This document shows, in pieces, positions 1 to 35,103 of a stretch of DNA of 35,103 bases. The number at the start of each line of letters is the position of its first letter. The first letter of the stretch is position 1. Both the position numbers and the translations under genes were made by a program. Below the pieces are notes generated by a model that ran no database searches, was not told the DNA's origin, and saw only the letters and a program-made list of their open reading frames with translations. The stretch spans positions 1-35,103 of IMG/VR virus record IMGVR_UViG_3300045996_002019; one strand, 5' to 3'. Source of the stretch: a virus.

Positions 1-44
1 GATCCAGTTACGGGCCTGGACCGTCTCATTCCAGGTCAGACCGC

Positions 45-1979
45 ATGAGTGCGGCTCACCCACTTGGCCTACCGGACGGCGGCGAAGCGCCGCCGTGTGT
101 GAGCTGCGGCCTGCCCGGACGCTGGCGGCCAGCGCCACCCGGTGGCGAGTCCCTGCCCGTGTGCGACGTCGAGTGGCAGCTCGCCGAAGGCCTTACGGCG
201 ACCGCGGACACCGTGGCGCTGCGCGATCCGGACCCCACCAGCTGGGCACGCGAGTCCGCGGTCGCCTGGGAGGACGAGCACGAGTCCGGCCTGATGGTCG
301 CCGAGCTGCTGCGCCGCGGTGTGCGCTGGCACCTGCTCCGGTGGATCGATCCGGCCAGCCGGTGGATGTGGTACCAGCAGTTGGCCAAACGGCGGCCGCC
401 GGACGGCACCCGGCGCGCGGTCGAGGGCGGCCAGGTGTGGCTCGACCACTGGGCCGAGGTCGTGGCCGCGCAGGGCTGGCAGGCCCGACGCCAGGAGAAG
501 TGGATGCGCTGGGCGGAGAAGGTCGCCGGCGCGGTCCCCGTCGACGGGGGAGCGCTGACCCGTGACGGCTGCACGCTGCCCGAGCTGGCCGAGCACATCG
601 GCTGCAGCGAGGACTACGTCAGCGACATCACCGCGTGGTGGATCGAGCAGGGCGCGGTGCACGTGCCCGTGCCCGGCACCCGCAAGAAGGCCATGCCCGC
701 ACCCTCCGACGAAACCCCGGAGGAGGCCGCCGAGCGAGAAGCACGCGAAGCCGCAGCCGCCGCGCGGGCCGTCGCCCGCACCGAGGCCGCACGCGGCCAG
801 GTGGTCGAGCTCGACGTGTTCCGTGGCAGCGAACCGGTGGCCGTTCCGGAACCTGCGCACGGCTGCCCGTACGTGCGCACCGACGCCAAGACGGGGGAGC
901 GGTGGGTGCACGTCGCCCAGGTCTACGAGCTGCGGCTGCCGGCGCCGTCAGAGGCTTCCGAGCTGCCCGCCGAGGCCTGGGGTGACCGGAAGGTCGTCTC
1001 ACTCGGGAAGGCCCGTCAACGGCGAGCTCAGGGCCGGCACGGCCGCCTGAGAGCCAAGCACGTCCAGCCCGGTCGCCTGGCGGTCCTACCTGGGCAAACG
1101 AAAAAGTCCGGTCCCAACGACCCCCTTGTAGAAAGAGATCGTCCAAGCAGTTCCGGCGCGGTTGTGGAAGAACGAGCGGCTTCGCCGCGCTCATACGACG
1201 GCAGCTCGACCCGGTCGAGGGGTCCGAATCAGGCCACCCGGCCGCCGTCACGCGTCGTACGTGCAGCTCAGCGTCTGCTGGGGCGTCTCCAGAAACCCGG
1301 TGAAACGCCCGGTGACGAGGGTAAGCGCACGCTGCCGCCGCAGCTGCGCGAGGTGACGGTGGCGTGGCTGGCCCGCCGCATCGCCCGCCACGTGCTGGCC
1401 GGCTGGACCGACCGCGAGCTGGTGCGGGCCATCGCCCACGACGGCGGCCGCCACCCGCACTGCTCGCCGAGCGTGCGCAACGCCGCGGCGTTCATCGCCG
1501 CGGCGCTGCGCCGGTGGCCGGCCGAGACCCCGTACCGCACCGTCGACGAGCTCGACCGGGCCGAGGCGGTGCGCCAGGCCGTCGACGCCGTCGAGGAGCT
1601 CAACGCCGCGAAGGCCCGCGCCCGCGACGCCCGTGCCCGCGGCATCCGCCAGGCCATCGACGAGTGCCCACGCTGCGACACCGACGGCTTCCTCGAGCGC
1701 CCGGCCCGCCACGCGGACGGCATCGTCGTCGACCGCTGCGACCACCAGGACCCCGACCCGCTGGCCGAGCTGTCCGCCGAGGACCGGCGCCGCGCGCAGG
1801 ACGACCTGATCGCCGACACGTTGGAGCGGGCCCGCCTGCACCGCGAGCAACGCCTGGCGGCCGAGGGCAAGCGCCCCGTGCTCAAGCCCCCGAAGCCCAC
1901 CCCGCCCCGACGCCACCGGCGACGCGAGGGCGGCGCCTGGAACGGCCACGACTTCGACCCCCGCGACCGCTGGCGCTGA
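45..1979 (+). CDS. Putative replication initiator-like HTH/zinc-finger protein
   Basis: A 644-residue protein beginning at ATG 45. The N-terminus has a Cys cluster (CVSC at about residues 18-21, another Cys near 40). A winged-helix-like segment follows near residues 175-205 (TLPELAEHIGCSEDYVSDI). The middle third (about 345-430) is polar and disordered-looking. A helical domain at about 430-530 precedes a second zinc-ribbon-like motif (C541, C544, C565, H567). This arrangement recalls the large HTH proteins of actinobacterial plasmids and phages that are suspected replication initiators; I recognise the type but cannot name a family with certainty. It is the first gene of the window and leads into the antitoxin-like gene. 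The disordered middle is encoded by DNA with unusual codon use (see 1086-1325), which would fit an origin inside the rep gene. It could instead be a transcriptional regulator. Confidence 0.6.
   Translation: MSAAHPLGLPDGGEAPPCVSCGLPGRWRPAPPGGESLPVCDVEWQLAEGLTATADTVALRDPDPTSWARESAVAWEDEHESGLMVAELLRRGVRWHLLRWIDPASRWMWYQQLAKRRPPDGTRRAVEGGQVWLDHWAEVVAAQGWQARRQEKWMRWAEKVAGAVPVDGGALTRDGCTLPELAEHIGCSEDYVSDITAWWIEQGAVHVPVPGTRKKAMPAPSDETPEEAAEREAREAAAAARAVARTEAARGQVVELDVFRGSEPVAVPEPAHGCPYVRTDAKTGERWVHVAQVYELRLPAPSEASELPAEAWGDRKVVSLGKARQRRAQGRHGRLRAKHVQPGRLAVLPGQTKKSGPNDPLVERDRPSSSGAVVEERAASPRSYDGSSTRSRGPNQATRPPSRVVRAAQRLLGRLQKPGETPGDEGKRTLPPQLREVTVAWLARRIARHVLAGWTDRELVRAIAHDGGRHPHCSPSVRNAAAFIAAALRRWPAETPYRTVDELDRAEAVRQAVDAVEELNAAKARARDARARGIRQAIDECPRCDTDGFLERPARHADGIVVDRCDHQDPDPLAELSAEDRRRAQDDLIADTLERARLHREQRLAAEGKRPVLKPPKPTPPRRHRRREGGAWNGHDFDPRDRWR
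1086..1325. other. Codon-usage anomaly inside the rep-like gene; candidate internal origin
   Basis: By my hand count, 33 of the 80 codons here end in A or T, against 0 of 80 in the next equal block (1326-1565) of the same reading frame. The stretch contains A/T-rich runs near 1098-1140, a palindrome with 7-bp arms (CTCGACC at 1205-1211 and GGTCGAG at 1213-1219), and a direct repeat CCCGGTGA at 1296-1303 and 1308-1315. Selection on the DNA itself, such as initiator binding or unwinding, would explain this. Recent acquisition of the linker is the alternative. Some Streptomyces plasmids keep their origin inside the rep gene. The origin role is inferred. Confidence 0.35.
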
Positions 1980-1992
1980 GATTCACCCGATT

Positions 1993-2019
1993 GGCAACTT
2001 GGGAAACTTTCGAAACTTG
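1993..2019 (+). repeat. Three 9-bp tandem repeats, operator-like
   Basis: Three consecutive 9-mers are seen: GGCAACTTG (1993-2001), GGAAACTTT (2002-2010) and CGAAACTTG (2011-2019). They share the core (G/C)(G)(C/A)AACTT and end just before the Shine-Dalgarno of the antitoxin-like gene at 2035. They are AT-richer than their surroundings and fill the gap after the rep-like gene. Antitoxins of the Phd/YefM type repress their own promoter by binding repeats there, so an operator is the simplest reading. A small iteron set for the upstream rep-like protein is an alternative. Confidence 0.5.
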
Positions 2020-2034
2020 GGCAGGATGCGGGAC

Positions 2035-2388
2035 ATGGAACAGATCACGAGCACCCACCTGGTGAACGCTCCGGGGTCGGTGATCGCCCGAGTGCAGGCC
2101 GGCACCCGCATCGAGCTGGTCCGCGGCCGCGGCCGCACGCCGGTCGCCCGGCTGATCGCCGTGCACGTCGACGACGCCCAGCAGGCCGCGTACCGGCAGG
2201 TCCCGGTTCTGGAAGAGGAGAACCTGGCGCTGCGCCAGATGGTGCGCAGCCTGCTGGCCCGGGTGACCGGCACCCGGCCCGTCTTCGAGATCGCCATGGG
2301 CGACGGCGGCGCGCCCGGCCTGCCGATCGCCGAGATCGAGGGCCTGGTCGACCGGGCCCTCTCCGACACCGCTACCCGGAGGTCCTGA
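2035..2388 (+). CDS. Phd/YefM-like antitoxin-type protein
   Basis: A 117-residue protein. The start at ATG 2035 is preferred over in-frame ATG 2026 or TTG 1999 because GCAGGA lies 8 nt upstream and because Phd-type proteins begin this way. Residues 1-45 (ITSTHLVNAPGSVIARVQAG, then an RGRTPVARLI segment) match the Phd/YefM prefold: a strand, a helix carrying the pattern n-x-x-x-v-i-x-x-v-x-x-G, then a GRxPVA strand. The rest is helical and acidic, where such antitoxins usually carry the toxin-neutralising tail. It follows three 9-bp repeats and overlaps the next gene by one base (TGATG), suggesting a coupled pair. The partner is not a recognisable Doc, RelE or YoeB toxin. An unrelated DNA-binding regulator is possible. 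Confidence 0.55.
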   Translation: MEQITSTHLVNAPGSVIARVQAGTRIELVRGRGRTPVARLIAVHVDDAQQAAYRQVPVLEEENLALRQMVRSLLARVTGTRPVFEIAMGDGGAPGLPIAEIEGLVDRALSDTATRRS

Positions 2389-2822
2389 TGGACAGCGACA
2401 GCACCGACCTGACCACGCTGGTCAACAACGGGTTCGCCCACCTGGCCCGCGCCCGCCGCGAAGCGCTCGACCGTGCGGTCCGCGAGGTCGAGAACAGGTT
2501 CGAGCACGACCGCCAGGTGTGGCTGTCGCACACGATGGACGGCTACGGCCGCCGCGTCGAGCGCACGCTGCTGCCGCTGATCTGGTCGTTCGACGAGAGC
2601 ACCAGCACGGTGACCGGCCAGGCCGGCGCCGACTACTCCGACGACGAGGCGGTGAAGGTGGCCGCCGAGTGGGCCCGCGTGTTCGGCATGACGTCCACCC
2701 CGCCGGCCGCCCCGGGCACGATGGAGTGGGCCGGCACGATCGGCGGTGTCGACGTGCGGCTGTGGGCCGTCGCCGACCGCGCCGCGCTCTACGAGCCCTT
2801 CCTCAGCGGTGACCGGTCGTGA
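2388..2822 (+). CDS. Hypothetical protein coupled to the antitoxin-like gene
   Basis: A 144-residue protein whose ATG overlaps the stop of the antitoxin-like gene, so translation is probably coupled. The first 55 residues are charged and helical (RARREALDRAVREVENRFEH). The second half is mixed with several Trp residues (IWSF, AAEWARVF, MEWAGTIGG, VRLWAVADR). I see no signal peptide, membrane segment or known catalytic motif. Position makes it the candidate toxin of a toxin-antitoxin pair, but the sequence itself does not show this. Its stop overlaps the GTG of the next gene by four bases. Confidence 0.7.
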   Translation: MDSDSTDLTTLVNNGFAHLARARREALDRAVREVENRFEHDRQVWLSHTMDGYGRRVERTLLPLIWSFDESTSTVTGQAGADYSDDEAVKVAAEWARVFGMTSTPPAAPGTMEWAGTIGGVDVRLWAVADRAALYEPFLSGDRS

Positions 2823-3571
2823 GCCGCGACGAGTCCCAGGAGCAGCGGACCCAGTTCGCGCTCGACGTCCGGGCCGCGGCCGCCGACGTCATGGCCGACC
2901 GGGTGCACGCGACGCCGCTGATCATGCACATCGCGCTGCTGCTCGACACGCTGGCGCGCGTGACGGCCGCCGAGGGCGCGCACCTCGACCGGGAGCTGCG
3001 CACCCGCACCCATGCCGTGGTCGCGGCGCTGCAGGCCGAGCTGGCGCACCGCAAGACCGGCAGAACCGCCAGGGCCGCCACCACCGGCGACGGTGACGAG
3101 GACGAGGGCGGAGCGTTGACCGTGTTCGCCACGACCTACACCGAGATCGCGGCCGGCTACCCGACCCCCGAGGCGATCGCGGACGTCGACCAGGCCGCGC
3201 TGGTCCTGGTCCGCTACGTCACCCGCTGCCTGTCGCCGATGGGCGCGCCGCGCCCGTACCCGGTCGACACGCTGGCCCGCACCACCCGGGCGATGGCCGA
3301 GCTGGTGCGGGACACGTCCGCCCGCGCGGCCGCGGTGGCCGAGACCGCGCACGGGCACAACGTGCTGCCGGACGGCGTGCCCGGCGCCCTGCGCCCGATC
3401 CCCACACGGCCCGACGTCGACGTGGCGGACAAGGTCGCCACGGCCACCCGCTGGCTGGGGTTCGCGGCCGACGAACTGGCCGACCTGGTCGACCCGTTGG
3501 ACTCGGCCGAGGCCGCGCTGGCCCTGCTCGACCACACCCCTGCCCCATCGGCACCGTGCCGGTCGACCTGA
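2819..3571 (+). CDS. Hypothetical helical protein
   Basis: A 250-residue, Ala/Leu/Asp-rich protein starting at GTG 2819, inside a GTGA overlap with the previous gene. It is predicted to be mostly helical, with amphipathic stretches at about 15-75 and 100-190, and a polar break near 82-98 (GRTARAATTGDGDEDEG). There are no membrane segments, metal-binding clusters or nucleotide-binding motifs, and I do not recognise the family. It is the last gene of the first operon; the next 360 bases are non-coding and hold a strong hairpin. Confidence 0.7.
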   Translation: MSRDESQEQRTQFALDVRAAAADVMADRVHATPLIMHIALLLDTLARVTAAEGAHLDRELRTRTHAVVAALQAELAHRKTGRTARAATTGDGDEDEGGALTVFATTYTEIAAGYPTPEAIADVDQAALVLVRYVTRCLSPMGAPRPYPVDTLARTTRAMAELVRDTSARAAAVAETAHGHNVLPDGVPGALRPIPTRPDVDVADKVATATRWLGFAADELADLVDPLDSAEAALALLDHTPAPSAPCRST

Positions 3572-3660
3572 AGAGATCCGGAACGATCAAGCGCCGTAAC
3601 CTCGTGGCCGGCAGGTCGTTGATCGGGTACGCCGGGAGCCGCGGAGCCTGCCCCACAGGC

Positions 3661-3699
3661 CGGGCCCGTACATCCCCTGCGGTGGGATGTGCGGGCCCG
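3661..3699 (+). terminator. Stem-loop with 16-bp stem after the rep operon
   Basis: The arms CGGGCCCGTACATCCC (3661-3676) and GGGATGTGCGGGCCCG (3684-3699) pair fully with one G-U, around the 7-nt loop CTGCGGT. No T-run follows, which is common for GC-rich actinobacterial terminators. It lies about 90 bases after the stop at 3571. An 11-mer, GCCTGCCCCAC, occurs on both sides of it (3646-3656 and 3718-3728), which is unusual for a plain terminator. Confidence 0.6.
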
Positions 3700-3933
3700 C
3701 TCGTCGCCGGCGCGGTCGCCTGCCCCACGCAAAGGCTACCGACCGGTAACGTCCGGGTGGCCGAACACTTGTTCGTGGTACATCCCTATCGGCATGCGCC
3801 GCGCTCACGTTTCACCGTCCGTCGAATCGATATCGATCATCATGCCAATGGCCTAACCTGACGGACGCCAGTTGTCACGCACTGTGCACAAATGCGACTC
3901 TCACCCGCGTACAGCACAGGGGAGCGTGACTCA
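3700..3933. promoter_or_regulatory. Non-coding regulatory region upstream of the zinc-ribbon/HTH gene
   Basis: This gap is AT-richer than its surroundings and has two palindromic elements: TACCG-AC-CGGTA (3737-3748) and the perfect 12-mer ATCGATATCGAT (3826-3837). A weak promoter-like pair, TTGTCA at 3872 and GACTCT at 3896 with an 18-nt spacer, lies shortly before the start at 3934. AGGGGAG (3918-3924) is the ribosome binding site. No convincing gene is present from 3572 to 3933. Confidence 0.4.
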
Positions 3934-4989
3934 ATGCAACATCCTGAGGACAGCGACCCGTGCGCCTACCGAGCCTGTCTCGCGCCCCACGCGGTCGACG
4001 CCCGGATCTGCACCACCCATTTGGCCGAGCTGTGTCGGGCCCTCACCCGGATAGTGCGGGTCGAGGACGACCTCGACATCGTGATCAGCAGGCAGGCCAG
4101 GCTGAACGACCACGCCGGCGGTGGCCGCCCGGCGGAAAGACCCCTGCCGTTCCACTGGGACGGCAGCGACGCACTCGCAGCGCTGGTCAACACGATGACC
4201 ACCTGGGCCCGCTCCGTCGCGGCCGACGCCGGCTGGACCCTCGACCTGACCACCGTGGTCGTCCCGGCCCCGCCCAGGCACGGCCGCGCCGCCATGGTCG
4301 TGGTCACCCCAGAACCCCGGCCCCACCGCCGGCACCCCATGGCCGGCTCGCCCGTCGACGGCCAGCCGATCGTCGCACCCGGGACCGACGAGGACGGCCG
4401 GCCGCTGCCACCCCGCCACCACGACGACCCCGCCCAGCTGCCCTACCGGCCCGGCCCGGCCGCCCAGGCCGCCCAGTGGCTGCTCGACCACCCCAACCGG
4501 CTGCACGCGTTCGCCGACCTCGGCACGCTGGCCGAGGAGATCATCTACATCGGCGGCCGCACCCAGCACGTGATCGACCGGGCGCCCACCCGCTGGTACC
4601 TCGGGCTGTGCGACCACTGCGAACGGCCGCTCTACTGCCGACCCGAGCTGCCCCGCACGGTGTGCGCCAACCCCGACTGCGTCGACGAGGACGGCCGGCC
4701 CTGCGTCTACGACGTCGCCGACCGCCGGGCCTGGCTCATCGAGGCCGCCGCCGACTACATGGTCACCGCGGCCGAAGCCTCCCGCGCCGTGCCGCTGCTG
4801 GCCAACGACGCCACGGGCTGGTCCTACTCGACGTTTCGTGATCACCTGGGGCGGTCAATCCCGGCGGATCGGACACACCCGTCCGGTGATGGCCATCCGC
4901 GCTACCGACTGGGGGACTGCATCCGATGGGCCGAGGACCGCGCAGCCGCCGCAGCAGCTGCCCACCAAGCGCGCCAGATAGCCGGCTGA
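3934..4989 (+). CDS. Zinc-ribbon and HTH-containing phage protein
   Basis: A 351-residue protein. ATG 3934 is chosen because AGGGGAG sits 9 nt upstream; an earlier in-frame ATG at 3892 lacks one. The N-terminus has several Cys/His (CAYRACLAPH, ICTTHLAELC), then a Pro/Arg-rich linker at about 125-180. A clear zinc ribbon lies at C226-x2-C229 and C244-x4-C249 (CDHCERPLYC, then VCANPDC). Residues about 275-340 look like a winged-helix or MerR-like DNA-binding domain ending in RYRLGDCIRWAED. Proteins of this type occur in actinobacterial prophages and are presumed DNA-binding. It is transcribed alone, between a regulatory gap and a terminator, so it may be a regulator. No specific target can be named. 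Confidence 0.65.
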   Translation: MQHPEDSDPCAYRACLAPHAVDARICTTHLAELCRALTRIVRVEDDLDIVISRQARLNDHAGGGRPAERPLPFHWDGSDALAALVNTMTTWARSVAADAGWTLDLTTVVVPAPPRHGRAAMVVVTPEPRPHRRHPMAGSPVDGQPIVAPGTDEDGRPLPPRHHDDPAQLPYRPGPAAQAAQWLLDHPNRLHAFADLGTLAEEIIYIGGRTQHVIDRAPTRWYLGLCDHCERPLYCRPELPRTVCANPDCVDEDGRPCVYDVADRRAWLIEAAADYMVTAAEASRAVPLLANDATGWSYSTFRDHLGRSIPADRTHPSGDGHPRYRLGDCIRWAEDRAAAAAAAHQARQIAG

Positions 4990-5009
4990 CGCGCGTTTTC
5001 GACGGCGGC

Positions 5010-5038
5010 TTGACCTGCAGCTGACCTGGCCCGACACT
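5010..5038 (+). promoter_or_regulatory. Promoter-like hexamers between genes
   Basis: TTGACC (5010-5015) and GACACT (5033-5038) are separated by 17 nt. The -35 is close to consensus and the -10 is weak. A transcript starting near 5045 would run through the perfect hairpin at 5079-5110, giving a short RNA of about 70-80 nt, or would read on to the gene at 5267. Confidence 0.35.
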
Positions 5039-5078
5039 GGGATGCAGACGAGACAGCTGTGCTCAAGCGGCCGTTACG

Positions 5079-5110
5079 CGAAGCCCCGCACCCACCGGTG
5101 CGGGGCTTCG
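5079..5110 (+). terminator. Perfect 14-bp hairpin terminator
   Basis: CGAAGCCCCGCACC (5079-5092) and GGTGCGGGGCTTCG (5097-5110) pair without mismatch around the tetraloop CACC and are followed by TCGTTTCC. It lies 90 bases after the zinc-ribbon/HTH gene and is a convincing intrinsic terminator for it. From 5111 to the start at 5267 I see no gene. Confidence 0.8.
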
Positions 5111-5266
5111 TCGTTTCCGCCCGCACGTAAGCCTGTCCACCACCGTGCGCACGTCCACCCATCAGCCAGCACCAGGACCGCGGACGGCCAGCGCCGCCGG
5201 CACGCGCTCCCAACCGCGGTAGCCGCGCGCCCCGCGGTCCTGGTGCCCTCCAACAGGAGTCCGCCC

Positions 5267-5632
5267 GTGGCCACTGCACCCCTCCCACCGGCCACCACGA
5301 GAGCGGCGGTCAGCGTCCGCATCGGCGACCGTGAGGTCACCCTCGGCCGGATGACCGCCCACGGCGACCCCGCCGAGATGGACTCCGCCCAGCTGGGCCA
5401 CCTGCTGCGCGTCGCGGCCGAGCTCGTCGACGGCGGCCGCCACGACTGGCCCCGCCGGCGCTGGTGCGTCGGCGACCGCGTCCCGCTGCCCGACGCCGCG
5501 GCGTACGGCCGCGTGATCCAGATCGACAGCCGCACCAAGGAGTACATCGTCGACGTCGGCACGGCCGGCGTCCGCCGCGTGTGGTGGGGCCTGCTCGACG
5601 AACCCCTGCACGACGTCGACCACACGATCTAG
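5267..5632 (+). CDS. Hypothetical protein with a beta-rich C-terminal half
   Basis: A 121-residue protein. The frame is open from 5042, but that part crosses the terminator hairpin and has poor codon use. GTG 5267, preceded by AACAGGAG, is the likely start. Residues 15-30 (VSVRIGDREVTLGRM) and 65-115 (RRWCVGDRVPLPDAAAYGRVIQIDSRTKEYIVDVGTAG is its core region) look like beta strands, the latter resembling a small SH3/KOW-like barrel. There is no known family name. It begins a run of small plus-strand genes leading to the tail-fibre-like gene. Confidence 0.6.
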   Translation: MATAPLPPATTRAAVSVRIGDREVTLGRMTAHGDPAEMDSAQLGHLLRVAAELVDGGRHDWPRRRWCVGDRVPLPDAAAYGRVIQIDSRTKEYIVDVGTAGVRRVWWGLLDEPLHDVDHTI

Positions 5633-5670
5633 CCGCTGGCCGTCCGGCCCACCGAGAGGAGGTGGGCCAG

Positions 5671-5901
5671 ATGATCACGCGAGCGCTCAAACGCAGGATC
5701 ACGGCCGCCCGCCACGACGAGCAGTGCTGCATCGCCCTGGCCGTCGAGACCATGGCCAGCGAGCCGTACGCGGACGACGACCCCAACACGAAGCGCACCG
5801 GCGAGCTGTGCGGATACATGACCCGCGCCGGTGAGGCCCGCGCACGCGTCGACCAGTACCTCGACGAGCTCGGCGCCCGACTCCGGATCGCCACGTCATG
5901 A
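5671..5901 (+). CDS. Small hypothetical protein
   Basis: A 76-residue protein from ATG 5671, with an excellent Shine-Dalgarno (AGGAGG at 5657-5662, 8 nt spacing) deciding the start. The sequence is charged and helical, with a CC pair (HDEQCCIALAVE) and the helix AGEARARVDQYLDELGARLR. No known domain is seen. Its TGA overlaps the ATG of the next gene (ATGA), so the two are co-translated. Confidence 0.65.
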   Translation: MITRALKRRITAARHDEQCCIALAVETMASEPYADDDPNTKRTGELCGYMTRAGEARARVDQYLDELGARLRIATS

Positions 5902-6137
5902 GGGACCTGCCCAGCGTCCGCCGCACCGCGCCCGGCGAATGGACCGTCGTCCGTCCCCGCATCGGCTTCGGCCCACCCGAGACCCACACCGCGTCGACCG
6001 CGGCCGCGGCCTGGCGCTGGCTGCGCAACATCGAACGCCCCGGCAGCCACGGCCTCACCGAACGCGCCCGCAACGTCGCCACAGGCGTCGGCAGCATCCC
6101 GCGCTGGGAACGGCGCCGCTTCCCCTACCAACCCTGA
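5898..6137 (+). CDS. Small hypothetical protein
   Basis: A 79-residue, Arg- and Trp-containing protein starting in the ATGA overlap with the previous gene. It ends just before the tail-fibre-like gene. The sequence (GEWTVVRPRIGFGPPETH, then a helix AAAAWRWLRNIERPG) is compact and looks real, with a short strand pair and one helix. I recognise no family. Confidence 0.6.
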   Translation: MRDLPSVRRTAPGEWTVVRPRIGFGPPETHTASTAAAAWRWLRNIERPGSHGLTERARNVATGVGSIPRWERRRFPYQP

Positions 6138-6146
6138 CCGAGGGCG

Positions 6147-7436
6147 GTGAACGACGTGGCGCTGCGCACCCTGCACATCGAGATCACCCACCCCGACCAG
6201 GTCACCGCAGCCCGCGGCACCCTGCTGTTCCAGAGCGACGTTGCGCTGCGCGACAGCTCGGGCAACGTCGTCCACGGGCCGGTCGTCAAGCGCGTGAAGC
6301 TGGCCGCAGGCGAAGCGACCGTGCAGCTGCCCCCGTGCGACGACCCCGCCTACAGCCCGTCCGGCTGGACCTACACCGTCACCGTCGACACCGACGCCTG
6401 GCAGGACCGGTTCCCGCTGTCGATCCCCTCGGCCGGCAGCGGCACGTTGGAGTTCGCCGACCTGGCCCCGGCCACCGAGCCCACCGCCGTGGCGACCTAC
6501 TCACTGCTGGGCCACACCCACGACAACGTCTCCGACCACGGCGGGCTGACCGGCCTGGGCGACGACGACCACCCGCACTACTACAACGCCGCGCGCCTGG
6601 CCGTCCCGCTGGCGGGCAAAGCGGACCTGGTCGACGGCAAGATCCCCCAGGCCCAACTGCCCGCCGTCGCCCTGCAGGACTACCTCGGATCCGTGGCGTC
6701 GCAGGCCGCGATGCTCGCGCTCACCGGCCAGCGCGGTGACTGGTGCTACCGCTCCGACACCGGCACCGACTGGCAGCTCGTCGCCGACACACCGGCGCTG
6801 CTGGCCAGCTGGCAGGAACACCACTACCCGGCCAGCCCCGTCCAGTCCGTTCAGGGCCGCACCGGCGCCGTCGTCATCGCCAAGGTCGACCTGGCCCTGG
6901 GCAACGTCGACAACACCAGCGACGCCCTGAAACCCGTCTCGGCAGCCACCCAGGCCGCACTGGACGGCAAGGGCAGCAAGCTCGTCGTGGCCCGCGAGTA
7001 CGTCACCAGCGGCAACATCAACATGCCCAACACCGCCGGCGGCTGGCAGCCGCTGACCGGCATCGAACTGGCCTGCCCGGCCTCGATCGGCGACTACGTC
7101 GAGATCGAGGTCGAGGGCATGCGCAACTCGTCGGAGTCCGGCTTCCTGGACCTGGCCGTCATCGTCGGCAGCAGCCTGGTGCACTTCTTCGCCACCGGCA
7201 CGTCCAGCCCCGCCGTCGAGGGCGACCCCGCCTGGTACCCCGGAACCTCGACGCTGCACTACGCCAGCAAGGCCGGCGGCCGCGACCTGGTCGTCACCTC
7301 CGACCACCTCGACGCCGGCGAGCTCCGCGTCGTCGTGGCCTGCAAGAGCATCGGCGGTGGCATCTTCTACGCCAGCACCGACTACCCCTTCTTCTGGCGC
7401 ATCACGAACAGCGGCCCTGTCACGATCGTCCCCTGA
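6147..7436 (+). CDS. Tail fibre / receptor-binding-like protein
   Basis: About 429 residues. GTG 6147 is taken here; GTG 6156 (MALRTLHIE) is equally possible and has a better-spaced GGCGG. Residues 1-115 are a beta-rich attachment domain. A His/Asp/Gly segment at about 125-150 (LGHTHDNVSDHGGLTGLGDD, then HPHYY) carries the HxH-type motifs of trimeric tail fibres. The GNVDNTSDALKPVSAATQAA stretch near 252-275 is a signature of phage fibre shafts. The last 140 residues form a beta-sandwich-like tip of the C1q/TNF kind. The role would be host recognition at the tail tip. It lies 3 kb before terS, more than 17 kb from the other tail genes. Confidence 0.7.
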   Translation: MNDVALRTLHIEITHPDQVTAARGTLLFQSDVALRDSSGNVVHGPVVKRVKLAAGEATVQLPPCDDPAYSPSGWTYTVTVDTDAWQDRFPLSIPSAGSGTLEFADLAPATEPTAVATYSLLGHTHDNVSDHGGLTGLGDDDHPHYYNAARLAVPLAGKADLVDGKIPQAQLPAVALQDYLGSVASQAAMLALTGQRGDWCYRSDTGTDWQLVADTPALLASWQEHHYPASPVQSVQGRTGAVVIAKVDLALGNVDNTSDALKPVSAATQAALDGKGSKLVVAREYVTSGNINMPNTAGGWQPLTGIELACPASIGDYVEIEVEGMRNSSESGFLDLAVIVGSSLVHFFATGTSSPAVEGDPAWYPGTSTLHYASKAGGRDLVVTSDHLDAGELRVVVACKSIGGGIFYASTDYPFFWRITNSGPVTIVP

Positions 7437-7480
7437 TCCACGATGACCACGGTGACGGCCGAAACCGAGGGGGAACCACC

Positions 7481-7717
7481 GTGAGCTGCATGGCGACCGA
7501 CTGCGAGTCGAGCGTGGGCCTGGTCAGCTGGGAACGCGTCGCGCGCCCCGAAGAGCTGGAACCCGGGCTGCCGCCGCTGGCACCGGGCGACTCCTACAAG
7601 GTCATCGTGCTGGCCTGCGAGGACCACGAGATCCCCGTGGAGCAGCGGACCAGCGTGCACGACGCCGTGTGCACCGCACCGCCCACCTGCGACTGCCCCG
7701 TCTCGGCGGCACCATGA
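7481..7717 (+). CDS. Small Cys/His-rich, probably zinc-binding protein
   Basis: A 78-residue protein from GTG 7481, with a purine-rich GAGGGGGAA just upstream. It has C3, C8, C46, H49, H60, C64, C70 and C72; the ACEDHE and SVHDAVC segments suggest a treble-clef or zinc-knuckle fold. Small proteins of this kind are common before the HNH/terminase genes of actinophages, with no established function. It overlaps the next gene by ATGA. Confidence 0.6.
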   Translation: MSCMATDCESSVGLVSWERVARPEELEPGLPPLAPGDSYKVIVLACEDHEIPVEQRTSVHDAVCTAPPTCDCPVSAAP

Positions 7718-8025
7718 CCAGGCGTACCTGGTTCGAACGAGCCATCGGCTCGGCCGCGCCCGCCATCCGCCGCGAGATCGCGAACCAGCTCGCGAACCCG
7801 GTCGACGAGTACCTGGGCACCTCGGCGTCACCCGACCTGATCACCGAGTCGCTGACCGTCATGGACGGCAACCTGCGCCGCCGGGCCGCGACCCCGCCTT
7901 CACGGCGCGGTCCGGAGTGGACCCGCGCCGTGAACCTGGTGCTCGACTACCGGCTGATGCTGATGGCCCACCGCGACCACGGCTGCAGTTTGGTCCACCG
8001 GCAAGGGACGAACACACCCCGATGA
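7714..8025 (+). CDS. Small hypothetical helical protein
   Basis: A 103-residue protein starting at ATG 7714 within the ATGA overlap. It is helical and basic (TWFERAIGSAAPAIRREIAN, then VNLVLDYRLMLMAHRDHG). It ends in an ATGA overlap with the next gene, so three small genes here form one coupled unit. No family is recognised. Confidence 0.6.
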   Translation: MTRRTWFERAIGSAAPAIRREIANQLANPVDEYLGTSASPDLITESLTVMDGNLRRRAATPPSRRGPEWTRAVNLVLDYRLMLMAHRDHGCSLVHRQGTNTPR

Positions 8026-8429
8026 CGTACCTCAACGACCTGGCAGGCGTGGGTGCCGACCGCGTGGACGTCAGCCAGGTCGTCGACGCCGTCCGCGCCT
8101 ACGACCGGCGGCCCGACCACGGCTGGCGACAGCGAGGCCGCCAGCCGCTCTACCTGCTCGCCCAGAACGCGGCTGAGGCCGAGCGGTTCCGCGACGAGCA
8201 CAACCTGCCCGCGCGCCTGCTGGTGGTCGTCAACTATCCCCACCAGGTCGACGACCGCGACGTTCTGCACTGGGTGATCACCTACGCCGCCCAGTACCGG
8301 CCCGATGCCGCCCGGCTGTTCCAAGCCCTCGGCCACCGCCTGGCCGTGCACATGCAGCAGCACGAGGAGGCACCGTGCCTCTGCGCCTCTGCCTCGGCCG
8401 GCCAGGCCATCCACCTTGCGGAGAGCTGA
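8022..8429 (+). CDS. Hypothetical protein
   Basis: A 135-residue protein starting at ATG 8022 by translational coupling with the previous stop. Residues 30-90 look like an alpha/beta fold (PLYLLAQNAAEAERFRDEH, ARLLVVVNYP). It overlaps the HNH gene by 55 bases in a different frame. The last 18 residues (CLCASASAGQAIHLAES) are the translation of that overlap and look less constrained. I recognise no family. Confidence 0.55.
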   Translation: MTYLNDLAGVGADRVDVSQVVDAVRAYDRRPDHGWRQRGRQPLYLLAQNAAEAERFRDEHNLPARLLVVVNYPHQVDDRDVLHWVITYAAQYRPDAARLFQALGHRLAVHMQQHEEAPCLCASASAGQAIHLAES

Positions 8430-8722
8430 CAACCCGATCACGTTGTCCCGGCTGCGCGAGGGATGTCGAGGCTGGCCGTACATACAAGAAGCGCGAGCGG
8501 CGCCCGTACAACCGCGCCGAGCTCGAACGCCGCGCGGCCGCGGTCGCCGACTGGATCGCCCGGCGCGGCTACTGGTGTCCGGGCTGGGGCGTGCCCGAGC
8601 ACCAGTCCACGGACCTGACCGCCGACCACGTGCACGCGGTCGCGGCGGGCGGCGCCGAGGACGGACCGCTCACCGTGCTGTGCAGGGCCTGCAACGGACG
8701 CAAGGGAGCACGCAGTGGATGA
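8375..8722 (+). CDS. HNH endonuclease
   Basis: A 115-residue protein starting at GTG 8375, with GAGGAGG (8364-8370) 4 nt upstream. The HNH/beta-beta-alpha-metal motif is clear: C68, D84-H85-V-H87, the GGAEDGPLTVLC segment, C103-x2-C106-N107 (LCRACNGRKG). An N-terminal Cys pair (C24-x2-C27) may bind a second zinc. HNH proteins encoded next to the terminase in siphoviruses are known to assist the large terminase in cleaving cos DNA, and the location about 700 bp before terS fits that job. A free-standing homing endonuclease is less likely given the position. Confidence 0.85.
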   Translation: MPLRLCLGRPGHPPCGELTTRSRCPGCARDVEAGRTYKKRERRPYNRAELERRAAAVADWIARRGYWCPGWGVPEHQSTDLTADHVHAVAAGGAEDGPLTVLCRACNGRKGARSG

Positions 8723-9128
8723 GCTGGACCGCGAGCCGAGGGCCGAGGCCAAGCGCACGCACGAGACCTACGGCGACCGGATCTACGTGCACAACACGGA
8801 CTTCGCCGAGGTGCTGACCATCCTGCGTGCCATGCCCGGAGCCCGTGCTGAACGTGAGGGCTGGCCGCTGGTGGAGACCGAGCGTGCCGTGTTCACCGGG
8901 CCGCACCTGGTCTGGGTGCCGGGCTCGACCATCACGGTCACCGCCGACCGCCCGCTGGGCCAGGCCCTGCCCCACCAGGTGGGTCGGCAGGTGCGCTACC
9001 TCGACCACGTCGACCGCGTCGATCCGCTCGGCGTGGTCGGACCGTGGGCCGCGGCACCCGAGGACGTGGTGGCCAGCGACTGGACCGTGAGCTGGCCGCG
9101 CGACACCAGCCCGCGCCGGTCGGGCTGA
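8715..9128 (+). CDS. Hypothetical protein after the HNH gene
   Basis: A 137-residue protein with ATG 8715 overlapping the HNH stop by 8 bases. The N-terminal third is charged and helical; the rest is beta-rich (VFTGPHLVWVPGSTITVTAD) with a Trp-rich C-terminus. No known domain is seen. It is the last gene before the non-coding packaging-like region, so it may be co-expressed with HNH. Confidence 0.6.
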   Translation: MDELDREPRAEAKRTHETYGDRIYVHNTDFAEVLTILRAMPGARAEREGWPLVETERAVFTGPHLVWVPGSTITVTADRPLGQALPHQVGRQVRYLDHVDRVDPLGVVGPWAAAPEDVVASDWTVSWPRDTSPRRSG

Positions 9129-9224
9129 ACCCGGCAGGTGGGTCGCGGACGGTGACCCGAGGTCGCCGAAGGTGTCCGATGGGCACGCAGGGTGACCCCC
9201 GGAGGGTGCCCAGCGGGGTCAGCG

Positions 9225-9262
9225 CTCTGACCTGCGGAAACAGGTAAAACCGCAGGTCAGAG
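9225..9262. repeat. Perfect 13-bp inverted repeat before terS
   Basis: CTCTGACCTGCGG (9225-9237) and CCGCAGGTCAGAG (9250-9262) are perfect complements around the 12-nt loop AAACAGGTAAAA. The right half and the bases after it (CGCAGGTCAGAGGGGGTG, 9251-9268) recur with one mismatch at 11058-11075, at the start of terL. It could be a terminator for the HNH operon, but the recurrence hints at a protein-binding site. Confidence 0.6.
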
Positions 9263-9411
9263 GGGGTGCTACCCCACCCCCCGGTCGAGTCCCGCGCGAC
9301 CTGGACTTTTGTGACCCCGTTAAGAGGGGGGAAGATTTCTGTACGGGTCCGGGAGTTTCAGACCCCCCGGAAGGATCATGAGTCAACCTCGGCTGGATCA
9401 CGGAGGGTGAC
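9263..9411. other. Non-coding region between HNH and terS; candidate cos/pac region
   Basis: This stretch has no supported gene. It contains runs of C and G and AT-richer segments (ACTTTTGTGACC near 9304, AGATTTCTGTACGG near 9331). It lies exactly where cos-type siphoviruses with an adjacent HNH gene keep their packaging site. The cohesive end itself cannot be picked out by eye. GGAGG at 9402-9406 serves terS. Confidence 0.35.
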
Positions 9412-10002
9412 ATGGGGGGGATGAGCAACGGGCCGGTGTCGAGCGGCAACGCGCGGCGCCGCAACGCCACGCTGGCCATGATCGATTTGCCCGCCGAGGG
9501 CAGGACCACCCCGCCACCGCGGTGGCCGCTCGGGCCGGACGTGAACCTGCGGTCGCGGCTGCAGGTCGCGCTGGCCAGGCTCGAACAGCTCGAAGCCGAC
9601 CGCGACGAGGGCAAGGACGTCGGCGACCGGCTCGACCGCGCCTACGAGAACGTGCTGACCCTGCAGTACGTCATCGAGCACCAGGCCGAGGCCGAGGCCG
9701 AGCTGTGGGCCGAGGTCTGGGCCACCCCGCAAGCCGTGCAGTGGGAGCGGCTGCGCTGGACCCGCACGGTCGCGCAGTACGTGCGCTGGCAGGTCATCGG
9801 CGAAGCCGGCGACCTGAAGGCCTCGCAGGAAGCGCGGCACCTCAACGATCGCCTGGGCCTCAACCCGGTGGCCATGCAGCGGCTGCGCTGGACCGTGGTG
9901 GTGGACGAGCTGGCCGAGCGGAAGAAGACTTCGGCCGCGACACCCGCGCGCAAGCGGGTCCGAGCGGTGAAGGCGGTTGACCGTGGCGACAACGCAGGAT
10001 GA
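9412..10002 (+). CDS. terS: Terminase small subunit
   Basis: A 196-residue protein from ATG 9412 (GGAGG 5 nt upstream); ATG 9421 is a weaker alternative. After a basic, Pro-rich N-terminus, residues 45-90 form a long charged helix (RLQVALARLEQLEADRDEGK). A Trp-rich helical core follows (AVQWERLRWTRTVAQYVRWQ), then a basic C-terminal tail. The LNDRLGLNPVAMQRLRW segment is typical of actinophage small terminases. The protein should bind the packaging site and recruit TerL. It sits after HNH and the non-coding gap. Unusually, TerL does not follow directly: two genes intervene. Its end overlaps the next gene by 20 bases. Confidence 0.75.
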   Translation: MGGMSNGPVSSGNARRRNATLAMIDLPAEGRTTPPPRWPLGPDVNLRSRLQVALARLEQLEADRDEGKDVGDRLDRAYENVLTLQYVIEHQAEAEAELWAEVWATPQAVQWERLRWTRTVAQYVRWQVIGEAGDLKASQEARHLNDRLGLNPVAMQRLRWTVVVDELAERKKTSAATPARKRVRAVKAVDRGDNAG

Positions 10003-10549
10003 CGACGGCCCGCTGTGCCACTTCGAAGTCGACGAGTACAGCGAGATCCACCAGCGCGTCGACCCCGCGCTGGCCTACTACGAACCGCCGAACCCCGAGG
10101 TCTACCTGACGTTCGACGGCTCGCAGCACGTCGAGGTGTGGGAGCACGTCAAGGGGCAGTTGCGCAGGTCTACACCGGTCCAGGTGCAGTACGAGGCCAC
10201 CACTCCCGAACCTCCGTCCGGCATCAGTTCTCACTGGACCGACCCGAACGTCAAGCTCACACCGGTGCCGCTCTGGGAGTGGATCGAGTCCTTGCCGGAC
10301 CCCGCGCCGTTCAAGCTGACCGACTGGCAGCGCCAGCTACTGGAACTGACGTATGCCGCCTTGGTGGCGCAGAACGAGCACACGAGGAAGACATGGCGAC
10401 ACCTCCGGCTGGTCAAGTCCCGGCCAGAGGAGCCGACGCGTACCGAGTGGGAGCACCAGCTCGACGCCGTGCGCGCCGACCACGACGAGCAGCAACACCG
10501 GCGGCTGTGGTCCAACCAGGATCTGGGCGTCACGACCAGGGAATGCTGA
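9983..10549 (+). CDS. Hypothetical protein between terS and terL
   Basis: A 188-residue protein. GTG 9983 (MATTQDDDG) is preferred over TTG 9977. It is acidic and Trp/Pro-containing (YYEPPNPEVYLTFDGSQHVE), with a helical segment at about 105-175 (LTDWQRQLLELTYAALVAQ). The sequence near 10140-10500 is somewhat less GC-rich at third positions than its neighbours. It has no known family. Its 3' end overlaps the convergent P-loop gene by 20 bases, so the two may interfere transcriptionally. Confidence 0.6.
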   Translation: MATTQDDDGPLCHFEVDEYSEIHQRVDPALAYYEPPNPEVYLTFDGSQHVEVWEHVKGQLRRSTPVQVQYEATTPEPPSGISSHWTDPNVKLTPVPLWEWIESLPDPAPFKLTDWQRQLLELTYAALVAQNEHTRKTWRHLRLVKSRPEEPTRTEWEHQLDAVRADHDEQQHRRLWSNQDLGVTTREC

Positions 10550-11015
10550 CCACCGCCGGATGTGCCCACGGGCACGTGCCCGGTTCGCAGCGGTGTTCGC
10601 GGTTCAGCAGTGACGTGGCGTGGGCTATCGCGTCGTCGTCCGCCGGTTCGTAGGGCCTGCCGTCGAAGGTCATCAGAGCGACGTCCACCGGGCTGCTGAT
10701 CCTCTGCCTGATCATCTGGCTCACCAGCGCCTGCGCGTCGTCGATCGCCAACTCGACGGTTCCCGGCCGAGTCGCGCGCGAGAAGCTGTCCAGCTCCTCG
10801 ATCCAGATGATCGCCTTGCGCCACTTGTGCCAGGGCAGTTGCAGCTCAAGCCGCTGCGCCTCGGACTTGTGCACGCACACCAGCGCACGGGACCAGCCTG
10901 GGTAGGTGTCGATCAGCTGGCCGTTCAGCAGCCACGCCAGGGCCTGGGTGGTCTTGCCCTCCCGGCGATCGGCCAAGAAGACCCGCGGCCCCGTCGGGCG
11001 GTCAGTGATGTCCAT
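10530..11015 (-). CDS. P-loop NTPase-like protein on the opposite strand
   Basis: A 161-residue protein read from ATG at 11015. A longer frame begins at TTG 11045 but lacks support. Residues 15-23 (ADRREGKTT) form a Walker A-like loop with Ala in place of the usual first Gly. A hydrophobic strand ending in acids at 89-93 (LAIDD) fits Walker B, and another lies at 68-74 (AIIWIEE). The C-terminus carries Cys/His residues (HRCEPGTCPWAH). It is the only gene opposing the structural operon and is wedged between terS and terL. A cargo gene or a packaging accessory ATPase are both possible; the function is unknown. Confidence 0.65.
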   Translation of the reverse strand: MDITDRPTGPRVFLADRREGKTTQALAWLLNGQLIDTYPGWSRALVCVHKSEAQRLELQLPWHKWRKAIIWIEELDSFSRATRPGTVELAIDDAQALVSQMIRQRISSPVDVALMTFDGRPYEPADDDAIAHATSLLNREHRCEPGTCPWAHPAVVSIPWS

Positions 11016-11057
11016 CCGGAAAGTGTGCCTCACCCGAGGTCGCAAATCTGAAACTTA

Positions 11058-11075
11058 CGCAGGTCACAGGGGGTG
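11058..11075 (+). repeat. Second copy of the terS-upstream element
   Basis: CGCAGGTCACAGGGGGTG matches 9251-9268 in 17 of 18 bases. It ends on the GTG start codon of terL, and its AGGGGG serves as the ribosome binding site. Part of the match may therefore reflect ribosome binding constraints, but the CGCAGGTCA half would not. Confidence 0.55.
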
Positions 11076-12767
11076 TTCCCTGTGCCCTGGCGTGGTCCGC
11101 AAGAGCCCGGCGAGTTCCCGACGCTGGGCTACCTGGTCGCCGACTGGATCGAGGCGCACTGCGTCATCCCGGACGGCGACAAGCTCGGCGAGCCGTACCT
11201 GCTCACCGACGAGATGCTGGAACACCTGGTCTGGTGCTACCGGCTGCACCCAGGCGCGCGCGCCGGTGACGGCCCGGACGCGATGTACTACCGCGGCGAT
11301 CAGCTGGTCCGGCCCCAGAAGTGGGGAAAGGACCCGCTCAACGCCGCACGCGTCTGCGTGCACGCCCTGGGCGACGTGGTGTTCGACGGCTGGGACGCGA
11401 ACGGCGAACCGGTGGCGCGGCCGCACCCGTCCCCGTGGATCGCCATCGCGGCCTACAACGAGACCCAGACCGACAACACCTACCGCCCGGTGCTCACCAT
11501 GCTGGAGAACCCGCGGCTGGTGAACACCCCCGGGCTGGACCTCGGCCTGGCCGGCATCAAGCTGCCCGGCGGTGTCGGCTGGATCGACCCCGTGACCAGC
11601 AGCGCCAGCGGCAAGCTCGGCGGCCGGTTCACCTACGTGTCGATCACCGAGTCCGGCCTGCTGGTCGGCGACGGCCGCACCGGCGGAGTGACGTTCGGCC
11701 GCGTGCTCAAGCGCAACGTCGGCGGCATGGGCGGCATGTGGTCGGAGATCACCAACCCGTGGGATCCGACCGAGCTGTCCCTGGCGCAGCGGACGTTCGA
11801 GGCCAAGGCCAAGGACGTCTACATCAACTACCGCAAGCCGCGCCGGCGCGTGGAGCTCAACGACGACGAGGGCCTGATCAGGGAGATCATCTACCTGTAC
11901 GGCGACAGCGTCCGCGAGCGCGGCGGCTGGGTGTCCGCCAAGCGCATCCGCGCCGACGTCCAGGACAAGAGCATGGGCGAGGCCGAGGTCCGCCGCTTCT
12001 TCCTGCAGGAGATCACCGGCGGCACCCGCGACGCGGTCACCCAGGAAGGCTGGGCCGCGCTGGCCCGCAAGCCCGGCACCGACCCGCTGCGCCCCGGCGA
12101 CGCGGTCGCACTCGGCTTCGACGGCTCGCGCAGCCGCGACGCCACGTCGCTGAAGTTGTGCAGGCTGCGCGACGCCGCGCTGTTCCGGCTGAATATCTGG
12201 ACACCCGCGAACTACCACGACCACCGGGTGCCGAGGCAGGAAGTGCACCGCGCGGTGACCAACGCGTTCGAGGCGTTCAACGTGCACTTCCTGTTCGCCG
12301 ACCCCTACCGGTGGCAGGAATACCTGGACATCTGGTCGGGCCTGTTTCCCGGCCGCGTGGTCGAGTTCCCCACCAACATCGAGACCCGCATGGACCAGGC
12401 GCTGACCCGGTTCCTGACCGCGTACACCAGCCTGGAGTTCTCGCACGACGACGACCCCGAGGCCAACCAGCACGCGCTCAACGCCGTGTTGGTCAAGGGC
12501 AAGCGGAAGCCGCGGCGTGAAGGCGACGAGGCCGGCGTGCCCGAGTTCTACCTGTCGCTGGCGAAGAAACGCCCTGACGACCCGAACTGCCTGATCGACG
12601 ACTTCGTCGCCGGCGTCCTGGCCCTGCATGCCCGTGGCCACGCCATCGAGAACGGCGCCCTGGTGGTGGAAGCCAGCTACCCGCCCGCGTCGGCCCGCGT
12701 CGACCAGGCCACCGAGGAACCCGGCGCGTTCTGGCGCCCGACCCAGCGGCTTTCCGACCTGATCTGA
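11073..12767 (+). CDS. terL: Terminase large subunit
   Basis: A 564-residue packaging motor and nuclease starting at GTG 11073. The ATPase P-loop region is RPQKWGKD (R80-D87), the actinophage variant of the Walker A motif, followed by the family's AAYNETQTDNTYRP segment. The nuclease half shows the acidic RNase H-like residues: D350 (ALGFDGSRSRDAT), D410 (LFADPYRW) and D509/D510 (CLIDDFVAG). The length is normal for the family. It would translocate DNA into proheads through the portal and cut at the packaging site with TerS and HNH. It is cotranscribed with the membrane-protein and portal genes that follow. Confidence 0.93.
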   Translation: MFPVPWRGPQEPGEFPTLGYLVADWIEAHCVIPDGDKLGEPYLLTDEMLEHLVWCYRLHPGARAGDGPDAMYYRGDQLVRPQKWGKDPLNAARVCVHALGDVVFDGWDANGEPVARPHPSPWIAIAAYNETQTDNTYRPVLTMLENPRLVNTPGLDLGLAGIKLPGGVGWIDPVTSSASGKLGGRFTYVSITESGLLVGDGRTGGVTFGRVLKRNVGGMGGMWSEITNPWDPTELSLAQRTFEAKAKDVYINYRKPRRRVELNDDEGLIREIIYLYGDSVRERGGWVSAKRIRADVQDKSMGEAEVRRFFLQEITGGTRDAVTQEGWAALARKPGTDPLRPGDAVALGFDGSRSRDATSLKLCRLRDAALFRLNIWTPANYHDHRVPRQEVHRAVTNAFEAFNVHFLFADPYRWQEYLDIWSGLFPGRVVEFPTNIETRMDQALTRFLTAYTSLEFSHDDDPEANQHALNAVLVKGKRKPRREGDEAGVPEFYLSLAKKRPDDPNCLIDDFVAGVLALHARGHAIENGALVVEASYPPASARVDQATEEPGAFWRPTQRLSDLI

Positions 12768-12783
12768 CCTGGAGGTCATCACC

Positions 12784-13095
12784 GTGGCGAAGCTGCGTAT
12801 CCAACTCGACGTGCCCACGCCCGGCAGCACCGCGGTGTCCAACGTGCTCGGCCTGGTCGGTGTCGTCGTCCTGCCGGTGTCCCTCGGCGGGCTGGTCGGG
12901 AACTGGTGGGTCACCGGCCTGGTCGCGTCCGTGCTGCTGCTGGCGATCGCCGCGGTGGCGAACTACAACGGCACCGGCGCCGAGGACGACTCCGCGCCGG
13001 CCACCGCGCGCGCCGAGCCTGACGTGTTCGGCCCCACCGGCGACGAGTGGCCGGTCGTGCCCGCCGGTCCCGCGCAGGGTGTGAGGGCTGGCTGA
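12784..13095 (+). CDS. Small protein with two membrane segments
   Basis: A 103-residue protein from GTG 12784 with GGAGG upstream. Two hydrophobic segments, about residues 20-43 (VLGLVGVVVLPVSLGGLVGN) and 46-65 (VTGLVASVLLLAIAAVANY), are followed by an acidic, Pro-rich tail. Its stop overlaps the portal start (TGATG). Small membrane proteins between terL and portal recur in actinophages without a known function. A second holin-like role is conceivable, but the location does not support it. Confidence 0.65.
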   Translation: MAKLRIQLDVPTPGSTAVSNVLGLVGVVVLPVSLGGLVGNWWVTGLVASVLLLAIAAVANYNGTGAEDDSAPATARAEPDVFGPTGDEWPVVPAGPAQGVRAG

Positions 13096-14534
13096 TGCGG
13101 TCGCTGTTCTTCCCCGACAGGCGGCCGCCGCAGCGCGCACGTGAGGCGAGTCCGGCGCAGGTCGTCAGCACCGGCGCGGCTGGCGCCGGCTACGGCGTCG
13201 ACCCGGTCGACGGTGACGGCAACTGGCGTCGCGTCGGCAACGGCGGACCGCGCGAGATCCCCTGGTACAGCCGCGAACGCGCCCGCACCTACTCGGTCGC
13301 GGCATACCGGTACAACCCGATGGCGAAGGCCATCATCGACACCTACATCGCGTTCTGCGTCGGCGACAAGGGCGTCAGCCTGCAGGGCACCAACCCGGAA
13401 GTGCTGCGCGTCGCCGACGAATTCTGGTCCGACCCGGCCAACGCGCTGGCCGCCCGGCAGGAACTGCTGCTGCGCGACGGCATGCTGGCCGGCGAGCAGC
13501 TGCTGGAACTGATGGTTGGCCAGCACAGCGGCGTGGTCCGCTACTGCCCGATCGAGTGCGCCAACATCGACGACGTCACGTCCTACCTGGGCAATCCGAT
13601 GTGGCCGGACCGTGCGATCTTCCGTCGCGGCGGCGCCGAGCTGTCGCTGGGCATCACGCGGGTGGACGACCTCAGCGGTCTGCGCACCGGCGAAGCCCAG
13701 TGGTGGGCACCGTGGAAGACCACCGCCACCGACACCAGGTCGCAGCCGTTCCTGGCGACCGTGACCGACTGGCTGGACAGCTACGACACGATCCTGTCCA
13801 ACCTGATCGACCGCACCGCGCTGGCCCGCTACATCGTGTGGGACGTCGAGGTGCAGGGCACGCAGGACGACGTCGACGCCTACGTGAAGACCCGTGGTGG
13901 CAACCGCATCCCGCGCTCGGGCAGCGTCGAGGTCCACAACGACAAGGTCACGTGGACGCCCAAGGTCGCCAACACCGGCGCCTACGAGGACAACGCGGCC
14001 AACCGGTCGGTGCTGACGATGGCGGCCGCCGGGTCGGGCCTGTCCCGCCACTGGCTGGCCGATCCGGAGGACGCCAACCGCGCGACCAGCCAGAGCATGG
14101 CCGAACCGGTCCGGCGTCGAGTGCAGTCCGTGCAGCGCATGTGGCTGGACCACCAGACCGATCTGGTCCGCTTCGCGGTCGACCAGGCGGTGCGTGTGCA
14201 CCGGCTGCCGCGCATGGTCGAAGCCGTCGACCCCAGCAACGGTGAGCGCTACCAGGTCCCCGCCGCGCAGTCCGTGCAGACGGTGGGCCCCGAGGTCGCG
14301 GCCGCCGATGCGCAGATCGCAGCCCAGGTCCTGCTCAACCTGAGCACCGGTCTGGAGAAGGTCGTGGCGATCGGCGCGATGTCGAAGAAGGGCGCCGGTC
14401 TGGCCGCCCGCCGCGCCTGGGAGCAGTTCATGGGCGTGCCCTACGTCGCCGAGCTGGACTCGCCGGACACCGATCCGGACAAGGTCGCCGACCACATCGA
14501 CAGCAGCAAGCCGCCGGTCGACACCGCGGCCTGA
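13095..14534 (+). CDS. Portal protein
   Basis: A 479-residue protein starting at ATG 13095 in a TGATG overlap; upstream in-frame codons belong to the previous gene. Hallmarks of siphoviral portals are present: the early YNPMAKAIIDTYIAFCVG helix, the central LIDRTALARYIVWDVEVQG region, and the LSRHWLADPEDANRATSQSM segment followed by a long helix (VRRRVQSVQRMWLDHQTD). It forms the dodecameric ring at one capsid vertex, through which TerL pumps DNA and to which the neck attaches. Position between terL and the capsid genes is canonical. Confidence 0.88.
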   Translation: MRSLFFPDRRPPQRAREASPAQVVSTGAAGAGYGVDPVDGDGNWRRVGNGGPREIPWYSRERARTYSVAAYRYNPMAKAIIDTYIAFCVGDKGVSLQGTNPEVLRVADEFWSDPANALAARQELLLRDGMLAGEQLLELMVGQHSGVVRYCPIECANIDDVTSYLGNPMWPDRAIFRRGGAELSLGITRVDDLSGLRTGEAQWWAPWKTTATDTRSQPFLATVTDWLDSYDTILSNLIDRTALARYIVWDVEVQGTQDDVDAYVKTRGGNRIPRSGSVEVHNDKVTWTPKVANTGAYEDNAANRSVLTMAAAGSGLSRHWLADPEDANRATSQSMAEPVRRRVQSVQRMWLDHQTDLVRFAVDQAVRVHRLPRMVEAVDPSNGERYQVPAAQSVQTVGPEVAAADAQIAAQVLLNLSTGLEKVVAIGAMSKKGAGLAARRAWEQFMGVPYVAELDSPDTDPDKVADHIDSSKPPVDTAA

Positions 14535-14572
14535 TCAACCCCAACCACTCACCCCGGAAGGGGAATCTCGCC

Positions 14573-14992
14573 ATGTCCGAAACCCGTCAGGAATGGGCCG
14601 CGCACGCACTCGGGATGCGGAACTCCGAGGTCGTGAACCTGGTCAGCCGCGGTGATGTGCACCTGGCCACGCTGCACGACGGCACACGCGCGGTCCTCGA
14701 CGACGCCGGCCGTTTCACCTTCGACCCGAGGGCCGTCGACGAGTTCGTCACCGCGGTGCACGACGTCGACGAGAACGAGGGCCAGGCCCCGCCGGCCGGC
14801 GACCCCGGCACCGGTGATGAGGTGCCGGACGGTACGGCAGAGGTCGTGCTGGCCTGGGTCGGCGACGACGTCGACCGCGCCCGCCAGGCCCTGGCCGCCG
14901 AGGGCGAGCGGGCCAAGCCGCGCGCTGGCGTCACGGCCAAGCTCACCGAGCTGATCACCCCGCAGGCGCCGCCCGCCGGTGATGGCGCGTGA
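14573..14992 (+). CDS. Small head-region protein, function unknown
   Basis: A 139-residue protein with GGAAGGGGA before ATG 14573. Residues 1-60 look like a small helix-turn-helix or peptide-recognition fold (WAAHALGMRNSEVVNLVSRG). An acidic Pro/Gly linker follows at 68-90. The C-terminal helix (AWVGDDVDRARQALAAEGERAKPRAGVTAKL) resembles a module found in capsid-region proteins of actinophages. Its last codon overlaps the protease-capsid start (GTGA). It may be a scaffold-like or head-assembly protein; this is inferred from position only. Confidence 0.55.
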   Translation: MSETRQEWAAHALGMRNSEVVNLVSRGDVHLATLHDGTRAVLDDAGRFTFDPRAVDEFVTAVHDVDENEGQAPPAGDPGTGDEVPDGTAEVVLAWVGDDVDRARQALAAEGERAKPRAGVTAKLTELITPQAPPAGDGA

Positions 14993-17340
14993 CCGCGCCC
15001 GCCAGCGAGGCGCTGGTCAACGGCGAACGGTCGTTCAGCGACCGGGGCGAGCTGGTCCGCAAGGCACTGCGCGCGCGGCTGCTGGCCGTCGATCCCGAGA
15101 CCTACCGCTGGTGCTGGATCGTCGACATGACCGCCACCGACGTGGTCTACGAGGTCGACTCCGACTTCCTGTGGCAGTGCGCCTACGGGATCGACGACGA
15201 CGGTGTCGTGACCCTCGGCGAACCGGCGCAGGTCGCCCGCACCTACGTGGCGATCGGCTCCCCCGCCGGTGCCCCCGGCACGACGCTGTCGAGCGCCATG
15301 GAGAGCGCGCAGCCCGGCGAGCGTGACCACCTGGTGGGCCGCGTCCTGGAAGCCAAGGGCGTCAGCCAGGTCACCGGCGGCCGCGTGTACGCGGTGCGGA
15401 TCATCAGCGTCGGCGACAGCCTCAACGGCAACCGCTACGGCGAGAGCGTCCTGGCCTCGGCCGCCGGCCTCTACGAAGGAGCCAAGGCCTACAACCGCCA
15501 CCGCTCCACCGAAGAGCTGAGCAGCGGCACGATCGAGGGCCTGGTCGGTCTCTACCGCGACGTCACCGCCAGCAACCAGGGCCTGGACGCCGAGCTGCAC
15601 CTGTTCCCGTCGGCGGTCAGCACCGCCGAAGCGCTCGACGCCGCGCTGCAGGCCGAGGCCGCAGGCCTGCCGCCCACCGTGGGCATCAGCCACGACGTGC
15701 TCGGCAGCTTCACCTCGGTCACCGAGAACGGCCGCCAGGTCCGCGTGGCCCAGTCCATCACCCACGTCTTTTCCGCCGACGTCGTCAGCGAACCGGCCGC
15801 CGGCGGCAAGGCCACGCGCGTGGTCGCCGGCGGCATCCACGTCGACCTCACCACCGCCACCCGGGCGACCGAAACCCAGGAGACCCCCATGACGACCCTG
15901 TCCACCGAGGCCGTGCTGGCCGCGCTGAAGGACGCCAAGCCCGACCAGCTCGCCGAGGTGGGCCTGGCGCGCGCCGGCGAAGCCACCACGGTGCCCGAGC
16001 AGGACCGCGCTCCCCAGACCGCCGCGCCGGCCGTCCCGTCCTACGCGCGGGAATCGTGGACGGTGCGCACCATGGTCCGCGACCTGGTCACCGCCGCGTC
16101 GCTGCCCGGGAAGCTGGTCGAGTCGGTGATCGAGTCCCTGCCCGAGCAGGTCACCGAGGCGCAGGTGACCGCCGCGCTGCGCACCGTGCAGGACACCGCC
16201 GCGCTGTTCGAGCGTGCCGACCTGGCGCCGCGCACCGCCGAGACGCAGGTGACCAAGGACCAGCTCGACCGCAAGCGCGAAGCGCTCGACGACATGTTCG
16301 ACCTGTCCAACGGCAAGGGCTACCCGTCGCTGCGCGAGGCCTTCGCCGACTACACCGGCGCCCGGCCGCGCGACTTCGCCGAGGACTTCAACCGGCGCGT
16401 GCTGGCCGAGTCGTTCGTCGGCAACCGCAACCGGGAGTCCCTGGACTCGACGAGCTGGGCGCAGGTCCTGGCCGACGCCCTGGGCAAGCGGCTGGCCGCC
16501 GAGTACGCGCGGCCGCAGCTGCAGACCTGGCGGAAGATCGTCTCGGCGACGCCGCGGGTGAACGACTTCCGCGAGCAGAAGATCAGCCGTGTCGGGGGCT
16601 ACGGGACGCTGCCCGAGGTCGCCGAGGGCGCCCCGTACCAGCCGTTGACGTCGCCCGGCGACGAGGACGCGCGGTACTCGATCACCAAGCGCGGTGGCAC
16701 CGAGGACCTGACCCTGGAGATGATCGCCAACGACGACCTGCGCGCGCTGGCCGGCATCCCCAGCAAGCTCGGCCGCGCCGCGGCGATCACCCTGTACCGG
16801 TTCGTCTGGGACATCCTCCCGAACAACCCGTCGACGTCCTACGACTCGACCGCGCTGTTCCACGCCAACCACGCCAACACCACGGCGGCCGCGCTGTCCG
16901 CGTCCGGCCTCACCACGGTGCGCGGCAAGATGCGCAAGCAGGCCGCGTTTGGCCACAGCACCGACGTGCTGTCGCTGGTGCCCAAGCTGCTGGTCGTGCC
17001 GACCGAACTCGAGGACATGGCCAAGCGGCTGTGCCGGTCCGGCGTCGCGGTCCCGTCCAGCGGCGAGTCCTCCGACATGCCCAACCTGCACGAGGGCATG
17101 GACTACGAGGTCATCGACTACTGGACCGACGCCAACGACTGGTTCCTGTTCGCCGACCCCGGCATGTGCCCCACCATCGAGGTGGGCTTCTACCAGGGCC
17201 GCGAAGAGCCCGAGCTGTTCAGCCAGGCCGACCCGAACGTCGGCAGCATGCACGACGCGGACAAGATCACGTGGAAGATCCGCCACATCTACGGCTCGGT
17301 GGTCGTCGAGCACCGCGGCATGCAGCGCGGCACCGCCTGA
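14989..17340 (+). CDS. Fused prohead protease and major capsid protein
   Basis: A 783-residue protein from GTG 14989. Residues about 130-285 form a prohead protease of the Mu gpI/T4 gp21 type: DSLNGNRYGESVL, H171 in YNRHRST, S234-H235 in VGISHDV, and the ITHVFSADVVSEPAAGG exit strand. Residues 301-420 are a helical scaffold-like delta region. Residues 420-783 are a HK97-fold capsid protein of the Mu gpT kind (LYRFVWDILPNNPSTSYDST, then LFHANHAN and TTVRGKMRKQ). Most phages encode these separately. Here an in-frame ATG at 15889 (residue 301), with AGGAG 6 nt upstream, could yield free scaffold-capsid subunits in the large excess needed. The protease would cleave the delta region during maturation. 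Confidence 0.85.
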   Translation: MTAPASEALVNGERSFSDRGELVRKALRARLLAVDPETYRWCWIVDMTATDVVYEVDSDFLWQCAYGIDDDGVVTLGEPAQVARTYVAIGSPAGAPGTTLSSAMESAQPGERDHLVGRVLEAKGVSQVTGGRVYAVRIISVGDSLNGNRYGESVLASAAGLYEGAKAYNRHRSTEELSSGTIEGLVGLYRDVTASNQGLDAELHLFPSAVSTAEALDAALQAEAAGLPPTVGISHDVLGSFTSVTENGRQVRVAQSITHVFSADVVSEPAAGGKATRVVAGGIHVDLTTATRATETQETPMTTLSTEAVLAALKDAKPDQLAEVGLARAGEATTVPEQDRAPQTAAPAVPSYARESWTVRTMVRDLVTAASLPGKLVESVIESLPEQVTEAQVTAALRTVQDTAALFERADLAPRTAETQVTKDQLDRKREALDDMFDLSNGKGYPSLREAFADYTGARPRDFAEDFNRRVLAESFVGNRNRESLDSTSWAQVLADALGKRLAAEYARPQLQTWRKIVSATPRVNDFREQKISRVGGYGTLPEVAEGAPYQPLTSPGDEDARYSITKRGGTEDLTLEMIANDDLRALAGIPSKLGRAAAITLYRFVWDILPNNPSTSYDSTALFHANHANTTAAALSASGLTTVRGKMRKQAAFGHSTDVLSLVPKLLVVPTELEDMAKRLCRSGVAVPSSGESSDMPNLHEGMDYEVIDYWTDANDWFLFADPGMCPTIEVGFYQGREEPELFSQADPNVGSMHDADKITWKIRHIYGSVVVEHRGMQRGTA
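15878..15891 (+). promoter_or_regulatory. Internal ribosome binding site and start within the protease-capsid fusion
   Basis: AGGAG (15878-15882), a 6-nt spacer and ATG (15889-15891) lie in frame at residue 301, at the junction between the protease and the scaffold-capsid part. The spacing and sequence are as good as those of genuine starts elsewhere in the window. An independently initiated 483-residue scaffold-capsid product is therefore likely. Confidence 0.55.
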
Positions 17341-17362
17341 TCCCCACCCAGTAGCGCGACGA

Positions 17363-17395
17363 GCAGCCCGCCACCGGTCACCGGTGGTGGGCTGC
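17363..17395 (+). terminator. 15-bp stem-loop after the capsid gene
   Basis: GCAGCCCGCCACCGG (17363-17377) pairs with CCGGTGGTGGGCTGC (17381-17395), with one G-U and the loop TCA. There is no T-run. It lies 22 bases after the capsid stop and 33 before the next start. It may act as a partial terminator or as an mRNA-stabilising 3' end that keeps capsid mRNA in excess. Confidence 0.6.
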
Positions 17396-17428
17396 CCGCG
17401 CGTCCCTACTCAGCAGAGGAGAGGGCAC

Positions 17429-17830
17429 GTGCCCACCATCAACGAAATCCGCGGTGACCACGTCTTCGAGATCGCCGTGCTCGGCCAGGCCACCGCCGGA
17501 ACCGCCGACGAGTGGTCGGGCTTCAAGGTCCCCTACGACGCGGAGATCGTCGCCGCGAAGTGGATCCCGGCGGCCGCGGTCACCGCGGACGGGACCAACT
17601 ACGCGACCCTGAACCTGCGCAACCGCGGGGCCGCGGCCGCCGGTACGACCCTGCCCGCGTCCCGCAGCTACATCGCGACCAACAGCGCCGCGTTCGTGTC
17701 CGAGGACATGACGCTGTCCGCGGACGTCGACGTCAGCGCCGGTGACGTGCTCACCGTCAGCAAGGTCAACACCGGTACCGGCCTGGCCATCCCGGACGGT
17801 GTGGTGCAGGTCCACCTGCGGTGGCGGTAA
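17429..17830 (+). CDS. Capsid decoration/stabilisation-type protein
   Basis: A 133-residue protein from GTG 17429 (GAGGAGAGGG upstream). It is beta-rich, with few charged helices (NYATLNLRNRG, SRSYIATNSAAFVSEDMTLS, DVSAGDVLTVSKVNTGTGL), as expected for a trimeric capsid-surface protein. It comes directly after the capsid gene, behind a strong hairpin. Decoration or head-fibre proteins commonly occupy this slot. The family cannot be fixed from sequence alone. It is coupled by TAATG to the next gene. Confidence 0.55.
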   Translation: MPTINEIRGDHVFEIAVLGQATAGTADEWSGFKVPYDAEIVAAKWIPAAAVTADGTNYATLNLRNRGAAAAGTTLPASRSYIATNSAAFVSEDMTLSADVDVSAGDVLTVSKVNTGTGLAIPDGVVQVHLRWR

Positions 17831-18114
17831 TGGGTGCGCCCATGGTGGCGGTCGCCCTGACCGGATCCGACCAGGTCGTGCGCGCAAGCCACACGACCTA
17901 CGGCGGCTACACCATCCGGGAGACCGCGGGTGCCGTCGCGACCGTGCGGATCTACGACAACGCCAGCGCCGCCAGCGGAACCCTGCTCGGCACCATCGCG
18001 CTGCTCGCCAACGAGAGCCGCGACGTGCAGTACCCGGCCGGCGTCCGGGCCGCGAACGGCGTCTTCGTCGACGTCGTCGCCGGCACCGTCGAAGGGTCCG
18101 TCTGGATCGCCTGA
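17830..18114 (+). CDS. Second small beta-rich head protein
   Basis: A 94-residue protein with ATG 17830 overlapping the previous stop (TAATG); GTG 17821 or ATG 17842 are possible. It is a compact beta sandwich by appearance (YGGYTIRETAGAVATVRIYD, then LLGTIALLANESRDVQYPAG and GVFVDVVAGTVEGSVWIA). This pattern resembles small virion surface proteins of actinophages. It is the last gene before a strong terminator, so the head operon ends here. Confidence 0.55.
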   Translation: MGAPMVAVALTGSDQVVRASHTTYGGYTIRETAGAVATVRIYDNASAASGTLLGTIALLANESRDVQYPAGVRAANGVFVDVVAGTVEGSVWIA

Positions 18115-18118
18115 AACC

Positions 18119-18159
18119 ACCAGGGGCGCGGCCACCGTGCCCCGGTCCGCGCCCCTGGT
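18119..18159 (+). terminator. Intrinsic terminator closing the head operon
   Basis: ACCAGGGGCGCGG (18119-18131) and CCGCGCCCCTGGT (18147-18159) are perfect complements around a 15-nt loop, followed by the T-rich TCCTTCATTTC. It begins five bases after the stop of the second decoration-like gene. The next gene must be served by read-through or by a promoter inside 18160-18190, which I cannot see. Confidence 0.75.
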
Positions 18160-18190
18160 TCCTTCATTTCCGAACACCCTGGGGGTCAGG

Positions 18191-19144
18191 ATGGCACTCA
18201 CCCGCGTGGCCCGCACCGCCAAGGGCCTGCTGGAACACGTCTTCTACGACCTCGACGGGGAAACTCCGATCGCCGCGACCGGTGACGTCACCGTGGCCGT
18301 GGTCGACGCGAACGGCCTCACTGTCGCCAGCGGCACGGCGACCCCCGGCGGCACCGGCGCCTACACCTGGACGCTGCCCGCGCAGGCCCAGCTCTGCGAC
18401 CTCACCGTCAGCTGGACCGCCGTACTCGACGGGACCACCGTGGTCGAGCTGGACCAAGTCGAGGTGGTCGGAGGGTTCTACTTCAGCCTGGCCGCAGGCC
18501 GAGACCAGGACACGTCGTTGGCCAACGCCAACAAGTACACGACCGCGGACCTGCACACCACGCGCACCGAGGTGGAGCAGGAGTGCGAGGAGATCTGCGC
18601 CCAGGCGTTCGTCCCGCGCTATCGGCGAGTGGTGCTCGACGGCACCGGCACCAAGGAGATCCTGCTGCCGGACCCGAACGTGCGCACCATCCGCGCCGTG
18701 CGGATGGCCGACCGCGCCGACCGGACGTTCACCGCCCTGACCACCGCGCAGCTGGCCGCTCTGTCCGAACGCGGCGACCGGGTCCTGCGCCGTCTGGACG
18801 GCAACATCTGGACCGAGGGCTACGGCAACATCGTCGTCGAGTACGAGCACGGCCTGAACGCGCCGCCCACCGACCTGGTCCGCGCCGCCAAGCTGCGCCT
18901 GCGCACCCGGCTGAACCTGGAACGCTCCGGCGTCCCCGACCGCGCGACATCCTTCCAGGCCACGGCCGGTGGCAACTTCAGGTTGGCCATGCCGGGCAAG
19001 TACCAGACCGGCATCCCCGAGGTCGACGCGGTCTACAAGCGCTACTCGCTGCGCGCGGACGAAGACGAGGACGGCGGCGCCGCCAGCCGAACCCTGCACT
19101 TCGACCCCCAGCGCTACTCGCTCTGGCACGGAGGTGAACGCTGA
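18191..19144 (+). CDS. Head-tail connector (adaptor) protein with N-terminal Ig-like domain
   Basis: A 317-residue protein from ATG 18191 (GGGGGTCAGG upstream). Residues 1-100 form an Ig-like beta sandwich (VTVAVVDANGLTVASGTATP, GAYTWTLPAQAQLCDLTVSW). Residues 105-290 match the gp6/adaptor pattern of siphoviral neck proteins: a helix at TTADLHTTRTEVEQECEEIC, a strand block (VVLDGTGTKEILLPDPNVRT), a VEYEHGLNAPPTDLVRAAKL segment, and a final YKRYSLRADEDEDG. It should sit below the portal ring. An Ig-like addition to the adaptor is somewhat unusual and may decorate the neck. Confidence 0.7.
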   Translation: MALTRVARTAKGLLEHVFYDLDGETPIAATGDVTVAVVDANGLTVASGTATPGGTGAYTWTLPAQAQLCDLTVSWTAVLDGTTVVELDQVEVVGGFYFSLAAGRDQDTSLANANKYTTADLHTTRTEVEQECEEICAQAFVPRYRRVVLDGTGTKEILLPDPNVRTIRAVRMADRADRTFTALTTAQLAALSERGDRVLRRLDGNIWTEGYGNIVVEYEHGLNAPPTDLVRAAKLRLRTRLNLERSGVPDRATSFQATAGGNFRLAMPGKYQTGIPEVDAVYKRYSLRADEDEDGGAASRTLHFDPQRYSLWHGGER

Positions 19145-19611
19145 TGGCCGGAACCAACGTGGTCCGGATCAAGCAGGCACTGATCGCGTTCCTGCGCGCA
19201 TCCGACGAGCTCACCGCACGGCCCGAGTTGGAGATCGACTACTCGCCCCGCACCCGGCACCTGCCCCGGGAGTACCTGTACCTGGGCAACTCCCGGTTCG
19301 ACCACAGCCGCACCGGCCACAAGGGCGGCGCCGCGCGCCAGCCGCGGTCCGAGGTAGCGAACGTCGACCTGCACATCGAGGCGTGGATGCCCGGTGCCAC
19401 CCAGGAAGAGATGGACGACGCCGCCACCGAGATCGGCGTGGTCGTCGAGCACCTGCTGGCCGAGAACTTCAACCTCGCCACCGAGGGCACCGCATTGGCC
19501 GGCCTGCAGTTCGGCGGTGTCGAAGGCGGCGAACTGACCCCGGTCACCGGCGACACCGGCACCGGCGCACTGCTGAGTTACCGGCTGTCGTTCACGTCCC
19601 GCCTGTCCTGA
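19144..19611 (+). CDS. Tail terminator / tail-completion protein
   Basis: A 155-residue protein whose ATG overlaps the adaptor stop (TGATG). The fold pattern is that of tail-terminator proteins: an N-terminal helix (VRIKQALIAFLRASDELTAR), strands including VDLHIEAWMPG, a helix of about 25 residues (QEEMDDAATEIGVVVEHLL), and C-terminal strands (ALLSYRLSFTSRL). It follows the adaptor and precedes the tail tube gene, the usual place for the protein that caps the finished tail and joins it to the head. Confidence 0.6.
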   Translation: MAGTNVVRIKQALIAFLRASDELTARPELEIDYSPRTRHLPREYLYLGNSRFDHSRTGHKGGAARQPRSEVANVDLHIEAWMPGATQEEMDDAATEIGVVVEHLLAENFNLATEGTALAGLQFGGVEGGELTPVTGDTGTGALLSYRLSFTSRLS

Positions 19612-19621
19612 CCCTGTCCCC

Positions 19622-19654
19622 CAGCCCCCACCGGTGCGCCGGGTCCGGGGGCTG
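19622..19654 (+). terminator. Stem-loop before the small pre-tube gene
   Basis: CAGCCCCC (19622-19629) pairs with GGGGGCTG (19647-19654), and an inner CCGG/CCGG pairing can extend it. No T-run follows. It may attenuate transcription into the tail genes or protect upstream mRNA. The start of the next gene, 25 bases on, has its own AGGAGG. Confidence 0.4.
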
Positions 19655-19678
19655 ATCGTCATGCCCAGGAGGGCACCA

Positions 19679-19924
19679 ATGGCCAAGATCCGCTCCCCGT
19701 TCGACGAGCCGGTCCGGGTGCCCTGGCTGGGCGACCGTGTGGTCGAGCCCGACCAGGTTGTCCCCTGCCCCGACAAGTACGTCGCCAACTTCGTCGCGGC
19801 CGGCTGGCACGTGGTCGACCCGCCCGCCGAGGCCGTCGCCGACCCGCCGGCCGTCGTCACGGACCCGCCCGCCGTCGAGCAGCCCGCGCGCCGCCGCGCC
19901 GGGCGCACCACCCAGGAGGGATGA
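19679..19924 (+). CDS. Small Pro/Ala-rich protein before the tail tube gene
   Basis: An 81-residue protein. ATG 19679 is preceded by AGGAGG; in-frame ATG 19661 overlaps that site and is less likely. Residues 1-48 (MAKIRSPFDEPVRVPWLGDR, then KYVANFVAAGWHVV) look like a small folded domain. The rest is a repeated D-P-P-A-x-V tail and a basic end. It overlaps the tail tube start (ATGA). Small proteins of this layout occur between tail terminator and tube in actinophages; function unknown. Confidence 0.55.
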   Translation: MAKIRSPFDEPVRVPWLGDRVVEPDQVVPCPDKYVANFVAAGWHVVDPPAEAVADPPAVVTDPPAVEQPARRRAGRTTQEG

Positions 19925-20934
19925 CCATGGCCGGATCCGGCCTGTCAGGGTCGCTCGGCGCCGCCGTCGAGACGACCTTCGGCACCTACGTCTCACCGTC
20001 CCGCCACTTCGAGGTGGCCGGCAAAATCGGCCTGAAGAAGGTCAAGAACATCAAGACCAGCACGGGCCTGGCCGCCGGCCGGCAGGTGCCGCTGGCCAGC
20101 CGCCGCAAGGTGATCACCAAGGCGGGCGGCGGGAACTTCCCGATCGAGGTGGCGAGCAAGGGTTTCGGCCTGCTGCTCAACCAGCTCATCGGCGGCACGG
20201 TGACTCCGGTCCAGCAGGCCGCCACCTCGGCGTACCTGCAGACCCACGAGCTGACCTCGACCCGGGACATCGCCGGGAAGTTCCTCACGCTGCAGGCCGG
20301 TGTCCCCGACGCCGGTGGCACCGTGCGCCCGTACTCCTTCCTGGGCTCGAAGGTCACCGCGATGGAGTTCTCGTGCGGGATCGACGAGTTCCTGACCGCG
20401 GCGATCGACGTCGACAGCCGTGACGTCACCGAGGCCGAGACCCTGGCCGCGCCCAGCTACTCGACGACCGCCGAGCCGTTCCACTTCGCCCAGGGCACGG
20501 TGAAGCTCGGCGCCACGGTCGGTGCCGCGGCCGCGATCCAGGGCGTGCGGAAGGTGTCGTTCAAGATCGAGCGCAAGATGGACACCGGCCGGTTCTTCTA
20601 CGGCAACGCCGGCCTGAAGTCCGAGCCGCTGCTCAACGACTTCGCCGGCCTGTCCGGCACGATCGAGGCCGACTACATCACCAAGGCCGACCTGGCCGAC
20701 CGGTTCGCGGCCGACACCCAGTTCGCGCTGGTGTGGGAGTTCGTCGGCGACCTGATCGAGGACACCTACTTCGACACGTTCCGGGTGACGCTGCCCGCCT
20801 GCTTCCTCGACGACGAGACGCCCCAGGTCGACGGCCCGGACCTGGTCAAGAGCCCGTACAAGTTCACGGTGCTCAACGACGGCACGAACGCGCCGGTCAA
20901 GATCGAGTACATCAGCACCGACACCGCCCTCTGA
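19921..20934 (+). CDS. Major tail tube protein
   Basis: A 337-residue protein with ATG 19921 in an ATGA overlap; ATG 19927 is also possible. The N-terminus (GSGLSGSLGAAVETTFGTYV, then SRHFEVAG) and the alternating strands that follow are typical of siphoviral tail tubes. These include FPIEVASKGFGLLLNQLIGG, the YSFLGSKVTAMEFSCGIDEF loop, and the C-terminal VTLPACFLDDETPQVDGPDL segment. Hexamers stack to form the tail tube around the tape measure. It precedes the tail chaperone and tape-measure genes as expected. Confidence 0.85.
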   Translation: MTMAGSGLSGSLGAAVETTFGTYVSPSRHFEVAGKIGLKKVKNIKTSTGLAAGRQVPLASRRKVITKAGGGNFPIEVASKGFGLLLNQLIGGTVTPVQQAATSAYLQTHELTSTRDIAGKFLTLQAGVPDAGGTVRPYSFLGSKVTAMEFSCGIDEFLTAAIDVDSRDVTEAETLAAPSYSTTAEPFHFAQGTVKLGATVGAAAAIQGVRKVSFKIERKMDTGRFFYGNAGLKSEPLLNDFAGLSGTIEADYITKADLADRFAADTQFALVWEFVGDLIEDTYFDTFRVTLPACFLDDETPQVDGPDLVKSPYKFTVLNDGTNAPVKIEYISTDTAL

Positions 20935-20953
20935 CCGGCCGGAGGTACCGCCG

Positions 20954-21601
20954 GTGGCCTTCCAACTGGTCAAGGTCGAGGGCACCGACAAGCTGCAGGA
21001 AGCCGCGGCGCGGCTGAAGCAGGCCGGTCGGGTGGACCTGCAGCGCGGGCTGATCAAGGCCATCCGCACGTCCAGCGCCGAAGCGGTCGACGACCTGCGC
21101 GGCGAGGTCCGCGGCCTGGACATCGATGGGCAACCGCTGGACGGACTGTCCGAACGCGCCCGGACGGCCAAGAAGAAAGACGAGGTGGATGAGGACGGCA
21201 ACCCGCTGCCTCCCGCCAGTCGTGGCAGCGGCGCCCGCGCCCGCGTCGAACACCAGCTGGCGCGGTCCAGCAACCGGGACAAGGCCTACGCCCGTGTGAA
21301 ATTGCGCTCGGGCCTGCGTGAGGCGACCGCCCGCGCGACCAGCCCGACCATCAAGGTCGGTGGCGCGTCGGTACGGGTCCGCATCCGCGTGGCCCGCAAC
21401 CAGCTGCCCGCCGACCAGTGGCGCCTGCCGAAGCACCTCAACAAGGGCGTCTGGCGGCACCCGGTGTTCGGCAACCGCGAGGTCTGGGTGGCCCAGACGA
21501 CCATCCCACCCGGCTGGTTCGACCGGACCCTGGCCGAACACGGACCCCAGATCCGCACCGAGATCGACCGCGAGATCGACCACGTCATGGCGCAACTCTG
21601 A
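20954..21601 (+). CDS. Minor tail / tail-assembly protein
   Basis: A 215-residue, very basic protein from GTG 20954 (GGAGG upstream). The first helix (LQEAAARLKQAGRVDLQRGL) and the IRIRVARNQLPADQWRLP to WRHPVFGNREVW to PGWFDRTLAEHGP progression match the HK97 gp10/tail-component family. Normally such genes lie before the tail tube; here it follows. Residues 55-95 (LSERARTAKKKDEVDEDGNP) form a charged insertion. The role is probably structural, in the neck or tail completion. Confidence 0.6.
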   Translation: MAFQLVKVEGTDKLQEAAARLKQAGRVDLQRGLIKAIRTSSAEAVDDLRGEVRGLDIDGQPLDGLSERARTAKKKDEVDEDGNPLPPASRGSGARARVEHQLARSSNRDKAYARVKLRSGLREATARATSPTIKVGGASVRVRIRVARNQLPADQWRLPKHLNKGVWRHPVFGNREVWVAQTTIPPGWFDRTLAEHGPQIRTEIDREIDHVMAQL

Positions 21602-21612
21602 AGGGGCACAAC

Positions 21613-21981
21613 ATGATCCGCTTCACCATCCCACCGAAGGCGATCCCCTCGGGCATGCCCGGTTTCGGCGAGGGCCTGGTCCTGGACTTCGACGACGGCC
21701 GCATGATGCTGTCCGAGGCCCGCATTCTGGAGAAGAACACCGGTGCCCGGATCTCCGAGATCCACCGGGAGTTCCTTGCCGGCGGCGAGCTCGGCATCTC
21801 CGCGTACGTGTGGCTGGCGCTGGTGCGCAACGACCTGCGTGTGAAGTACTCGGAGCTGGACTTCGACATGGCCAAGGTCGTGTGCACGCGGGTCGACGAC
21901 CCGCCCGCCGACGAGGACCAGGCCGACGACGTCGACGCCGTGCCCGACGGTGAGGTCCCTCCTACCACGGCGGCCGCGTAG
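21613..21981 (+). CDS. Tail assembly chaperone, short form
   Basis: A 122-residue protein from ATG 21613. It has a small beta N-terminus, a helical centre (ISEIHREFLAGGELGISAYV, WLALVRNDLRVKYSELDFD) and an acidic tail. It lies between tail tube and tape measure, like lambda G and its relatives. These proteins coat the tape measure during tail assembly. The acidic end (VDDPPADEDQADDVDAVPDG) leads into a frameshift region near 21958 that gives access to the overlapping reading frame ending at 22148. Confidence 0.75.
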   Translation: MIRFTIPPKAIPSGMPGFGEGLVLDFDDGRMMLSEARILEKNTGARISEIHREFLAGGELGISAYVWLALVRNDLRVKYSELDFDMAKVVCTRVDDPPADEDQADDVDAVPDGEVPPTTAAA

Positions 21982-22148
21982 AGCCCTGGCTCGACGACGA
22001 CGTTGCCGCCTACGAGTGGCTGATCGCCCACGTGCTGCACATCGCGCCGTGGGACCTGGCCGACCGCTGCACGCTCGCGCAGTGGTACCGCGCCAGGAAG
22101 TACCTCGAGGTCCTGGCTGAGCAGTCGGCGGCCGCGGCCGCCGAGTAG
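21954..22148 (+). CDS. Tail assembly chaperone, -1 frameshift extension
   Basis: A reading frame with no plausible start of its own. It opens after TGA 21951-21953 and ends at TAG 22146-22148. It encodes about 62 residues after the shift: the head SYHGGRVEPWLDDDVAAYEW, the LIAHVLHIAPWDLADR helix and WYRARKYLEVLAEQ. That sequence looks like the C-terminal domain of G-T type chaperones. The shift must occur between 21954 and 21979. The CCT at 21958-21960, preceded by C, lets a Pro tRNA re-pair on CCC after slipping back one base. A short hairpin (GAGCC-CT-GGCTC) lies at 21981-21992. The joint product would be about 178 residues. Confidence 0.7.
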   Translation, partial: GPSYHGGRVEPWLDDDVAAYEWLIAHVLHIAPWDLADRCTLAQWYRARKYLEVLAEQSAAAAAE

Positions 22149-22180
22149 ACCGACAACCCCCACCAGCGGGAGGTGATCCC

Positions 22181-24895
22181 GTGGCGGGCGACTCGTTGGT
22201 CTACACCCTGCTGGGAATCAACAAGCTGTCCAAGCCGGTGAACGAAGCCGGCGAGGACCTCGACAAGCTCGGGTCGAAGTTGGACAGCTTCGGCAAGGCT
22301 GGTGCGAAGTCCCTCGGGCTGGTGACGGCCGCCGGTGTCGGGTCCGGTGTGGCGGTCGGTGGCGCGGTCGCCGGGCTGGCCGTGCTGTTCGCGGCGATCA
22401 CCGGCCTGCTGGTGGCCAACAACGCCATCGTCGCCGACTCGTTCAGCCAGCTCGGCGAGCAGGTGTCCACGCAGCTGGTGGCTGCGGCCGCACCGGTGGC
22501 CCCGTACTACGCGCAAGTGGCTACGGAACTGGGCCGTACCGCAAACCAGCTCAACCCGCTGCTGACCCGGGCGTTCGTCGGCAGCGCACCGCACGTGCTC
22601 ACCCTGACCCGCGGTGTGTCGCTGTTCGCGCTCAACGCGATGCCGGGCTTCACGCGCAGCATCGAGCGCGCCGGCCCAGCCATGTTGGGGTTTCAGGACC
22701 TGCTCGACGACACCGGCCACGGGTTGGGCGGCTTCTTCGACACGCTGTCGCAGGGCAGCGCGGCCAGCGGCACGGTGCTGAGCGGCTTCGGGCAGATCGT
22801 GCGGATGCTGCTGCCGGCGATCGGCTCCCTGCTCACGCAGCTGGCCACCGTGGCGGCCGCGAACATGGACCAGATCGTGGCCGCGGTCGGCAACCTGATC
22901 GGCATCTTCCAGATGTTCAGCGGCGGAGCGCTCCCGATCTTCACCGGTGCGCTGACGCTGGCACTCGCCGTGCTCGACGGCGTCGCCCAGATGCTCGGCC
23001 CCTGGTCGGGCCTGCTCGGCGCGGTAGTCGCCGGCGTCCTGGCGCTGAACCTGGCGTTCCGGGCCACCGGCGCGATCCGCGGAGTCGTGTCCAGCGTGGA
23101 CACTGCGATCTCGTCGATGGCCACCCGGATGCGCGAGGCCGACACCGCCGGTGCCGGCTTCGGCAAGCGGGTCGGTGGCCTGGTCGGCATGCTCGGCGGA
23201 CCGCTGGGCCTGGTCATCGGCGCGGTCACCATCGGCCTGGGCCTGCTGGGTGCCGCGCAGGCCTCGACCGCGGAGGAGACCGCGGCCCACACCACCTACG
23301 TCGACGCGCTGACCGAGTCCCTGCGCGAGTCCGCCGGCGTCATCGACTCCAACGCGCGCTCGACCGCAGCCCGCAACCAGGACGTCAAGGCAGCGATCGA
23401 CGCAGCCAAGCAGTTCGGCATCTCGCAGTCCGACGTCGTCGACGCCGTGCTCGGCCAGGGCAGCGCGCTCGACGACCTGCGCCCGAAGCTGCAGGCCATC
23501 ATCGACGCCAGCAAGGAGTACGCGACCACCGAGGCCGACCCGAACAACCTCTCGTGGACCGGCACCTACACCGGCCAGGGCCAGGCCGCGGTCGACCTGC
23601 TCAACAAGATCAACGGCCTGAACCAGGGCACCAGCGAGGCGCAGCAGGCGAGCACCGACTTCGGGGCGTCGATGCAGTCGACCACCCGATCCATGATGGA
23701 GACCACCGAGGCCGGCGCCGCGGTCGCGGCCGCCGTGACGGTGCTGAAGGAGACGTCCAGCGACGCAGAAAGCCGGATGCGTGCGCTCAAGGACATCATG
23801 GACGCCCTGGCCGGCCAGTCGCTGAACGCGGCCGATGCCGAGGCCGACCTGAATGCCCAGCTCATCCAGCTCGGCGAGCTGTCCGGGACCGGCACCGACC
23901 GCCTGCAGGGCTGGGGCAACGCGCTCGTCGACGCCAACGGCAAGATCGACACGATGCTGCCCAACGGGCAGCGGCTGTACTCGACGCTGCGCCAGGTCCG
24001 CGACGACTCGATCGCCTCGGCCCAGGCCACCCACGACCTGGCCGTCGCCCAAGGCGACACGATGCCGGTGGCGCTGGACAAGGCTCGCGCGGTGATGCAG
24101 CGGGCACGCGACGAGGTCGTCGAGACCGGCGTGGCCATGGGCATGAGCCGTGAGCGCGCCGAGGCGCTGGCCAACCAGATGGGTCTGCTGCCCGACCAGG
24201 TGTCGATCGCGATCAACACCCCGTTCATGTCGCAGACCCAGCAAGAGCTCACGGTGCTGAAGTCGCGGGTGGACCAGGTGCCGGGCCAGAAGTCGATCCT
24301 GGTCGAATCGCTCTCGGAAGACGCGCGTCGCAAGCTCGTCGACCTCGGCTACACCGTGACCACCCTGCCCAACGGCCAAGTGCGGATCGAGAGCAACACC
24401 GATCCGGCATGGTCCAAGCTGCGCGAGTTCACCAACACCCGCAGCACCAAGTACGTCGACATCGTCACCGTCAACAGGGGTGGTGGCGGAGGGCAGCAGT
24501 ACAACTACCACGGCAACATCCTGAAATTCGCCACCGGCGGCATGCTCGGCCGGATGACCCCGTTCGCTGGCGGCATCGCCGACGTGTTCGGGCCGAACAC
24601 CTGGCGCATCACCGGCGACCGGCCCGACGTGCCCGAGTCCTACATCCCGTGGAACCGGGCGCCCCGGTCCATGTCGATCCTCGAAACGACCGCCCGCGCG
24701 ATGGGCCGTCAGCTCATGCCACCGGGTGGCACGCCGGTGACGCCGGTGTACCTGCCCGGCGGTGGTGGCGGCGGGTCGATGACGGTGATCTTCAACATCT
24801 CCGGCGCCAGCTCGCCGATCGCCACCGCGCAGGAAGTCCGGCGCGCGCTGCTGGAACTGCGCCGTGACCTCGGCGGCGCGTCCCTGTCCCTCTGA
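22181..24895 (+). CDS. Tape measure protein
   Basis: A 904-residue protein from GTG 22181 (GGGAGGTGA upstream). Residues 1-45 are a charged helix. Hydrophobic stretches lie at about 45-85 (GLVTAAGVGSGVAVGGAVAG onward), 232-305 and 330-360 (GGLVGMLGGPLGLVIGAVTI), as in actinophage tape measures that may insert in the host membrane. The centre (360-660) is helical and Gln/Ala/Asp-rich. The C-terminus has the family's GGMLGRMTPFAGGIADVFGP motif and a Gly-rich stretch. At roughly 0.15 nm per residue the tail would be near 135 nm, an estimate from a rule of thumb. Confidence 0.92.
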   Translation: MAGDSLVYTLLGINKLSKPVNEAGEDLDKLGSKLDSFGKAGAKSLGLVTAAGVGSGVAVGGAVAGLAVLFAAITGLLVANNAIVADSFSQLGEQVSTQLVAAAAPVAPYYAQVATELGRTANQLNPLLTRAFVGSAPHVLTLTRGVSLFALNAMPGFTRSIERAGPAMLGFQDLLDDTGHGLGGFFDTLSQGSAASGTVLSGFGQIVRMLLPAIGSLLTQLATVAAANMDQIVAAVGNLIGIFQMFSGGALPIFTGALTLALAVLDGVAQMLGPWSGLLGAVVAGVLALNLAFRATGAIRGVVSSVDTAISSMATRMREADTAGAGFGKRVGGLVGMLGGPLGLVIGAVTIGLGLLGAAQASTAEETAAHTTYVDALTESLRESAGVIDSNARSTAARNQDVKAAIDAAKQFGISQSDVVDAVLGQGSALDDLRPKLQAIIDASKEYATTEADPNNLSWTGTYTGQGQAAVDLLNKINGLNQGTSEAQQASTDFGASMQSTTRSMMETTEAGAAVAAAVTVLKETSSDAESRMRALKDIMDALAGQSLNAADAEADLNAQLIQLGELSGTGTDRLQGWGNALVDANGKIDTMLPNGQRLYSTLRQVRDDSIASAQATHDLAVAQGDTMPVALDKARAVMQRARDEVVETGVAMGMSRERAEALANQMGLLPDQVSIAINTPFMSQTQQELTVLKSRVDQVPGQKSILVESLSEDARRKLVDLGYTVTTLPNGQVRIESNTDPAWSKLREFTNTRSTKYVDIVTVNRGGGGGQQYNYHGNILKFATGGMLGRMTPFAGGIADVFGPNTWRITGDRPDVPESYIPWNRAPRSMSILETTARAMGRQLMPPGGTPVTPVYLPGGGGGGSMTVIFNISGASSPIATAQEVRRALLELRRDLGGASLSL

Positions 24896-24919
24896 CCAGA
24901 ACAGGGAGGTGACCGGCCG

Positions 24920-27232
24920 GTGCCCATCGCCACGATCGTCGAGGTCGCGTTCGCCACCGAACCGCTGGATCCCGATCCGGAGTGGACCGACATCACCCGC
25001 TGGGTGCGCGTCGACGACCTGATCAGGATCCAGCGGGGCGCCGCGGACGAACTGGCGGAGATCCCCGCGGGGATGCTCACCCTGAACCTGGACAACTCCG
25101 ACGGCCGGTTCACCCCCGGCCTGGCGTCGAGCCCGTACCACCCGAACGTGCTGAAGCACCGGCGCATCCGGGTACGCCAGGTCCACGTGCACACCAACTG
25201 GATCACCAACGCGACGTTCGAGGTCAACACCGCCGACTGGTTCCTGTTCGGCTCGAACCTGCCGTCGAGGACCGTGTCCGCCACCCACGCGCACTCGGGC
25301 ACCAACGGGTGCCGCATCACGTGGGCGACCGGCGGCACCGCGAACGGGATGCAGACCACGGTGCTGGGACTGCAGGTCGGCGAGACCTACACCGCCAGCG
25401 CGTGGGTGTGGGTGTCGGTCGGTGTGCCTGCGGTCCGGCTGGGCATCGCCGGCGGCACCACCGGCAGCCCGTCGACCGGCACCGGCGCCTGGGAACGCAT
25501 CAGCCACACATGGGTCGCCACCGACACCAGCCACCAGGTGCAGATCACACCGGACGCCGCGACCACCAGTGGCCAGCAGGTGTGGATCGACGACGTCATG
25601 GTCGAACTCGGCACCACGCCCGGCACGTTCGACTCCACCGCGCCGCTGGTCTCGCCCCGGTACAACGGCTTCGTGAACCGGTGGCCGGTGGGCTGGCCCG
25701 GCGGTGGGCGGGTCGCCCACACCCCGATCACCTGCACGGACGTGTTCAAGCAGCTGGCCCGCACCCCGCTGCGGTCGCTACTCGAAGAAGAAGTCCTCTT
25801 CGACGAGCCGCTGGCCTACTACCCACTGGCCGAACCGGCCGGCTCGACCTCTGCCGGCGACCTGTCCGGCACGGTCGGCGGACCGCTGACCCTCGCCACG
25901 GCCGGTGCGGGTGGCGACCTGGTGTTCGCGGCCGCGACCGGCCCGGCCGCGACCGGCCTGAGCGCACCCGTGTTCACCCCGCTGTCGTCCACCTCCGGCC
26001 AGTACCTGAGCGCCGATGTCGGCACGGACTTCGAGGCCGAGTCCAGCAGCCTGGTCATCCACGTGTCGGCCTGGTTCTCCACCACCACGTCCGGCCGATC
26101 GCTGCTCGCCCTACGGTCCGAGCTGTCGGAGTACAGCCTGGACATGCGCCTGCAAACCGGCACCGGCCGGCTGCAGATCCTGTTCGGCCACCGCGACAGC
26201 AGCGGTGGCCCGACCACGACAACCGTCACCTGGACCACCGCGGACCTCTCCGATGGCGACTTGCACCACGTCACCTACAGCGAGAGCACCGGCACCGTCT
26301 ACATCGACGGTGTCTCCCAGGGCGTCCAGTCCCGCCCGTTCATGTTCCTGCTCCGCCGGCTGTCGGTCGGATCCGCCTTCGGCGCGAACCAGTGGGCGGG
26401 CAGCGTGTCCCACGTGTCCGTCCACGTCGGCGGACACTCCGCCACGCGGGTCACCGCCCAGTACAACGCCGGCAGCGCCGGGTTCGCGGGCGAAACCGCG
26501 GACGACCGCATCGCCCGCATCGCCGGGTACGCCGGTGTCGACGTCCTGACCGAGGGCACGGTCTTCGATCCCATCGCCAGCCAGGGCAGCGGCAACAAGA
26601 CCGCCCTGGCCATGGCGCAGGAAGTCGCGGCCAGCGAGTCCGGCCGGCTGTTCGCCGACCGCGAGGACGGACTGGTCTACCAGGCCCGAGACCTGCGCTA
26701 CGGCAGCACCAGCGCCCTCACCCTCGACGCAGCCGACTGCGAACAGCCGGTCTACGCCGACGACGACCAGTTCCTGGTCAACCGCATCGACGCCAGCAGA
26801 CCGAACGGCGCGACCGTGCGCGTAGAAGACGTCGCCTCGCAGGCAAAGTACTTCGTCTACGCCAAGCCGCCCCTGCTGCTGCTCAAGACCAGCGACGCCG
26901 CAGTCGTCGATGCCGCCCAGTGGATCGTCAACCGCTACAGCGACCCACAGCCACGCATCCAGTCCATCGAGGTCGAGGGCGCCACCCTCGGCACCACCAC
27001 CTACCGCGCGCTGCTCGACCTGGACATCAGCGACGTCTTCACCCTCACCGGCCTGCCCAGCCAGGCACCCGCGTCCAGCGCCCTGCTCGTGGCCGAGGGC
27101 TACCAGGAAATCATCGGGCCCGAGCACCACACCTGGACGTTCACCACCTCCCCCGCCGTGGTCGACCAGGTCTGGCAGCTCGACTCGGCGACGCACTCCC
27201 AGCTCGACGAGACCACGCGGCTGGCCTACTGA
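24920..27232 (+). CDS. Multi-domain minor tail protein with carbohydrate-binding and lectin-like modules
   Basis: A 770-residue protein from GTG 24920. Residues 1-92 resemble a distal tail/hub domain (EWTDITRWVRVDDLIRIQRG). Residues about 93-240 are a CBM4/9-like beta sandwich (NWITNATFEVNTADWFLFGS, then ATDTSHQVQITPDAATTSGQ). Residues about 290-515 are a LamG/concanavalin-like lectin domain, starting LFDEPLAYYPLAEPAGSTSA and including the TVYIDGVSQG hairpin. The final 250 residues return to a tail-hub pattern (DDRIARIAGYAGVDVLTEGT). Two sugar-binding modules inserted in a tail hub imply binding to cell-surface glycans. No catalytic site is visible. Confidence 0.8.
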   Translation: MPIATIVEVAFATEPLDPDPEWTDITRWVRVDDLIRIQRGAADELAEIPAGMLTLNLDNSDGRFTPGLASSPYHPNVLKHRRIRVRQVHVHTNWITNATFEVNTADWFLFGSNLPSRTVSATHAHSGTNGCRITWATGGTANGMQTTVLGLQVGETYTASAWVWVSVGVPAVRLGIAGGTTGSPSTGTGAWERISHTWVATDTSHQVQITPDAATTSGQQVWIDDVMVELGTTPGTFDSTAPLVSPRYNGFVNRWPVGWPGGGRVAHTPITCTDVFKQLARTPLRSLLEEEVLFDEPLAYYPLAEPAGSTSAGDLSGTVGGPLTLATAGAGGDLVFAAATGPAATGLSAPVFTPLSSTSGQYLSADVGTDFEAESSSLVIHVSAWFSTTTSGRSLLALRSELSEYSLDMRLQTGTGRLQILFGHRDSSGGPTTTTVTWTTADLSDGDLHHVTYSESTGTVYIDGVSQGVQSRPFMFLLRRLSVGSAFGANQWAGSVSHVSVHVGGHSATRVTAQYNAGSAGFAGETADDRIARIAGYAGVDVLTEGTVFDPIASQGSGNKTALAMAQEVAASESGRLFADREDGLVYQARDLRYGSTSALTLDAADCEQPVYADDDQFLVNRIDASRPNGATVRVEDVASQAKYFVYAKPPLLLLKTSDAAVVDAAQWIVNRYSDPQPRIQSIEVEGATLGTTTYRALLDLDISDVFTLTGLPSQAPASSALLVAEGYQEIIGPEHHTWTFTTSPAVVDQVWQLDSATHSQLDETTRLAY

Positions 27233-27259
27233 CCCCCACATCGCCCCAGGAGGAACGGC

Positions 27260-27787
27260 ATGGCGGTACCCACCCCACGCACCTGGTCCGCGGGCGAGAC
27301 CGTGACCGCAGCGCTGCTCAACACCGAGCTGCGTGACGCGCTGCTGTGGCTGCTCACCCCACCGTACCTGCACGTCTACCAGACCGCCGTGCAGATCATC
27401 GCCACCTCGACCGTCACCGCCTTGACGTTCCCCGGCGAGCTGGTCGACACCATCAGCGGCCACTCGACCAGCGTCAACACATCCCGCTACACGCCCAACG
27501 TGGCCGGCAAGTACCTGTGCCTGGGCCACGCGGCCTACGACGCCAGCACCGGCGAGCGCTACGCCCAGTTCCGCAAGAACGGCACCGCGGTCACCGGCAG
27601 CGGCTACGCCGGCTACGACGCGTTCGCCTCGGGCTTCGCGCACAACTCCGCGCTGGCCATCGCCACCATCGACGTCAACGGCAGCACCGACTACATCGAG
27701 CTGTGGACCGCCCAGAACTCCGGTGCGTCGGTGGGCACCGACTCGGGCGCACCCAGCTTCATGATCTGCCAGCGCGTCAGCTCCTAA
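27260..27787 (+). CDS. Minor tail protein with C1q/TNF-like fold
   Basis: A 175-residue protein from ATG 27260 (AGGAGG at 27248). The first 30 residues (TWSAGETVTAALLNTELRDA) form the short anchoring motif typical of actinophage tail-tip proteins. Residues 35-175 are a beta sandwich whose GKYLCLGHAAYD and YIELWTAQNSGAS strands resemble C1q/TNF-type trimeric domains. A receptor-binding or tip-capping role fits. It ends the tail module and precedes lysis genes. Confidence 0.7.
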   Translation: MAVPTPRTWSAGETVTAALLNTELRDALLWLLTPPYLHVYQTAVQIIATSTVTALTFPGELVDTISGHSTSVNTSRYTPNVAGKYLCLGHAAYDASTGERYAQFRKNGTAVTGSGYAGYDAFASGFAHNSALAIATIDVNGSTDYIELWTAQNSGASVGTDSGAPSFMICQRVSS

Positions 27788-27836
27788 AGCCGCCAGTTCC
27801 CAAGTCCATTCACGACCTCAGCAAAGGGGGTCCTGG

Positions 27837-28100
27837 ATGGACCCGTCCACCGCGAATCAGCTGGGCCGCATCGAGGGCAAGCTCGACCAGATCGTCGACC
27901 GGATCACCGAGCAGGGCCAGGAGATCGCCCGGCACGACGTGCGGATCCAGCACGTCGAGAGCCACGTCGAGAAGCTGCAGGCCGCCGAGGTCGTCGAGCA
28001 GCGCCAGGGCGTCAGCTTCCGAGCGACCCTCACCGTTGCCGCAGTCACCGTGTTGTCGAGCGGCGGCATCTCGTTCCTGGTCAACGTCTTCAATCGCTGA
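27837..28100 (+). CDS. XhlA-like coiled-coil membrane protein of the lysis cassette
   Basis: An 87-residue protein from ATG 27837 (AAGGGGG upstream). Residues 5-55 form a coiled coil with regular heptads (LGRIEGKLDQIVDRITEQGQ, then VRIQHVESHVEKLQ). Residues about 62-84 form one membrane segment (ATLTVAAVTVLSSGGISFLV). This is the layout of XhlA/haemolysin-type holin partners. It lies just before the lysin gene. Confidence 0.65.
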   Translation: MDPSTANQLGRIEGKLDQIVDRITEQGQEIARHDVRIQHVESHVEKLQAAEVVEQRQGVSFRATLTVAAVTVLSSGGISFLVNVFNR

Positions 28101-28116
28101 CACGAAAGGGTCTGCC

Positions 28117-29130
28117 ATGGCCGAAGTCCTCGACTACTCAGCCGGACTGCCCGGCGCCGCCGCCATCAAGCGCGCCGGTTACATCGGCGCGATCCGCTAC
28201 ATCGGACTGGCCGGCTACACCAAGAACACCACGCAGGCCGAGCTCGACGACTTCACGCGGCACGGCCTCGGCATGGCGCTGGTGTTCGAGTGGCACGCCG
28301 AGGACTGGCGCGGCGGCTACAACGCTGGCGCCCGCTACTACCGGCAGGCCCGCGCGCACGCCGACCAGATCGGCTTTCCCGCCCACCGCCCGATCTACAT
28401 GGCGGTGGACCAGGACGTCGTCAGCCCGGCCGAGTTCGCTGCGGCACTCGACTACCTGCGCGGCGCCCGCGACGCCGCTGGCGGCCGGCCCGAGTTGATC
28501 GGCGTGTACGGCGAACACGACGTGGTCCGGGCGGCCGCGGCCTGGCGCGGTTCGAGCGGCGATCGACTTTGCGACTGGTTCTGGCAGTGCCGCGCGTGGT
28601 CCGGAACACCACCGCGACTGTTCCCGGGACGCCACCTCTACCAGCACGCCGGCTACGTCACCGTCGGCGGCATCCAGTGCGACTACAACGACGTGCTCCG
28701 ACCCGACTGGGGCCAACACCTGGAGAACGACATGCAACAGGACGAGCGCAAGGCGCTGTTCCGTCTCCTGGAGATCCTGGAGAACGCGAACGAGGGCGCC
28801 ACCGCCGACACCGGCTTGCCCAACATCGCGGCCTGGTACCGCGACACCTACGACCGGACGCGGTCGATGCACGGCGGCAAGTACAAGGCGTGGCGTTCGG
28901 GTGCGCCCGACGGTGACTTGGACTGGGTCACCGAGAAGACGGCCGCGGCGCTGGCACCCGTCCTCGACGCCATCAAGGCCGGCGGCACGGGCGGGGCGAT
29001 GGACTACGAGCGGCTGGTTGCTGCACAGGCCGCGTCGCCCGAGTGGATGCGTGCCCTCGGTGAGGCGATCGCCACCGCGAACGACCGGCGTGTCCGCGAC
29101 GGTGACGTCAACACCGGCCCGGTCAGCTGA
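28117..29130 (+). CDS. Endolysin with DUF1906 (Rv2525c-like) glycoside hydrolase-type domain
   Basis: A 337-residue protein from ATG 28117 (GAAAGGG upstream). Residues 4-205 form a TIM-barrel-like DUF1906 domain: VLDYSAGLP, the IGAIRYIGLAGYTKN strand, MALVFEWHAED, PIYMAVDQDV, ELIGVYGEHDVV and CDYNDVLRPDWG. Acidic residues at D6, in FEWHAED and in VDQDV are candidate catalytic sites. There is no signal peptide, so it depends on the holin. The C-terminal 110 residues are helical and may bind the cell wall. DUF1906 lysins are common in actinophages; peptidoglycan or arabinogalactan cleavage is inferred, not shown. Confidence 0.8.
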   Translation: MAEVLDYSAGLPGAAAIKRAGYIGAIRYIGLAGYTKNTTQAELDDFTRHGLGMALVFEWHAEDWRGGYNAGARYYRQARAHADQIGFPAHRPIYMAVDQDVVSPAEFAAALDYLRGARDAAGGRPELIGVYGEHDVVRAAAAWRGSSGDRLCDWFWQCRAWSGTPPRLFPGRHLYQHAGYVTVGGIQCDYNDVLRPDWGQHLENDMQQDERKALFRLLEILENANEGATADTGLPNIAAWYRDTYDRTRSMHGGKYKAWRSGAPDGDLDWVTEKTAAALAPVLDAIKAGGTGGAMDYERLVAAQAASPEWMRALGEAIATANDRRVRDGDVNTGPVS

Positions 29131-29189
29131 CGAATTCCGCCTGCCCCGCACCCCCACGTCACCCCCACAACGGACAGAGGGAGAACCCC

Positions 29190-29534
29190 TTGCTGGACCT
29201 GCTCATCTCGACCCTGCGCACCAAGATCCCCTACCTGTGGGGACTGATCGTGTCCTGGCTGACCGCCAAGGGTGTGCTCACCGAGGCAGCCGCGGCCGCG
29301 CTCACCGGCGACACCGCGGCGGCCGCGCTCGTGGGCGCCGTGCTGCTCGTAATCACCACGGCCACCTACGTGGTGGTGCGCCTGGTCGAGATCAACCTGC
29401 CGAAGATCCTGGGCAAGTTCCTGCCGGCGGACACCGTTGCCACGGTGGTCAAGTACGTGATCCGAGTGCTACTCGGTTCCTCGCAGTCGCCGACGTACAC
29501 CGGGTCGACCTTCCCGCCCACCCGCGTGACGTGA
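29190..29534 (+). CDS. Holin-like membrane protein
   Basis: A 114-residue protein from TTG 29190, with GAGGGAG upstream. A hydrophobic first helix (LWGLIVSWLTAKGVLTEAAA) and a stronger one (AALVGAVLLVITTATYVVVR) are followed by a basic amphipathic segment and a polar tail. This matches small phage holins with two membrane segments. It closes the lysis cassette behind the XhlA-like protein and the lysin. Its stop codon lies inside the inverted repeat at 29531-29553. Confidence 0.65.
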   Translation: MLDLLISTLRTKIPYLWGLIVSWLTAKGVLTEAAAAALTGDTAAAALVGAVLLVITTATYVVVRLVEINLPKILGKFLPADTVATVVKYVIRVLLGSSQSPTYTGSTFPPTRVT

Positions 29535-29553
29535 TTCGCGAAACGCGAATCAC
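29531..29553 (+). repeat. Perfect 10-bp inverted repeat at the holin stop
   Basis: GTGATTCGCG (29531-29540) and CGCGAATCAC (29544-29553) pair fully around AAA. The arms include the holin TGA. It is the first of two tandem hairpins and probably helps terminate the late operon. Confidence 0.6.
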
Positions 29554-29570
29554 GAGCTGAACACCCGACA

Positions 29571-29608
29571 GGGCCCGACGTGCTGTTCGCCAGCAGCACG
29601 TCGGGCCC
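29571..29608 (+). terminator. Strong terminator closing the late operon
   Basis: GGGCCCGACGTGCTG (29571-29585) and CAGCACGTCGGGCCC (29594-29608) form a perfect 15-bp stem with an 8-nt loop, followed by CTTCCGTCT. With the repeat at 29531 it forms a double terminator that separates the structural and lysis genes from the recombinase region. Confidence 0.85.
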
Positions 29609-29667
29609 CTTCCGTCTATCGCTCTCCGCGCTCTGTCGTTTCAGTGCAGCCCGAAAGGAACCTCGTC

Positions 29668-29877
29668 ATGGCCAAGGTCGGACGTCCCCGCGCCGCCACC
29701 GCGGCCAACATCGACAGCGCGACCAAGAACGAAGTCGCCAAGCTGCTGTCGTGCTCGGTGCGACACGTCGAGCGGCTGATCGACCGCGGCGACCTCGAAG
29801 CGTGGAAATCCGGGCGCGCGGTCCGGATCTGGTTCCGCTCGGTGCAGGCCTACCAAGAGGCCAACCGCGTCAGCTGA
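29668..29877 (+). CDS. Excisionase-like HTH DNA-binding protein
   Basis: A 69-residue protein. ATG 29668 is preferred (AAAGGA upstream) to ATG 29644. It has a basic AT-hook-like N-terminus (MAKVGRPRAA), then a MerR/excisionase-type helix-turn-helix: NEVAKLLSCSVRHVERLIDR, GDLEAWKSGR and the RIWFRSVQAYQEA wing. Such proteins act as recombination directionality factors or small regulators. It stands alone after the late terminator, about 280 bp before the lox-like palindrome, so it could bend or mark DNA there. A transcription regulator is equally possible. It shares the leader CCCGAAAGGAACC with the Cys-rich gene at 34809. Confidence 0.65.
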   Translation: MAKVGRPRAATAANIDSATKNEVAKLLSCSVRHVERLIDRGDLEAWKSGRAVRIWFRSVQAYQEANRVS

Positions 29878-29902
29878 GCGTCACGGATGATCTTGCGCCG
29901 GG

Positions 29903-30097
29903 TCAGACGCCCGGTACCCAGGGCTTACCGGTGTCCAGGTCGATGAAGGCCCTGCCGCGCTCCGCCTGCGCGTAGCACCAGCCGAATTCCATCACCGCCC
30001 AGAAGGCGTGATCTTGGTAGACGTTGAACATCCGGCCCGCGCCGTCTGCCGTCTCCAACTCCCAGGTGTGTTCGTCCACAGTCGAAGGATGGGGCAT
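29903..30097 (-). CDS. Small Trp-rich hypothetical protein, minus strand
   Basis: A 64-residue protein read from ATG at 30097. It has a plausible compact fold (TWELETADGAGRMFNVYQDH, then AFWAVMEFGWCYAQA and FIDLDTGKPWVPG), and aromatic density is too high for a random GC-rich frame. A good ribosome binding site is missing, so a leaderless transcript or a start at the internal GTG 30079 is possible. It is divergent from the recombinase operon, with the lox-like palindrome between the two. Confidence 0.5.
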   Translation of the reverse strand: MPHPSTVDEHTWELETADGAGRMFNVYQDHAFWAVMEFGWCYAQAERGRAFIDLDTGKPWVPGV

Positions 30098-30098
30098 C

Positions 30099-30117
30099 CC
30101 GACTGGGGCCGACTGGG
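30099..30117 (+). repeat. 10-bp tandem direct repeat beside the lox-like site
   Basis: CCGACTGGG occurs at 30099-30107 and again at 30109-30117, a period of 10 bp, or one DNA turn. It is immediately upstream of the minus-strand gene and 44 bp from the lox-like palindrome. It could be an operator or an accessory protein-binding site. Confidence 0.45.
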
Positions 30118-30160
30118 TGACCCTCGGGGCGACTCCCGCATTTCTGCGTAGTAGGTCTGG

Positions 30161-30194
30161 CTGGTGCCCGATAACATGCCTTATCGGGCACCAG
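30161..30194. other. 34-bp lox-like recombination site candidate
   Basis: A perfect palindrome whose layout matches loxP: 13-bp arm CTGGTGCCCGATA (30161-30173), asymmetric 8-bp spacer ACATGCCT (30174-30181), 13-bp arm TATCGGGCACCAG (30182-30194). As in loxP the arms end in ATA/TAT next to the spacer. From memory, the arm of SloxP, the target of the Cre homologue SCre, is CTCGTGTCCGATA; it matches in 11 of 13 positions. The site lies between two divergent genes, where a terminator is not needed, 3.4 kb before a Cre-like recombinase gene in the operon that starts 38 bp away. A repressor operator is the main alternative. Confidence 0.65.
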
Positions 30195-30231
30195 GATCAG
30201 CCGGTGCGAAGATCACTTAGAAGGGCTTTCC

Positions 30232-30357
30232 GTGCAAACCCAGACCCCCGCTCCCCCGGACCCCGCCGGGTTGGTCTTCACGGTGCCGCCCGAGGCGGTC
30301 ACTTCCGACGACCCCCGGTACACCACCCACCTCGTCGACGAGTTGGTGCAGGCATGA
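30232..30357 (+). CDS. 41-residue leader gene of the recombinase operon
   Basis: A short frame from GTG 30232 with AGAAGGGC upstream. The peptide is Pro-rich, then polar (MQTQTPAPPDPAGLVFTVPP, EAVTSDDPRYTTHLVDELVQ, A). It ends in the ATGA overlap GTGCAGGCATGA shared by three further junctions in this operon. It may be a real small protein or a translational leader for the next gene. The overlap and shared junction support translation. Confidence 0.55.
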   Translation: MQTQTPAPPDPAGLVFTVPPEAVTSDDPRYTTHLVDELVQA

Positions 30358-31529
30358 GCGTCCAGATCGGCAACACCGGGATGACCAGCACCATCACGCG
30401 CCACCGCGCCGAACTGGACGCGGAGCAGCCCGGCCTGTGGCGGGTGTCGTGGTTGTCCGACCTGGTCGACCGCAACCGCGCGATCACCGCTCTGCTGGTG
30501 GCCGAGCACGTAGAGGCGGGTGCCGACAACCCGGACCACCCCGACTGGCACCTGGTCGAGTCGTTCGCCGACGAGCTGGGCCTGAATGCGCACGAGCTGG
30601 TCGCGCGGGTCAACGAACCTGTGCGGACCCCGCCTGTTGCCGAGCCCACTCCCCCGGCGGCCGAGCGGCCCGTCGCCACGCTGGCCACCGTCGAGGGCCG
30701 GGCCGCCGACGAGGCGGCCGGCACCGCCGACGCCGCGCACGGTGCCGGCCGCCTGAACCGGGTCATCGAGCTCGTGCGCGACACGCTGAACCCGCCCGCC
30801 GAGAAGTTCGACGCGCTCGACGCCCGCGAGTTGATCAGCGCCGTTGGGGCACAGGTGGCGAGGAACCGCCGCGGCGAGCTGGCCGACCACGAGTTGATCG
30901 GCGAAGTGGCGTCACGGCTGTTGCCGTTCGGCGACGACGACCAGCGGGCCAAGGGCCTGGCCGGGCTCGCCGGCCTGGCGGCCGAGGTGGTGCAGGCGTG
31001 CACCGCCGACGCCGCGTTCTACGCCTACCAGCGAGGCCTCGCCGACGGGCGGGCCCGACTCGCCGCAGAGAGCCGGGTCGACCGGGACCCGGCCGCCGCC
31101 GACGAGTGGGTCGGGCTCGACGAGCTGACCAGGCGGGCCGACGCGGAGCCCCACGCCGGTGACGTCGACCCGACCCGGGCCGCAGTGACGGGGTACCTCG
31201 ACCAGACGCCGACCATGAAGCAGCCCGACGTGCTCGGCGACATCCTGGCGCGCGATCACGTGCTGGTCGCCGAGCGCGCCGAGCGCGACACCGACGAAGA
31301 CGAGTGGAAATTCTGCGGTCTGATCCGTGGCGTGCCCGCCGATGTGTTCGACCGGCTCGATGCCGGTGACGCGGAGATGGTCGACGCGATCGTGCGAGCC
31401 GCGACCGGCGAAGTGCTCAAGGAGTACGAGGTTCTGCACGTGACCCTGCACGACCCGGCTGGCGCCCGGATCGGCACCCGCGAGGTCGACCAGTGGGTCA
31501 CCGGCAATCCGGGCACGGTGCAGGCATGA
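30354..31529 (+). CDS. Hypothetical protein with an N-terminal domain duplicated in the next gene
   Basis: A 391-residue protein starting at ATG 30354 in the ATGA overlap. Residues 1-88 contain MTSTITRHRAELD, WRVSWLSDLVDRNRAITALL and DHPDWHLVESFADELGL; the same order recurs in the protein at 31526. After a Pro-rich linker (90-110) comes a helical region, about 130-245 (LNRVIELVRDTLNPPAEKFD), with a Gly/Ala-rich AKGLAGLAGLAAEVVQA helix. The C-terminal 100 residues end in a strand-rich part (EVLKEYEVLHVTLHDPAGAR). I recognise no family, membrane segment or catalytic motif. Confidence 0.65.
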   Translation: MSVQIGNTGMTSTITRHRAELDAEQPGLWRVSWLSDLVDRNRAITALLVAEHVEAGADNPDHPDWHLVESFADELGLNAHELVARVNEPVRTPPVAEPTPPAAERPVATLATVEGRAADEAAGTADAAHGAGRLNRVIELVRDTLNPPAEKFDALDARELISAVGAQVARNRRGELADHELIGEVASRLLPFGDDDQRAKGLAGLAGLAAEVVQACTADAAFYAYQRGLADGRARLAAESRVDRDPAAADEWVGLDELTRRADAEPHAGDVDPTRAAVTGYLDQTPTMKQPDVLGDILARDHVLVAERAERDTDEDEWKFCGLIRGVPADVFDRLDAGDAEMVDAIVRAATGEVLKEYEVLHVTLHDPAGARIGTREVDQWVTGNPGTVQA

Positions 31530-31852
31530 GCACGCGCATCGACGAGCGCGAGATGACCAGCAGCCGGACCAGCCACCGTGCCGTGGTGGTCGAGGGCGCC
31601 GACCAGTACGACAAGGGCGCCTGGCGGGTGTCCTGGCTGGACGGTGTCGCTCTCGACCGCGACCAGGCGATCACGGCCATGACCCTGGTCGAGTACGTGG
31701 GCTTCGGCGTCACCTCAGCGGACCACCCGAAGTGGCCGTTCGTGAAGACATGGGCGGCCGAGCTGGGCCTGGGCCCCGCCGAGGTCGTGGAGCTGATCCT
31801 GACCAAGACCGGCGATGGCCAGGTCGACGGTGCTCCGGCGGTGCAGGCATGA
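31526..31852 (+). CDS. Small paralogue of the N-terminal domain of the preceding protein
   Basis: A 108-residue protein from ATG 31526 in the ATGA overlap. It aligns end to end with residues 1-88 of the 391-residue neighbour: MTSSRTSHRAVVV, AWRVSWLDGVALDRDQAITA, DHPKWPFVKTWAAELGLGPA. The nucleotide start regions are also alike (GATGACCAGCA in both). It appears to be a tandem duplication of a domain of about 90 residues whose conserved WRVSWL and ELGL motifs mark it as a fold. Function unknown. Confidence 0.65.
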   Translation: MSTRIDEREMTSSRTSHRAVVVEGADQYDKGAWRVSWLDGVALDRDQAITAMTLVEYVGFGVTSADHPKWPFVKTWAAELGLGPAEVVELILTKTGDGQVDGAPAVQA

Positions 31853-32550
31853 ACACCGACAAGCCGGTCCCCGGTCTCTTCGGCGCAGGTGTCAGCAAGA
31901 TCGAGGAAACCGACTTCCCCGCGCTCGTCCGCCACATCACCCACGCTGACGAGGCCCGCTTCACCGGCGAGCTTGCCCTCGCCGCTGCCCTGATCAAGGC
32001 GGGCGCCGACACCGGGTTCGACCTCGAGGGCCGCCGGAGAAGCCAGCAGAGGGCGAGCATAGTCAAGCTCCTGGAGAGCATCGTCGACCACGGCGACCTC
32101 ACACCGCCGGAGGTGCGCGAGTACGCCGGGTGGCTGGCCGTGCGGACCCTCGCCCAGCTGGAAGACCTCGGGTACGGCGAGGCCTGCGTCTACGCCCTGA
32201 CCCGGGCACTGCTCCCCCCGGACGTGTACACCAGCCACGCTGTCCGCGGCACACTCCTCGAACGCGACGGCATCCCGTGCGTGCTGTTCGACCGGTACGT
32301 CTTCAAGCCCAACGGCCCCAGCGGTCCCGACCCCGTGCGGTTCCTGCAGTCCCCCGCCGGTTGGGAGTGGACGCTGGAACCCATCGACCATAGGCAAGAG
32401 GCGGACCTGGCCAGCGTCCGCACCGGTGACGTGAAGTGGAAGCCGCTGGACGTCGGCTCCCGTCCGACCGTTCCGGCGTTCGTCGACGCCACACTCCCCC
32501 TCGTCGTCGGCTTCCCGCGCACTTCCGCTGAAAGGGCGGTTCAGGCATGA
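31849..32550 (+). CDS. Hypothetical protein of the recombinase operon
   Basis: A 233-residue protein from ATG 31849 by ATGA coupling. The first two thirds are helical (FTGELALAAALIKAGADTGF, then EYAGWLAVRTLAQLEDLGYG). The last third is strand-rich with conserved-looking aromatic residues (IPCVLFDRYVFKP, GWEWTLEPIDH). It ends in ERAVQA, like its upstream neighbours (-VQA), and overlaps the next gene through GTTCAGGCATGA. No family is recognised. Confidence 0.65.
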   Translation: MNTDKPVPGLFGAGVSKIEETDFPALVRHITHADEARFTGELALAAALIKAGADTGFDLEGRRRSQQRASIVKLLESIVDHGDLTPPEVREYAGWLAVRTLAQLEDLGYGEACVYALTRALLPPDVYTSHAVRGTLLERDGIPCVLFDRYVFKPNGPSGPDPVRFLQSPAGWEWTLEPIDHRQEADLASVRTGDVKWKPLDVGSRPTVPAFVDATLPLVVGFPRTSAERAVQA

Positions 32551-33461
32551 GCTACGTGATCCCCACCGGCACCCAGGACGCTCCGGAGCTGGCCGCGCGG
32601 CTGGCCGCGCTGTGGGCACCGGCCCCGCCGAACGGCGCCGTCGTCCGCGACGAGTACGACCACGACCAGTGCACCGGCGCCGACGACTGCTCGTGCTCGT
32701 GGCACATGCACCAGCACCACGTGCGCACCGCCCGCTGCCAGCGGACCGACTGCGCCAGGCCGACCCGTTACCGGCTGCGCATGTGGAAGCCGAACGGCAC
32801 CACCACCTTGCAGGCCGGCGAGCTGGGCCGCGGCGAGAACCCCGACGAGTGGCTGACGTTCAGCGAGGAGCCCTGGTACCTCACCGGATCCGAGCGCTAC
32901 GCCTGCGACCGGGACCACGCCTACGAACTGGCCGAGCTGCTGCGGCTGCGCTACGCCACCCCGGACGACGACGAGGCCACCCGGTGGCGCGTGCTGATCG
33001 AGCCGCACCGGTACGAGCCTGACGGCTACGACCTGGCCGGCACCGGCATGGTGTGGCTGCAGACGCTGGGCACCACCATCCAGTACGGGGTGCGCCAGCT
33101 GGTCGACCTGGTCAACCCGTACGCGGTCCATCCCCACCGCGATGCCGCCTACGTGCTCGACCACGTCCGCCGCTCGGCCGCCGAGCTGGCCGTCGAGCTG
33201 GCCCGACTGGACACCAGGCCTGTGCCCCAGGCCCGCTACACCGACGCCATCCCGGCCGAGGTCAACGCGGTGCGCACCGCACCGGACGGCCCGATCGTCC
33301 GGCGTCGTGTGCCGACCGGCCCGACCTCGGGCTGGTTCACGCTCACCACCCACGTGTCCTACGAGTCCGACGACGAACTGCTGGCCGCGTACCCCGGCGG
33401 CCTGTACGAGCTCGGCCGGTCCGAGCTGGTCCTGCCGGACGACACGGAGGAACAGCCGTGA
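32547..33461 (+). CDS. Hypothetical protein with Cys/His-rich N-terminus
   Basis: A 304-residue protein from ATG 32547. Residues 38-70 are dense in metal ligands (DHDQCTGADDCSCSWHMHQH, then HVRTARCQRTDC) and probably bind zinc. A region of strands follows (RYRLRMWKPNGTTTLQAGEL), then helices with YACDRDHAYELAELLRLRYA, and a beta-rich end (TSGWFTLTTHVSYESDDELL). No catalytic signature is evident. It overlaps the short membrane peptide gene by GTGA. Confidence 0.65.
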   Translation: MSYVIPTGTQDAPELAARLAALWAPAPPNGAVVRDEYDHDQCTGADDCSCSWHMHQHHVRTARCQRTDCARPTRYRLRMWKPNGTTTLQAGELGRGENPDEWLTFSEEPWYLTGSERYACDRDHAYELAELLRLRYATPDDDEATRWRVLIEPHRYEPDGYDLAGTGMVWLQTLGTTIQYGVRQLVDLVNPYAVHPHRDAAYVLDHVRRSAAELAVELARLDTRPVPQARYTDAIPAEVNAVRTAPDGPIVRRRVPTGPTSGWFTLTTHVSYESDDELLAAYPGGLYELGRSELVLPDDTEEQP

Positions 33462-33580
33462 GCCGACGCCGCTACCGTCACCCGCTCAGCCGGAGCGGCT
33501 TCGACACCGTGATGTTCGTGCTGCCGTTCGTGGTCGTCGCCGTGCTGGTCACTCTGGCCCTGACCGGGAACCTGGGATGA
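33458..33580 (+). CDS. 40-residue single-span membrane peptide
   Basis: A short frame from GTG 33458 in a GTGA overlap. It has a basic start (MSRRRYRHPLSRSGFD) and one hydrophobic segment (TVMFVLPFVVVAVLVTLALT), ending GNLG. Its stop overlaps the ATG of the recombinase gene (ATGA). The arrangement makes it both a probable inner-membrane peptide and a coupling element for recombinase translation. Confidence 0.6.
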   Translation: MSRRRYRHPLSRSGFDTVMFVLPFVVVAVLVTLALTGNLG

Positions 33581-34734
33581 CCACCGAGCACGAAGTACTC
33601 GACGGCGAGCTGGTCGACGAGCGGCCCGGCCTGCCGGCGATCCCGGCCGGCCGCGCCGTCGACCGCCTCGACGACCGGGCCCGCCGACGCCGGGATGCGG
33701 CCATGCCGATCAACACCAAGCGCGCGTACGCGCGCCTGGTGTACGGCCGGATCGTCAAGGTGTCCGAGGACGGAAAGACGATCGACGCCGGCCCGGCCGG
33801 CCCGGTCAGCACCGGCCAGGCCGGCATCGACTGGGCCGACATGGCGTGGGTGCCGTGGTGCCGGGAGACCGGGCGCCCGTCCGGCCTCGACGGTGTACCG
33901 GCATCCGAGGAATCGCTGGGGCAGTGGGTGTCCGAGCTGGCGGACCTACGCGTCGGAGCGCCGCAGATCGAGCAGGCGATCTACGCCGTGCGCCGGCTGC
34001 ACCGCGACAACAAGATGCCCGGCCAGCCGCAGACCGACACGGCCCTGGCGATCCTGCGCACCTACCGCAGGGACGAAGGCGGCGCGCGGCCGGTCGACCG
34101 GGCCAAGCCCTTGGAGACGCGATCGCTGCGGCAGATGCTCAACGCGATGCCGACCGGCCCGGACGGACAGCTCTCCCCCATCGGCGTGCGCGACGCCTTC
34201 GTGCTCGTGGCCGGGGTCAAGGCGATGTTGCGCCGCTCCGAGCTGTTGGCCCTGCGGATCGAGCACACGCGGGTCGGTGACCGCGGCGTCGAGTTGTGGC
34301 TGCCCGCGTCCAAGACGGACAAGGACGCCAAGGGCGCGAAGATCGTCATTCCCCGTGACGACGCGGGCGACCCGAAGTGGGACGTCACCACGCTGCTGGC
34401 GGCCTGGCTGCGGCTGCTCGCCGAGCAGGGCATCACCACGGGACCGCTGGTGCGGTCGGTGAACCGGCACGGCCGTATCGGTGGCCCGTTGAACTCCGGC
34501 GCCAAGGACATCGACCGCCTGGTCAAGCGCGCCGCCGTGCGCGCGGGCTTGGATCCGGACGGCTGGAAGGGCCACAGCATGCGGTCCGGCGGTGCGTCCG
34601 CCGCACACGCGGGTGGCGCCTCCTACGGCGCGATCCAGCGCCAGGGCCGCTGGTTGAGCCTGGCCCAGGTCATGGTCTACATCCGCGATGCCGAGCAGTG
34701 GACCGGCAACGCAGCCTCCCGAATCCACCTGTAA
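33577..34734 (+). CDS. Cre-like tyrosine recombinase
   Basis: A 385-residue protein starting at ATG 33577 in an ATGA overlap. The catalytic set is complete: R219 (MLRRSELLAL), E222, K246 (ASKTDKDAKG), H333 and R336 (KGHSMRSGGASAAHAGGASY), W359 (GRWLSLAQ) and nucleophile Y368 (VMVYIRDAEQWTGN). The GHSxR-x-G-A and VMxYIR-x4-TG pattern closely follows Cre of phage P1 rather than lambda-type integrases. The N-terminal core-binding domain (INTKRAYARL through WVPWCRETGR) carries a roughly 30-residue insertion at about 55-85. It ends the operon that begins beside the lox-like palindrome, so resolution of plasmid dimers or circularisation of the phage DNA is the likely role. Chromosomal integration cannot be excluded. 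Confidence 0.88.
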   Translation: MTTEHEVLDGELVDERPGLPAIPAGRAVDRLDDRARRRRDAAMPINTKRAYARLVYGRIVKVSEDGKTIDAGPAGPVSTGQAGIDWADMAWVPWCRETGRPSGLDGVPASEESLGQWVSELADLRVGAPQIEQAIYAVRRLHRDNKMPGQPQTDTALAILRTYRRDEGGARPVDRAKPLETRSLRQMLNAMPTGPDGQLSPIGVRDAFVLVAGVKAMLRRSELLALRIEHTRVGDRGVELWLPASKTDKDAKGAKIVIPRDDAGDPKWDVTTLLAAWLRLLAEQGITTGPLVRSVNRHGRIGGPLNSGAKDIDRLVKRAAVRAGLDPDGWKGHSMRSGGASAAHAGGASYGAIQRQGRWLSLAQVMVYIRDAEQWTGNAASRIHL

Positions 34735-34808
34735 CTGACCGGTTTCTGTCCACTTTTCCGCGTACCCGCGCGGGAGAATCGATCACAACCCCCCCGAAAG
34801 GAACCGTC

Positions 34809-34985
34809 ATGACCGCTGTTCTGGACCGCACCCCGGCCACGTGTCCGCCCGTCAGCAACGGACCGGGCTGTCCCCGGACCGCCCCGACCACCACCACCAC
34901 GGCGCCGCGTGCCGATGGGTGCGCGCTCACCGGCGGGAACTGCCCCGGCGACCAGGCGACGATCGACACCTGCGACGCCTGCTGA
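34809..34985 (+). CDS. Cys-rich 58-residue peptide
   Basis: A small protein from ATG 34809 with AAAGGAACC upstream. It holds six Cys (C12, C21, C38, C45, C55, C58), a Thr run (TTTTT at 27-31), and ends on Cys (QATIDTCDAC). It could bind a metal, form disulphides or be a ribosomally made peptide precursor, but no modification gene is nearby. It is a separate unit between the recombinase and a perfect terminator. Its leader, CCCGAAAGGAACC, is shared with the excisionase-like gene at 29668. Confidence 0.55.
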   Translation: MTAVLDRTPATCPPVSNGPGCPRTAPTTTTTAPRADGCALTGGNCPGDQATIDTCDAC

Positions 34986-35000
34986 GTCCAACCGCGACGG

Positions 35001-35037
35001 GAGGGCCCGACCACCGGCGTGCGGTGGTCGGGCCCTC
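35001..35037 (+). terminator. Perfect 16-bp hairpin terminator
   Basis: GAGGGCCCGACCACCG (35001-35016) and CGGTGGTCGGGCCCTC (35022-35037) pair without mismatch around GCGTG. It lies 15 bases after the Cys-rich peptide gene and ends that unit. From 35038 to the window edge there is no gene. Confidence 0.85.
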
Positions 35038-35077
35038 GCCCTGTTCTACCCGACGGAAGCCCAGTCGCACGACGAGG

Positions 35078-35103
35078 GCCCGGCCACCTGTTGGCAGCCG
35101 GGC
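35078..35103. repeat. 7-bp inverted repeat at the right edge
   Basis: GCCCGGC (35078-35084) and GCCGGGC (35097-35103) pair around a 12-nt loop and end exactly at the last base of the window. It may continue beyond the edge. It is weak on its own. Confidence 0.3.

Follow-up and report, generated by a model that had tools for sequence, protein, structure and literature searches.

The break in codon usage within the first gene of a 35,103-bp virus record (hereafter the window, meaning the whole stretch of DNA analysed, which IMG/VR classes as linear) is very probably a theta-type replication origin that lies inside its own initiator gene and belongs to an actinobacterial temperate phage of the Pseudonocardiaceae type; replication itself is untested. 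In the best reading, this origin is written into the coding sequence for a flexible linker between two protein domains. An embedded origin had already been suspected by a first-pass annotation of this DNA, and the suspicion gained support from conserved synonymous sites, a dip of third-position GC (GC3) at the homologous place in related genes, a DnaA-box-like site and a covarying hairpin (no replication data).

A rep-like gene with a codon-usage break

The gene and the break are located as follows.

45 to 1979, plus strand: rep-like gene, 644 aa, the first gene of the window
1086 to 1325, plus strand: codon-usage break (GC3 0.59) by in-frame codon count, with a dip at homologous columns in 13 genes

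Phage genes in the window encode terminase, portal, capsid, tail and endolysin, and a tyrosine integrase is found at 33142-34734; no other replication genes were found among the larger ORFs scanned. The gene at 45-1979 is probably the replication initiator, its initiator role being inferred. The 644-aa Rep-like protein has a zinc-finger-like CxxC at its N-terminus, followed by a winged-helix-like region (about aa 80-215), the disordered stretch encoded by the putative origin, and a helical C-terminal domain with a C-terminal CxxC...CxH knuckle. HTH matches were weak, scans led to no significant Pfam, PHROG, NCBIfam or PADLOC family, and the structure models were of low confidence (pLDDT 43 and 65; prediction from two sequences only).

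Twelve homologues of the rep-like gene with about 25-39% identity were obtained from Pseudonocardiaceae plasmids and phages. The first distant relatives, detected by tblastn, were located on one Amycolatopsis and one Prauserella plasmid and were later joined by Saccharothrix and P. muralis plasmids, and a profile search of 390 Pseudonocardiaceae genomes led to eight further usable rep-like genes. No close relatives of the single Rep sequence were detected in viral_contigs, genome_contigs or the phage records; with the Rep alignment, a single plasmid was retrieved in the first scan of genome_contigs and no match in the scans of viral_contigs. As a class-wide search revealed full-length members in the P. 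muralis genome only, the family is apparently confined to Pseudonocardiaceae. A chromosomal remnant of a rep gene, with one stop and one frame break, was also observed (L019; G351 C1:1023627-1024030).

The nearest relative is contig 34 of genome G248 (L039, L046, L047), which shows the phage gene order of the window and carries an integrase homologue. It has 42,988 bp with an exact terminal repeat of 127 bp, as expected of a circular molecule, and hence represents a circle of 42,861 bp, probably a circular relative of the window's phage in episomal or excised form. This closest relative carries its phage genes on a circular contig, so elements of this kind do exist in circular form. Adjoining rep, the region 3892-4989 of the window encodes a phrog_908 protein of unknown function, which is conserved in the circular relative, where it occurs in two copies (L039, 12699-13736 and 13977-15023). 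A weak Tad2-like (anti-Thoeris) match at 8715-9128 (E = 2e-4, under the curated cut-off) also has a homologue there. The complete plasmids carry the family gene close to parA/parB and have no annotation of a second rep gene. The plasmid ParA/ParB, used as queries, matched neither the window nor L039, the related stretch of the phage contig, and the gene with its element is what plasmids and phages have in common at the rep locus.

The first-pass annotation had counted 33 of 80 codons ending in A/T at 1086-1325 against 0 of 80 at 1326-1565, and both numbers proved exact. Upstream of the block, 12/80 (846-1085) and 11/80 (606-845) such codons were found; the break is genuine, and its 3' edge is sharp. 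The proposed check of third-position GC revealed a drop at the homologous place in 13/13 genes, with GC3 falling to about 40-65% between the winged-helix-like half and the C-terminal domain. Synonymous sites no more conserved here than elsewhere in the homologues had been named as a refuting outcome. When codons were compared at positions with the same amino acid in two homologues, with local codon use as expectation, conservation among the 13 homologues was far above chance within the block (z = 18 at 1125-1184 and z = 22 at 1160-1196, compared to a maximum of 4.8 outside the block), and that outcome was not seen. The same codon was used for a shared amino acid in 70% of cases at 1125-1184 (35% expected) and in 85% at 1160-1196 (31% expected), and conservation at the DNA level is in this respect a direct observation.

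The element: AT-rich stretch, box and hairpin

Within and around the conserved region, the following features were assigned.

1087 to 1146, no strand: AT-rich candidate for unwinding (48% AT); no 60-bp stretch in the 35,103-bp window has a higher AT content
1101 to 1117, no strand: upstream motif AAAAAGTCCGGTCCCAA, counterpart of the homologues' AAAATGTCCACCCCCC in the DNA alignment, weakly conserved in the window
1163 to 1171, minus strand: DnaA-box-like 9-mer, TGTGGAAGA on the plus and TCTTCCACA on the minus strand
1176 to 1188, no strand: hairpin GCGGC-TTC-GCCGC with a 5-bp stem, bottom-strand triloop C-GAA-G
1189 to 1245, no strand: downstream flank with raised synonymous conservation (z = 9.2 at 1185-1244), probable 3' part of the element

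The AT-rich neighbour is observed in the window and beyond it: the AT-richest 60-mer beside the element belongs to the top 0.02% of windows both in the record and in the circular relative, whose AT-richest spot likewise adjoins its element. Within the genes themselves, the most AT-rich 60-mer begins 45-116 nt upstream of the box in 12/13 homologues. The upstream motif at 1101-1117 is possibly a second box or a Rep site. The 9-mer itself is of the TGTGGATAA type, and the conserved DNA reads TGTGGA(T/A/C)(A/G)A, with the TGTGGA core at the homologous position in 13/13 genes. On the bottom strand, the box is TTATCCACA in seven genes, TTGTCCACA and TCATCCACA in two each, TTTTCCACA in one and TCTTCCACA in the window, the latter being degenerate and off consensus. 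With a DnaA-box-like site in the putative origin, one criterion of DnaA-dependent plasmid origins is met (no DnaA-binding data).

The box is followed by the 5-bp stem with a loop of TTC or TCC, and this hairpin is fully paired in 13/13 copies, 65/65 pair cells being standard. Six different stems were detected, each with its exact complement (CCGGC, CCGCC, CGGGC, CGCGC, CGCCC and GCGGC). Two-sided changes affect 4/5 stem pairs, the observed covariation was 0.595 compared to 0.133 for shuffled data (0/500), and at least six stem changes could be placed on the protein tree. As the amino acids encoded at the stem (PASP, PPSA, RPSG or AASP) vary with it, the DNA structure is what has been preserved at the hairpin. 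C-GNA-G is a loop type known to be very stable in DNA. The bottom-strand hairpin loops are all C-GNA-G, which favours, without proving it, a role of the hairpin in single-stranded DNA. Together with the TCGTTCTTCC that follows it, the hairpin scored as a terminator-like site on the minus strand, and the T-rich tail of this site is not kept in the homologues.

Two further details of the first-pass annotation proved wrong, and neither belongs to the functional parts. Short palindromes, said to be present in the block, are not enriched: none of 8 bp or more was found there compared to about 3.3 per 240 bp elsewhere in the first 2 kb, and the one functional-looking inverted repeat in the block is the hairpin at 1176-1188. 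The repeat described with a period of 12 bp is present as two copies of CCCGGTGA 12 bp apart (1296 and 1308), but the pair occurs in none of the related loci. Direct 7-mers in the 250 bp around the box were not above shuffles (0/13 homologues), and the criterion of iteron-type theta replicons, tandem direct repeats, is not met, the CCCGGTGA pair being unique to the window. GC skew was analysed for four complete family plasmids and switched at the element in pAS20800 only, not in the other three. In pAS20800 (L002), the maximum of the detrended cumulative GC skew, at about 11,654 of 89,490, is 166 nt from the element.

From this arrangement, a mechanism may be proposed. Rep would bind the origin with its winged-helix half at a site that remains unidentified, iterons being absent, and host DnaA is inferred to bind the box at 1163-1171, upon which the AT-rich stretch just upstream (about 1087-1146), the inferred place of melting, would open. 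Located 13 nt into the element, the small hairpin might be extruded or might form on single-stranded DNA, and its putative function, likewise inferred, would be that of a docking or priming site for loading of the host helicase/primase. Replication would then run in theta mode.

Alternative readings of the element

Some rolling-circle plasmids such as pT181 have their origin within the rep gene, a precedent for a reading in which rep contains a double-strand origin of the rolling-circle type and Rep, as endonuclease, nicks it at the hairpin. Rolling-circle nick sites are also exposed in hairpin-like structures (PMC5714925). Nevertheless, we consider this possible but very unlikely, as the loop has only 3 nt, the family plasmids (84-134 kb, with parAB) are far above the usual rolling-circle size, no known rolling-circle Rep domain was detected in Pfam or NCBIfam scans, and the DnaA box and the AT-rich stretch suit theta replication better.

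Covariation alone cannot separate a DNA hairpin from an RNA hairpin. The covarying hairpin is located in transcribed sequence, and a structure in the rep mRNA (attenuator, translational or copy-number control) would give the same pair counts without any origin. However, a DnaA-box-type 9-mer is fixed beside the hairpin and an AT-rich 60-mer flanks it, neither an Rfam match nor a promoter-like site was found at the element, the terminator-like tail is restricted to the minus strand of the window and absent in the homologues, and the bottom-strand loops always belong to a stable DNA triloop type. An RNA element is for these reasons very unlikely.

Sites for partition, incompatibility, transfer or recombination are conserved DNA as well and can sit in coding sequence, and one of them might have come to lie within rep by chance. 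When 390 Pseudonocardiaceae genomes were searched with a 30-nt pattern of the element allowing up to 3 mismatches, 5 places were detected, all within the rep-like family. The element was never found apart from a rep-like gene in these genomes, an exclusive linkage that is directly observed. It is moreover common to parAB plasmids and to phages without a match to the plasmids' ParA/ParB, and the other genes of those phages are virion genes, leaving such a site highly improbable. That the disordered linker, poorly conserved as protein, merely shows codon usage that is relaxed or foreign can safely be dismissed. Relaxation lowers synonymous conservation, whereas here such conservation peaks exactly where GC3 is lowest, contrary to what relaxed codon choice would give, and another linker of the Rep-like protein (705-884 of the window) shows neither a GC3 dip nor raised synonymous conservation.

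The embedded theta origin is the best of the readings considered because the DNA-level element is inseparable from the rep-like gene and common to parAB plasmids and phages.

Comparison with known replicons and other Rep families

Conserved cis-acting DNA in the coding sequence of an initiator, between its domains, is one criterion of an embedded origin in the arrangement of lambda O, and it is met here. The lambda origin contains iterons bound by O. The Rep-like element has none and shows a DnaA-box-like site and a covarying hairpin instead. As in phage lambda, where ori is located within the O gene (PMC3640518), the putative origin sits in the inferred initiator gene, between the sequences for two parts of the protein, neighbours an AT-rich stretch and belongs to a temperate phage. 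No match to Phage_rep_O or a relative was found in Pfam or PHROG. The putative embedded origin is new as a combination of DnaA box and covarying triloop hairpin, and lambda-like by arrangement only.

Linear plasmids of the pSLA2 type are phage-like. Their rep1/rep2 system also belongs to actinobacterial theta plasmids but differs by its two-gene locus with helicase and iterons (no sequence was compared), Streptomyces pSLA2-type rep1 being described as the iteron/origin part (PMC13152386). The AICE RepAM replicons (pMEA300) are defined by a DUF3631 domain (PF12307) (PMC3218068), and identity with them was rejected on domain content, as no Pfam match to this domain was obtained.

For mycobacteriophage Miko, RepA has been characterised as the initiator: repA by itself suffices for plasmid replication in M. 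smegmatis, and the origin has, as for lambda, been assigned to repA itself or to the DNA upstream of it (PMC7157519). As an independent control, we compared ten RepA relatives from phages and plasmids (L092-L101), Miko, Rachaly and Jeeves being extrachromosomal mycobacteriophages. Their inter-domain stretch showed a GC3 of 0.33 and a synonymous z of 18, TGTGG boxes in 8/10 relatives, and 1.5 hairpins per 100 nt compared to 0.2 upstream, including CCGCC-GAA-GGCGG, CTCCC-GTA-GGGAG and GGCCGC-TAC-GCGGCC. Several covarying hairpins were observed inside repA of these relatives. Similar to the Rep-like family, Miko RepA has an HTH half, a GC3 dip with conserved synonymous sites and then a C-terminal part, with DnaA-box-like TGTGG sites and GC-rich hairpins with 3-4-nt loops; it differs by its size of only about 300 aa and its lack of zinc knuckles, and has two or three hairpins where the Rep-like family has one. 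Between the two families, protein similarity is marginal (14 bits, scored against a single sequence). As the Miko family shows the same signature, the origin of the RepA mycobacteriophages probably lies inside repA. A first synonymous peak (z = 13.6) was found at the very start of repA, and a second origin part upstream can therefore not be excluded.

A second Rep-like family of about 490 aa (L020-L038) occurs on 13 Pseudonocardia plasmid records, among them the 26-kb plasmid pPaSha3, which has no other Rep candidate. It shares the HTH half followed by a GC3 dip with TGTGGATGA and a synonymous z of 15-18, but its conserved flank is a different one, AAGTGGCGACCTCCCC, and its hairpin has 7 bp and is located 161 nt downstream. 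The dip is the family's own and contains TGTGGATGAAAGTGGCGACCTCCCC. The first 40 codons of its open frames are also unusually conserved, perhaps reflecting upstream regulatory DNA.

Tentatively, these cases may represent an undescribed origin class in actinobacterial plasmids and phages, spread over at least three barely related Rep families and in which one or more short GC triloop hairpins adjoin a DnaA box, always in rep between the DNA-binding and C-terminal domains, with the hairpin as a single-stranded docking or priming device; this generalisation is possible but far from secure. The combination of GC3 dip, synonymous conservation and hairpin offers a cheap finder of origins in coding sequences of high-GC plasmids and phages, and a possible use is in shuttle vectors for Amycolatopsis, Saccharothrix, Prauserella and related hosts. 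For a Rep family formerly without annotation, a concrete origin with named bases can be put forward, and for the RepA mycobacteriophages an answer is offered on the place of the origin, which had been left open (PMC7157519).

Follow-up and report, generated by a model that had tools for sequence, protein, structure and literature searches.

A candidate Cre/lox-type recombination system with accessory sequences in a GC-rich, probably actinobacterial, phage

We analysed a 35,103-nt stretch of viral DNA, here called the window (IMG/VR record IMGVR_UViG_3300045996_002019, positions 1 to 35,103). It contains an open reading frame (ORF) that encodes a Cre-type tyrosine recombinase and, 3.4 kb from this gene, a 34-bp palindrome that is very probably its crossover site. 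Judged from the sequence, the best reading of the locus as a whole is a Cre/lox-type system with accessory sequences. A preliminary description of this DNA had recognised the Cre-type enzyme and the linked palindrome, and that part of it stood; it had missed the accessory block and the excisionase-like gene. The novelty looks to lie in the former, a 61-bp block that adjoins the site in each of the three phages compared, downstream of the excisionase-like gene. The features are listed in Table 1.

Table 1. Features of the window in the region of the candidate recombination system.
Feature	Coordinates	Strand	Details or basis
69-aa helix-turn-helix protein, excisionase-like (HTH_17)	29668..29877	+	Pfam, PHROG
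Conserved accessory block left of the site	30100..30160	+	CGACT direct repeats at 30100, 30110 and 30130
Small inverted repeat CGCA-TTTC-TGCG	30137..30148	.	Inside the accessory block
Predicted lox-like crossover site	30161..30194	.	Arms 30161-30174 and 30181-30194; central CATGCC 30175-30180
Five overlapping ORFs, function unknown	30354..33580	+	Between site and recombinase: 30354-31529, 31526-31852, 31849-32550, 32547-33461, 33458-33580
Predicted Cre-type tyrosine recombinase, 385 aa	33577..34734	+	ORF, phmmer, Pfam, profile, tree, catalytic residues, AlphaFold/Foldseek/VIA-align

The window has a G+C content of 70.7%, in agreement with the high GC reported earlier. Its terminase matched 1,986 phage records, most of which are, by name, phages of Mycobacterium (1,295), Gordonia (227) or Streptomyces (207). 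This points to actinobacterial hosts, as the preliminary description had assumed. Neither Rfam nor tRNA searches gave a hit in the window, and none of the 10 proteins tried from its first 11 kb had a Pfam match.

The recombinase ORF is open throughout. Residues R219, E222, K246, H333, R336, W359 and Y368 of its product align with Cre residues R173, E176, K201, H289, R292, W315 and Y324, respectively, and the catalytic set claimed earlier (these residues without E222) is therefore complete. When the protein was compared with solved chains using phmmer, 17 sequences were returned at an E value of ≤1, every one of them Cre or its variant Tre. A 13-row profile of relatives gave a best Cre match of 2.7e-38 and a best XerD match of 2.4e-18, with integron and phage integrases at 2.2e-6 or weaker. 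An AlphaFold model built from 18 alignment rows (mean pLDDT, 82.2; pTM, 0.65; residues 1-29 and 73-79 unreliable) was submitted to Foldseek, and the top 33 rows again were Cre or Tre, at 16-21% identity to Cre in fold alignments. Z scores from VIA-align mostly were 20.5-22.6 for Cre/Tre entries (two mutant entries scored 17.4 and 18.1), compared with 17.4 for XerH, 14.9-15.8 for lambda Int and 19.3, at an rmsd of 14, for one XerA chain. By profile and fold, then, the enzyme is nearer to Cre than to Xer proteins or integrases. In a 72-row tree, the window recombinase and two phage orthologues formed a clade (100/99) whose sister was a set of 40 rows, most of them actinobacterial (98/85). A larger group (83/98) also included SCre and Cre, the placement of Cre being unsure; the branches of Cre and lambda Int are very long. 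XerD and lambda Int lay outside, so the grouping with attP/attB integrases that had been considered earlier was not seen. Among INPHARED phages, a single distant record matched the recombinase at an E value of ≤1e-5. When 345 genomes belonging to one order were searched at a strict E value of 1e-45, no orthologue was recovered, an empty answer that is uninformative.

The predicted site reads CTGGTGCCCGATAA-CATGCC-TTATCGGGCACCAG, with 14-bp arms that are perfectly paired. It can equally be read as 13+8+13, with 13-bp arms flanking ACATGCCT, which is the loxP geometry with an asymmetric 8-bp centre that the preliminary description had proposed. The 34-bp sequence is unique in the window at ≤3 mismatches (shuffle expectation, 0.00). 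Perfect palindromes with arms of ≥14 and a spacer of 4-10 occur seven times in the window (overlaps counted), whereas 100 shuffles averaged 0.00. This abundance is accounted for by further, GC-rich hairpins of terminator-like appearance (e.g., 29571-29608 and 35001-35037); palindromy therefore indicates selection, is not proof of lox function and by itself is weak evidence for it. The palindrome would form a perfect RNA hairpin (-26.0 kcal/mol) between the helix-turn-helix (HTH) gene and the downstream operon, and the terminator-like look of the phage's other hairpins would also suit a transcription terminator or RNA hairpin unconnected with the recombinase. We nevertheless regard this explanation as highly improbable. 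The palindrome is not followed by a T run and was absent from a terminator scan (which also misses GC-rich hairpins), the stems in two related phages have two A-C mismatches and are less stable (-11.6 and -18.1), and the same half-site is found at recombinase genes of plasmids, viruses and other bacteria. The left arm equals a palindrome on a plasmid of Shewanella sp. ANA-3 (L068) at 11 of 13 bases. The match to the SloxP arm claimed earlier thus holds against this plasmid palindrome, which we take to be SloxP.

Related phages were sought through the capsid protein. This search of viral contigs gave at least 79 loci, and ten of these records were then searched for the recombinase. The two closest phages among the matches listed (capsid identity, 76% and 70%) both carry it, at 46% and 44% identity over nearly the full length. 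No recombinase match was found in the other eight records, several of which are short, and a search for further phages with the second recombinase returned only the record already known. The palindrome is present in both phages (L307 and L308) at the syntenic place, downstream of the HTH gene, as TAGATGTCCGATAA-TGTGCC-TTACCGGACACCTA and TAGACGTCCGATAA-CTTGGG-TTACCGGACGCCTA, respectively; the co-occurrence of site and gene that the preliminary description had proposed to check was thus seen in both phages found to have an orthologue. The central six bases differ in all three phages (CATGCC, TGTGCC and CTTGGG). The two arms changed together in part: four of the six variable arm positions are altered in both arms and the other two in a single arm, so that 12 of the 14 arm positions are paired in each relative, the two mismatches being the same. 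Separate covariation counts were discarded as evidence, being circular, as the sites had been chosen for complementarity. The five ORFs between site and recombinase had no Pfam match and a single weak PHROG match (0.021), to a family of unknown function. For all but 31849-32550, one of the two relatives encodes a homologue in the interval from site to recombinase.

The 60 bp to the left of the site can be aligned without gaps in the three phages, with agreement at 42-47 of 60 positions; beyond these 60 bp, agreement falls to 2-6 of 15. In each of the three phages, CGACT is located at -61, -51 and -31, against a background of 0.16-0.18 per 100 bases in their records, and the three-repeat pattern occurs once in the window and 0.00 times in shuffles. 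The CGCA....TGCG of the block also is retained in both relatives. When the inner part of the block was searched in viral contigs, the two matches were the same two related phages, and visual inspection of eleven other lox-like sites revealed no three-repeat array. With spacings of 10 and 20 bp, the repeats would all face the same side of the helix.

The HTH protein matched Pfam HTH_17 (5.5e-10) and, more weakly, PHROG excisionase families (best, 1.6e-4). It is 86-87% identical in both relatives, compared with 40-42% for the recombinase in the same comparison. Its profile gave no match at an E value of ≤0.01 in 122 related recombinase/site loci. An excisionase-like gene and repeats beside the site suit a regulated, perhaps directional, reaction, and we infer that the timing or the direction of site use is probably controlled by the CGACT repeats and this protein. 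A more specific model, in which a standard lox core is gated by a phased CGACT array bound by a dedicated excisionase-like protein, is offered tentatively; it would give a Cre-type enzyme a direction or topological control that is absent from Cre. The palindrome itself might instead be an operator of the HTH protein or of another repressor. The HTH gene ends 283 bp upstream of it, an operon follows it, and elsewhere such palindromes are found at the start of the recombinase gene, where repression would act. We consider an operator very doubtful, as the half-site is common to recombinase-linked palindromes elsewhere and the HTH profile was unmatched in the 122 such loci; the CGACT repeats would be the better candidates for binding of the HTH protein.

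We then asked how widespread the predicted recombinase and its site are. tblastn found relatives in 236 plasmid records (33 from Streptomyces). Among actinobacterial genomes, there were matches in 59 of 150 from one family (E ≤ 1e-10) and in 69 of 394 from one class (E ≤ 1e-15). Matches span most of the protein in 46 of these 69 genomes (one with internal stops) and are partial, mostly covering the C-terminal end, in 23; the latter may be other tyrosine recombinases. The claim of the preliminary description that a GC-rich member would be new as such was thus not supported, because relatives are widespread in actinobacteria, Streptomyces plasmids included. Several of the actinobacterial relatives carry a palindrome of their own. 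We defined a lox-like palindrome as 13-bp arms with at least 10 positions paired, ATAA or TTAT at an inner end and a centre of 6-7, and scanned 49 actinobacterial loci, the best-scoring places from both protein searches. A palindrome lay between -500 and +60 of the start of the recombinase domain in 15 of these 49 best-scoring loci and farther upstream in two more; 34 of the 49 had no near-start site under the definition used. In 40 longer loci, there were 16 sites within 22 kb near gene starts versus 5 within 570 kb elsewhere; these loci were chosen after a palindrome list had been seen, and the 49-locus count is the repeat on all loci returned. No lox-like palindrome was found in 77 phage-capsid control loci (1.16 Mb), which are structural regions and for this reason alone might contain no recombinase. 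At the strict setting, three of the 10 plasmid, phage and viral loci first picked by protein had a lox-like palindrome: L003 (a Microcystis phage), L013 (Streptomyces) and L016 (a sphingomonad).

The palindromes themselves vary. That of the Streptomyces plasmid (L013:4939-4974) has CTTCGTATAA arms and lies just upstream of a Cre-like recombinase; these arms resemble the loxP arm of P1. In a subgroup of actinobacterial recombinase loci (L139, L141, L144 and L146), palindromes of the GTGTTTAC-GGC-GTAAACAC type and variants of it are located near the gene, replacing the GATAA-type site, and the centre between the ATAA/TTAT ends is 7 nt rather than 6 nt in L191, L197, L216 and others.

The converse scan began from the site. 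The pattern TGYCCGATAA-N6-TTATCGGRCA was found at 65 loci in genome contigs, 14 of which had a recombinase of ≥50 bits. One of the 14 is the Shewanella SCre plasmid, and in 11 of them an open recombinase frame lies within 200 bp of the site. The remaining 51 had no recombinase of ≥50 bits in the stretch examined; in a Nocardia alba contig, the recombinase lies about 2.4 kb from its site, outside that stretch. Viral contigs gave eight loci with the pattern (L007 and L010 are the same site). A strong recombinase was present within 600 bp of the site in two of them, one with arms that differ from those of the window at 1 of 14 positions, and six had no strong one. The L009 arm equals the window arm except for one base. 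When whole viral records were searched, four of the eight matched the recombinase at an E value of ≤0.001, two of these weakly. With the reversed pattern as a control, a recombinase was found at none of 10 viral loci, most of which look alike. Since the majority of site loci had no recombinase match, the TGYCCGATAA-type palindrome may have other uses too. An asymmetric site pattern found three further viral records, with no HTH or recombinase gene in the stretches examined; one has a weak recombinase match (1.9e-6) elsewhere.

Palindromes with TG(T/C)CCGATAA half-sites also were noted on different contigs of one Prevotellaceae MAG (L022, L072, L080 and L083) and one deltaproteobacterial MAG (L020, L057, L066 and L070). 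No Cre-like recombinase was present in the stretches examined around them, which suggests that the half-site serves another purpose. Actinobacterial genome G147 carries one lox-like site twice with its 7-nt centre unchanged, once in the chromosome and once in a 55-kb contig (L197:11121-11153 and L313:5553), within a 61-bp stretch of 95% identity; a similar pair in G517, involving a 35-kb contig, has slightly different arms.

The pairing of gene and site is based on comparison. The 3.4 kb between them, the imperfectly paired arms of the two relatives, the palindromes with no recombinase match nearby (that of Nocardiopsis halophila included) and the protein-found loci lacking a near-start site count against it. 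By analogy with Cre, two recombinase subunits would bind the two arms, two sites would pair within a tetramer, and Y368 would cut on either side of the central 6-8 bp. Strand exchange would proceed via a Holliday junction, with the asymmetric centre determining direction. As to its role, we somewhat favour recombination between copies of the phage genome, i.e., circularisation of incoming DNA or multimer resolution, as in P1, over integration. Centres that differ, and arms that have largely changed in concert, fit recombination between copies of the same kind. The P1 analogy is weakened by a search for ParA, which found none in three phage records (the window, G527 and G531), although these may be fragments, versus 14 of 14 control genomes; ParA was matched in all three records of L003, L013 and L016. 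Integration, the main alternative role, accepts the pairing of gene and site: the palindrome would be attP, the HTH protein an excisionase, and insertion would occur at a host site with equal central bases. The gene order (lysis, HTH, site, recombinase) resembles that of temperate phages, the HTH protein has its HTH_17 and excisionase family matches, CGACT repeats adjoin the core, and in 2 of 18 actinobacterial genomes a chromosomal site and a site on a second contig share one 7-nt centre. This role nevertheless seems rather unlikely to us. The window arms (11 nt, ≤3 mismatches) occurred in 1 of 394 actinobacterial genomes, as did the reversed control. That genome, Nocardiopsis halophila, has exact arms around another centre; no recombinase is located on the same contig, its recombinases being on other contigs. 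No host site was found among these 394 genomes. Moreover, the variation of centres and arms among the three phages suits like-site recombination, and Pfam detected Phage_integrase alone in the recombinase, with no arm-binding domain (residues 1-29 are modelled with low confidence).

The predicted system brings together a diverged actinobacterial enzyme of the Cre type and a candidate site that can be tested. None of the titles and abstract openings searched described a system of this type from actinobacteria together with its site, but such members may have been reported before. A 2012 survey notes many Cre-like plasmid recombinases without an assignable function (PMC3414803). The results above suggest that a palindrome at the gene start is a simple way to predict the sites of such orphan recombinases. 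New orthogonal sites would be useful as tools for genome work, and a Cre-type system under natural regulation, if this is one, would illustrate how a simple recombinase can acquire directionality.

Compared with known systems, XerCD/dif has the tyrosine recombinase fold in common with the window enzyme but differs in its weaker profile and fold match, in having H in XerD where the window has W359 and in falling outside the clade. The actinobacterial plasmid and chromosomal Cre-like recombinases are sister to the phage clade, and 15 of their 49 best-scoring loci have an ATAA-N6/7-TTAT-type palindrome near the gene start. They differ in that the site usually adjoins the gene, and matches were found neither for the structural proteins of the window (42 loci) nor for the HTH protein (122 loci). 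Cre/loxP of phage P1 has the closest solved structures by sequence and fold and is alike in 13-8-13 geometry and catalytic residues; it differs in the low identity of the fold alignments (16-21%), in its arm sequence and in ParA, which was unmatched in three phage records of the window's group. loxP is not known to need accessory DNA. SCre/SloxP of the Shewanella sp. ANA-3 plasmid resembles the window in its Cre-type enzyme, in 11 of 13 left-arm bases (again taking that palindrome to be SloxP) and in having site and gene kilobases apart (3.5 kb in the SCre plasmid). It is, however, a proteobacterial plasmid system with an enzyme distant from the window recombinase in the tree, and, in contrast to it, the repeat block of the window is, in viral contigs, confined to the two related phages.
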